DNA from: Rhizoctonia solani
Lineage: Eukaryota; Basidiomycota; Agaricomycetes; Cantharellales; Ceratobasidiaceae
Reading direction: 5' to 3'
Assembly (NCBI RefSeq): GCF_016906535.1
Contig: NC_057375.1
Coordinates: 558,001-622,000, forward strand
DNA length: 64,000 nt
The notes beneath the pieces were generated by a model, which was not told the origin of the DNA, did not search any database, and saw only the letters and a list, made by a program, of their open reading frames with translations. The stretch's first letter is position 1, and each line of letters starts with the position of its first letter. Positions 1 to 64,000 of this stretch are shown here, in pieces. A program made the translations under genes and the position numbers.

Positions 1-892
1 GTGTGGTTGTGATTAAAAGCACTAGGACGGACTGCTATTATACGTTTTGTTGAACCTCATACCCAGGGTTATCACTGGCTATTTCGGGTAGAACTAGGCC
101 ATTCGACAAGCTAGATCCCGCGCATCAAATATGAATAATCTACGTAAAGTCTCGGCCTCAGGATAGCGTGTCCGCACATTTGGTTTCTGGCTAGATTATT
201 GGGTTCTCTCAACTATTGCTGCGAGAATAATTTGAAGGTTGTGCATCAATAGCTCCAGCGGCAAGTCACTCAGCGATGTGGGGTGGGAAATATGTCGTGG
301 GTAGCATCCAATGAGAGCCAAAATCAGGTCAAACTGCCCGATTCATCTATCCGCAAATGCAGTCAATACAATGCAATTAGCTTGCATTCAAACACGGCTG
401 CATGTACCTCCCCTCAAACATACCCCCTAGCTGCAAAAGAAAGAATCGTTTGCCTAAGTATGAGACCTAGCATATCTTAAAGTGATCGGCAGTTCGGCGC
501 TCCTCTGATGCGACAAGGATACAGGACCGATCGCAGCATTTTCCCTAGCATGATGAATCATAGCTGAAGTCTAGGCCGAAGTCGCCTCTTTGCGTGGTTT
601 ACTCACAACGCAAGCCGAAATATAGCGCTCGAATTCCCACGTTTGAGCACAACTTCGACCCTCCCTGTGCAGCAACCGTGTTTTTCAAACTAGGCGTTGT
701 CTCATTCCAACTTGATCGCTAAGAATGCCTGGTTTATCTTCTTCCGATATAACCTAAATTGGGCAAGGAAAGCGCGACATGAATGCTCTAATGGCCGAGA
801 ATTTTATAACTCTATCTAATTCTTAGTCCTCATTAAAGAATATATACGAACAGTTTGAGAGGTCATGCCGTGTTTCGTGAAAAAAAAATCAC
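1..892. other. intergenic, no recognisable gene
   Basis: I see only short open frames without recognisable motifs or paired splice sites. It lies downstream of the P450 stop codon, so its right edge should carry the P450 3' UTR. Confidence 0.5.
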
Positions 893-3310
893 TTAAACCT
901 TGGTTTCACCGCTAGCCTCCTTCATACGAACCCAGAGTCCACCCTATAAAAATATTAAAGAAAGCTCCATTATGAGAACCTAATAAACTCACCACAGCAT
1001 ACATAGTGAGATGGCTCTTCAACCAAAATTGCTCAATCGCCTGGCGGCCTGGACCTTGCTTCCAGTGCGAGGGAGGGTGAGACTCGAGAGGCTGCGCATC
1101 TGGTGCGAGCGTAATGTGGTCTACGTGTTGAAGAAGCCTCACCAGGAAGTAGGACGATTCACTATAGGAAGTTATTGAGTCAGAACTTATCAATCGACCC
1201 TCAGCAACGACGTACTTGTAAGCAAACTGCTGGCCTAGACACTAAATTCAAAGGGTCGATTTTATATAGCTTTGAGATGCGATTAAGGCAACTTACAATA
1301 CGGGGACCAGCGCTGAACGGGAGGAAGATAAATGGATTCGGTGTGACATATTTCTTCAGCCGTTCGTCTAGCCAACGTTCGGGATCGAACTCTTCAGCAT
1401 CCGGCTAATGAATTATTTTGAAGTTAGTAAGCATAGCCTCGTTAATTAATTTAAGGGTGACCGACCCCCCAGAGGTCCTTTCGTCGGTGCATATGGAAAA
1501 TCGAGATAGGAATTCTGGTGCAGTCAGCGACACTATCCCAAGTAAAGGAGAAATTACACTCACTGAGCACCAGCAGGGACGTAGAACTTTTTCCCTTCAG
1601 ACTTCAGCACGGTTGACCTGGATGCCGTACGCTCGTTGAAAGGTACTGGCGGGAACACTCTGGGTCGCATCAGGAATCATGATTTGTCAGCAGCATACAA
1701 CTAACTCACCGAAGTACCTCGTTGATAAAGGCCCTCAAGTACTTCATTCCACGAAGAGCTTCGAATGTGGGGTATTCAGAGGAACCAAAAGTGCTTAGTA
1801 CCTCGGCACGGAGCTTGACAAGGCATTCAGGATACATGGCCAAAGCATAGCAGGCAAATGTGAGTGTGGCTGCCGTCTGTCAGAGTACCCTTTAGTTTAC
1901 AAACGAACCATACTTGAAGAAGAGGAAAATACCGTATCGCGGCCCGCAATCAAAATATTCAAAAGCTCATCCTTAATAACTCGTTCATCTGCTCTTTTCA
2001 ATCAGCCCGATTCAAACGCATGCTCGTCATGGTACGCACCGTCCGAGCACCTGACCAAATGATCCAACAAAGTCTCTCCTTCACCACCAGCTTCCTTCTC
2101 CTTGAGATTCAATAGACCATCTCGCTTCTCTTTCAGCTTGGCTTCGAGGATCGGGTTTGTAAAGGCGTTGATAACCTTCATGCTCCCTTCCGTTTTGTCC
2201 TTGAATAATTCAAACCATGGCCAAAACGAACCCAGAACGAATCTACCCATAAGCAACTCCTGAGCACGACCAAATGCTACAGCGAACGTAGCACTTTCGT
2301 CAGCAGGGGGCTCATTTGGGCGAGGCAATGGTGCGCTGAGAGAATGAGTTGAAGAACCAAACAAGAACTCGGTGGCAGAATCCAGGGTGAACCGTCCAAC
2401 CAGGTCCTGGAAATCCACAGCCGGGGAGCCAGGCTCAGATAGTCTTTTCAGTAGTTTCTTAATAGCGATATCCGAGTGTTGGGCAAAGAGATCTATATGC
2501 GTGACTCGTTCGCGATGGAAGTATGGCCTGGACATTGATCGATGCAGTTGCCACATATCTCCATCCGAGTTGAAAACGCCGACGCCGAGGACGGTGTCCA
2601 TCTTTGTTTTGAACTTCTTTCCTGAATCGATAGTGTCAGTTGATTGAATCGAAGTAGCGTATCCAGCAATCCTCTGAAGCTACTGGCGAATAAACTCACC
2701 CTTCTCAAAGCTATTAAAGTCTGTGCTCAATACAGACTTGACACATTCGGGATCGCATGTAAACACCTATTCTACACATGAGCATATAACGATCCAAGAG
2801 CCCCAAAATTATACTGGTCACCTGATCAAGTCCAAAAATCCTCATATTGAATGTATGGCCATGCGTGGGAAAGCATTGGCTAAACATTTCTCCGATGTAT
2901 CCTGTCATTGTAACCAGTCAATTTAGGTGATACCTTTGAGCAACATACTCACCAGTTTCTCTCATATGTAGTGCTTCCGGAATCCAGTCAATGTTCCCCG
3001 GGAGTCTCTTCTTGATACGAGGCGCTTCAATCACATCAGGACCCAACCTCCTACGATCTTGCCGCCTACGAAGGTACCTCACAAGACTACTCAGAGACGA
3101 ATATAGAGCCAAAGCTAGTGGGAAGAACAAAGCGCGCAGAGTAGGGTTGGTGATGCATCTTTGGAGATAGTCAGATTCAATGCCCTTTTGGGTTTGACAT
3201 CCAATCACAAGGCCAAGGTATATAAAGGCTGGTGGAGCCAACAGACCCGGAACCAGCCGTAGAACTACAGGCAACCCAGGTCCTATCCACGTCCGGTTGA
3301 TATGTTGCAT
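893..3310 (-). CDS. cytochrome P450 monooxygenase (CYP63-like)
   Basis: Heme-thiolate monooxygenase, probably ER-anchored, using electrons from NADPH-P450 reductase; substrate unknown. The first exon (from ATG at 3310) begins with hydrophobic segments ([27 protein letters not shown]) followed by a basic RRRQDRRR stretch, as in an N-terminal anchor. The I-helix AGRDT/TA motif (around 1925-1950), the K-helix E..R in FINEVLR, the PERW motif (EEFDPERWL) and the heme-binding [16 protein letters not shown] (1190-1290) are all present in order. I can join about a dozen exons in frame to a stop at 893-895 (ending ASGETKV), roughly 615 residues, so the gene looks intact. The heme-ligand Cys lies in a 26-nt exon (1216-1241). 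Family membership (CYP63/CYP5xxx of basidiomycetes) is my judgement from motifs; the P450 call itself is secure. Confidence 0.93.
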
Positions 3311-3736
3311 GTTAACACACGCGTTACTGAGGGGGAGGGGTGAAGCCGCGTCTCGGAAGGATATTAAGTACTATCAAAGTTGCGGGTCCCCACGAGCAGC
3401 CCCAGCATGGGGCCTTCTAATTCTCTCTTGTGAGTTGTCTTGGATAACGTGCGCCGGGGGCCGGGATGGGATATTCCAGTTCCACAGCTAATGCATTTAT
3501 GATTTCTCTTGAAATTACACAGAAGCAGAATCAAAAACAGGCATTTTGGGGATGTCGCTACTGTAGATAACCCGTGGTACTTTCGTCATGCCACAATCCC
3601 CACGCGTATCGAAGAATGGATTGGGCATCGCGAAGATGTTAATTCACGTGAGCAAAAGCTAACCTAAAATTCCAAATCTGGAGCTGATTACGCCACGTGA
3701 CCCTCGGCTTGACCAATACATCTACCACGGCCCGCG
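3311..3736. other. divergent intergenic region
   Basis: A 426-bp spacer between the divergently transcribed P450 (-) and the SCOC-like gene (+). It must hold both promoters; I see no clear TATA box. Confidence 0.4.
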
Positions 3737-4131
3737 ATGGCTTTCTCAGCTTCACTTTCCCAATCGAATCCGTTTGGATATGATGAGGAAGCGGACATGT
3801 CGGCTGGATGGGGAGCTCCTACTACGCAACCAAATTCATCGAGTGATGCTCTGAAGAATACGATGAAAAAAGAAGCGGTGATTAAGTAGGCAGGCCTTCC
3901 CACCCCCACACAAGCGTGGACTAATCGCTACGCAGAGATATCGTTGCGGCACAGGACGATCTTCGTAGTATGTGCAATTCACCCATCACTTGATAGGTAC
4001 GGACTTACGTGATTGTAGCATTGTTAGGGCGTGTACAGACGGTACAGGCCGAGGTTGACAAGCTGTCATCTGGCAATGCGATGCTTCAAATGTACATCGA
4101 CAATCTCACAAAGCAAATTGCTAAGCGGTAG
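3737..4131 (+). CDS. short coiled-coil protein (SCOC / DUF2205 family)
   Basis: Small three-exon gene, 97 residues. Exons 3737-3885, 3936-3967 and 4019-4131 join in frame through GT-AG introns of about 50 nt; the first has a CTAAT branch site. The N-terminal half is Ser/acidic (MAFSASLSQSNPFGYDEE). The C-terminal half is a heptad coiled coil, with LLGRVQTVQAEVDKLSSGN followed by MLQMYIDNLTKQIAKR. The LxxYIxNL signature near the end resembles LGQYIENL of animal SCOC, a Golgi-associated coiled-coil protein that binds Arl1-type GTPases and takes part in trafficking and autophagy. The total coding length is an exact multiple of three and both introns keep phase, which supports the model. The function here is inferred from the family. 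Confidence 0.72.
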
Positions 4132-4904
4132 GGGCGGAGCAAACCCCACTGATCGAGTAGAAGCTCTTTGTATGTAAAAATCTCAAGTAGCGCACCAGCT
4201 CGTTTGACTATTCATAGTATCGATAGTATCGACTTCATTGAGTCATCTAGAGGTGGTCCAGCTTGATGTGGCCGAACGAAAGTGTGACAGGGCGCTAGAC
4301 AAAGTGCGTTTCCGCGACCCACTTCACAGGTCTACGTGGGGAGAAGTTTAATTCTGTGCCCGTATTTCAAAAAATGGACGACCCTTTACTATGTGCGCCA
4401 ACACAAGCTTCCTTGCTTGTGCGTGGCAGAGATAAAAGCCAGGGCGGCGGAGCTTAATTTTGAAGCGAACATATATCTGAGATGGGATTTCTAGTGCTCA
4501 GCAGGGGTGTGATAAAACGCTTGAGGATTCTGAACTACTGTGCTTCAAAGATGAAATAAACTACAATCAACTTAGTCACGGAAGCTTGATCAATTAAAGC
4601 TTTCGTTCAATTGAATAACCTTATCAAACTGTTGTCTCTCCTTAATCGTTTGTTATATCCCAAAGGACCCGACCGAGTTTTGATAAAGCTGGGTATACAC
4701 GGGGAGCGATCATCTCAATTAAAAAATAGCTCACTTTGAACGACTGAGAACATTCTAGAGCCAGACATCACGGCACAGTAGCCACTTCAACACGTGACTG
4801 TAATGTAACGACCTCCAGGATGATCAGGTGGCTATTGATCGTGCCACGACCCTCAACCCGACCTCTACGTTCCTGGGTGACCTCTCACAAAAACAAGCTT
4901 TACA
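4132..4904. other. intergenic, RdRP upstream region
   Basis: About 770 bp with no convincing exon. It separates the SCOC-like stop codon from the RdRP start and presumably carries the RdRP promoter. Confidence 0.4.
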
Positions 4905-7900
4905 ATGCATACACTATACTTTCATCGCCTTCCTCCCAACGTCGCAAAAAGTGCTTTTTCGGATGCTATTGACAAATTTATTGCCAACGCCCTTAGCGAA
5001 GCCACGGGTGTCTCTCGACCTTCGATTCATATGGATGTTCTCAGCAACCCAACTTTGAATAAGAAGCACTACGGTTATGGATCGCTTCGGTTTACAGACG
5101 AGAAAGCAAAGGAAATGTTCATGGCCAAAGTAAGTCAGGATATCTGTTTAAATAGTTCCTGCGCTAAGATGAGCAAAAGCTCAAAACAGAGCCGATCATG
5201 TTTGGTTCTGAAACTGTGGAATTCTTGCTCGAAAAGCCAGCCAATGTGCCAGAGTCACACTTCGGGCAATCAACTAGTTCTTCATCGGAAGTAGCCTCCA
5301 GGTCTAACGGACGATCACCCCAATCAAGCGGCTCTACGTCTCCCCGGCAAGCCAGTCGGTCTAATGCCTTCTCCAAGACACCAGGTCGGCCTAATCGACA
5401 TGTTATGAACCTGAATCGAGCAAAGCCTCCTCAATTTGAAAAGAGGGAGGTGCGCCCGCCAAATATCAAATACCTTCGCAAACTCCACCACCGGCTTTCG
5501 GTTCTCGGACAGCACTTACGCCTAGAAACACTGGAATTTGGAGTCCTACGCAACTGGAACTTCTCCGTCGAGTACTCGCGCTCCCTTATTGAAGAAACAG
5601 GCTATTTCAAATTTGAAGATGACGAAAAATCAATGCGAATTAGTATTGGAGGCTCACACCACGACTCAACAGAGTCAAGCATCGCTATCGCGATACAGAA
5701 TGTCAACTATGTAGCTCTAGGAACCGACTTCGGAAACCGATATATGTTTCTTTCGCTTTCGCAAAACCCACAGTTTGAGCTTGGTAATATCGCTCGACCG
5801 ATGACCGGGAATGGAAGAGTCGATGCACGACGGTGCCGGGATCGACTGTCTGCTCTTGACGATCGCCATGGACGAGTTGCACCATATACCTCTCGGTGGA
5901 TTAAGCTCACCTTTCACGTGGACAGCCCAGCTCCCGACGCACAGTTGTGCAAGATGGCTGGGCTCGTCGAACCAGCAATAGATCCCCCACTCAGCTTTAG
6001 AAAACTAGACGTCTACTCTCCTCGTAATATCGCCTCTGTCGAAAATTGGTCTCAGGGAGGTTCCTTGGACTGGGAGGTTGCCTTTCAGGTCGAGGCCCTC
6101 TTCCGTAATGGAGTGCTCGTGCCAACAGAGATCATGGCGATCAAACCGATCATAGAAGCGTTGGCCAAACAATCAAAGGGTCAAGCCGCGGATGCACTTC
6201 GAACTTTTAGGGCTGAAATTCAAGGCGCTGGTGCTCGGAGGACTTTCAACGATTTCGAGGACAAGGACGTCGTCAAGGAATTCAGCGATCACATCAGCCG
6301 AAACACCCAGTCGATGCCCTTGGAACGGATTAAAATATCAAATTCCAATTTTATGTGCTACCATTTAAAGATTACCCCCACCGCTGTGCACCTCAACGGT
6401 TTGTCTTTTGCTGCGTGGTTGATATGCAAGCTAACCTGCCACTCAGGGCCCTTGGAAGAACAATCGAACCGGGTCATACGTCGGTACCCCGGATACGAGA
6501 CGCATTTCATAAGGGTCGCTTTCACTGACGAAGCGGACGAAAGAACTCGCTTCGAGTATGAAGTTGACACTTTGGCATTTACCCAAAAGAGAGTTGGCCA
6601 GTTTCTCAAAAACGGTAAGCACGATTTCGGTTTTTCAATCCTTGCTCTCACTCAGGCATCAATCATAGAAATATTGGTTTGTAATCGACGCTATGAACTA
6701 CTCGGATACAGCCAATCTGGTAAGCAGGCTGTGAGCTTATATAAGCGCACAGAACTAACATATTCAAATAACTATAGGTTTCCGTGAAAATGCATGCTTT
6801 TACATTGCACCCTTTGAATGGGAAGGCCAAACTATCAATGGCGAATACATCCGTCAGAGCTTGGGCAATTTTGACCGAGTTATCGATTCCCCATCACGCT
6901 ACGGCGCCCGCATGAGCCAGGCGTTTTCCGCGACCAGTCCATCGGTTGTGCTCAAGGAGTCGGAAATCAAGCAAATTCCAGAACTCCAAGCGTCACGTAA
7001 AAGGATATTTTCGGACGGCTGTGCAACTATTAGTCGGGAGCTCGCAAAGGATGTTTGGGCTAGTTTAGTGGAAAATATGCCTGCTGATCGTCAGGCTTTT
7101 CTCCAAGACGTTCAGCCCCCTTCTGCATTCCAGATTAGAATCGGAGGTCGGTTCCCTTAAGCTCTTTTTTATGGATACATCTAACGCTGCTATCGGGATT
7201 TTTAGGAAGTAAAGGCATGGTTCGACTTGACCCCAAATTGGAGGGTCGAATGTTATGCCTGCGCCCTTCGATGATCAAATTCGATGCTGAGCATGAGCTC
7301 TCTTTGGAAATCGCTCGTGCATTCACGACTTTCAGCCCTTGTTTTCTGAATAGGTATGCATCTTCGTAGATGATCTAAATGCAAAGTTGACAACGGTCAC
7401 TATGTAGGCCGCTCATAGTACTACTCTGGAGCGGTGGCGTGGAAGATGAAGTCTTTGTAAAGCTGATGAAAGATAGCTTGGCTCGGACAACGTCCGACAT
7501 GTCCACCCTAGACGGAGTAGCCCAGCAACTCTATGCAAATCAGCTAGGAGCTCCTTTCCACCTGGCTAGTACATTCCGCCGACTGTCCCGTCTGAATATA
7601 GCGCTCGATCTGCCAGAATTTCGCACCTCAGGTATACATAAACTTTTGAACGCCACTCTCTTCCATATCAAGCGCGATCTCAAACACAAGGCGAGGATAA
7701 AGGTCCCGGATAGCTATACCCTTGTCGGCGTTTGCGACGAAGATGATTACTTACGACCACGTCAAATATACGGTAAGCGATTGCGCATAATGGTTGCTTT
7801 ACCCAGCTGAGATACACTTATTGCTTAAACTCTAGCTTGCATCCAGCATGTCGATCACAATAGCGGAATGGCGGATGTGCGATATCTAGAGGGACGCTAT

Positions 7901-9560
7901 CTAGTCACCCGGAGCCCGGTCATACACCCAGGTGACGCGCAGGTAGTTTGGGCGATCGGAAAACCGCCCACCGATTCGCCCTTTTACGGAGAAGGCAACA
8001 ACTTACCCAATATTGTTGTTTTCTCCACTAGAGGGGTCCGCTCCATTCCTAGTATGTTGGGTGGCGGTGACCTTGGTAAGTACATTTAATATTACTTGAA
8101 CCGACTTCTGAAACCAGTGTATAGATGGAGTATGTTGACTTGGTTTATTCATCTTCACTCACTAACCAGCAATCAGGATCTTTACAATTTGATACCACTA
8201 CCAGAACTTATCCCCCGTTATAGATACAGCCCAGCCAATTACGACAATCCTAACCCAAAGAAGATTGGCCGCCCTAGGTTAGTTTCTAAACTGGACGCGA
8301 CGATATCTTGGTTAATCATGTCCACAGTACCATTAATGATGTCGCCGATTTTATGGTTGAGGTCAGTCGCGTTCCCCCTGACTGATACATGTACTTATGA
8401 TTCCGGGCGTATGTAGTACATCTGTCATGATGCGGTACGTGACTTGTATTCAATTATAATCACGTAGTTATTGATTATAGACCGTGTAGCTTGGCATGAT
8501 TGCCACCAACCACCTCGTTATTGCTTCAACCTCTGAGATGCGTGCTCGGGACGAGAATTGCCTGATTAATGCGGAGTTGCATTCCAAGGTGTGCACCAAA
8601 GAACATACGAAGTCTTTTTTAAAATTGACTGTGCTCCAATCAGGCTGTTGATTTTGTGAAAAATGGCTACTATGTGGCGAACCACGAGATCCGAAAAGCC
8701 AAATATGACAAGCATATCAACGAAGATACTGGAATGGGTCTGAAGCCTGACTGGCAAGCTGGCCATGGACGTGACCCTACTGATGGCCGGTATTACGAAT
8801 GCGACAGGTTCGTATTCACTTCTTAAATGAACCCGTCCCTCTAGCTTACGTATACTGTTGTAGCGTGCTTGGAAAGCTATTTCGTGCAGTTGAGCTACCT
8901 TCAGGAAATCCCGCCCGAGAATCAGAAATCCAACAGCAGGTGCCAAATGTAATACAGAAATGCATCGCCAGCCATGTTGCCAAATACAAGGACGAAATCA
9001 AGACGACTTTTAGTAGCCCTGCCACCATCGCATTTATTCAATCCTTGATACTGCGTTATACATCCGAGCTCAACCATATATGCGTGGCGCATACAATCTC
9101 CAGCGAGTCTGCCGAGCGGGTATCCGAAATCGAGGTCATGCTGGGCACTAATCTCGAAGTAAATTCAAAGTCAGACCTGATCAAACGGATGAAGAGCCTT
9201 ACCCACAACCTCGCCAACACCATGCGACATCAACTCAAAGCAACAGAAGCTGAAACTAATTATGTCTGGCTAGGTCGCGCCTGGAAGGCGTACCTGCTCA
9301 CTAGTAAACTTGGTGACGAGACCTTTGGGACGTTCAGCTTCAGTTGGCTTGCATTGGGTTCGGTTCTCGATGCATTACAAGCTATTGATGAACGATTTAT
9401 GCCTCAGATTAGCCCAATCATCCCTCCTTTTGAATCTACTCCTTCCGGGCGCCCCAAACTGGACGAAGATTACCCTCTCCCAGATTATGACAATTGGAAT
9501 GACTGGGCCGACGAAATTCCGGAAGACGTCGAAGAAAAGACCAAAGGTAAAGGCTCGTAA
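4905..9560 (+). CDS. cellular RNA-dependent RNA polymerase (QDE-1/Rdp1 class)
   Basis: RNA-silencing polymerase that copies aberrant RNA into dsRNA for Dicer. My model has 15 exons: 4905-5129, 5174-6398, 6447-6614, 6669-6719, 6778-7146, 7206-7353, 7408-7772, 7836-8075, 8125-8129, 8177-8277, 8328-8361, 8417-8434, 8490-8588, 8644-8807, 8864-9560. These sum to 3909 nt (1302 residues) without a stop. Family blocks in order are EEQSNRVIRRYPGYETHFIR, FIRVAFTDE, the WSGGVEDE region, VTRSPVIHPGDAQ, the catalytic GGGDLDGDLYNL (Asp929, 931 and 933 in this model) and KAKYDKHINEDTGMG. The catalytic loop is rebuilt only if a 5-nt exon (8125-8129) is included, and a second tiny exon (8417-8434) supplies YICHDA before LGMIATNHLVIA. 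The N-terminal ~75 residues look like a short RRM-like lead. A GT-AG intron from 9546 would replace the last residues (KGKGS) with a Gly/Ser/Arg-rich tail ending at 9832. This is a host gene, not viral. Confidence 0.95.
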
Positions 9561-10454
9561 AGCGGCGCTGGATTGGTTAAATGCTAAATCGGATGTCGAT
9601 AGAAAAAGGCGATGGTCAACTGAATACCGGACGCAACAAAGATCGGGTTCGACAGCAAGGGGGGTGGAATAATGGCAGAAGGAGCCTTGGCGGAAGTAGT
9701 AGCAGCTTTAGCTGCGATAACCATATTGATGTTCAAAACCCAAGTTTCAGTAGTAAAGGGCAAACTACACGCTCGAGTGGGGGTCGTAAGACTGGATATA
9801 GAATTATTGCTACCGGAAACATCTCATTCTGACGCGGTGAGTGATATCATATATTACACTGGTTTCAATTGAGGTATCGAAGCCAGCGTGTTTTAGAAAT
9901 TAGTCCATCGTTATGGTTTGAATGTTGAAGGGCTTGTTTCAATCTTCGTAGAAGTAGCGCTGGGTGACTATCTCATACTTTAGACTTATAATCCAACTGC
10001 TAGTGCCTTGTTAAAATAGACGCATTGATTGTTCTTGTGGAGATTTCGGCGAGCTAACTAAGACTTGTAGCCTAAAACAACATCCTTGTATGAATTAGAC
10101 TCATTCCACTTGTGGCCTTCAAGAGAGCAAATACATCGTAGAAGCATGGGAGGCTATAAAAACATAATGATATTTATAAGCCAAATCTGTTACTTTGTGC
10201 ACAAAACGCAAGACCCCTCTTCCTGACTTTTGGGACTCTTGACAATTTATAGATACGTTCCTCAATTCAAGAACCAAGAAAATTAAAGTTTAGACTACAG
10301 AGCATTACAAAGGCTGTGGTTAGAGATGTTTAAGTGAATGAACCGGCGACCGTTAGATGACCGTACGAACAAGATCCGATAAAACGAAAAATCACGTTGA
10401 TCCAGATTGATATTACCAACCATCGATTTCAGGCTATATATCCCAATTTTAAAA
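9561..10454. other. intergenic, with possible alternative RdRP 3' exon
   Basis: 9602-9832 is open in the RdRP frame if the intron starting at 9546 is used; its product is rich in Gly, Ser, Asn and Arg (RQQGGWNNGRRSLGGSSSS). The remainder to 10454 is AT-rich and shows nothing else. The region is the convergent space between RdRP (+) and the first TmpA-like gene (-). Confidence 0.4.
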
Positions 10455-12639
10455 CTAAAAGTCCCACAATGTGCCTGTTTGAAGAGGTAAATCATGACTA
10501 CCCTTTGTGAGTAAATAGCCTACTCACCGAAAGCTGGTATCCCACGCATCTTGCAGCCTTGCATCATTTCTTGATTCCCTTGCCAATTTGACGTGATGAA
10601 AACGACTTTATCAACTAGGTCAGTTTGTATGCGATAGTTTTGTAAAGTTTCACATACCCTCAGCTTTCCATAAAGAAAATGTTTCAGCCAGCAATTCCAT
10701 AGTATTAGGACGCCCGAATTTCTTTGTATCCCACATAATCGCGCGATGCCCAACCCCACGTTCAATCAACCCCATAATAGTCGGACCGAGCGTTGCATTG
10801 GCATCCGAGCCTATTAAACCAAGTTATATGGGTGACCCCAGCCAAGTGGGAAATGATAGGTTTGTTCTTACCAATCCAAATCAAAAACCATTGGTCAGAC
10901 TGCAAGCATGTTGAGAGCGCAGCCCCAATTCCAGTACCAGTGCATATTCTGATTCCGCGTTTATACAATGTCGATGTATTTCCAACGCCTGCGAACTGTA
11001 GCAACAGTCAATACGCAGGTTTCGCTACTTGGTGTTTTGATTACCTTCACTTCTCGGGTCCACAAATGGGTTGGTCTATCGACAACTAACTGGCGAGTGA
11101 AATCACCTTGGACGCCGCAAATCATGTAATGGTAGTTTGAATAGGGGCTTGCGCTATAAGGTGAAAATAAGTTGATCGATTGATTTTGCATTCTCTGGTC
11201 ATAATACCTGATAATACCAAACGTGTGATACTCCCAGATCGCGGTACGAGAGATACGTCCCAATAGGCCTTGTTGCATTCCACGCTCGAATCGTATGATC
11301 GCGACTTTTTGTGATGGCTATGCAGATATATCACGTCATGAAGCGCACGTTTTAATGAAATATCCCGGTACTTACGATCTCGATATGGACCGGGACCTTG
11401 CGTGTATACGTCCAAGGTAATGCTACACTGAGTGAATCGTGAGCTTAGGGCACCAGAAATTAGCGAATAATCCTACGCCAAAGCCATGAAAATCGATAAC
11501 CAGAGCTCCTGGTGGTGAGCAAATGAATAACTGTAGATTCCCCAGACTCGTGAGTTGCGATATCCGTTGTCGATAATAATGTACACCCAGGTAACAGTCA
11601 CGGCTACGAGGGCAATTAGACTAAACAATTCAATGTAACTTAGTGAGACCTACACAACCACCCCAGGAACCTGTGATTGCGTTCGAAAATACTGAGAAGA
11701 GATTCAGCGAAAGTATCGTTATCCGAACATGGGAAACATACTTGTGATGTGTGTTTCTTATCCAAGGTGTCGCAGCGACCGCAGTAAATGCAACTGTAAC
11801 CAAAACAGTAGCTCCCATAGCTAGAACCGCTGGAGCAACTGCAGACCGGTTTTTAAACAGTTCCACTAAATTGTATATAAGCCACCCAATCGCGGAGACG
11901 GAACAACCGGAATGAATCCCCCCAAGATGTTGGAGTACGGATGAGCAGCACAACCGCCACCATAAGGGAGTCCACTGGATACCTTCAGTAAGCAGACGCG
12001 CTCCAGGATCTCATGAATGTTTAATTACCTTAGCGAAGAGTGCGTTGACCAATAAATACAAGAGTCGCCCAAATAGTTCATTTCGAACTACAACTCCGGC
12101 GAGAATGTTCCCGATTACGATTCCACCCGTATTGCTGTGGGCGTACGGAAATTTCCCGGCCCCAGCGGCAATCATGCCAGCCAGCTCGAGAGATACAATA
12201 AATACCCAGAACTTTCTACACTAAAGTCAGCTTTCAATTAATTACTGAGTAAGAAAAGCTATCGTACCTGTATGTATTGAACCATAGCTGAAACCGAATC
12301 CAGCTCCCAGCTGGCTTGAACGTATTTCGCTTGTGCTTTAGCTGATACGGTAGCTTGGGAGTATCATCGCGCCACTTTCCTTTCTCTTCGAAAGTATAGG
12401 CAGCTTGCTGGCCTTGGTGCTTGAGTAAATCGGAAACAATACCAAGATCAAGAGTATTCGACTTGGGTGAACCTCCTGAAGCAGGGGTTGTTACAACTAA
12501 AGTATCGTCTTTGCTGTCACTTTGTAGTTTCAATTATTAGCTCTAAGCCAACGTACAACAAACTGTATACTTACAAAGCGGGCTCGCCAAAGCCTGCTTC
12601 TATATTGCTGAGGTCGGGACTACTCGAGTTAGTACTCAT
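10455..12639 (-). CDS. TmpA/TmpB-family integral membrane flavoprotein-like protein (copy A)
   Basis: Multi-pass membrane protein with a C-terminal FAD/NAD(P)-binding, ferredoxin-reductase-like half, as in Aspergillus TmpA/TmpB, which act in redox-linked developmental signalling. Start ATG at 12639 (MSTNSSSPDLSNIEAGFGEP). A variable cytosolic N-terminus leads to WIRFQLWFNTYR, then hydrophobic segments including LQHLGGIHSGCSVSAIGWL, VLAMGATVLVTVAFTAVA and PWIRNTHH. The C-terminal half has GMQQGLLGRISRTAIWEYHT, CGVQGDFTRQLV, PTHLWTREVKFAGVGNTST, the glycine-rich GIRICTGTGIGAALSTC, VVFITSNWQGNQEMMQG and a terminal AFGTLWDF. The splices I checked keep frame, so it appears intact. It is a tandem paralogue of the gene at 13797-15995. 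Exact exon count and flavin binding are inferred. Confidence 0.85.
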
Positions 12640-13796
12640 AGTGATACTGAACAAGTTCGAATCGCCTGCGAATACCACCCTGCCGAAGGTTCAGAACTAG
12701 GAATCGGTGCGTCGCTTGAGAATCTACAAGCGGTCTATATAGACGTAGATAAGAGGGAGCATAGGAAATAGAACCGAAGTTCCGCCCAGTCGCTAATAGC
12801 CGTTGTGTTGATCCACCCCAAGTTGATAGTGATACGGAGCTAGAGACGTCAAATAGGGTGGGATAGGTCGTACCGCAGCGGCATTTCGGGGCAATTAACA
12901 GTGGTTGAATAGATTCATGCTCGGTTTATTACTGAAAGCCCATCAGTCCGGCAACAAGTAGACCCACGTCGGAACTGTCACGCACAACGAAGATATCTCG
13001 AAGGGCAGGTCCAGAGCCAGTTTGAACAAGAATGAAAGATAACAAGTGAGTTGATGAGGTCCAGTACTGCATTTTTTATATAGTTTATAATGAAAAAAGA
13101 CAAGGTAGCCAAGTCTGAATCACGTCTATGGATACCGATACATAGATCAGGCTGGCTGTGGCAGTGTGGCAGTACCCATGATTGGCCAAGTAAGGCTGAT
13201 GCATCCACGTGACTCAAGTCACCTCTATAGATCCACGTGATCGAGACAAAATCGGAGAACGACATCCGCGAGCAGGTGTCCATCTGTCACGATAGCCGGG
13301 TCGTTCATGACTATGACGCTTTTGTTCCGAGCAACTAGTCACAGGAAGTCTCCTAAACCAACAGAACACTTCTTATAAACGACTGTCATTATTTCCTTTA
13401 GCCCTACTGGTAAGGCGATTTTCATTAGTTCGTCTACACCATTCGGTAGACGCTGTTGTGGATACGTTAATTTGCGACCTTATATTAAAGACAGATAACT
13501 ATATAGCTAGATTGAATTCGTCGGCCTGGGTATCTGGATGTCTAGACCTTCTGAATCATGGTCGATTCGCTATTTAGTCTCAACATTTATTACTTAAGAT
13601 AGTATTTTGGTCACTCTGTTGGTTTGATTGAGGTAGAATTTCGATAGCTATGTGTAAATGATTGAACTAAAACTTGTGGAGATACATAGAATAAATGTCC
13701 ATATCGTGATTGGTAAACACAAACAAGCGATCTAAATACGAATTATTCGCTCTAAAATATAATATAAACTCTTAGCCCCAAAAACCCCAGCTTTTC
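12640..13796. other. intergenic between TmpA-like paralogues
   Basis: About 1.16 kb with no supported gene. A TATATAG-like box on the minus strand near 12735-12741 could serve copy A. The 13300-13790 part is AT-rich. Confidence 0.4.
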
Positions 13797-15995
13797 TTAG
13801 AAATCCCACAATGTACCTGTAGATCGGTCAGTATGGGGCCAGAATTCTCGATTGAGACCGCCTACCGAAAGCTGGGATCCCTCTTTGCATACATCCTTGC
13901 ATCATTTCCTGGTTTCCGTCCCAATTAGACGTGATCATTACGACTATACATGATCTCAGTCAGTAGCTGGTCCTTTTTATGAAGCTTTTTTACTACAGAC
14001 CCTCTGCGTTCCACTTGTAAAACTGCTCGGCCAAAAGCTCCATCGTCTTCGGCCGTCCAAGCTTTTTAGTATCCCAAAGAATGGCACGATCTCCAACTCC
14101 CCGTTCTATGAGTTCGGCAATAGTGGGCCCAAAGGTTTTGAGCACATCGGAACCTATTGATGTGGCTATTTAACAATTGTAGAAGCAGACACACTTAAGC
14201 GAATACATACCTATCCAGATAAGGAACCACTGATCAGACTGTAGGCAAGTAGACAACGCTGCACCAATTCCGGTTCCGGTACAAATTCTAATTCCGCGAC
14301 GGTAGAGAGTTGATGTGTTTCCAACCCCAGCAAACTTTATGACCGCTTCGGTAAGAATCAAAGGCATACTTGAAATCAAAGTGTTAGAAACATACCTTAA
14401 CCTCTCGTGTCCATATATGCGTAGGCATATCGTTGACTAGGCTACGCGTAAAGTCACCCTGCACACCACACACCATGTAATGGTGCTTAGCATCTTTGCC
14501 TTCACTAAAAACGAGACCGTCTTAGACACTCAATAGCCAAGCTTATTAATATATTCGTACCTAATTGTTCCAAACGCGTGATACTCGAGAACCGCGGTAC
14601 GTGAAATACGACCCAGGAGTCCTTGCTGCAACCCACGATCAAAACGAAGGACGGCAACCTTGGGGGAAGGCTGTCCGGGACCTAGTCAGTACCTATGAAC
14701 ATCCACTGTTTCAGGACTACTCACAATCTCAACGTGAATTGGAACTTTTCTTGTGTAGGTCCAAGGGAGAATAACTCTGTGTCAAGGTGAGAATCAGGTC
14801 AAACTATTAGGGATATAGTTCACTTACGCAATCGCCATGAATATTGAGAGCCATAGTTCCTGGTGGTGAGCAAAGGCGTAGCTATTGGCGGCGAAGCTAC
14901 TCCGCGAGTTGCGATATCCGTTCTCCAGAATAATATAAATCCAAGTAACAATCACGGCTGAAGAAGAACGATGTACTGGAGTTAGTGACGTACTTCTTCA
15001 AAATCACTATTATGTTATCTCACCTGCCCAACCAAAGAACCTATGATTACGTTCGAAGACACTATATTTGGAAGGGTCAATCTAAATGCTAAGGAAAGAA
15101 ATGATATATCGCACTTGTGGTGGGTATTGCGGACCCAAGGGACAGCACTGATGCACGTAAACACAATTACTACACACACAATGACACCCATCACGAGTAC
15201 CCCCACGGCAATATCTTTATGATCTCGGAACAGGTTGACAAGGTTGTATATCAGCCATCCAACGGCCGAGACTGAGCAGCCCGAGTGGATACCCCCAAGA
15301 TGCTGCAAAACCGAGGTGCATGCCAATCGGAACCAGAGCGGTGTCCACTGTGACTTGGTTCAGCCTAAGTTGTGGGAAAAAGAAAAACTGTTTACCTTAG
15401 CAAAGAACGTATTCACGATCAAGTACAAAAGTCGGCCAAATAATTCGTTGCGTACAACTACCCCGGCTAAAATGTTGCCAATGACAATACCTCCCGTATT
15501 CTCGTGTGCATAAGGGAAGTGGCCAAGTCCAGCAGTAATCATCCCAGCCAATTCAAACAAGATAATGAAGGTAAAGAATTTTCTAGTTAAACGCGACGAA
15601 TCAAATTAGCTTCATGGCCCAATTTATTTACTGTTGTGTCATACCTATATGTATTGAACCATAGTTGAAATCGAATCCAACGCGAAGCAGGCACAAATCG
15701 CGGTTTGGGTTTGGGCGCTGGGGCTGAAACGGCTGAAGGCTTTTCGTTGGTTGATTTTTCTATATCCTGGATCGACGGCTTATTGTCATTCTGAAGCATC
15801 ACTGCAACAGCAGACAAGTCAACAGGTTGTGATACATCACTCTCCGTCTTCAGAGGAGTAGGCGACACGGTAGTATCTAAGTGTATAACCCTAACAACGA
15901 CATAAATATAATTGACTAAACGATAAATAAATGCGTGTAACTTACTCGGAGCTTGAGCCGTCCTCGGCCAAGTTCAGCTGCTTGTTTGAGTTCAT
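13797..15995 (-). CDS. TmpA/TmpB-family integral membrane flavoprotein-like protein (copy B)
   Basis: Tandem paralogue of the gene at 10455-12639, same strand and layout. Start ATG at 15995 (MNSNKQLNLAEDGSSSE). The Ser/Pro/Lys-rich N-terminal tail (VSAPAPKPKPRFVPASRW) differs entirely from copy A, but the conserved core follows: WIRFQLWFNTYR, FPYAHENTGGIVIGNILAGV, RNELFGRLLYL, SVLQHLGGIHSGCSVSAVGW, PWVRNTHH, QGLLGRISRTA, CGVQGDFTRSLVNDMPTHIW, FAGVGNTSTLYRRGIRICTG, IGAALSTCLQSDQWFLIWIG, and a terminal FGTLWDF before the stop at 13797-13799. A TATAAATAG box lies about 120 bp upstream. Catalytic flavin use is known only for the family; no substrate can be read from the sequence. Confidence 0.85.
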
Positions 15996-16625
15996 ATGAA
16001 TATGTGAGAGGGATATGTACTGTGACAAGGTGTGCCGATCGGGAAAGATTAGTGAGACCGGGGAGATGTGCTGGGCTGCTAGGCTGCACTGAGATACATC
16101 TCTCTCACTGACTCTCCTATTTATACCACTTATGAAGTTTGGGACAATTCCTGTGCTGCGATTGTGCTACAAACCTCAATAATGGATTTTCCCCGGTTGA
16201 CCCTCAGGCTATAGCCAATCAGAAATCTTCTTCCGCAGTGCAGAAGGGCCTTGATAGTAGAACCACGCAATGGGGTACTCCGCCTCTTGCGGCTCAATTA
16301 ACTTCACGGCAAGCATCAGTCAAGAGGTTGTGTCATCATACGCGGTTAGGCTGACCACAAACCCGGGCTGGCGACATGACCTCAAGCTGGAGCGCCCTTA
16401 GCCTCGGCCATCTTTCATTCCGTCCGACATACGATATAACTCATGGATTCGGCTCCGGTGCATCATTCGGGGACATTGCACAGTATTCATGATTCACCTA
16501 TCGGATGCCGCATACCCCTGATATCTGGTCCCGTTCCTTTTTTTAAGTATCCCGGCGATAAGTTAGCTGATACACGCTATACTTTCCCAACCGAGCACAA
16601 AGCACAGGACCTGCGCTGATTGCAA
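15996..16625. other. promoter region, otherwise no gene
   Basis: Upstream region of TmpA-like copy B. I find no coding exon between it and the MITE that begins at 16628. Confidence 0.4.
16117..16125 (-). promoter_or_regulatory. TATA box of TmpA-like copy B
   Basis: TATAAATAG on the minus strand, 122 bp upstream of the ATG at 15995: a canonical TATA consensus at a plausible distance. Confidence 0.5.
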
Positions 16626-16627
16626 TA

Positions 16628-17354
16628 CAGTCGACGCCCTCTCCATGCTCTCCCTCCGGATGCTCGTGTTTCGGTTTCTAGCTGACAAACGGGTTCGCAA
16701 TTTCATGACTTTGCTTTCTAACTGTTTTTGTGCCACAGCCACTATCCCCATTAGGCACAATAACCGACAGCCTCTGGGTTCAGCGAAAAAAATTACACTT
16801 TCCTGTATTTAAGCAGAGCTCTTGTGAATACATGTCTCAATCTTGCCACCACAATTGCTTTGTCTCTTTAATTTTCTCTCTTTTTTGCGTCTTTTTTTAG
16901 ATATCACTAGTGAGTATATGCTTCGCAATCCAGTCGACATCAATGCATTGGGTGTTAATCAACTTCCGTAAAAGCCCAATCATGTCCGAAGAGAGCCCCA
17001 AGCGCCAGCGCCTCACATTCCAGCAGCAGATTTTGCCCCCGGAGGACCCCGAGCGTGAACTTCGCGATATGTTTGCTCAGGCTAGGCTTTAGTCGAATAA
17101 TTTGGTTTGCAAACTTTTGTGTCTGATCTCGTAACAATGTCGCTCCTTTAGTCCCTCCTTGCAATTAATACGCATATAGATTATGTGTCTTAAGCAATGC
17201 ATCTCTTTGTACCGTTTGCTCGTGTGCAGCCCCTCAGAAACAAGAAAGCAGCTGATTATTAATCTACTGATTAAGCAAAAAACACCCCCTTCTTTTCCTA
17301 GAAACGTGCATTTGAATTGGAGCCCATCAACGAGCATGGAGAGGGCGTCGACTG
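16628..17354. mobile_element. non-autonomous Tc1/mariner-type MITE with 23-bp TIRs
   Basis: Perfect 23-bp terminal inverted repeats at 16628-16650 and 17332-17354, starting CAGTCGACGCCCTCTCCATG. Each is flanked by the dinucleotide TA (16626-16627 and 17355-17356), giving a 25-bp perfect inverted match overall. CAGT-initiated TIRs with a TA target-site duplication are the hallmark of Tc1/mariner/pogo elements. The 727-bp body has no transposase frame and so is non-autonomous. It holds a pyrimidine-rich tract ending in AG (about 16865-16900) and a short frame at 16982-17092 (MSEESPKRQRLTFQQQ, 36 residues) that looks like the start of a host-type protein; this may be a captured 5' gene fragment. 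Confidence 0.78.
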
Positions 17355-17356
17355 TA

Positions 17357-18928
17357 CATCCATGACTCCTCGATATGCCGAACGGCTTGCTAAACCCTGA
17401 AACGATCGGTTCGAGATCATGCCGCGGGATGTGTAATGCCCTATCACACAGTCGAGGGACGCCAAGTGCCTATCTGGCCCCTTAGTTCGATAAGAAGACC
17501 GATGAATTGGCTCGGACAAGTCAATCATTTGATGGGCGTACTTGCTATCGCCCCGTCTTATTCATCTTCCCTTCAACGGAGCTTTGGGGCAGATCTCGAA
17601 TAACCTTTCGGCACGGCCACCGATACCATCCTTAAACGTACCGCTTCATCAGTAAACTGCTTTAAATAAAATTCCAACTAAAACTTGAGAGTGTTTGCGG
17701 ATTACAGTTATTTGGCATCAGCTATATTTAAACAGAATGCGTACAATTCCTACTGCGACGAGCTCTTACAAACTATCAGCACAGAGCTCTTATACTATAT
17801 TTATTCACATGACCATAGGATGGAATCCACATGGAAGCTTCAAGTCCGCCGTCCAATAGCCTTACCCACACATTATTGCAGAGGATTCGACCATGTCGCC
17901 TTCCGCTAACGCCATCACACCATATATAAAGAATTCCATCAATTTAGCCTATTAACAACAGAAACAGGTGTATATGCAACTGAGACGGACTTCTATGGAA
18001 GTTTTCCTCTCTTTATCCTGGACGGATAACCTACTTGGCCAGAACTAGGAACAACGTGGAATCGCAGTCAGAACGATATAGATTCAAGTGAGGGTTTAGC
18101 CCTTGATTGCATTTTCGTAGATTAAACTCCTTTGGAATGCTTGACTGCGGCGCATTCGCCCCTATAATAGATGAGTGCTTGATCTAGAGCGTAGTAATAC
18201 TTGATATTCCACAAAAACTTATGAATTTCATCATGACACGCCGGCTCTAACGGAGCGCCTGCAAGGCCATGGAATGATGCTGGGAGTATGGCTGACTGAG
18301 CTCAGATGAGTACTTAGTAAACAGTCATGACTCATGTTATCGATAGAAGTATAACCTAGCTGATTCTTGGTGTCCTAGTCCTGGGTAATAATCGAGTAGT
18401 AAATGGTATTTTCAGGCGTTTGGTATATTTGATGCAAGTACAGCGACCGTTTAGGGGGATAATGTTATTCTTGGATTTGATATACCCATCAAACTCTGAA
18501 AGCTAAGATAACAGAGTAGCTGCGCATGAGTGTTGTAACCTATGCTAAGCGATATGATGCACTAGAAGGCTGCTGCGTGCACTGCGAGGAAACGAAGGAC
18601 GTCGGTGTTCATATATTTATAGATTGTTGGAATCTTTCCCAGCATCCCTGATATACGATACTCGGCCTACCGAGAAAAAATGCAGTAGGGAGAGAGTCAA
18701 AACGCTACGTGAATATCAACCAAGGAGATTTCTCAGGGAGCTTATCCCCATACGTTTTGTTCCTGGAGCACTGAATCAATGGTGAAAGGAGGACAATAAA
18801 TATCTGGTCCCGTTGTGTCATCTGCTATTGAAATATATAACTATGGACTGTAAGAAGTCAACATCGGGAGCAATTATGCGCAAGCTAACACACTACTTGA
18901 CCCAGGTCCCACGCCATCATAAGCCAAA
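17357..18928. other. gene-free tract
   Basis: About 1.6 kb of AT-rich sequence with only short unrelated open frames; no RNA gene or recognisable transposon protein. Confidence 0.45.
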
Positions 18929-19466
18929 TCACACTCCTACGTATCCGAAGACTGGCTTGCCAGACCGAGAGCCGCGAATGCACCCTATACACTGCCATGC
19001 AAAATATAACAGAAACCCTACAAACACGAGGCCAACGGTTGCAATGATAATAGACACGGTCTCAGCCGAGGAACTATTTCCTGTGCTGGACACATTGGCG
19101 GGATTTGTCGAGTTGGCGGCCGTAATCTCCGCGCGTGGATGTATGATTTGAAATATAGGTGTAATTTGCTGAAAGAGTTTGTGAAGAGAATCGTTGGGGT
19201 ATTATTTTGTAACTCACATCCATTGTAAAGTAATCTCCGGATCTATGCTTTTCGCAATCTACTCTTGGGTTTGCTCCATTCCGTGGGCTAAGAAGAGGAA
19301 GACGGATAAGACAAGTTTACATTCGCCCCGTTTTATCTAAGTGTACGAACCAACTGGGGGTTTGGGCGTCGAGCGCGGGCACCTGAGCAGCTGCTAGATG
19401 CCCGCAGGCACATAAAAGACAGAAGAAAATCATAAAAAGAGTCTTTCTTGACCAGCTAGAAGACAT
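18929..19466 (-). CDS. small type I membrane protein (signal peptide, Ser/Thr/Asn stalk, one TM helix)
   Basis: I do not recognise the family. Three exons join in phase from ATG 19466 to TGA 18929, about 151 residues. The N-terminus is a classic signal peptide (KTLFMIFFCLLCACGHLAAA, then AQVPA). A short ectodomain follows (PRNGANPRVDCEKHRSGDYF), then a Ser/Thr/Asn-rich stalk with several N-glycosylation sequons (NSTNPANVSSTGNSSS). One transmembrane helix comes next (IIIATVGLVFVGFLLYF), with a short Cys/basic cytosolic tail (CIGCIRGSRSGK). The layout resembles fungal cell-surface sensors such as Mid2/WSC in miniature, but no such domain is seen. An in-frame ATG further upstream exists, but the signal peptide fixes the start I chose. 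It is isolated in gene-poor sequence. Confidence 0.6.
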
Positions 19467-21826
19467 TTTTAGGCCTATGACAGCAAGTGAATCGCGGACA
19501 GAAACTTGGTTCAATCCTGAAGTATGAATAGTCCGTGAGAAAATAAGCACCAAAGCACAAAGAATAAATTCCAGAAAATACAATGGCCTTATTCTAACAC
19601 GGCCTACAGAAGTCAGGAACAAACACCATTCACAGATACAACAACTGATGAATTGAGGCAGAGAGTTGCTAAGACAACGCTTAAGCGCTCGGCGCGGGAC
19701 ACTAATTTATGCAGCTGTAGCGCCCTTATCTCTACGGGGACCGACAACTCCGGAGTACTCACTGACTCGTAAAGGTAAGCGAGCACTCTGGAGCCTTTTT
19801 GCATGGTTTTTGGAAGCGCTCCGGAGTGTTTCGGGCCTGTTCGACCCAAACGAGCAGGTTCTAGAATCTGAACACTGGTACTCTGCAGCGTTTTGGAGAT
19901 CTCCCCAGGTTTAAAACTGGCAAGGGCCACGCCCAACGTGAACTGTCGGCGGTTTGATTGTTTCGAGGCTGTGATTCATTTGTTCAAATATAACCCATTT
20001 GTTGAAATGTCGTGCTTTTATCATAAACATGCTGTGGACGCCAAGAGTGCGAATTTTCTGGAGGCAAAAAGCCGCACTTTATACCCGGAGTGCCCGCAAA
20101 CCCTGACCGCTGTTCCCATGAGTTCACGTCCCAGCTTATCCTTATGTGCATTCGAACTCCGTGATCTGTGCTTTTGGATGCAGATGTGTGGCAGAATCTG
20201 AACCTCATACGGATTTCCTACATTTTGAGGGCTTACCATGAGTCTACACCTCGAGCAGAGGACTAAGATCCGAATGCCGAATACTTATGAGGCGGACCTC
20301 CTGTCCCCGAGGAAGCATCATTGTAGGGTCACCAGTGGAATTTTTTTTAACTACGCATATTGCACGCCATATCGGACATCTTTCTTGTTTTCTTGTGATC
20401 TACTCGCCACAGCGCTTTGACCCAATCGAAGAAATACTGGGTACCTCCCTTTCAATTTGCTCGTATGCGCTCGATTTTAGAAATTACACTCGTTCCCCCA
20501 CACAAAAATTACTTTTCTGGACTCCTAAACAAAACTTCCGCGCATATGCCTCAAAACTGAGTCCCATTCGTGTGGATGATATGAATGGGTTGCCCGACTC
20601 GGAGTTCGGGCATCTCATGATCTAGCCTGTTCCAAAAACGCCCACGCGGGGAATGGGTGACCGGGTTTGTCATCCTTCCCCCCTCCCCAGCTGTATCTCG
20701 TTACCCCCGGTGCCGATACGGAGTTTGTGAGTCGTACAAAGGATTCGATTGGCACGTACTTATCGCATTCTTAGCCGCCTAACCCTATTCCTTTGGTCCT
20801 GTCACACCCGGAGAATGTTGTCCCGAGGGAGTCAGCCACAAACTGCCTTGCAGGCATATGGAACGGGGATCTAGACGCTCAGACCTAGGCTGGGTACGTT
20901 GACCATGGAAAATCCAAAACAACGCAAACCCCCGCTACTTTGCTAAATTAGTACCGCAATTCCGCTTGAGCAATACCATGGAGAAGGCTGCCGCCATGCA
21001 TCAATGGGGATGTCATGAATATGTAATACATTTATATTATGGGCACTGCAACCCGAGGCATGGACCAAGTGAACACAATTATCGGCAGCCAAGTAGCCAG
21101 GAAAAGACGGGGCCGTGTCGGAGCCGAGATCAAATTCTTTTTAGAGGAGAATAAAAGACTAAAGTAAGGGTGGGGAACTAGGTATGTTGGATGTTCTAGA
21201 GAGTATTCGATGACCTGAATTAAGAGGGTAATCAATTCTGTTGAGCTAACGTAATTCATACATGCTTCTTACTACCAAAATATAACGAGATGTCCCAACT
21301 CACTTTACTCAAAAACACGTTACCAGAAAAGCGCGTTCCGACATGTCTTCCCGAGATGGAGAAAGAAGGGATCGGCGGGGTCGATGACGCCTGGGATGAT
21401 CATCGTATTTCCAATTGGAAAGTAAAATAGAGGAATCAGAAGCATAAGTATCATAATACTAATTTCATCGCATCAATAAGTGACAAGGCCAAAATCACAT
21501 ACTGTACATAGATAGAATAAGTATTCGGAGTCGGGTGTTTCGCCATCCGGTCAAGTACTCTAGCCGTTTTGTTTGGGATGGCATATTTCCAATTGATGGG
21601 TTGTTCTGCTTAGCCTAAAGCGCATTGAGATGGGGGCGGGCGCCATTGAAAGCTCCTACTTGAGATTCTGCCGTGAAATTGAAAGCCATCATAGAGGTAT
21701 AAAAATGAATTTCGGCAACTATCAGGTGTACACCAAAACAAAGACAGAATGTACGGCCATGAAGTTTGAGCAAACTGAAGTATACAAATTCCAGAGCGAA
21801 TAGCTATCGACCCATATTAAAATTCT
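19467..21826. other. gene-free tract
   Basis: About 2.4 kb holding several open frames of 70-110 codons on both strands. None has family motifs or consistent splice partners; it may be decayed coding or repeat sequence. Confidence 0.4.
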
Positions 21827-22874
21827 TTAGAACGCGCAGCTAAAAAAAAAGGCGTCAGTAAAGCTATTACAGAGCTCACGCTGACATACTTAGTGTTCTT
21901 GGTGTTCTTGGTAAGTGTCTTGGGCTCCTTCCCGCTATTGTTACCCTCGAAAGTGTCGCAGACCGACTTCAGACTGCTATAGGAGTTGGAGCCGGTATTG
22001 ATAGTAGCAACATCCCCGTAGTTCGAGTTTACGCCAGCAAGTAGTTTTCCGTTCTTCGCGGTAATATTGCTGATGGATACGGTGCGCTTGTATTGGCTGA
22101 TAGAGTTTGTTAGTACGACAAATATTACAAACTAAACAAACATACGTCTTGCAGTTCCCGCATGAGCGATAGAGCTTTCCGAAGTCCTGAACACAGTAGG
22201 AGTCAATTTTGACATGTCCTATTCAAGGCATCCACAAAAGTGAGTATCGTGACATACATTTCAGAATAAACTTAACCTACCACCGCCGTTATGTTGGACT
22301 ACTTTGTCATCAGCGCTCTTGGCACCACCACCAATGATGTTGGAAGTGCCTGAGCTTTGTTTGATGGTGATTGCATCTTCACATACATCTTCGAACCAGA
22401 CGTTGCGGATAGTACACGGGCCGAGGCAGTGTATACCTTCAGCCTGATCAGCACCAATAACCACGTTTCTGCGGGAGCCACCCAATCAGTTGTTGGATAC
22501 GAAAGCAAGCTAGGGAAGACGCGTACTGAATAGTAGCTCCCGACTCAAGGATAAATACGGCATCCTTGTCTCCACCTTCCTTTTGGCCAGTACAAGCACC
22601 CTTGCCACGGTCGTAGCGGACATTTCCACCTATATGCGCAGTTAGCTTTGCATTCGTCTCAAACTGGAAACTTAATTATTATACCATCAAAGGTACCAGT
22701 GATAGTCTTGGCGGCACTCAAGCTTGAGGTCTTGGGAGGAGATGGGAATGTGCAGCTGGCAGCGCGTTTGATGTAATTGCCCTCAGCATCAGCAACTGGG
22801 GAGGGCACGGCAACAGCTCCCTGAGCGAGAAAACCAGCAAGGGCAGCAATAGCAGTGAGCGCGATGGAGACCAT
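21827..22874 (-). CDS. secreted pectate lyase, polysaccharide lyase family 3
   Basis: Extracellular enzyme cleaving polygalacturonate by beta-elimination in plant cell walls. Start ATG 22874 with signal peptide [20 protein letters not shown], then a Lys-Arg processing-like site (NYIKRA). The PL3 beta-helix core is clear: [111 protein letters not shown], and a terminal SVCDTFEGN segment. Several short introns interrupt it, and the last exon contributes only a few codons before the stop at 21827-21829. Total about 245 residues, typical of PL3. It sits alone in gene-poor DNA, as is common for secreted plant-interaction genes. Confidence 0.92.
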
Positions 22875-22954
22875 TTTTTGAACAAGAGTGAGTGCTTTGG
22901 CTGATAGAGCGAAATCCAGTCGAATGATGGGGATAAGTTGGCTATTTGGTCACA

Positions 22955-22963
22955 GTTTTATAG
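22955..22963 (-). promoter_or_regulatory. TATA box of pectate lyase gene
   Basis: CTATAAAAC on the minus strand, 81 bp upstream of the pectate lyase ATG at 22874; good consensus and spacing. Confidence 0.5.
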
Positions 22964-25900
22964 ATGAAAATCTGAGCATCGGTTGAGCATTCTCTGGAAG
23001 GAAGCGCGGCCCGCCGCATCGTTGTGCGTAGCTTACGGGCCGGGTGAGTACAAACATCAAAGCCATGTGATCCGAGGGACAGTCATAATTCTAGGTACAC
23101 CTGATGGATGACAATCGGTAGCAAGTCAGGTGCATAATGCTCCAATTATATTTGTGTAGGCGAGGTACTGCCGGTTACTAGGATGCCAAGCCGGATTCAG
23201 CAGTGACTTCTTCCATGCTTAAAGACGCTGGTATTGTATGTCTTTGTTTATCAGGTGCGTGTATCCCATGATTACTGACACAGGGTCTTGGAATAGACCC
23301 ACACATAAAGATAATGTTGGTCGCTACTTGCGACGTGAACAATAAATACACGAAATAACACTCAATACCACTTTTATATTAATGAACACGCGGGATGTTA
23401 CATATAAACTATGGTATGAGGGCAAGTTGAATCTTGTGTGACGATCCGAGAGGGTCTAGAACCCCGGTACCCGTTTGATCGGTAGGTACTCGGAAGTCAA
23501 TGGCCTTCTTAGAGTATGTACTAAGGAGTCACGACCACGTCACAAGGGCATCTACGACTCTGCAGAAGATCTATTTATCTAACCCCCGGCCTAGATAGCT
23601 CCCGCTGAGGGTTCAGAAGTGCTCCCCGGTCCGTGAGGCAGTCGTCAAGGTCCAAAGTGGGCATCTGGAAGTGCTTAGCAAAGAACCATGCTCAGACGAC
23701 GGAGTAACAGTCCACGTATAATGAGAATACTTGATGCGGGGGCGATTCTTCCAGTTGAAATACTCAGCAGAAAGGATGCATGGGATACGGGAAGCACTCT
23801 TCTTGACAAGAAATTCGGGATAACTTGGATAAATGAATGTATACCTGTAGAACCAAACTTTCTGAACATACGCCGTGCCCTGGCCGGATAACTAAGTCTC
23901 ATGATCTTTCTCGTGGGTATCTACGCGGTTTGACTGCTCACCCCGTGATTCGCGACCTACCAACAGCTCACGTCCAAGTCAGTCTATGCTAGAGGACAGT
24001 CAGACGATAGGTTTACAAACTACTGGAGGCATAATTGATTACATATATTGGTAGCTACGATATCTTCTACAAACCTGAAGATATCATAGTATACATGTAT
24101 CAAATGACGCGTTCAGAGCCGGCCCCTCTTGCATTAGTCTAAGCTCAAAATAAATACTCAGGCTTGTGAGATACTTGAAGCTCAACATGTGTGCCTTGAA
24201 TGTAGTGAGCGGTGTGATACTTTAACTAGTACTCAGCTCCAACTATTTATAACTTATATATGTGCAAAGCATTCTTAGATCCCAATACACCCTTGCGCAA
24301 TACAAGACGATCGTCATTAGCATTTCACGTAGAAGTAACATCCGAGCCGACCAGAAAGGAGAAGACAAAGGTGGGGCATTCAATGGGCTCTCCTTCGACA
24401 TGCCAGTCTCCCTAAGCTGTCATTTGACGATTCTGCATTAGAACTTTGCATAAACCCCGTGAGTCGTAAATCATAAACTAATATCTCGTAGCCACAGGCA
24501 GAAGGGTGGATCCTTGAAAATACTGCGCAGTGCTCATGAATGCCTCGCCACAGGGGCGAAGGCGGAAGTGCCAGGTCTAATCAACAAGTCATAAATCCTC
24601 AGTTATCCCATTGACTAAATTCAGGAGTCTGTTGGGCTAAGGAGAACCTTTCTGTAATTATGCGCGGGCTTGGTGATCGGGCGAAGAGTACACCGGTAGA
24701 AATGGGCAAGTCATGTTAGGTACACGGCGCATCAGCGTCGACACGTGACCGTGTCGATTCTCGACGGATCCGCAATCTTCTACCCCATATCCCAGCTCTA
24801 TATATGCTTCTGTGCCGATGCTCCTGCTCCTGCACGCTCGTCTCTCACCCCCTCGCGCTCCGCACTTGTACTGAGACGTCCCAGTGCAGGTGTCGGACAC
24901 CTGACAAGCCATGCGTATGTTCGGGAGGGACGGTGAGGCGGAGCGCAAGATATTGAGGGCTACTATCAAGGATTAGCCATCATCCGCCTTACTTGGGAAA
25001 ACCATGGGTGATTCCAAGCTCTCGCAAACTCCTGCCAGCTTTTGTAGAGAAATATTTTAATTTCTAAACCTAAGCCAGGTTAATCATACGCACAATGAAC
25101 ATAAGTAATTTGTAAAATAGATGCGTGTACATGTCGAAGCCACCTCCAATATTTGAACAAACCAAGAGATTTTTGTTATTTCTCTGGGCCGGTAGACCCT
25201 CCGTCTGTAAACTACCAGTCCCATGCCACCCTTCCCAGCTCACATATATTATTAAGATGGGATAGGGTCTGATTATAAGGCATATATCTATACTTTGATT
25301 ACTCCGGTGTCTGATAGAAGAAATGAGCATAGATAGATAATATACGGGTTCTAACTCACTGGGAGCTTGCTGGAAGCCTGAAGTGGTACGTGTAGAGAAT
25401 TACCCGAGGTAGGTTAACATGATGAGGACCATGCCGTTTTAATTCCGATGCACTTATACAGAGTTTCATAATATTCAAAAATAGGAATAAAATACATGGC
25501 TGGAGTCAGTCGATAGGCCCGAGGCAGTGCACTATGGCGTGATAAAATCTTGAAAATCAGTATATCAGTAAAAGATATCTTTTTTTAGTATAATTTGGCC
25601 TGAAAACTACAACTTCAGTATGCTTTCCTCAGTATAAATCAGACTAAGGGAGAATCAACATTTAAAGTTAGCGTATATTGGCCTTGATTTCAGTTCAATT
25701 CCTACTTAAATACACATTCTTATTTTCAGTATTTTAACCTTGTACAGTGGTGACAGCCGCGATAATGGTCACTCGATTGCAAATTACTACCATAAGTTAG
25801 GGTGGCTACAGACGCTTCACGTGGCTAAACACTGTTGCCTCTCCTCAGCCTCAGAACCGATATGAGACTCGCAGAATTGAATAATATAGGATCCAATGGG

Positions 25901-26231
25901 AGTTTAAAGAGGTTTACGACAACTGTATATATTTTGCGTATCTTCAATCTTCTCTCGTATCCCGCTATTGGCTCTCGGTAGGATCCCAATCCCAATCCAA
26001 AGCCAGGAGCAAGATGCCAAGTATCGAGTCAATGATAATGTTCAATACTTGGGTCTTTCCAACCACTCTTCACCATATTACTTTCTCATAATACTGCCGT
26101 CGCATATGCAGATTAGACCATTGACATTTGCCTTCAGGGCCCAAGGCTGTGCGACGCCCGGCGCTCTTCCAGCCGTTTGCTCTTTGCAACGACGATACCA
26201 CTTACCAAGTACCCAAACTCACCCCTCCACA
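22964..26231. other. gene-free tract upstream of pectate lyase
   Basis: About 3.3 kb with no supported gene. Short open frames near 23690, 24750 and 25100 lack motifs. A 9-bp inverted repeat (GATATCTTC/GAAGATATC) lies near 24060-24090. 25400-25750 is strongly AT-rich. The last part holds the promoter of the gene at 26232. Confidence 0.4.
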
Positions 26232-27165
26232 ATGCCCCCCACTCGCCAGCGTACCTTTCGTCCCAAAAGCCAAATACGCAACGGTGCACTGTTGGCCGTC
26301 TCGGAAGCGGCCAAACTCATCAACGTCCCGCTCGCTCAGGACGTAGCCAAGCACGTCAAACAGCTCATAGTTGCTCTCAAGGTATGTTTATTTTTTTTTA
26401 CCCTATCTTGCAATAGATCTGAAAATAATTGTGTTGACGAATAAGCCTTCGGTGTTACAGGCACCTAAAACAAACGACTCGGACGCTCAGAATTTGGCGA
26501 ACCAGGTAAAGGGGCTGAAAGATGTTCTGGAAATACCTATTCAGCACCTTGAAGACTCTGGGGTTAACGCAGTCGGGCCGTATAGAGACATGCTTGAAGA
26601 GCTTTGTGAGTTTCAGACGTAAGTCCTTGGGACACCTAACTCGAGGTTTCAAGAGAACTGACCGTCGTTTGCTACTCAGACTATTGTCAACTACTTATAC
26701 AGAGCTCCAAAAAATCCAGGAATCTTCTTATACAAACAAGCTAGCATCTCAAGCAGAAATTCGAGAGCGCATTTTACATCTAAAAGAAGAACTATCGCGC
26801 ACAATCGCCGATTTTACTCTACGACTACTGGTCATCATGGTGAGCTGAATCCTCAAATCCACCCCTCAGAACGAAATCTCATTATGCCATCTTGGCAGCT
26901 CGCTTCAAGCGCACAAGGTCAAATTTTGGTAACGCGCCATTTGAACTCGGCAGCGCAAGAGCACAAGAGTCTGGTCCGCAAACATGATATCCTTGTACGC
27001 GAGCACAGAGCACTCGTGCGGGATGCTCGGCAACATCGACGTATGTCGGATAAACGTATCCGGGGCCTGAGACACCAGGTCAATGCGGTGCTCCTCATGA
27101 GGCGAAGTGACGAACGAATTGCCTATTTGGTACTAGCGAGCGGCGTTTTTTTTTTTAACCCCTAG
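26232..27165 (+). CDS. alpha-helical protein resembling fungal MLKL-NTD/STAND N-terminal helical domains
   Basis: Four exons join in frame. Exon 1 starts MPPTRQRTFRPKSQIRNGAL and continues AVSEAAKLINVPLAQDVAK. Exon 2 carries NLANQVKGLKDVLEIPIQHL, exon 3 SSYTNKLASQAEIRERILHL and KEELSRTIADF. The last exon is long, basic and coiled-coil-like (EHKSLVRKHDILVREHRALV and similar repeats). The pattern of four amphipathic helices with a brace helix is like the MLKL_NTD-type adaptor domains that basidiomycetes place in front of kinase, NACHT or other effector modules. No such partner domain is seen here, so this may be a stand-alone adaptor. The 3' end (27129-27165) is uncertain because a T-run there could belong to an intron. 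Confidence 0.6.
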
Positions 27166-27822
27166 GCAAATTGATTGGCTCATGCATTGGACTGACATCA
27201 GCACCCATGATTACCCAGTTCCTTGATTGTGATTGTACAGTACACCAATAGAAATTAGCTCATTAGGTCTAGCATCAAGTTCGACAATACCCAATCCCTC
27301 GGGCAAAAAACTTGCTTGCTCAATCCTAATAAGGTAATACCCCTATATGCACAGTACTCGGCGCTCTAGCCTGCATGTAAACTTTAGACCATCCACATTG
27401 ATACCATGACCAATTCGAACCAGTCTCCTCCCAAACAGTAAACACTCATTTCACACAATCTCAAAGTACGATCCTCATCTCATATTCTATCCAAAACTAC
27501 ATCCAAAAACAGAAAAACAAAACAGCGCACACGCGCGATGATCAACACACTGGCACAAAATATCAAAGCAAAAGCAAGCAAGTAATAAGGCACGAGCGCA
27601 CAAATAAAATGATATTAATTCAAAACGACACGGTTGGTAAATCCGAAAAAAAAAACAGGAGGAGAGAGTAACGACAGGCTTGAGATGTAAACGAGTGGAA
27701 AAAAAAGGGCGGGGGGAGAGTACGGTTCGGTCCATTTGTAAGAGTTTGAAAGTTTGGTGGATAAGATAAGTGGACAAGTGCAACGATTTGGATAACCAGC
27801 CCCAAGGTGATGATAACTGGTT
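27166..27822. other. convergent intergenic region
   Basis: No gene seen; presumably the 3' UTR of the helical protein gene (+) and of the RAX1-like gene (-). Confidence 0.4.
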
Positions 27823-29136
27823 CTACAACCTCCTTCCCGGTACGGCCCAGAATATGATGGTGAATACTACGCTGAGGACAGCTACGAGTAGACAGACCCA
27901 TGCTGCTCGACCTAATAACAGATGCTTGACGTATCGTTCTTTGATGGTCAGTGTTCTGAACGGTGTGGTTTCGGATTGGCGAAAGAATACGAGGATAGGG
28001 TCGAGTTCGTATTGATGGGAGATGAGAAGTAGGAATGCGATAGTAAAGGGGATGAATAGCTGTATTCAGAGTCAGTAACAATTCAAATAGAGATCGAGAT
28101 GACGCACGAAGAACCGCTTCGACTTGGGCTGGACGTCCAAAAAGATCAACGAGAACCCGACAGAGAGTCCAATCCACAGGACCAATAGGCCAACGCACAG
28201 GCGAACAAGGGCACTAACAGGCGTCAAGTTCCCAAATGCCTTGGCTCTGAGGAATCGAGGGAAAGCATCCTGTTCCATGGCCCTGAAGACATACTGCTTC
28301 TGTTCATGGAACATATCTGGCACCTGCGCAAGGGCCGCCGACTCGGACTCGTACGCCGGCGAAGTAGGAAGGGGGAGTTGGTGAGAAGAGAGTGGGAAAT
28401 CGTTTATTCGCAGAGCAGGGGGGAGGTAGACTTCCTTGTCGGCGCCGGGAATGAGGTAACGAGCAAAGATGCGTTCGGCAGAGGCAACGAGGTCAACGCG
28501 AGTGATCGCCGCATCACGATGCAGAATGGTGGGCGCACGCATCGAGGCACGCTTGAACAGGCCGCTCGCACGTTCAAACGGTGTCGTCGCCCTAGGGTCT
28601 CTGTCGTCCATTGCACTCGGAGCTCTTGCAGGTCTGTATCCGTCTGGACCGGTCCCTCCAGGCGTAATTGGTCTTCCGCTCATGGGCAGCGGCGAAGGCG
28701 TTCTCCTGTCCCTTTCCCCCTTTTCCCAGTCTCCCATTCCAGCCGAGCTCACCGTCGAGCGCTTCGTTGTCGGACTCTGGGGCGTAGCACCCACCACATG
28801 GCCGTATATACTCCCCCGTCGGCGTGCATAGTCCCAGTACTGAGGCCAGTCTTCCCTGATTGTCCTCCCCGACTTGCGCACATCTTTAAAGTACGCTCGA
28901 CACAGATTCTCATGTTGCTGAACATCAAGCCAAAAGTCCAGGACGTCTTCTGCTCCTTCTCGCTGCAGGAACAGACTGCGCCAAGTTAGCTACATATATA
29001 AAAAATCCAAATAAAGGGGTATTCAAACGCACTAGAACATAAACAAGTCCACTGGAGGCCTTGTTTTCCTCGACAAGACCTCTTCAAATGTCGGCAGCCG
29101 TTTTCGGTACTCGGTGGGCTGCGATTGTTTCTCCAT
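27823..29136 (-). CDS. RAX1-like RGS-domain membrane protein
   Basis: Start ATG 29136 (MEKQSQPTEYRKRLPTFEEV). An RGS-like domain follows: LFLQREGAEDVLDFWLDVQQ, HENLCRAYF, then after a long Ser/Pro/Arg-rich insert the second half (VASAERIFARYLIPGADKEV, VFRAMEQDAFPRFLRAKAFG). Three transmembrane helices close the protein: RLCVGLLVLWIGLSVGFSLI, LFIPFTIAFLLLISH and VCLLVAVLSVVFTIIFWAVP. It ends FWAVPGRRL. RGS plus C-terminal membrane helices is the RAX1 layout; yeast Rax1 marks bud sites, while filamentous homologues sit at cell ends. Two introns (near 28990 and 28070-28115) keep frame. The split RGS domain with a large disordered insert is typical of basidiomycete members. Confidence 0.82.
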
Positions 29137-29405
29137 CGTTGGGGGGAGGCCGGGTAACAACGAGGTCAGAATCAACACTACCTATTGCAAATTCTCCCCC
29201 AATCATAAAGTTACGTTACCCAAGCGGAAATAGGCTATTTATGGTTGATGGGCGGGCCACGGTCCAGGCACATCACCAAAGGTGGATGGATGAATGCACT
29301 TTTGCTCTCGTCTCTTGGACGTTTAATGGAATTTGTTTTTCACTCTCAGTATGGTTCATTGGGTCGCGCTTCCCGGACAGGGGCATAGCAAATGTTTAAG
29401 TATAT

Positions 29406-31134
29406 TTACGGTTCAATAGACCAAAGGTTATCCAAAGCGGATATCGGCGCTGGTGCCTGTTGTCCTTGCTGTTGTCCATGTTGCCCTTGCTGCCCTTGTT
29501 GTCCCTGCTGTCCTTGCTGCCCTTGCTGCTGCTGCTGCTGCGTCGACGACGGCCCATTCTGACCATGTCCACCCACACCCAAACCCGGCCCACCCATCCC
29601 AACAGACACATCCTCCATCCCATCACTATCACTCCCATCCTCCCCTCCCATACCCATCCCAACCACACCTTCGACAATATTCATAGCCGGCGACTCGTCC
29701 TCGTCGCTATCACTATCCGAGTCCTCTGCGACGGGGACAAACACCCGCGTCTGCGTCGGTGTGTCCCCTTGTTCTTCCTCCATCACCATCGGCGGATCCG
29801 AGTCGGGCGGCGGAGCAACCTCGACCATGTCTTCGTCTTCTCCGCCCACCGAGCCGAGTTCTTCCGATGAATGGTGCGATGCGACTGCGATTGACGATTC
29901 AGAGTCCGAGTCGTCGAACAAGAGACGGGATTTCCAGTCGTACTACCCCCAATAATAATAACAATAATGAGTCCATTGCAAGGTCAAAAAAGGGCAAGGA
30001 AGAGCAGAACAAACCTTGTCTTTAAGTTGTCGCACAGCTTCAACGCCCCTCGCACACCTCGCATCATGCGCCTTTCGAACCTCTTCCAGCCTCGCGAGCA
30101 TCACATCAGGTGGAACCGTATCCGTCCCTCCCCCCATCCCCATCCCCATCCCTGTTCCTCCTCCCACTCCTCCTCCTACGGCTCCCCCTAATCCCCCGAG
30201 AGCACCCACCCCAAGTCCAGTTGAACCTCCAGGAAGATGCAACCGCGCAACATTCGCCACATCACTCTTGGCAACCGAAATCGACCGCCGACCATCCAAG
30301 AGCGCTTCGAGCATCGCGTCCAATTGAGGATCTAGCCCCGTCGGACCGGGCGTATCTGTCGCTGTCGCTGTCGCCGTAGTCGTCGCGTTGGGTCCTGTGG
30401 CCGTTGAATTGGAAGTCGCGACGTTCGACCCAGTAGTGTTTGGAACATTTGACCCAGACGGGTTCGTACTATTGGCGGCGGCGGTGGTGGTGGTGGCGGT
30501 GGTGATACCGGACTTGGATTGACCGTCAGGAGGTCCGTTGACAGCAAACGGCGTAGGAACAATTTGTCTAAACCCAATAGCCCCTTTTCGTGTAGGCGGA
30601 GTCGAGAGACTTGCGGCTAGAGTGTGGGTTTTCGAGAGGAGAACGTTGTATTTGGTCATTAGGTCCGGCCTAGGCGCTCACGAGCGAAGAGTAGGCGTGG
30701 GCGGGATAAGTGTATGTATGATATGTACGTGGTATCGGGCCGTATCGATTATTTTTTCGTGCATTTGGTCCGAGAGACGACCAGTATTCAAGTCCCGAGA
30801 GTTAATCCAAGCCAAGGTTCCAGACGCCCAAGTCAAGATTCACAAGTAAACCCAAGTAAACCCAAGTAAACCCCGAAAGTCACAACAGAAAACACAGTAA
30901 AAAATCAATCGATAAATACACACACTTCCCGAGAGATCTTACAAAAACTCACCAAGCCGCCAATTGCATACCGCCCGTATTCAACGTGACCAACAGCCCG
31001 TTGATACTCTCCATAATCTGAATAATTTTATATCGTAGATTTTCGACTTGGGCTTGAGGGAGCTGTGAGGATAGAGTCGTGGCATCGAGTTTGGGGTCTG
31101 GAACAGGCGGAGGAGGCGGTACTGGGATCGACAT
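29406..31134 (-). CDS. MED8: Mediator complex subunit 8
   Basis: Head-module subunit of the RNA polymerase II Mediator. The first exon (ATG 31134) encodes MSIPVPPPPPVPDPKL and the helix VENLRYKIIQIMESINGLLV. A 284-nt intron (30670-30953, long for this genome) precedes AAWPDLMTKYNVLLSKTHTL, the MED8 hallmark WP-LL-KYNVLLS segment. The middle is Thr/Asn/Gly-rich (SNSTATGPNATTTATATA; GGAVGGGVGGGTGMGMGMGG) followed by a helix (LARLEEVRKAHDARCARGVE). The C-terminus is acidic, then Gln/Gly-rich (GQQ repeats), ending ISALDNLWSIEP. The conserved N-terminal helices fix the identity. The low-complexity regions are much longer than in yeast MED8. Confidence 0.85.
29455..29542 (-). repeat. Gln-Gln-Gly coding minisatellite in MED8
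   Basis: Nine-base units encoding GQQ, repeated about seven times beside a CAG/CTG run coding QQQQQQ. In-frame tandem repeat; likely length-polymorphic. Confidence 0.75.
30841..30870. repeat. 10-bp tandem repeat in MED8 intron 1
   Basis: Three consecutive copies of approximately CCCAAGTAAA (the first has one mismatch), inside the unusually long 284-nt intron. Confidence 0.7.
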
Positions 31135-32904
31135 GGTGGTGTACAGGAAACAAGCGGAGGTGTGGGAAATGTCCACGTGACTGTACTACCTCATTACAAC
31201 GCGTAACGGGAATCGCATGTGAATGGAATCAAGGTGACCATTACAAAACCGACCATACCAACAAAAGTTCTGTTCTGATGCCTTCTGCGCCAAGTACGGT
31301 TATTTTATTATGAATACATCTGTAAATTCATGGTACGGAAACCTATAGGCTGAGACGAGCACGCATATAGTGTATCGCCATGTAATTTAACTCCAACGAG
31401 TTCTTCAGTGCTCAAGGACAGTTGTAAGCCCTTGGCTAGTTGGATTCTAGGTCTTAACGATAGCGTTGGACTCACGCATGAACAGTCCTGGAATCAATCT
31501 ACCAGTGTCTATAAACTGGGCCAGGGGTAACACTCATACTCACGTACTGCATCATTGTGATCCATCAATTAATTTCAATTTGTTAGCCACTATAAAAGTT
31601 ACTGTGAGACTGTCCGGGGAATGACTCTCAATCCATTCGTCCCCTCTCTGGGTCAAGTATTACTTTTGCTGCCCGCGTTTCTCTTGGACGGGATTATTCT
31701 CAAACATTATCACCTGTTATCATTCCCTGCGACCTTCCAGACAACTAGCCTTGGGCACAGGATGCCAACCTTGTCACAAGTTCCGCACCCTTGGCAAGGC
31801 CAAAAGTGCCATAAACTTATCATAGGAAGTTCCCTTTCATCCTCTTTAGCCATTAGTCAGCGTCTCCGTGGGTCGGTATTCAAAGAGCGCCCACGCCCCA
31901 TGGCCATACAATTTGACCAGCACTGGAATCATCCCAAGCGCCAAGTATTAAAATGGTACACACTCCGAAGTGAATCGTCACCGCTGGTGAGTCACATCAT
32001 TGCAAAATTTAGGCGGGCTCAACAATGCCCTCTGAGACTTTGGAATATGCAAAAGTATCAAGATTATTGTCGCAGACATGAGGTCGCATCAGCACTTTTT
32101 GATGATGTAAGTGTGTGAGCTTGGGTGTACTTAATCCGGTTGTATTCTGTCTTTCTCTTACCCTTTATTCCCGCTGTCTTTACTGTCGTTGATTCATATT
32201 TTTCTATTCTTTTTACACATTTGTCTTTCTATGGGCGCAATAAAGCTAATCACAATTGAACTCTGAGACCACAGCACGTAAGAAGTATCTGTAGCTTGTT
32301 ATGAGCTATCGCTGAAGCCGGAGCAAGTCACTATTGGTGTTAAAATCAATATCTATTGACATAGTTCATGTACAGGAAGGCGTGAGAGCGTGGAACAGGT
32401 AGGTATAACTGAGACTTTTTTAACTACGATTTATTACACTGCCCCGATCATTCAGTTGGGCACTGAGGCTCTACCTGCAACATAAGTGTGTACATGACGC
32501 AAACGCAAGTGCGAGTGAGCAGAGAGAGTGAACATACGTGACCTAGACAAGAGCTAGTGTTTAGGGACCATGTCACAACGTCGAACCAATCAAGGAAAGC
32601 TTGGTCCCGGCTGGATGCACACATGGCTTGACTACAGGCGAACCCCCAGGATTTTTGAGGACCTTACGTTGTGTCCTGCATAATTAACTGAAAACCTGAA
32701 TTCGACTGATATTTGTCAGAATAAAATTTCAAGAGAAGCTTTCAGAATTGCTGGACTATTTCATTCGCGGAAGTCAAGGCTGTATCATGGGAAGATATCT
32801 AGTTATTTCTTGGCATCCTAACCCGTGCTTCTTAGCCCGCCATTACCATGGATCACTAGAGTTATAAGAGCGATTCATCTCATGACTTGTAGCCAGCTTT
32901 CGAC
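31135..32904. other. intergenic region, one uncertain open frame
   Basis: About 1.8 kb between MED8 (-) and the S33 peptidase (+), hence a divergent promoter region. Apart from the frame at 31621-32118, listed separately, nothing is recognisable. Confidence 0.4.
31621..32118 (+). CDS. hypothetical protein, 165 residues, uncertain
   Basis: A single uninterrupted frame from ATG to TGA with a hydrophobic N-terminus (VLLLLPAFLLDGII). The remainder is basic and carries no motif I recognise (KERPRPMAIQFDQHWNHPKR). A GT donor-like site (GATGTAAGT) near 32105 could mark an exon end, in which case the true C-terminus differs. It could equally be a chance frame or a decayed gene; there is no other support. 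Confidence 0.25.
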   Translation: MTLNPFVPSLGQVLLLLPAFLLDGIILKHYHLLSFPATFQTTSLGHRMPTLSQVPHPWQGQKCHKLIIGSSLSSSLAISQRLRGSVFKERPRPMAIQFDQHWNHPKRQVLKWYTLRSESSPLVSHIIAKFRRAQQCPLRLWNMQKYQDYCRRHEVASALFDDVSV

Positions 32905-35251
32905 ATGACCCCTCTTCTTAGCTCTCTTATAGTAAGCGCTGGTCTAGCAGCGGCAGCCAAGACCAACAATTTCCCACTTCCTGAAGGCTACCACCGTTAC
33001 GCACCTCGCTCAAACGAGATTAAATGGGGGGCATGTTCTAGTAGCTCGGTCACCGGTCGTGAATGTGCTCGCTTTGAGGTCCCACTTGATTGGCATAACG
33101 CAACAGCCGGCAAAGCATCTCTTGCGCTTGCTCGGTACAAGGCGATCAACAAGCCGAAATTGGGTACTCTATTCACCAACCCGGGTGGACCAGGTTAGAA
33201 ATCGTGTTGTGGAGGGGTATTGTATGCGCGCTAATTCATTGTGCGCAGGGGGTAGTGGTGTGGCTTCTGTTTTGGGCGAAAGCGCAGATCTTCTGATGAC
33301 TGCTTCCGGTGGTCGGTATGACATTGTCAGTGAGTAAATCTCGGATTATGATATAGAGCATCGGGCAGAAATGAGGGAATCAATTTTCCAGGCTGGGATC
33401 CACGTGGTGTCGGGGATACCGTGCCCCTAGCCGAATGCTTCAAGACAGGGACGGAAGAGAAGAACTTCTGGAAGGGCACCATTGCCAGCTCGGGGCTGGA
33501 GGCGGGCGGAAACTTTACCGACAAACGTGACCTGGATACGTTCTATGGTCAAGTGGATGAAATAGATTCATTACTTAAGAAGCTTGGGCGCAAATGTATC
33601 GAGTACAGCCCGGATACGTTCAAATATATTGGTACTGCGGCGGTGGTTCGCGACATGGTTGCGGTTCATGATATACTCGAAGGTAAAGAAAAGGCGATTA
33701 ACTATTGGGGAATATCATATGGGACTGTGATCGGGTCCTACTTTGTTAATAGTAAGTAAACCCCACCTCTTCAAGTTTGATCTCCGTCGAGTCTGACATT
33801 CGACAGTGTTTCCCAATCGCGTTGGACAAATCGTGTTGGACGGTGTCGTCGATCCCGTATATTGGGCCAATCGTCCCCCTCATTTAGTACGTATCCGTCA
33901 GTTCTGAGATATGCCCACATCTTTTAATGGCGCATACAGTTATGGGATGTTTCCCTCATCTCAAGTGACGAGGCGTTTGATGGATTTTGCAGCGCATGTG
34001 CCCTTGCCGGTCCTTCGGGGTGTGCGATAGCAAAGGAGAATTCTACAGCATCCAGTGTTCGTCAATGGACACAGGAACTGCTCGATGTAAGTATCCATAC
34101 TTGGTAGCTCAGTAGTAATCTGACCAGCCAAGTAGAAAGCCTACGAGCACAAGAAGACACTTGGTTCCAAGGCAAAAGTAACTTCTGCAGAGATCCGAAG
34201 TAAGTAGAGTGCATGTACACTTTTTTCTATATTTCTAATAAACTTTGGTTGCCACTCCAGGTTTCCTTTTCGACTCTATGTATGCCCCAAAGTACTGGCA
34301 ATATACTGCCCAAGAACTTGCATACTACCATGATATACTTTCGGACACAAAGTCCTTCGCCAACGCAAGTCACGTAAGGCGTACTCCTATCACATTGCGT
34401 CGTGGCAACAATAATACCAGTGCTGGGGCTATAACTGCAAGTGACATTGCCCCGAACTACTCCTTCCAAGGCGTAACTTGTGCGGACGCGATTGATGCCA
34501 ACAATGTTACGACTAAAGACGTGTTTGATATGCTGGTCAACACCACACGGAATGTCAGCCCGATGTGTAGGTCACTTTTCACCTCGAGTTTCTATCACAT
34601 TACTCACACGCAATAATGCAGTTGGTCCTATTTGGGGCGACGCTGGATTCTACTGCCACCACTGGCCTGTACGTGCTGTCGAACGATTCACCGGGCCTTG
34701 GAACAAAACTCTTTCCAACACTATCATCGTAATAGGCAAGTTATTTAAAGATCTCAAGTCGCCATCCCACCGCTAACCGCCTACTAGGCAACGAAGCGGA
34801 TCCAATCACACCTCTCGTCGGTGCAAAGAACGTTGCTGATGCTTTGGGTAACTCCGCTGCCCTAATCGAACAGGATGACTATGGGGTAAATATATACTAT
34901 CGAGATATTTAGTTCGATTGCTGACATGAAGCATTTGAGCAGCACTCTTCCCTTGCAATGCATTCAAACTGGTAAGATTTATGCGCTTGGTGGTGGGTGT
35001 TTAAGTTGATTCTTGCGTATAGTACCGTGGCCGCTCTTCAAAACTATTTTGTGGATAACAAACTTCCGACTCAAGATCTTTTCTGCGGAGTAAGTGCTTT
35101 AGGTTTTTCTTTAACAGCATCCTGACCTCAACATGAAATTACCTCGCAGACAAACCAAGTTCTCTTCCCGACAAATGGGGGAGCCATTACCAAGAAAATA
35201 GTAGATCGAACGAAATTGGCCTCAAACGCCAAGGCAGTGAAGTCATCTTAA
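32905..35251 (+). CDS. secreted alpha/beta-hydrolase, S33-type tripeptidyl aminopeptidase (TAP-like C-terminus)
   Basis: Start ATG 32905 with signal peptide MTPLLSSLIVSAGLAAAA. The oxyanion-region motif TLFTNPGGPG/GSGV spans the first intron, then YDIVSWDPRGVGDT. The nucleophile elbow is NYWGISYGTVIGSY (GxSxG, Ser in GISYG). The acidic residue lies in VIGNEADPITPLVGAKN and the histidine in DDYGHSSLAMHSNCT. The C-terminal TAP-like segment has FVDNKLPTQDLFCGTN, ending at TAA 35249-35251. About eight introns of 50-70 nt are needed and those I checked keep frame. Family members release N-terminal peptides or act on other small amide/ester substrates outside the cell; the true substrate is not readable. 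Confidence 0.88.
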
Positions 35252-37023
35252 ATGAGATGGTGTTCGCCATTTTGTAGGATATACATACTCGCGGTGTCAT
35301 TCGTGTAAACCTCTATCAAGTAGAATATGAGTTCCAAGCCGATCTGGCAGTACGAGTGATGAAGAGTCAGTAATTTTTCGATTTTTTATATTTATTTTAG
35401 GTAAACGCGGCGACAAGAACAGATGCGATAGAAAGACGAATCCTGGCTTAACTATTGTTCGCCAGGACATCGGCGCATAGTCATGATCGTTCTCAAGTTA
35501 TCATGACGGTTCATGTCGGGGCCCGGTAATTCAACCTCCACCTGGCGAAAGGTTGCTTGAGGTTTGATTTACCGAGTCCGCGCGTATCGACATCGGGTGA
35601 AAGGTTGGATCTTGACTCCCAAAAGGAGAAGGCTTTAAATCCAAAAGTAGCGCCCAAACAAGATAGCGGAAATTTAAGCGCTTGCGTCCCGAAGGGGCAT
35701 CGTTTTCTCCCTCGTCAAATATCAGGGGCATGTTTTGGCGAAAAGCTCAAAACTAAAGAATTTAAAAGTATTCTATAATTCAGCTTACCAATTATTTTGC
35801 TTACGCAAACAGCTACAAGGATTAGTACACATTGTGGGTACGAATACAAATACAATTATCGTAGCGCAGTAGGCACTAAGACCGCAATCCCAGCCACCTC
35901 GCATGCGCTCCGGGCTCCCTTTAAGCGATCCTTCAGGCATAAGGTCTATCTCTGAGTACTTTTAGCGTTTGTATAGACCGTGCCAAGATGGGTACCCACG
36001 GGTGACATCCATCGAGGTGGACTTTACAGGTTGAGTATTGATTAGATTCATGCTGATAGGTTGGGCTTCTCCATGGGCTACTCGAGATACAGATAAAATA
36101 CTATCAATTAACTGGTACAGAGGCTGTAGCTGAATTGCAAGGGCTGGCTACGTACCAAGAATACTCTCATTACCGGTGACATGGTTATATAAAGATGGTG
36201 GCACATTCGAAGACTGTACATCCATGGATGAGTGGTGAGAAGCGAGTGGTGAGCTCTACCATCATGATTGGAGAACTCATCTATTGGTTACCCAAGGGGC
36301 GCTTAAATCCCGTTACAACCACCAACTCGGCTTGAAATTGATCGCTTCAGATCTCATGAGTTCGGCGTGTCAAGAATAAAACGTGTAGATAAATACGCCA
36401 CTTTGACATGAGGTGATGTGTACACACGCCAATTTCTTGATTCCTTCATGTAGTATCAAGCATAGCTCTAATTCTAACAGGCCCCAAAAATCTGCCTGGG
36501 TTTGTACGAATTAACCACAGCCCATGCTCTCGCTTGCTCTCCCGCTCTCCTATTACGGTCACCTGTAAGTGAAGTGAGTGTAATTGAATCACTAATGTTG
36601 ACATTTGACACTGAATTTGGTTAAACCACCGTACCCAGTAGACACACAGTTTTTGCCCCTCAGAATCGGTTTCAATGAGCCTTTCGGCCCAAGTTCAAAC
36701 CATAGCTCAATCGTAATCGTGGAGCCATACAAACAAGAGCATACTGTATTAGTTAATTGTACACCGAATGTCAACTTGAAAGAGCATGCGCTAGCAAATA
36801 TCGAGTTTGCTCAATCACGCCCTCCCGTTTACAACAATTACGTGTCCATAAGTGTGTAAAATTAGCCCTTTAATATATCTTGGGGCGCACGAGACCGCAT
36901 CTACAGTATGCTTTGCGGCTCTCGAGAATTGTGATCTCGCGCGTAGAGAATGTTTGGCCAAGTTGGATGACAAAGCAACGACACGGCGCTTACACGAGGT
37001 GGTATCGTAATAATCGAACCAGA
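35252..37023. other. gene-free tract
   Basis: About 1.8 kb, no supported exon; short frames near 35560 and 36605 have no motifs. Confidence 0.4.
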
Positions 37024-37395
37024 ATGAGGGCCTTCAAAGGTGTGCTGCTCACTTGGTACGGATTCCATATTCTTTAGCACTCGCACCCAAACTAACCCTC
37101 TTTCTCTCTCTGTGAAATCACACATGCATGGCCCGACCCTTGGTTGGTGACCACGCCTCTCAGCGATCCTGCTGTCAAACAAATCCTCCTCATCCTGGAC
37201 AAAATGCCTGGCCAGGGAGGATTCATCATCAAAGATATAGACGACACACATGTATTGGTGAGAGCCGACGACGTCAAGCGTATCAGGATCGCTCTTGAAC
37301 AAGAGGTATGTTTGGATTTTTATTTATTCCCAGGTTGTCCCACGAGCAAACGTTTGTCGGTCTAGTTGGAGAAAAACACGTATACACTGGAGTGA
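37024..37395 (+). CDS. TFB5: TFIIH subunit Tfb5 (GTF2H5/TTDA)
   Basis: Three tiny exons, 37024-37055, 37164-37305 and 37366-37395, total 204 nt: 67 residues, the usual Tfb5 size. It begins MRAFKGVLLTCDPAVKQILL and contains GFIIKDIDDTHVLVRADDVK, the DIDDTHV block that defines the family, ending ALEQELEKNTYTLE. Tfb5 stabilises Tfb2 within TFIIH and is needed for nucleotide excision repair and basal transcription. Exons 1 and 3 are only 32 and 30 nt. The first intron (108 nt) has alternative AG sites, but only the one at 37163 keeps both phase and the conserved CDPA. The gene ends 45 bp from the convergent NDUFA2 stop. Confidence 0.92.
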
Positions 37396-37440
37396 ATACA
37401 GAAGGATAAGGCGATCAGGAATGCGGGCGGCGCAGAGGTG

Positions 37441-37917
37441 TCATAGCAAAGTGCTAATTTTCTGGGAAACCTCTGCCGCAGGGAGACCCTCGACGTCGAC
37501 GTGACGCTCTACTCCACGTTCTATATAAGTAGATTTAATTTACGATGTCGAAAATAAATGAGTTCCAGCTCAAGTAAGAGGCAAGGAACAGACTCACCGT
37601 ATCGTACAAATACTCGTGCGGGAGTACCTTGAGCCTCCCTAATAAGTACTGGTAGGTTTGGATTGGCACTCTTGATGCCAGGGTAGTTCTTAGAGATAAA
37701 CTCTCTTTATTTCATCAAATCGTTGTTTGGTTCGTGTGGAGTTCAAGTGATCCAATACCAGATTGGACAAATGAGCGATCGTGAATAAGTCAATTACTAG
37801 TTGTATCGTTACATATATTTATACCCACCTGAGACCAGCAGATCCCGAGCCAGTTTGGCATCCCAGAAGTCTTATCTCGCGTACCGTACGCGGCAATGCC
37901 TTGGTAAATGCCGACAT
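37441..37917 (-). CDS. NADH:ubiquinone oxidoreductase subunit NDUFA2 (B8 / 10.5 kDa)
   Basis: Accessory subunit of mitochondrial complex I with a thioredoxin-like fold. Exons 37829-37917, 37598-37704 and 37441-37520 total 276 nt, 91 residues. Sequence landmarks: MSAFTKALPRTVREIRLLGC, GSGSAGLREFISKNYPGIKS, ANPNLPVLIREAQGTPARVF, VRYERGVERHVDVEGL, ending ISTLL. The REIR, NP-LP-LIRE and VRY blocks match the animal and fungal subunit (ANPDLPILIRE in human). Upstream in-frame ATGs exist, but the family starts at the MSAF methionine. Convergent with TFB5. Confidence 0.92.
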
Positions 37918-38089
37918 TATCAATGAATGGGAAACAAGGTCGTCGGAAAGAGTCTGATATGAGAATTCAATCAAGCGCCCGGATTGGTAAGCGATGATCA
38001 CATCATTCGGACTCAAATGAAATCGTCACATCAACAACCCTCAGGCTCAAACACGACATTCGGTTTACACACTCTGTCTGGCGGGCACA

Positions 38090-39342
38090 ATGCTTTCGGC
38101 TCGCACGTTACTAATGCGCCCAGCGCTATATGCGCATACTTCGACACAGATCCGCGCGTTTAGTCTCGCTCGTATTGCTCTCGAGCCGGTACGAAAGGCT
38201 ACACCCCCTCCGCCTCCTCCGCCTGCTGCAAAGGGCAAGACAGGCGCAGCTGCTATCAAGTATGCTACCAAGTCTACCTCTACAGGCAAGACCGCAGCTC
38301 CTGCGAAGAAAGCTTCGAGTGCGACCACCAAGACTACTTCTGCTTCTGCTTCTGCAGCGCCTGCTTCTGCTAAGAGAGTTCGGCTAACCGAGAAGGAGCG
38401 AGCAGCTAGGGACAGGGGCAGGGAGAGAGAGAAGATAGCCAAGCAAAAGGAAAGGGAAAGGGAGCGCGAGAAAGCTCGCAAAGCCAAGGAGCGTGAAAAG
38501 GAACACGAGAAGAAAGAAAAGGCCAAGGCACGCGAGCTGGCTAAGAAGGAGAAGGAGAAAGCCAAGGCCGAAATGGCCAAGGCAATCAAGAGTACGCTGA
38601 TATCTTTATCCGCCATCATACACTCATATATCTATTGATATCAGAACCATATCCCCCACCACCCAGAGCACCCGCCACCGCCTACCTACTGTTCACATCC
38701 GATCGGACTGTTGATCGGGACAGAGGTGAAGGGGTTACGGAGGATGCCATCAAGGCATCCCAGGCCTGGAAACATCTTTCTGATGCCCAACGTGACGTAT
38801 GCAGACAAGCCTGATCATCGACCCATTGTTGATAACATTGCACCAGGTTTATACCAAGAAAGCCGAACAAGCCCGCGCCGCCTGGAAGGAAGACGTCGCG
38901 AAATGGGTTTCTACACTCAACTTGGCTCAACTCCACGCTGCTCGTGCTAACCGCGAGCCAGGAACCCGCGATGATGCTGCGCTGAATGTCTTGCCTAAAC
39001 GTCCGGGCAATGGATATGCGCTCTTCTTGTCGGATGTAACCAGTCGTCAGGACTTCCGCGACAAGGTTGATGCCCTTGTCAAAAAGGAACATCCCAAGGA
39101 TGAAAAGGATCTTGTCCAGAAGAGGATCAGTTTGTATGGACGCACTTCGGCAGACATTTGGAGGTCAATGAGCGACAAGGAGAAGGCCGTGAGTCCGGTT
39201 GAACAGTATATATTGTAACTCGTACCTAACTGTTCGCCAGGTATACTCGAACAAAGCCACGGAGGCCAAGGCCCAATGGGATAAGAAATTTGGACATCTT
39301 ATTGCAGAGCAAAAGGAAGAGATCGCTGCAGCTCATCAGTGA
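38090..39342 (+). CDS. mitochondrial-type tandem HMG-box protein (Abf2/TFAM-like)
   Basis: Start ATG 38090. The N-terminus is a probable mitochondrial presequence (MLSARTLLMRPALYAHTSTQ, IRAFSLARI). Next come a Pro/Ala/Lys/Thr-rich linker and a very long Lys/Glu/Arg single helix (KQKEREREREKARKAKEREK). HMG box 1 is PPPRAPATAYLLFTSDRTVD through QAWKHLSDAQRDVYTKKAEQ. HMG box 2 is LPKRPGNGYALFLSDVTSRQ through IWRSMSDKEKAVYSNKATEA, ending EEIAAAHQ. Three introns keep frame. The two boxes and presequence suggest packaging or transcription of mitochondrial DNA; location and role are inferred. The charged helix is longer than in Abf2. Confidence 0.82.
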
Positions 39343-39823
39343 ATGTGCTAATGACACTCAAAGTACACGCTCTTTTTCCAACTAATCAATTGTGTTCTTT
39401 GTTATAAATGTGTAGTAAATCAACTTGTGGTTCTTATTTGTTTGCCATCAATCCCCGTTAACTTATGGACTGTGCCGTCGCTTATGTCATCAATCACCAC
39501 TCAACTTTTTAACTCACCACCACTCACTGTAAATCTGCGCGCCAATCATATCTCATTTTTGCCGTACCCTTGATTATGAGCGAGCGAAAATTACAATTCC
39601 TCAGGTTTGATCTAGGAACGATTCCAGTTAGCGAACTTGCCGCCGGCTGAACTCGGGCTCGTCCGATTTTGAACGTGGATTGCGGGTCTTAGCTTTCCGT
39701 CTATGGCCAGATTTCTATATTACGCTACTTTTCAGATTGTTCTCTTACGATTGTGATAGTTTTTATTTTTTCATATAAATAAGTCTGGTTACTGCTGCTT
39801 GGTTCTGTACTACTCCCCATACC
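39343..39823. other. intergenic, promoter of sterol oxidase
   Basis: 3' UTR of the HMG gene followed by the promoter of the next gene; nothing else seen apart from the TATA box listed separately. Confidence 0.4.
39774..39782 (+). promoter_or_regulatory. TATA box of C-4 methylsterol oxidase gene
   Basis: TATAAATAA, 50 bp upstream of the ATG at 39824. Confidence 0.5.
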
Positions 39824-41056
39824 ATGAACTCGACAAGCGTTCTAGGCCACCGGGCAACCTCTGCTGAACTCTATGCGTCCAGCGGAGTCGAATTTTCCAA
39901 GCTAAGCTGGCTAGAATCTAATTGGGCTGCATGGTACTTGTGGATCGGAGACCCAGTGATTGCAACAGGCTTAATGTCTTTCCTTTTACATGAGGTGAGC
40001 AACATGGCTTTGACTTGTACCTCTCGGGCATGGCTAAATATCCGTTCCAGATTGTATATTTTGGACGCTGTCTACCATGGATGATCATAGACGCAACGCC
40101 TTATTTCCGGAGATGGAAACTCCAACCAGTAAGCACCTCTCCTCAAATGCCTTATTAATGGGCCCTCTTTCTCTTTTTTATATCTCACTCACTCCCACCT
40201 TTTCAGAACAAGATACCAACCGTACAGGAGCAATGGGAATGCACCAAACTGGTCCTCTACTCTCATTTTACAATCGAACTTCCCCAGATCTGGTTCTTCC
40301 ACCCTATCGCATCGGCCTGCGGGATGAACACCTGGCAAGTTCCGTTCCCAAACTGGCAAACTGCCGCACTCCAAGTCGCACTCTTTTTCGTCTTTGAGGA
40401 CGCGTTCCATTTTTTTGCGCACAGGGCACTACATTATGGACCTCTGTACAAGCATATACACAAGGTACATCACAAGTACAGTGCGCCGTTTGGGTTGGCG
40501 GCAGAATACGCCCACCCTGCCGAAGTGTTTATTCTCGGTATGGGCACTATCGGGGGTCCGTTGTTGTATTGCCTGGCGGGATTCGAGTTGCACATGGTTA
40601 CCGTTTTGGTCTGGGTTACGTTGAAACTGTTCCAAGCTGTTGATGCCCACAGTGGGTACGGTAAGTCTGATCGGCTGGACCGAAGTTGTTCGGTGTTGTT
40701 GATATACCATGTCGGTTTAGACTTTCCATGGTCGTTGAACCGTATCATTCCCTTCTGGTCTGGTGCGGACCACCACGATTTCCACCATATGGCGTTCGTC
40801 AACGTATGTTTTCCCGAATTCAATACCTATTTTCGTGCTTCTTGACTAACGGCCTACTAAATCTTAGAATTTCTCGACCTCTTTCAGATGGCTTGATCAC
40901 TGGTTTGGTACAGATGATAAATACCTCGCATACAAGAAGCGTCTCGCGACTGTTGCAGCAAAAGATCGGGCAGCGCTCGAGAAAAGGTTACTTGAGGAGG
41001 CTGAGAAAGAGGGTATCTTGGCTGCAGACGAAGCTGAGAAGAAACGTTTGTTCTAA
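39824..41056 (+). CDS. ERG25: C-4 methylsterol monooxygenase
   Basis: ER membrane di-iron oxygenase removing the C-4 methyl groups of 4,4-dimethylzymosterol in ergosterol synthesis. It starts [16 protein letters not shown]. The fatty-acid-hydroxylase superfamily histidine boxes are complete and in order: [10 protein letters not shown] (HxxxH), [20 protein letters not shown] (HxxHH) and [20 protein letters not shown] (HHxxHH). Family markers [14 protein letters not shown] and [19 protein letters not shown] are present. Five exons, introns about 48-62 nt, all in phase. The C-terminal tail is charged and helical ([19 protein letters not shown]). Confidence 0.93.
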
Positions 41057-43260
41057 GGATGAACAAAGACTCGTTGGCCATGTATGATCGTTTTTATTTA
41101 TCTGTAATGGGACTTAGATGAATCTATAGTTTTCTAATGCTAGTTTTCCTATTATCTGAGTATGCTATCGGCTCTTAAAAGCGCACCAGCGTGGGAAGGA
41201 TTGAGATGGGGTCCACCTAACAGCCAACGGAGACAGTCGATAGGCCGATGACTCAGCTTCGTAATACCAAACGAGGTGCGAGGAGGTAGCTAGCCATTGT
41301 TAATGATTAAGTGAATCTAAGGAGAGGGCAAGATGTTTGGCCTCATGCAACTGTAAAAGATGGCTAAACTGACTGAGGCGAAAATGACACAGCTCTAAGG
41401 TGAGTTATACCCGACCTCTGGCCTTGCGTACCGTTATTCATCTGCCAACAAACTAGTACTTATATCATCATAATCACGAGGGCAGCCCCATTAATGAACC
41501 ATCGTCCACCAGTCATTAAAACTTGGCCATACTCAAGATCAGGTACCCTAGAATCATATTAATAGAATTAATGCCCGAAAGTAAGATCGCAGGCGCAACT
41601 TTGACAGCTCTCACCTATAGAAAGCTGAGTTCTCTGCAAACATTGGCGGCACGCTTAGAGCAAGCCAAACGGATGCAAACATGCGCCAATTTTGGAAATA
41701 CCCTGTAGCCAATGTTGCTGTAGTGGGCTTGTTTCTCCGTGAAATATTTCACGGTGAGCCCTACATGTGCGGGTTATCTGGGTGCCAAAAGCCCCACTTT
41801 AGACTATGCGGAGTGCTGGCAAATTCCAACAGCACCATCACAAACCCGCATCCCCAGCTCGTCCCTGTGTGTCATCGGGCTTCAGATTCTATGTTGCTGG
41901 AGTGCAGGTCGTTGGCATATTTTCTCTGTTTTTAGCGCTCATTATGTCTCGAAGTTCTATTATTTCGCTGCTGTGATAGCGTGATAGTGCGAGATTACTC
42001 AATGCCAAATGTTGGGCGGAGAGGCGAATTCGTCGATGATACTTTCTGTATGATTTTCAGGCCACAACGGTGACGTATTGTGAGGTATACTGGGTGCAAA
42101 ACGACTTAGTTGGTCACAGGCATTGCGGTATGAGCTGTGGCTTCGGTGTGAGTTGAATTTGCTATTGTTGAATGACCTCCCTTGAAATAGGAGCGTACTG
42201 CCAAAATATAGCACACTCCTGGGCATGATTAAAGATGTTGTCGGAGGTGCTGTAGCTATTGGGGGACCCCCACCCCCTTTGTTTATGATACTTTGGGTGT
42301 ACTAATAGGTAGAACAGGTAGGTTGAAATTGGATCAATTTCAGACGAATCAAATTGACAATCGACCTGCTACACGCGTTTAGACGCTGAAAGTTATTGTA
42401 ATCGACGCTTGTGACACTAATTTGTACACGTCAAAGACCCGAAAGCATTCTTGTTTGAATCATGGTAGGCACAGGACTATCTAATTGTTAAATTCAACTC
42501 CGGATCGAGAGTACACTATTGAGGTGAGTGTGAGAAGTGCGAGTGTAAATTTATGCGACGTGTTGGGTTTCAAGCACCCCCAAGGTCGAGGGGCCGACAC
42601 CATTTTGAGCGCCATGTCATGTGTATTTCATGCTCCAGTGTATACGATACATTATTTGCGTAATAATATCGCATCGCTCCAGACGCTGGTATAGGTTGTG
42701 TCTCATTACTCAGCTTGCCTGAAGTCGGCCTCCATCTCCGCGAATTTTTGCGCTGATGGGGTCGTATGGTGAAATATCATATGAAAATGACATCTTACAA
42801 GAATTCTATACCAGCATCCAGAGCAAGATGACGAGATTTGAATGATGTATTGTATGTACTGAAGCATGAAGCATCAGTGGCCGATCAAAATAGCGCCAAC
42901 CCCCCCCCCCCGCCGACTTTGGAAGCACCTGAAAACTCAATGCTCTGGAACGATTCACTTTCCTTTTTCTGAAATGCACATTGATGGTGCACTCTTAACT
43001 TAAAGTCTGTTGCTATCATTATTTCTTCACGCATCGACAAATGCAAGCAAAAATGTGCTCAGGCCTCTGACGTGCAAGTCTTGATGTCACAGGCGCAGAC
43101 TCCGGAGCTGATCGCCTACGCAAGCGCGTATAACGCGTGTCTAATCATTTCTCGCGGGAGATTACATATCATGATCAATTTCTTAGTAAATCAGAAACTC
43201 CTATCAAAGGTATTACTACTGAATTGATGGCTGTGGGTTGCGTAGCCCGAGTCAGGTAGG
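41057..43260. other. gene-free tract
   Basis: About 2.2 kb with no supported gene. A run of 12 C lies at about 42899-42912. Short frames near 41680 and 42485 have no motifs. Confidence 0.4.
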
Positions 43261-43269
43261 TATAAATAG
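43261..43269 (+). promoter_or_regulatory. TATA box of epimerase-like gene
   Basis: TATAAATAG, 79 bp upstream of the ATG at 43340. Confidence 0.5.
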
Positions 43270-43339
43270 GCGCATAGACAGGCTTCATATCGGCCATCGA
43301 TACCTCTCAAGTTCATCGTTACTGACTCACACTAGTACT

Positions 43340-44706
43340 ATGTCTTCTGTCCGGTCTATTTTCCTCTTAGGGTGCGCATATGCATACTCTCCGGTATATG
43401 AAATTCTAACTTGCTCGCAGCGCAACTGGTTATGTGGGTGGTTCACTCCTTGTAACATTGTTGAGAGAATACCCCTCCGCGACCATTAGTACGCTTGTAC
43501 GAAACTCCCGGTCTTCTGGAGCTCTCAAATCACTATCGCCCGATCGCATCAACATTGTTCTCGGATCTCATTCTGACACGTCCATTATCGAACCTGAGGT
43601 CGAAAAGGCCGACCTTACTATTAATGCGGCCAACTGTGACGACCTTGACCTTACAAAGAGCATCATCAATGGGTTCAAGAAAAAATCCCAAAGAGGTATC
43701 TTAATTCATACAACGTAGGTTATTTACGGATAGACCATCTTAAAATTGGCATTTTACGGGTATACAGTGGATCGGCCGTTGTTCTTGCAGAAGAAGCGAC
43801 GGGTCCGTTTCTGGGAAAGCTCGACGAAAGGGGACAAAAAATATGGGACGTAAGTAGCTATCATAAGAATTCAATGCCATGATAGTCTCGCTCAAACCCA
43901 AACTCAGGACACCAAAACAGAAGACTTACGTGCGATCTCGCCATCTGCGCTGCATCGATCGGTAGACCTTGCGTGCGTGGTGGTCTACTCATGATTACAC
44001 GTAGTGCTGACCAATGTTTGACATCCTCAGTGTACTGGGAGCACATGATAGTGGAATACTGGACGCATATATTATTTGCCCTGGTCTGATTTACGGTCCC
44101 GGAATTGGGCCTGTAAAATCAACTTCTATTCAGGTCCCACTGCTCTTACAGTAAGTAATTAAGCTCGAGATAGCCAAGGCAATGCTGATATGTATCTTTT
44201 TCAGAGTGGCCCTTCGTCGCCGTCAAGCCTACTTTGCTGGGGAAGGCACAAACATTTGGTGCAATATACATATCCAGGACCTTCTTCGAATTTATACGCA
44301 TGTGATCAAGCACGCATTCACCTCAGCAGGATCCACAGCTAGAGTAGACTCATACGACAACTATTACTTTGCTGCCGGCTCGGAAGACGCAACCAAAGAC
44401 GTTGCAGAGGCAATTGCTACGGCCCTGTACGAGAAAGGTAAGAGCAGAGTGCCCTCTTGTGAGACATTATTCTTACAGCTGGTTTTCTTCTCAGAACTTG
44501 TTGATTCTCCCCATGCACAAAGTCTCTCGCCAGAAGATCCGGATGGAAAGCTCCTCGCTATGTATCTTGGACATACATCCCGAGCTATCTCTGTGCGAGC
44601 CAAGAGCCTGGGGTGGTCTCCCAAGGAGAAGAAGCTGACCGAAAGTGAAGTTATGAGCATAGAGGTTGACAACTTCCTTAAGACCACAGAGGCTACTTCT
44701 CATTAA
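43340..44706 (+). CDS. NAD(P)-dependent epimerase/dehydratase-like (extended SDR/NmrA) protein
   Basis: The first exon, MSSVRSIFLLG, is joined by a 49-nt intron to ATGYVGGSLLVTLLREYP, giving the Rossmann GATGYVGG nucleotide-binding motif. Then TISTLVRNS, the VEKADLTINAANCDDL strand, a GILIHTTGSAVV active-site-like strand, DAYIICPGLIYGPGIGPVKS and WCNIHIQDLLRIYTHVIKHA (the epimerase HVxDL-type motif). It ends FLKTTEATSH, stop 44704-44706. The strict YxxxK of classical SDRs is not obvious, so catalysis is uncertain; many fungal members of this 'nucleoside-diphosphate-sugar epimerase' group have no known substrate. Confidence 0.82.
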
Positions 44707-45077
44707 ATATCTACACATGTATGCAAAGAAAAACGTTGGCCTGTTATGCATTTCACGTGTATTCCGCGTGTACTCTACACAGCTAGCTATAGGGCTGTGA
44801 GCGAAGATTCTTTCCCATTCGTGTACTTGAATCTTTTCCCTCGTTACTTCTGGATCCACCATATGCATACGAATGTTACCCTAGTATTTATAACACATAC
44901 AATCTATTGTCTCGACTCAAATGCTTTAACAAGTCAAACCAAGCGGTGCGGTGATCCAAGAGGACTTGATCAAAAATGTGATGACATGTCACCTCATTTC
45001 GCGTACAGCCATATTATCATGAAATCATGTAGCTAGTAGAAATCAAATCTGTTAACTTGAAAACCTCTGTTGGCATC
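44707..45077. other. convergent intergenic region
   Basis: No gene seen; shared 3' flank of the epimerase (+) and GNAT (-) genes. Confidence 0.4.
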
Positions 45078-45753
45078 TCAATACCGCCATTGATCAAATC
45101 CAAGTCGGAAATATTCTCCATGAGCAGTTTTCACACCCTCGAACCCGATTGCAAGGTAAAATGATCGGGCGCGAGCGTTTCTCGAGTCTGTGTTATCAAC
45201 TTTAACTTGATATGATTCGCATATATATGCATAACCCACCAATTCCAACAAACAATGAGTCGTTTCCTTGGCTCTTCAGGTACTCTACCGCTTTTCCCAT
45301 GAGCTTGGTTCCCCATCCTTGGCCCTGGGCGGCAGGTAAAAGGTCGATATGAATATGCGCTTGAGAAACAGCAATTATTTCGTCCGGAGCCGTATCGGGA
45401 TTATGTATCAAGTTTATCATATGTTTATCTGAGGATGTCGAGCCTTGAGGGTAGGGGTCTTTGGTATATTTCCCCCTCAATCCCTTGTACCAATCGTTCT
45501 CAATGTTTCGTTCGAATGCCCTCGTATCAGTGGTACCGATTACATAGCCAACCACGTCCCCGGAGACGTTATCGACCAGGACAAATCCGAAATGGGGCTC
45601 GACTACGGCATACGGCTCAGCGTAGACCAGACCGAGAAGCTCGGAATAGTGGTATTCTCCCTCTGCAGATTGACCTGCGTCGCCTGTTAAAAGACAGATA
45701 CGCGAGAGGACGGGTCGGTCGGCGGGTGTGACAGGACGAACAGTATAAGGCAT
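45078..45753 (-). CDS. GNAT-family N-acetyltransferase
   Basis: Start ATG 45753 (MPYTVRPVTPADRPVLSRIC). Acetyl-CoA-dependent N-acyltransferase fold: FGFVLVDNVSGDVVGYVIGT (beta strands 2-4), AHIHIDLLPAAQGQGWGTKL (motif A, Q/RxxGxG/A as QGQGWG), then an in-frame intron (about 45185-45238) and the conserved motif B NARARSFYLAIGFEGVKTAH, ending RLGFDQWRY. Two exons, about 205 residues. Without the intron the protein would lose motif B, so the spliced form is preferred. The substrate is unknown. A TATAAAT lies on the minus strand at 45822-45828, about 70 bp upstream. Confidence 0.85.
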
Positions 45754-45933
45754 GATCACTGCGGCGTTGAATCTGTATTTTGTTTAGAGTGCGATTAAAC
45801 TAGATCGAAATGTAGGCTTCATTTATATGTTTGGGTGAGGAACATCACGCGTTGCACTTTTTTCCGAAGTTGACCCGGGAGTGATGCGATGAGTAGTGAA
45901 TAATTCCACAAATAATTTAGTGTACATCCAAAG

Positions 45934-46087
45934 ATGGTGCGCCCCTATATCGAAAGCCCGAGTCGCGGACGGCGCAACTCCGTGTTAAAATACCGATCAG
46001 TAAGTAATGGGGGTTCTCTATGACTTGACCATTGACCCGCAGCCGGACAACAAGGACCATTTCTTCAAGTCAGAGGATGCGACTTGA
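45934..46087 (+). CDS. possible 36-residue small protein with one intron
   Basis: Exon 45934-45999 (MVRPYIESPSRGRRNSVLKY) and exon 46043-46087 (PDNKDHFFKSEDAT, TGA) join through a 43-nt intron with a perfect GTAAGT donor and a CCGCAG acceptor; the spliced frame is exact. The product is short and basic, with an RGRRNS kinase-site-like motif. I recognise no family. It overlaps the last 23 bp of the convergent gene at 46065-47166. It may be a genuine small gene or chance. Confidence 0.35.
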
Positions 46088-47166
46088 TCTCAACCCTCGG
46101 AACAGGCCTCGGTAAAGCTAGTCCTAATTTTTGCAAAGACGCCTGGAATGCGTTGTATACTGTACTGTGCGGAGCGGGATGAATCGAGTTGACGTCGTGT
46201 TGGTTTATGAGCCCGGAACTTGGGGAGAAGCGGTATGTTCCTAGGCTGGGTTTCGAGGTTAGAACAAGGTGCGGGTAAAGGAGAAATATAAAAACAGCTT
46301 TTGTGAAAACTATAACCAGTGCTGTGTAATTGTCAGAGAGGGATACAAGGAAGAGAAGGGTGGGCGATACGAAAGACGAAAGAAGCAACACAAAACCAAC
46401 TCCATGCACTCACATATCCCACTCGGCATTCCCACCACCCACCCTACTCGAGCCGGACACAATCAGCCCAATCTTTATCTCCCGCTCACGAACACCTAGA
46501 GTGGAAACCTCGACCGAACTGAGCGCAACGTGCATATCGCTATACAGCGCGTTTAGAGACGTTCGGACGATCGCCGCCGAGGCAAAATACAACGGAAGAC
46601 CTTTTTATTTTATTTTTAAAGAAGTGATCAGTTTTGTAGGCGGTTCCTCGGTGAATAGGAATAGCTACCTTCTATTTGTAAAACCTTGGGCATGACGCCC
46701 TCGTTTCCCGGCGGAGCGTACCTAAACCTGATATGCCTCGCATAGATCAAATCAGGAGATGGTTGTACGGCTTCGACGAACGCAAAGGGGGATGACGATA
46801 CGCTAGCGTCAAATCTTGTGACAAGACCAAGCTTGAAAAAGTCGGGAAGAGTGGAGGTTAGGATTGATATGGCTCTGCCTGGATGAGCGGTTCGGGTGAG
46901 ATTTGTATGAGAGCGAGTGACAATGGATCCACTCAATAAAACGAGAAGTCCTAACCTACTCTTATCTCCCATTCCGCGTCGGATATTGGACCTTCATGAT
47001 CGTCACCAGTTTTAGGACTTGATGAATTCAGGGCGGAAGATCTTGAAATAAAGTCAACGGGAGGGCGTCTTGAACTTTCGAGTGTCAAGAAGCGAGACCG
47101 TGGCCTACACGGTCGGTAGGAGTAAGAGGCAACACCAACGCGACGTATTACTGAGCTTCTGTGCAT
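46065..47166 (-). CDS. conserved protein of unknown function, probable mitochondrial (DUF2358/NTF2-like?)
   Basis: Start ATG 47166 with an Arg/Ser-rich leader (MHRSSVIRRVGVASYSYRP) resembling a mitochondrial presequence. The conserved core is WEIRVGRAISILTSTLPDFF, KLGLVTRFDAS, IYARHIRFRYAPPG, LPLYFASAAIVRTSLNALYS, DMHVALSSVEVSTLG, then TYRFSPSSGLINQHDVNSIH and PAPHSTVYNAFQASLQKLGL. A helix plus curved strands with paired 'oxidised ring' and 'INxHxVxSIHPAPH' blocks suggest an NTF2-like cone of the DUF2358 kind, which is my inference only. Four exons join in phase: donor after GTAG at about 46959, intron about 46612-46677 and intron about 46236-46410. Confidence 0.65.
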
Positions 47167-47852
47167 AGATGCTTTCGTGTCAAATATTGTAAGCTTGGTT
47201 TTTCCGGATAGAGTAGTTAGAGGTAGACCATGAGGAAGAATAATGACGATGATGATCGTCGTGGTATTCAAATTAAATCATAGTGTAACGTTACACCCTC
47301 GCTATGGTAGCAACGTAACCTCATTTAAGATGGAAAAAGGCGTTTATAGATGTATTATATAGATCGCAGGAAATTATTCGGTAAACTGGATTCTAGGCAA
47401 AAGAGAAAATGACCAAGGTAAGTGTCATGGCTATGCTTATGATACATAAGTTGTACGTCTCGGAGCAGAGTGCGATTTAGAAAGCAAGACTCGATATTTA
47501 CATAACGAAATGGAAAAAACATACGCGTCGAGTTCGTTGGACCATGCGAGCGCAAAACCCTCGAGACATGCCGGACAATGTTTACTTGGACAAGAAAATA
47601 TCTCTCGTGAAACTATGCATACATCCTAATTAGGCGTTCAAGGGAGATTCGCTCTACTGGATCCAACTCGGCAATCGATAGGACGATCAACTCATTGTAC
47701 TTGATATCACTCGAGCCACTTGCGGTGGCGATGTATATAGTTCATAATCCCCTCGCACAACGATCTATCCAAAATTGAAAAAATAATATGATGATTGTAC
47801 TAATATGGTGTATTCACTTCTGGTCGATTGTACAGGAAATCTCAAAGAGTAT
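47167..47852. other. intergenic
   Basis: About 690 bp, no gene seen; promoter side of the gene at 46065-47166 and 3' flank of the profilin-like gene. Confidence 0.4.
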
Positions 47853-48417
47853 CTAGCCTCCAAGGTGAGAAGCAAGTGCGTTCACACAGGGAATGACAGA
47901 TTGCGCCTGGGTAGGTACATCGAATACGGTGACCACGTAGCAATTCGTGAGCGCCCAGACCAGAGTTGCCTCGCTCTACATAACTCCATGTTAGCTTACT
48001 CGAAAAGGGTGGACTCGAACTGCGTACCCTTGGCTCAGAGGTCCTGACGCCATGAAGCAAGTTGTCCTGAAGAAAGGCTCTCCCCATGTATTTGGTGCCT
48101 CCAAGCACGACACCCTCAGCCAAAGATTGTTCCCTAAATGCCTTGTCGATCTTCTTCTCTTCCTCGGGCGAGACCTGGGCAGAGGGCCATTGAGCATAAA
48201 GAAATAATCGAACACACGGTTTCGTACCGTGAAACCTTCAGTCGCACCCCAGACACCTCCGGTTGCTCCTGGGCTTGCAGGCTTTCCAATGATCGCCGCC
48301 TTCTGGAGAGCTCCATCGCTCTTGATCCTGCCCGCCCAGTCTTCAATGTCGCGTTAGTCAGTCTCGGAAAAAAGGCGCGTGTGGCATTAGTATCAGACCT
48401 TGCCAAGAATAGGACAT
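47853..48417 (-). CDS. profilin-like actin-binding protein (divergent C-terminus)
   Basis: Exon 1 is only 19 nt (MSYSWQ + 1 nt), ATG 48417. Splicing gives the profilin N-terminal helix MSYSWQDWAGRIKSDGALQK, then AAIIGKPASPGATGGVWGAT, EGFTVSPEEEKKIDKAFREQ and LAEGVVLGGTKYM. These match the profilin fold (MSWQ start, GxVWA-like strand, EGV-L-G-KYM). After KYM the family pattern fades: the stretch after GRAFLQDNLLHGV is unlike typical profilins. I can recover a C-terminal VVTVFDVPTQAQSVIPCVNA (L/A-rich helix ending ASHLGG) only through an intron whose junction phase I could not settle. Profilin feeds actin-ATP to formins and binds polyproline with its terminal helices. Either this is a divergent paralogue or my 3' model is imperfect. 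Confidence 0.7.
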
Positions 48418-49179
48418 TATTCGTTATTGTATATAGATCGTTAGTGTTCAAGTGTGGTGGTCAGTGGAAAGGGCAGCCCGCGCGTAACCTTCAAGCTAAC
48501 GTGATTGGACCCTGTGACGTTGTATGCGATTGTGTGGATACATCAGCTCACGTGCTCGGCGGCTTAAACTGCTCACATTTTGTCTTTTATTTCCCTTTCA
48601 TGTGCTTTCATCTTATATCCCGTTTGTACGTATCACCCGCGTATTTTCCGGTCTTAAATAGCCTCATCCGTGTCCTCTCGTTCCCGCTGGGGATAGCCGC
48701 GACAGGCTGGGCCATCATTTCACCTTTTTCAACTTTTGTGTTTCTTCATCAGCTCTGGCATAATCAGATGGACATCCTTCAATTGAGACACAACGCCTCT
48801 CCGCCTTGTCATAATCCTCCCATCCGCTCGGTATCGCGAGATTTGCACCACGGAAGCGGCTCCGAGTACATATTTCTTACGACGATACGTACATGACCCA
48901 CTACAAGGGAACCTATGCACAACAGTCATCCCGCACACGTATGTTATGCTCTCAATCTATCGATCCGCTCGGCCCGACTCGGGTGGCTCGTGTTCTGTTC
49001 GACCCAGCGGCCTTCCGCCCGCTCTGATACGCGCACCGTTACGGTGTTACCTCATAACGCCCTGAGACCCTGATTCTCACGGCTCGAGCTCGTTCTCCCA
49101 GACTCGGACTGTGATTTAAGTACCAGGTCGACAACTTTCCCAGTTACAGTATTTCCTAACTCTCAAGCTCTATTCAACA
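48418..49179. other. divergent promoter region between profilin-like and TPI genes
   Basis: 762 bp, pyrimidine-rich on the plus strand towards TPI, as in highly expressed fungal genes. No clear TATA box. Confidence 0.45.
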
Positions 49180-50207
<1,028 letters not shown>

Positions 50208-51308
50208 ACAATACGAAGAATTTGTATTCGTAGTTTGAATATGAACGAAATTAATTAAATTTACGTATGTGGACATCGTAAGATCTCATAAAATACCCCG
50301 CATGATCTCGGACAGGAATTCTACCCCGTCGCCAAGGACTTGATGTCCTGGCCCGCTTATACCCGGATAGACGATTGATGGGCGCAAATAATTCACTGTA
50401 TCAACGTGACGATTGTTAAGATATTCAGGAGAACGAGCCTGTTTGTAGGTTAGCTGGTGCTCGTAGACTCAGAGATCTACTAAGCTTAGCTATATAGTCT
50501 AGTACATACACAAATAGGCATATATGCGCCACCACCCCGTAAACAATTAGTAACCTAGTTTCTCGCAACAATCAATACTTTGTGTACACTATATAGGCAA
50601 CCTATCTCAAGTCAGTATACGAGCGCCCAGGAAGGCTGTTGGTAGGTGCTTATGCTGATAGCCTGATCTTGTCCTTTAACTTTAGTTGGCATTCAGGGTT
50701 ATCTATACTCCTTTTGCGATACCAACACCAAGCCCAGGACTCGGCTGGTCTACCCTTTATAGCACTAGCACTACCCTACTGAGCGCTTGTGTGTGGCTCA
50801 ATTCAGAAATGTCCCCACAGATGACAGACTAATTCACACGAATAATACCCCGAAAGGATCATGTCATTAAGTACTGGACCCTAGAAAAACGTCATATTCA
50901 GTTGTGTAAAACAAACATGAGTGATGGCCCATGGTTCCCGATCCCCTTCAAGGCAAGCCAACTGGTTCCATGCGAAGCCACCAGGTTCTTAGCGCCTCGT
51001 TTTGACATATCGATCCATGATACCGCGAGATCGACCCATCGACCGATGCATAATGCTTGGGCTCGACTAAATCTAGCTTGACAAGGCGTGTCAGTTAAGG
51101 ATGACTTGCCAGAGATGCGCCCATCGCTCGAGCGCCCGATCGCTTCTTGCAATTGATAGGGGCGCCTGAATTGTGCCATAGTGCTTGGAAAAATTGCGAT
51201 GTGCGCCTATTATTGGTGGTATAAGACTTGACTGGACCGCATACAGTTACTTTGCTCTCTACTCGTAGCGTACCAGTTCTAACCACCCACCTGCGTGCCA
51301 TTTCCGCT
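50208..51308. other. intergenic
   Basis: About 1.1 kb, no gene seen; contains the TPI 3' flank and the promoter of the AAA+ gene. Confidence 0.4.
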
Positions 51309-54300
51309 ATGAGGCGTAGTTATCCAATGGTCCATCCCGGGTCACCTTATTCCGACTTGGAAGAGATTAACCCCAAAGCTTACTTTGCATGCTTTGATCA
51401 GATTTGGTGGGAAATTTATCTGGATTGACATAGTCGGTTTCCCTAACTACGACCGTGTAAAAAGGAATCAGCACTATGACAGCTGGCAAACTGTTCAGTT
51501 TAAAGTAGTCAAAAAAGTTGTAAATAGCAAGAGGCTGATTTTTAAAGCCTATAAACGAGTATATGGACCTATGGGGCCCAGTAAGATATTTCATCTCCCT
51601 TCAGTTCTTTATGGGACTTTTACAGACTACAGGCATCGACGATCACACTTGGATCGAGTTGGTTTCCACGGACTTGGTCACGTTTCTTCGGTTGGTACAT
51701 GTATACACATCGTGGCAAAAAAGGGCCTGATGACTATTCCAGATCTCAGTGGGTTCTCAAGGGTATAACCGGTTTGAATGAGTCGTCTCCTGGAATTGAT
51801 GCCAGGGAAATTTTCCTAAGGTTGGAGACACTCAAAGCTTTGGCAACCAAGCCGGTACTCGAGTCAGAAGACGAAGAATTATTCGACGAAGAACTCAAGC
51901 CCGAAGAATCAAGGGCGTCAATTGTTCATACCGCCCCTCCCACCGCATCGGTACCAGTGGCATTAACTAATGGAAGCAGTGAAGATCTGGTTCAATTGCC
52001 CCTGAACTCGGACCCACCACCAGTTGATACCAAACCACCATTGACAGTCCCTGAGCAACTTTGGCTCTTGCTCGACTTTGTCGAGTCTCACTTCACGGAG
52101 ACGGTTAAAGAATTCAAGCGACTTGAGTCAGATGGATATATATCGTTCAAGCTCTTGTGGACTCTATGCGCGCCAGGAAAAATTCTGGAAACCAAAGATG
52201 AAGAATCTGATTTTCCAAAGGGGATGAGAGTTGAATCTTGGAGCTACGGAAATAAGTGGGTACACACTTAGCTTCAGCATTTGACAGAACGAAATTTATT
52301 GGCTGGTGTTTAGTGGAACAGTATTTACCATGAAAGGAGCTACGTACTCTTGGGATGGCAAGGTATTTAAACAAGACATCACACCCGTTGGTATCTGGTA
52401 TTTCAAGGTTAGCAGCACATTATAACAAGTGTCGAGCTATTCATAACACCTTGATAGGGTTTGATGAAAATGGACCAAGTCCCGATAAAAGTCATGACAG
52501 ATCAACGCAAGAGTGAGCTTATAGGTTAGCATTCGCGCGTCATATCATGTTCTCCCCAAATTAACCATAATTATTTTGGAAAAGAGCGAGGAAGGATTTA
52601 TCAGAAGGTTGGTGTCCAATTGTAATTGTGAACTTGTGTGTAAAACTCCGTTTGTATCAGTACGCAGGTATCCACTACCTCAAGTACAATGCATTTATCG
52701 TTGTGCCTACTGGTTGCCGCACAATAAAAATACCGGTAAGTCCAACACCCAGCCGTCGTGCTTAGTTAAATTTTGGTCCAGGGCAAAGGTAGAGTCATGG
52801 TGGACGCCAGTGGGTACTCGCGATACAATCTCAATACTTCAGGAGGCTACCAAGCAGAAATATGGTAAATTTTGACTTAGTAACTAGCGTGTGTTCGATG
52901 ACTAATAAAGAGTCTACCAGGAACCCACATGTAGATTCATATCCCGCATATTCACCACTCGACTCTCCTCGACGGCGCCATGCCAATCGTAAAACAGATG
53001 TGCGCGAAGAGTATAGCAACGATACTCGACTCCCTGATGATATCATATGTCTAACTCCGCCTACCCATAAAGCATGGTCTTTTGCTGCTAAAACATGGGG
53101 TAAAGTTCTTGTCACAAACTTATCAGAAATCATATTCGATGAATTAGCTTTCGACCAACTCGTACTTAGACCAGAGTACAAAAAGATTATCAAGGCTATG
53201 GTCGAGACCCATTCAGAAAGCGGCAATGATTTGGCAAGGGACCTAGTGTCCGGCAAGGGTGGGGGATTGGTGATGGTTCTTCACGGAAAGCCAGGTCTGT
53301 CATGCACCTTACTCTACTTGAGAAGTAATCGCTGCCCAGCTTGCTTACCTTGCATTAATTCAGGGACCGGAAAGGTTCGTAAATATATTGATTCAACCCG
53401 GCGGCGACTAATAATTGACTGGCCTAGACCCTTACTGCCGAGGCGGTGTCAGAACATTTGAAGGTGATATACTGGTACCGGCCTTGAGTTGATTATGCCC
53501 CGCTGAATTTCCATCGGATACTAGTGCCCGCTGTACGTTGTATCATCCGGTGAACTCGGAACACAAGCTCCTGAGCTTGAGAAACAGTTAAACAACATAC
53601 TTGAGGTATGGGATTTTAACTTAGCACTAGCCACATGCTCACTCCACTGTTGTTAGATGACCACTACGTGGAAAGCTGTTGTACTGATCGACGAAGTAAA
53701 TCGTCTATTTTCCTCAAGAACTTAGTTTAAAGTCACCTGACCCCCCTGTTCTATAGGCTGATGTATTTTTGGAAGCTCGGAATACGTTTGACATCACGCG
53801 GAATAGTCTCGTGAGCGTCTTTTTGCGGGTGCTCGAATACCATACAGGTGGTGAGTGGCAACAACACTCCAGAGGGGTGCTCCCTGTGACTGGTGCGGCT
53901 AACGGGTAATTTATAGTTCTTATTTTAACCACGAACCGGATCCGCACCTTTGATAATGCTTTCATTTCGTATGTATGGCTACGCATCTCACATACAAGGT
54001 CTAATTCGGCCTGGTAGGCGAATCTCAATGGCAATTCACTACCCCGATCTCGATCAAGCGTCGAGATCATTGATTTGGAAGGAGGCAAGTCCTCCCCCCC
54101 ACATTGCTACGCATACAATGGGATTGAGTTCCTGGATCGTAGTTCCTTATTCGTGCTGGGGCAAATCTGGTAGACACTCCGCCCTCGTCAGACAAATCCG
54201 CCTATATCACACATGAAGAACTCGCATCACTAGCGAAAAAGTCTTTCAATGGTCGTGTCATTAAACAGATAATCCGGGGAGCGCAAGCCCTGTCGATCGC

Positions 54301-54506
54301 CGACAAGGAACCTCTACGTTTGTCGCACGTACGTCCCATGTTGGGTCGTCGGCATAGACCATTATTGAGTTACGTCATTTATATAGGTTCTGACACTCCT
54401 GGGGATCACCGAACAGTTCGAGACGGACTTGAAAACACTTGAAGCTACCGAAAACGTATCGGGAGCAGACGGGGCTGGCAAGGAGCTTTCATATACACCT
54501 AGATAG
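51309..54506 (+). CDS. AAA+ ATPase of the fungal DUF7025-type family
   Basis: Many-exon gene. The N-terminal region has LEEINPKAYFACFDQIW, then NQHYDSWQTVQFKVVKKVVN, MGLLQTTGIDDHTWIELVST and SPGIDAREIFLRLETLKALA. A beta-rich middle domain follows (GTVFTMKGATYSWDGKVFKQ; ERGRIYQKVGIHYLKY; GKGRVMVDASGYSRYNLN). AAA core: VLHGKPGTGKTLTAEAVSEH (Walker A), YVVSSGELGTQAPELEKQLN, VVLIDEADVFLEARN (Walker B), HTGVLILTTNRIRTFDNAFI (sensor 1) and SRIQLAIHYPDLDQASRSLI. The tail ends LSHVLTLLGITEQFETDLKT and beyond. GTGK of Walker A sits in an 11-nt exon (53364-53374), and the intron at 54085-54142 is GC-AG. All introns I placed keep frame, so it seems intact. Start uncertain (51309 or 51327). The role is unknown; these multiply strongly in agaricomycetes. 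Confidence 0.85.
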
Positions 54507-55008
54507 ACAATTGATCGCAAGACCGATCCTGTGTAGGTAAATCCCAACGACAGCTGGTAATCAATCATACGGATTTTGTGGCGGAGGTACCATATGTCGG
54601 GTCGATGCCTAGATTAAGACAAATTAAGCACTAAAATATCGATGTTGCCCGCAATTTTAAATTCAATCGGGTACCATTTTACATTCCTTCAGGTGTCAGG
54701 ATATGAATGACAGCGCGGCCGCGCGCAAGAACAGAAGTGGCTGTCTTGTTGATTACGGATTCCATTGATTACGACTCAAAGAATTTGGCCACATCCCTGT
54801 TGCCGGTTCGTATACGCCCCCCAGATTCCATGGGGGCTGACCCAGATACTTAAACTGCGTGTTGCCATGAGTGTAATGCGTATCCTCGTCCTTCCTTTGG
54901 CCGCTCACGAACCTGTAGGTACCTCTACTGGTTGTAGCGATGAAGCCATTGATTCACTTTGCTCAATTCGGCAGATCAGACAGCTCTCCTCGTACCTCAA
55001 ACTCCACC
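54507..55008. other. intergenic
   Basis: About 500 bp with nothing recognised; promoter of the next gene. Confidence 0.4.
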
Positions 55009-55398
55009 ATGTCTGACACATCTGAAAAGACTGCTCGAGAGCTCCTTACCGAACTTCAAGCCTTGTTCGAGAAATTAAATGATGCTCGACGACGAGGAGA
55101 TACGGCGACATCCAGAACACTCGAACCCCAAGCGGTTGCACTGATGCGCCGCATCGGCGATGCTTGCCCAAGCGAGTCTGGGAAACAACATTGGTACGAT
55201 AGGGCCCAGGCCTTGCAGAACAGTAGCGAGGAAGAAAAGGAGCACGTTATGTTGGCTATTGCGAAGGGGTTGGGCATTATTCTACTAACACCATTCGTAT
55301 TGGTTGGTGGTATCGTTGGTGGTGCGGTCTTCGCGGCCGGGAAGGGTGTTCACGACCTCGGCTCTCGATTGACAACGCCCAAGCCAAGAGATCGGTAA
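55009..55398 (+). CDS. small membrane-associated protein with glycine-zipper helix
   Basis: Single exon, 129 residues. It starts MSDTSEKTARELLTELQALF with a charged amphipathic N-terminal helical half. A hydrophobic glycine-rich segment follows (GLGIILLTPFVLVGGIVGGA, VFAAGKGVHD) and the protein ends SRLTTPKPRDR. The G-x3-G spacing suggests one or two tightly packed helices in a membrane. Similar small proteins occur in agaricomycetes, but I know of no function. An upstream in-frame ATG (54940) is possible; I chose the one with the typical MSDTS start. Confidence 0.6.
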   Translation: MSDTSEKTARELLTELQALFEKLNDARRRGDTATSRTLEPQAVALMRRIGDACPSESGKQHWYDRAQALQNSSEEEKEHVMLAIAKGLGIILLTPFVLVGGIVGGAVFAAGKGVHDLGSRLTTPKPRDR

Positions 55399-55651
55399 GC
55401 CCTACACTTCCGCGGCATTCCCTCGCCGATCATTGATTAGACTTTCAGATAGTTCTGTCCTGGTTTTTTGAGTTACTAGAGTCTTTCATTCGCTTTCGTT
55501 GCTTTGTGCACTATTTATACCACTCCTTTCGTTTTCTGCTTTTTGGACATATGTTGTGTTCCTTGGTTGTATAGAATTATGTATGATGACTAACAAGTGG
55601 TGAATAGGACAAAAAATAAAGCTCATCCGCAGTGGCGCACTAGAATTACGA

Positions 55652-58600
55652 TTACCAAAAGTCGTCATCTTCGCCTCCTCGCTTCTTCTTTCCAGGCCCG
55701 TTCTGAGCCAACGACTGTCGTTCGTACATTTCTGCGATCTACACAAAAATAAGCAATGCGATCTCTTCGAGAAGGATCACCACAAGACGCACCTGTGATG
55801 GTTCCGTCGCGTCATCCGCTGACTTGTCGTCCCTGACGCGGATGAATCGAGGGAATCGCAACGAGATTCCTCTGTCATCGACCTAAAAAAAATCCCGTTA
55901 GGTGGAAGCGTCGCGGATCAACTCGGAATACGCACCAAGCCTCTTGCTGCCTCGTACACCGGGCTCAAGCTGAGATCGGCGGTCAATACCTCCCAAACGA
56001 CCTTAGGCTCGAACCAAATGTCGGGCTTGGCCCCACCTATCTTGACGTTGCCCCAAGGCTTAGGCTGTTCAAGGGGCTGAAGTTGGGCGTAGTGAGCTGC
56101 GAGTGCCTCGTCGGAAAATCCGGTACCAATTTTACAAATTGTTTGGTACTCTTCGGCGTCAGGGTCGTAGCAGGCGAGAAGGAAGGCACCGTAAACCTTG
56201 GTGCGTTTTCCTTTTCCATAGTACGCCCCAACTACAACCAGGTCGAGAGAATCTCCAATACCTGCGAGATAATCTTTTTTAAGCTACCAGGATGTTACGG
56301 TCAACCAAAGTTCCTTGTGCTAGGATTGGCTACCCACCTTCAACCAGTTAACACTTCTTCGGCTCGGCTCGTATCTACTCGCGTCCCCTGTCAGAGTTTT
56401 GACCATCAAACCCTCACATCCATCCTTCACACTCTCTTCGAGGAAAACCTGGATCTCCTCGGTTGTTTCTCCATCCGAGGCCTTAGCAAATGCAAATTCG
56501 CAATCAACCTCAGTAAAATGCTCGCGGAGCAGTTTTCTCCGTTCCTCGAGCGTTTTCCGGAGGAGCGACTGGGTGATCACCGATGTCAGCCGATCGGATC
56601 CGATGAGATCCAAATTAGGTACAGGGCCAAGAACGTACCTCTCCATTAAGGTAAAGCAAATCGAAGCCAAAGAGACACACGCGGACTTGAATATCTTCTA
56701 CCTTGACATCCTTACGTTTACGTTTGCTTAGCTCTTGGAACGGAAGCAACTTTTTCGTCGTCTTGTCGATGGCCACTGCTTCCGCGTCCAGTACAAACGA
56801 CTTGGTGCTTTCTTTGAAGCACTACGTCCAATAACAAATTAATTCATAGAAGCTCGGTTCGTCTTTGAATGCTCACCCTGGGAAGTTGTTCAACAAGGTC
56901 AGGATACTTCTTGCTCATGTCTTCCGAGTTGCGGCTGAACACTGCGACGGTACCATCTTCGAGTCTATGCACCTGAGTTTCATCAATTTGATTAGTTTTC
57001 TTCCATATTCCCCTACCCAGGCAGAGATTCACCTGAGCCCTTTCGCCATCGTATTTGTATTCGCAAGTAAATTTGGTATTCTCAAATTTATCCAATACTT
57101 CCCCAATGGCCTTGGTTGGCTTCGCAAGCATGGGCTTGAGTGGAATACCGGGTGTAAGCTTGCACGTTTCTCGCAGCGAATCCATACCACCCATAAGAAG
57201 TGCAGGGATAACGATATCATAAGAAGGAATTTCGCTACAGGATGGTAAGCGGAGGCCCGATAAAAGGCTCTGATTACATACCTGTATACGGCCTTCAGAA
57301 TTTCTACGCCCTCATCACACTTGGCTCCCAAATCTTCCTTGGACCATTTCTCAACATCTGAAAATTCATTGAATCAGATAATTGACTAGGGGTTCTATTT
57401 GAATATAGGCGCAAACCTTCATAATTAGCGGCTAATACACAGGCCTGGGCAAGTGCAACCAATACTGTGCGTTCTGCTAGGCGGATACGTAGCTTTCCCT
57501 CCAGACTACGAATAATGTACTTGGCTTCGGCGTGATCCGGCAAGCAGGCGGCAAGGAGCTTTGTGATAATCCCGATCTTCTTGTTTTGGCTCTAGAGAAA
57601 GCGAAAAAGTATGTCAGCAATCACTTCATGCCTCAAAGATGTATAAAAACTAACAGAGTGTCCAGTTGACTGGGCAATCTCGAGGAGACTTTTGAATACG
57701 GCAGGAAGCGTTAGGGGCTTGGGTTTCCATAGAGTCTTTTGCATCGCTCGTGAATTCTGTTAATTGAAACTTAACAATCGGGAGCAACACCATGATAGTG
57801 TACTTTACCATTGCAACTAAGCCAAGGTCACCTTCTTTCTTGAGCTCGTCTTTGATTGCATCTATCTTGCGTCCTGTGGACTCGCCAATGGCTTTGACTA
57901 GTAAGGATTCACCGATCCCCAGTTCAATTCCTGTGTAATCTGGAGCGAGCTACAGTAGCTTATCAGTATGAGAAATCGGTACGAGGGTACAAGGTCTAAC
58001 TTACTCGGTTGATGCACAAATAAACACACTGCAGCACATCTTGGTGCCCACTCGTGACGGGTTCCTTATCCTTTGACTGCGTCTTAGTTGTTGGTTTGGC
58101 AGTAGCGCGCCGAATAACGAGAGTTAGGAATGCTGTTAGAATAGCGGTGATCTCCAATCGCTTGGTGGTTGCCTCGATCAAGGAGAACGCTTGAGCAAGC
58201 GCGGCATATGGAACGCTGGGTTTGGGTATGTTCAGGTGGGTGAGTAGAATATAAGATTGATGATCACTCACGTTTCTCCATCCTTCCAGCCAAAGTCCAC
58301 GTCCTTCATTTTCGCCAGCGCCAGCTCGGCTGTCTTGCTGGCTACTTCCTTATTCTTTCGCTTACTAGCACCTTCCTCGTCAACCAAATCTTCGTCGGAG
58401 GCGGCCTCTATCTCTTCTACTTCTTTCTCGTTTTTGTCTTGGGGTGGCAACGAAGCTTTAGGAGCAACATCGGTGGCGTCCTTTTTTGATGCCTTGCTCG
58501 TTTTTTCGGGTTTATTGGGGCCCGATGAAGACTTTGCCCTGGATTTCTTGGGAGGTGATGATGGGGTTGGGTCATCTGGCGGTGGGGATGATGGAGGGGC

Positions 58601-59284
58601 GGAAGATATGGGAGGTGGAGATGATTCGTCTTCATCCCTGGTGGAAATAGCTGAAGTGAAATTGGGTAAGAGCGATATAAGGGCAAGTACATGGATAACG
58701 GCAGTACAAACCTTTACGTTTCGTCAGACGACGTACGGTAGATACTCCGCCGCCATCGGAGCCTTCATCTGAGCCCAAGTCAACCCGATTACGTTTGACC
58801 CGTTTCCGAACTGGCGCTAGGGAGTAGCATATGTATAAAGTTGCCTCTAGCATTCTCTAATATGCGAATGTCTTACCTTCGTCATCGTCATCTGAGAGTA
58901 CTTTACGTTCTGGTATTACAGAGAAAATAGACAGTAATTCTGCATATGCTGAAGGGCAAACGTACCTGGTTGGTCCACTTCCATACCTTCAGTAGGTTCG
59001 GCTGCTTTAACACTCTCGGTGGCAATTTTCTCGGACTTAACCTCCTGCTTCGGCTTACTAGAGACTTTGGATGCTGATTGATATGAGATTTTCGTTCACT
59101 ATTTTCGATGGATATTCTCACTTTTAGATCCACTGCTCTCCTTGTCCTTGGTGCTCGCCTTGGATTTAGCTCCACCCTTTGCTCCCAAGAATTCCGACAA
59201 ACTAGCTTGTTGTGCAGGTGCAGGCTTCATCGTGGCTGGCTTAGCAAAGAAGGTACCCAATGTTTGTTGTCTCTGCAGTCGCAT
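55652..59284 (-). CDS. CDC9: ATP-dependent DNA ligase I
   Basis: Joins Okazaki fragments and repair nicks in the nucleus, tethered by PCNA. It starts [16 protein letters not shown], where QQTLGTFF is a PIP box. A long Ser/Lys/Pro/Asp-rich disordered region follows (59200-58270). The DNA-binding domain precedes [20 protein letters not shown]. The adenylation motif I is [13 protein letters not shown] (nucleophile Lys in KYDGER), with [27 protein letters not shown] (motif IV) and WLKV/KKDYL (motif V, across an intron). The OB fold and terminal [20 protein letters not shown] follow, ending [11 protein letters not shown]. Many 50-65 nt introns; none of the frames I followed was broken. An upstream start for a mitochondrial form is not evident. 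Confidence 0.94.
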
Positions 59285-60044
59285 AAACAGATAAAGTCGA
59301 GGACGACCGACCTGTCGACCAAGACACGTCCAAGCTCTGTGCGACGGAATGGTGTCTAGTTTGAATTCGATCGCGCCAGCGGCTAATTCGCGTCTCAGTT
59401 CAAAGTCACGTGGGAAGGCTCCATCACCACACCTTCTGCCAAATTTTCGAATCTCTCTTTGTCAACTTCCACTAAGCTCCCACACTCCTCACTCTAAGCT
59501 GGACTCTTCCTCCATCAGAGTGCGCTTGCATGACCATTGAAGCATGAAATACTGCATCTCCTATACCCACGCTATGCCCCGTGCTCTTACGTCCGGTCTG
59601 GAGGCTGAAACCAGGAGATAGAGGAATTGAGGGCTTGCCGGAGCCTGATTCGCCACGGACTAGCTTTCAAGATGATATCCCAAATATAAGATTCCAAAGA
59701 TGCGCCCAGTAGCATACGTGTCGAGTTATTGGATGCTGGATTCACCGAGTTGTTCCAATATATATGGACGCATTTAACACTAATTTACTTTCCTCGATCG
59801 CTAGTAACTCCGACTTTAATCGGCACAGCTGGGTCTCTGGATGACGCGAACCCGATAAAGATATGAGGTCAATGGCCAAGACGAAACGTGCTCAGGGTTA
59901 TCTCCTGCGACTGTATTACCAAACCCTAGATGTCCATCCCAGGCCACCGTGTGGGAGCCAACCGTTTTTCTCCCCAGGCATCTGTTATCTCTCTGACGCA
60001 ATTGCTCGGAAGTGTTCTTTCTCTCCCTTCTTCCTTAGGCCATC
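59285..60044. other. divergent intergenic region
   Basis: 760 bp between DNA ligase (-) and the F-box gene (+); no gene recognised. Confidence 0.4.
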
Positions 60045-61737
60045 ATGTCGTCGCGCATACCCTATAGCTCCATCGCACTGGATATACCCGAGTTAGTCGC
60101 ACTTATTTGTGAATCTGCCCGCCCTGTAGACCGCGCTCGCCTACTACGTGTTTCAAAGCTTTTTTTCTACTGCACCGCGCCGTTTGTTTGGGAAGAAATA
60201 CGCGGAGTGACAACACTACTGGGGCTTATAGATGGAGTTACTACGAAATGTGAAAAGACAGATTTCGTGTGCTCAAACGTAGTGAGTACAATACTTATAC
60301 GCACGTAACATGCCCTTAAACGACTGCACTCACCAGGTCGTCGAGCTTGATAAACATTTGGACTTTTCCCGCTTTGATCTTTACGCGCCTTTTGTCCAAA
60401 AACTCGAGATTTTCCACCAAAGGACTGAAACCCTCACTCTGAGCTCTTGGGAAGGCCTGGTTGCAAGAGACAGGCCTCTGTTACCCAATCTCACTCGGCT
60501 CAGCTGTCGTGAAGCCCCTGCCAACCAATCACACGACTCAATCATCCAATGGGTGAACACTTTTCTCACCCCCGATCTCGTTGAGCTACGTGTGCCAAAC
60601 CCTAATGGCGATATTTGCGCCATGTTTACGTGGTTAGCGCCTCTCCTTGTGTCGAATATGCTCCAAACTGTTTCGGCCAAATGCCCCAGCCTCAAGACGC
60701 TCGAGGTAGCTCCTGGTACAAGCGGGCGCGACTCGCCTTCCATTGAATTTAATATCCCTCTGGCAATCGGCTTACACGAACATATTGCTCGGTTCGATAG
60801 CCTCAGAACCCTCGTCACCAGTGCAGCTGCCCTCGAACCTGGAATGCTCGTGGCTCTTAGTCAGTTACCCAAGTTGGCAGTGCTCTCCGTCGTATCATCG
60901 CATCAGCACGAACCAATCATGCGACTTATACCACTCGGCCCGAATGCCTTTCCTTCTCTCGAACGCCTCGAACTCCGGAGATTAAGCCTCAATGCTATTA
61001 TTGGCTTATGGTACATCCCGGGCCTCGTTTCGAGATTGTCATCCGCCGTCATTGCACAGCCTATTCTCGACGAGTTCACATCTCGTAATTGGGCCGGCGA
61101 GCTTATATCGCACGTTTGTATCCACAGTCCCACACTCCAAGAGTTCTACCTCGACCCGTACTATTACGTGACTCAAGTCGTCTTTCTGTCCCACGACAAC
61201 CTGAAACTTTTAGAAGAACAGCAGGTTTCGCTGAGAAGCATCACTTTATGTGGCACGCTCGTAGATAGGAATGTGGGGGTTCAAGATCTTGCACGCGCAT
61301 TTCCCAATCTCTCCACCTTGCGATTGCCTTCGTGGAGAGTCACGTGGCAAGATGCTCGTGATCTAGTCGCCCGTTTGCCGAATCTGCACACTTTGAGCGT
61401 GGGGCTGGATACTCTGCAGTCCAATATTCCTCCAATAGGATCAATAAGTGCGAATCGGGATAGGCTATCTTTAGAAATGAGCTGGGATTCTCTCGTCGAG
61501 TTCTCATCTGAAAAGTTGTCGAAACTGGCAGAGTAAGTTGGCCTGATTTAAACCTTTCGTACAACATCCATTGACCCACGATGCCACTTTAGGTTTTTGC
61601 ATGAGACATGGCCGGCTATTAGTTGCGAAGTGATGCCAGGCCTTTCTCATGGCCAACGTACCATGGTGGCTCTCCAGAAGCTTAACGGGGCTATTTCGAG
61701 TCTTAAACGACAAAAAAGGGGTAGTTGTAAGGCATGA
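60045..61737 (+). CDS. F-box protein with LRR-like repeats
   Basis: The N-terminal F-box runs from LDIPELVALICESARPVDRA to LLRVSKLFFYCTAPFVWEEI, the usual P-LL-I...L..V.K...A.P.LW pattern. The rest is a solenoid of leucine-rich-like units (LVELRVPNP, LKTLEVAPGT, LAVLSVVSSHQ, LERLELRRLSL, LSTLRLPSW, LHTLSVGLDTL). Three exons: the first intron is about 60284-60336 and the second about 61532-61593, with stop 61735-61737. F-box proteins recruit targets to SCF ubiquitin ligases through Skp1; the target is unknown. This is one of the large agaricomycete F-box families. Confidence 0.85.
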
Positions 61738-62491
61738 TAAGCAGCCGGCTGCGATGCTCGGCAATGGTTGATGGGTTTGGTTTTGGGGTTTGGTTTATGG
61801 ATACTGGGTTTTCGATTCTGGGAATTTGACTGGGGATATTTGTAGAATGTTATTTAGAGTAATAGAGTTAATTTGTTTCGTGATGGATGCATGGATGTGT
61901 CAATTGCGACGTAACGCTCGATATAGACTTGGGGATAACACCTTTTACTTTTCAGCTGCTTGGTTTGTCCCTCTGACCTGATTATACATGTTTATAGCTC
62001 TTGGAGTTGTGAATCGATAAGGCATCGAGCAGTAGCATGCATTTATTCACCCCAATCGGAGTAATTGTGTCATCCGGGGCGCATATAATCCGTTGAATTC
62101 TCTATATTCTGTTATCTCACAGGTTTAAGGCTGGTGCCAATTTACCCCGACTCCTGTGAACTATTGGACATTGCACAACATTTATCCAAGGACTCGATGG
62201 TTTGATTAGGCACCAACGTTATCCGAACCACTTCTCATTATTTTGTGTCCATCACTCGTAGGTCGTTAAGTAGTTATCGACTATGGGTTATACTAACAAA
62301 CATATATAATGGCACAGGAACCACGTATAGTCCATAGAAAATCCGCGCGACTCGTCAAGCGCCAACCGCTCAGAGCCGCCCTCTAGCCGCGCAAATTTCA
62401 AATTTGTCGGTCAAGCATAAAAGCCATCCTGAGGAACCTCGAGATCACTGTCCCACTCCTTTATTCAACTTGGACTTTATAACCAGTCACT
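61738..62491. other. intergenic, promoter of the acetyltransferase
   Basis: About 750 bp, no gene. A CATAAAAG box at 62416-62423, 69 bp upstream of the ATG at 62492, may act as a TATA element. Confidence 0.4.
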
Positions 62492-63184
62492 ATGTCTTCT
62501 GATGAACTCGACCGCAGTGTCTTCGAAGGAATGATTGCTGGAAGACCTTACTTGGCTAGCGATCCATATATACAAAGAATAGCAGGGGAGCAGGGTAGAA
62601 AGGTTAGGGAGCTCAACGCCGAGCAAGATGACGAAAAGAGAGAGGTACTACTCAGGCAATTGTTGAAATGCAAGGAGGATGCTCAGGTAGCGATTGTCAT
62701 GCCGTTCTTTTGCGAATACGTAAGTACATAATTCGCAACACAATTATCTCGGCCACACTTAGATCCATTATTTAGGGATTCAACGTTATCATCGAGGGCG
62801 ATGTTTTTATTGGGACAGGGTGTACGATGTTAGATGTTTGCCCAAGTGAGATTGTTAATCGATCTTTTGCTGTTCCGAAACTGATACCGAACCCGTTTTG
62901 TAGTAACTATTGGCGAACGTACACTCATTGGCCCAAATGTGCAGATATATACCCCGGTCCACCCTCTCAAGCCAGAGGAGCGCAATGGCTTGAAGGGAGC
63001 TGAATGGGCAAAGCCAATCAAAATTGGAAAGGATTGCTGGATAGGGGGTGCAGCGATTATCTGCCCTGGCGTAACGATTGGTGATGGGTCTACTGTCGGC
63101 GCTGGGAGCGTTGTAACGAAGGACGTTGAGCCCAGGTGTCTTGTGGCTGGGAACCCAGCGAGGTTGATCAAACGAATCGATTAG
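62492..63184 (+). CDS. maltose/galactoside-type O-acetyltransferase (left-handed beta-helix)
   Basis: Acetyl-CoA:sugar O-acetyltransferase of the Maa/LacA/NodL type. It starts MSSDELDRSVFEGMIAGRPY, the N-terminal Mac domain (K/RxxMxxGxxYxxxDPxL). Hexapeptide-repeat beta-helix: GFNVIIEGDVFIGTGCTMLD, ITIGERTLIGPNVQIYTPVH (the catalytic His is in TPVHP), PIKIGKDCWIGGAAIICPGV, TIGDGSTVGAGSVVTKDVEP and LVAGNPARLIKRID. Three exons; introns at about 62725-62775 and 62848-62902 keep frame. About 196 residues, standard for the family. The family is mostly bacterial but widespread in fungi. The sugar acceptor is not known. Confidence 0.92.
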
Positions 63185-64000
63185 CCAGAAACAAATCACG
63201 GTCATTCTTGGGGAACACAACAGAAGCCATTTACCAGCTCACTTCGTTACTTTAATTGTGCCACCATTTAGTCTAGGAGGTTCCCAATACTAAATGTGAC
63301 GTGAACTCTAGCAAGAGGTAGCAAACTAGATGTATCATTAACAATCAGAATTATGATTTAGCTTCTTTGGTTGACGAACGTTTGTACAGCTCAAATTCCC
63401 GAATGCGTTGTGTGAGGACAGGTTGCCCTTGCCCACTGTATACTACACTAAAATGAACTCTACGAGATGCCGTTTTTGAATAGTATGCCAAACCATATCT
63501 ACAATAGGTGTGAATTGGACTAAAACGAAGGTTAACATATACTGACCCCAGAGCCAAACCTCTCTCAGTCTCATTCATACCAAGGAAGGTATAGTGAAAT
63601 TACTATTATCCGGTCATATAATATTAATAAAAATCATTTTTCACCGACACGTTGAATTCCAGGATCTTGTTACTCCACAGTTAAAACAATGCTCATAGCA
63701 CTATAGGTATGAAGAGAAAAATCCGATGTCGGTAAATGGATCGTGGACACGCATACATCTAATTCGAGTTGTAATACTAATACTTCAACACTACTTGACT
63801 TCACTTTTGCGAGTGCTTAAGCTAAAATTCTCCGGGCATATTTACTTTGAAGCAGGCAAAACTTAGAAAATGACATGGCGGCGCGCGGAGTATTCATATA
63901 CGATACTTGACCGAGGCATGGAGGCTCATAGATTGAGTATATATTTCAGTTACCTAAAACCTGCCTTGCCTCTAAAAGAGGGTTTGCTTGTGAGACCTCC
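63185..64000. other. intergenic, no gene seen
   Basis: About 800 bp, AT-rich, no supported exon to the window end. Confidence 0.4.

Follow-up and report, generated by a model that had tools for sequence, protein, structure and literature searches.

Does the gene for a cellular RNA-dependent RNA polymerase (RdRP) at 4905-9560 of the window place the centre of its catalytic motif in an exon of just five nucleotides, and if it does, is that exon a required part of the gene, a regulated switch, or a reading made to fit a broken loop? The window is the whole 64,000-nucleotide stretch of DNA analysed, C6:558001-622000, and the genome searched comprises 40.7 Mb in 16 contigs. The RdRP gene of the window is referred to as the C6 gene. 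The features discussed below are these:

4905..9560, forward strand: cellular RdRP gene (PF05183), 15 exons, 1300 amino acids plus stop, with the ends of the model predicted
7836..8075, forward strand: exon 8, ending in ...GGGDL and base 1 of the codon for the middle catalytic Asp
8076..8124, forward strand: intron 8, 49 nt, GTAAGT...TATAG, phase 1 within the middle Asp codon
8125..8129, forward strand: exon 9, the microexon, whose 5 nt (ATGGA) supply bases 2 and 3 of the codon for the middle Asp and the entire Gly codon of DLDGD
8130..8176, forward strand: intron 9, 47 nt, GTATGT...CAATCAG, phase 0, with a branch candidate CTAAC at 8162-8166
8177..8277, forward strand: exon 10, opening with the third catalytic Asp (GAT) and continuing DLYNL...
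8417..8434, forward strand: exon 12, a second short exon of 18 nt, also 18 nt in the sister gene C3 (below)

An RdRP gene and its five-nucleotide exon

The model of the C6 gene, obtained with our own splice parser on 4601-9561 with its end set at the stop codon, comprises 15 exons that total 3903 nt with the stop counted. The initial annotation had arrived at the same number of exons and likewise at a length divisible by three, but its total, 3909 nt, differs from ours. The Pfam RdRP model matches the translation at residues 473-1078 with an E-value of 1.9e-161, over positions 1-582 of the 582 in the profile, and the domain scores 539.1 bits against a curated cut-off of 23.8, which makes the protein a full-length member of PF05183; a Pfam scan with a 66-residue fragment alone returned no match. 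Elsewhere in the window, a 408-residue open frame at 60310-61536 has a leucine-rich-repeat match that is sub-threshold (19.4 bits, cut-off 40).

The solved structures nearest to the C6 protein are 7w84 and 7w82, with an E-value of 1.2e-63, followed by chains that bear the name RNA-dependent RNA polymerase 2, with E-values of about 1e-57, while QDE-1-type chains (5fsw, which is named QDE-1, 2j7n and 7y7p) reach only about 0.003. We take 7w84 to be a plant enzyme and 2j7n to be QDE-1. The alignment to 7w84, a solved RdRP, spans the catalytic loop, and GGDLDGDL occurs in both sequences. Because the C6 protein is closer by E-value to plant RDRs than to QDE-1, the gene would be of the RDR alpha rather than the gamma (QDE-1) type, as judged by pairwise comparison only and with clade names as used in passages of PMC8713982. 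The C6 gene is a cellular RNA-silencing RdRP.

Exon 8 reads ...GGTGACCTTG up to 8075, and exon 10 starts GATCTTTAC from 8177. The introns on both sides of the microexon are canonical GT-AG introns, and only with the microexon included does the C6 gene encode the complete Asp triad of DxDGD, in the form DLDGD. The 5-nt exon is confirmed as a predicted feature: its boundaries at 8125-8129, and those of introns 8076-8124 and 8130-8176, are exactly the ones first proposed, and joining exons 8, 9 and 10 restores GGDLDGDLYNL. The exon had also been said to encode the second catalytic Asp and the Gly. It does hold the whole Gly codon, but of the Asp codon only bases 2 and 3; base 1, G at 8075, lies in the upstream exon. 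By motif alignment, the microexon thus supplies two-thirds of the codon equivalent to Asp832 and all of the codon equivalent to Gly833 of Arabidopsis RDR2, whose loop, 830-DLDGD-834, is described in passages of PMC8713982 as losing activity when DGD is replaced by alanines, and for which G833E is a loss-of-function mutant. Two more short exons follow soon 3' of the microexon, at 8328-8361 (34 nt) and 8417-8434 (18 nt), and both have equal lengths in C3.

Alternative parses and the products of missplicing

For the C6 loop, 124 GT-AG parses are stop-free and consistent in frame, and a single one of them, the microexon parse, gives DLDGD; it also has the top summed splice score. Summed scores carry no per-intron charge, and two-intron parses are thereby favoured, but when the parser's charge of 2 per intron is applied the microexon parse still comes first, at 8.4 versus 4.3 for the best listed one-intron parse. 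In a control in which the outer splice sites were fixed and the sequence inside was shuffled, any solution of the form AG-ATGGN-GT arose in 5 of 20000 shuffles, and one of consensus quality in 0 of 20000. Among the 22 GTs in 7836-8277, the donor at 8076 scores highest and that at 8130 ties for second place. The acceptor at 8124 ranks just seventh of 22 by score, and the putative branch site of intron 8, CTGAA at 8108-8112, is weak.

The parser, which combines codon usage with hand-set consensus splice weights and makes no use of homology, picked the 5-nt exon both in the gene region and in a wide region, where its model had 29 exons and ran on into the flanks. Its choice nonetheless counts for little, because other exons of 1-5 nt turned up in its models of the RdRP loci C3, C1, C4b, C8 and C15 (below), and these we took as artefacts.

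Skipping the microexon shifts the frame at the active site, as the initial annotation stated, and leads to a stop after 943 codons; retention of either intron leads to a stop after 932. One further parse of the C6 gene removes 8076-8117 but leaves intron 9 in place. It preserves an open frame, and its full-length product would lack the middle Asp and the Gly, conceivably with a dominant-negative or structural role. The acceptor at 8117 scores lower than that at 8124, if by a small gap (1.8 versus 2.3), intron 9 would have to be kept despite its joint second-best donor, and the same search finds no such isoform in C3. We consider production of this inactive form very improbable.

The initial annotation had further held that a single intron from 8076 to 8176 would break the frame and destroy the loop, and excision of that segment as a whole does both. 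For the same reason the region was rejected as a stwintron. Fungal stwintrons, as presented in the abstracts of PMC8469720 and PMC6616335, also involve neighbouring short introns and successive splicing reactions, but there a splice element of one intron is split by a second intron, whereas the C6 gene has two complete introns with five coding bases between them.

The sister gene C3 and the other RdRP loci

A search of the whole genome gave 27 exon-level Pfam matches, which we read as seven RdRP loci: the C6 gene, C3, two on C4 (C4a and C4b), C1, C8 and C15. At the DNA level, the segment 7836-8277 matched only the window itself and C3 (71%) within its own genome. Scans for relatives elsewhere matched 2 stretches in viral_contigs and 27 in genome_contigs, none of them confirmed as relatives. 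The microexon is found in one of the six other RdRP loci, C3, and is thus conserved in a diverged relative, the comparison being one between paralogs of a single genome.

The C3 protein is 78% identical to the C6 protein in the core. Its microexon, ATGGG at L011:3794-3798, has flanking introns at the same positions as in the C6 gene: one of 51 nt, which follows ...GACCTTG, and one of 46 nt, after which comes GACCTATAC. This parse is the sole one of 185 to give DLDGD and is also top-scoring. The two microexons agree at four of five bases, and the one difference, in the Gly codon, is silent. From exon 3 to exon 15, each of the 12 introns occupies the same alignment column and has the same phase in the two genes, and the first two introns match by exon order. 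Over ungapped columns, the 14 introns are 53-71% identical between the C6 gene and C3; those flanking the microexon, at 62% and 61%, show no special conservation. For exons 8-14, with 179 of 219 residues identical, dN is 0.118 and dS is 3.53 (saturated), a ratio of 0.03; dS was not computable for exons 3-7, and exons 1-2 were excluded from dating because of a frame break in exon 2 of C3. Since silent sites are saturated and the arrangement is still shared, the microexon has long persisted in both genes.

The C3 frame break is a single change of reading frame in the exon matching exon 2 of the C6 gene, at L011:1750-2075, and may reflect recent decay or an assembly error. C3 is the weaker as a witness because it may be decaying or misassembled, though dN/dS in its core is low. 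For C3, homology to the C6 gene was used to fix where exon 6 ends and to discard splits that the parser had placed within exons 2, 7 and 8.

These comparisons bear on the proposal, made in the initial annotation, that inclusion of the exon acts as an on/off switch, such that controlled skipping or retention would cause frameshift and transcript decay and turn the polymerase off. A length of 5 nt, which is not a multiple of three, and the stops after 943 and 932 codons would suit a switch of this kind. Passages of PMC11121469 report a glucose-dependent microexon switch in Xlr2 of Trichoderma virens, where, as here, a fungal microexon codes for part of a functional domain; that microexon has 20 nt, whereas the C6 microexon has 5 nt and is known from sequence alone. 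Every outcome except inclusion merely truncates the protein, however, as for any frame-breaking exon, and because truncation on skipping or retention follows from where the exon is placed, it is no evidence of control. In both paralogs, moreover, the splice sites are still usable and the motif is intact although silent sites have diverged to saturation, and the introns that flank the exon are conserved no better than the 14 introns at large. Nothing in the sequence suggests regulated inclusion; the claim is unsupported, and we regard a switch as improbable.

A catalytic-loop intron is present in seven of seven loci, but two such introns occur only in the C6 gene and C3. In C1 the only loop intron splits the middle Asp codon in phase 1 and coincides exactly with the upstream intron of the C6 gene and C3. 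C4a, C4b, C8 and C15 have one loop intron apiece, which separates bases 2 and 3 of the Gly codon (phase 2) and lies one base ahead of the phase 0 downstream intron of the C6 gene and C3; the difference in phase would be explained by a slide of one base or by an independent gain. Sharing of intron positions was evaluated for four gene pairs under random placement, with p values unadjusted: the C6 gene and C1, with 8 and 4 introns over 245 codons, share one position, the upstream loop intron (p 0.043); C4a and C8 share one, in the Gly codon (p 0.026); the C6 gene and C4a share one, away from the loop (p 0.024); and the C6 gene and C8 have no position in common. Shared descent of intron positions is suggestive only. 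In a tree of six genes, from which C15 was left out because the parser skipped its loop, the C6 gene and C3 group with the C4 pair, C1 and C8 are on long branches, and one fork is open.

The idea that introns 8 and 9 are copies of each other was not supported, their similarity ranking 48 of 91 intron pairs. On C4 (L009:1-9901), the two RdRP paralogs are in tandem and 65% identical in the core, each with one Gly-codon loop intron. In C15 (L013:3047-3608) about 280 bases are duplicated in tandem at 99.3% identity; the duplication begins inside the loop intron and represents a recent event or an assembly artefact.

The C3 frame break and the C15 duplication do suggest that members of this family may decay, and one could suppose that the C6 gene too is decaying, that mutation has disrupted its loop, and that the 5-nt exon is a parse chosen to rescue the motif. 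Against this, the C6 model is open over 1300 codons with a Pfam match to the full profile, core dN/dS versus C3 is as low as 0.03, and shuffled controls seldom give a comparable fit (the 5 of 20000 noted above). Decay of the C6 gene is, in our estimation, highly improbable.

Known small exons and the likeliest reading

Exons of 1-5 nt are already known, and one of them, a single nucleotide long, lies in a conserved motif of a fungal P450. The description of the C6 exon as among the smallest known is fair for its size, yet exons of 1 nt have been published: passages of PMC4674806 describe a constitutive 1-nt exon in Arabidopsis, and those of PMC12940212 one in Fusarium CYP621A. The Fusarium exon resembles that of the C6 gene in being a tiny fungal exon that lies in a short conserved motif (PKG) and is required for correct assembly of the gene. 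It differs in having 1 nt, in belonging to a P450, and in resting, per the abstract, on transcripts from the sequence read archive, where the 5-nt exon in the RdRP Asp loop is a reading of genomic DNA. In another basidiomycete, Phanerochaete chrysosporium, P450 genes also have frequent introns of 45-55 bp and tiny exons, the shortest of 6 bp (PMC1184071), but these belong to a different gene family, and the available passages contain nothing on the RdRP loop. Plant microexons of 1-15 nt, as portrayed in passages of PMC8831610, are likewise conserved and often unannotated, with strong signals in flanking introns and likely consecutive removal of those introns, and include a rice exon of 5 nt validated by RT-PCR; that work concerns plants, and the phrase "RNA-dependent RNA polymerase" occurs 0 times in its main text.

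Among the literature matches listed, which cover few subscription papers, there is no microexon in an RdRP catalytic loop, and the sole listed match with both RdRP and microexon concerns a plant virus genome. The passages of PMC4014442, PMC3990503 and PMC5639578 hold nothing on the question. What seems new, among the matches listed, is the location in the catalytic Asp loop of an RdRP, together with the series of paralogs having one intron, the other, or both.

The likeliest reading of the C6 exon is that of a constitutively required microexon, which would be included in every productive transcript. Introns 8 and 9 are short (49 and 47 nt) and each has its own donor and acceptor, so that recognition of each by intron definition is possible. 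Two spliceosomes at once would not have room on 5 nt, so the introns would probably be removed in succession; consecutive removal of introns around microexons is indicated by the plant data in passages of PMC8831610. As to origin, two nearby intron positions would have come to coexist in the C6 gene and C3. Each other paralog has one of the two positions (the downstream one being off by one base), and the microexon is therefore probably what remains between both. Taken whole, this reading, in which an RDR alpha RdRP has a required 5-nt exon, not a switch, between two coexisting intron positions whose introns are removed successively, is one we hold to be very probable.

A further step, that the ancestral RdRP of the lineage had both loop introns, that C1 later lost the downstream and C4 the upstream one, and that the C6 gene and C3 keep the microexon as a point at which failure of splicing silences the amplifier of RNA silencing, is speculative, and we are inclined to doubt it.

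According to the abstract of PMC8831610, genome annotation often overlooks exons of such a size. Were the microexon of the C6 gene missed, the RdRP gene would appear catalytically dead or truncated, and surveys of active RdRPs that count DxDGD in the predicted proteins of such fungi could miscount. The family itself, with the upstream intron alone, the downstream-type intron alone, or both, offers a natural series for studying the origin of a microexon inside an active site.
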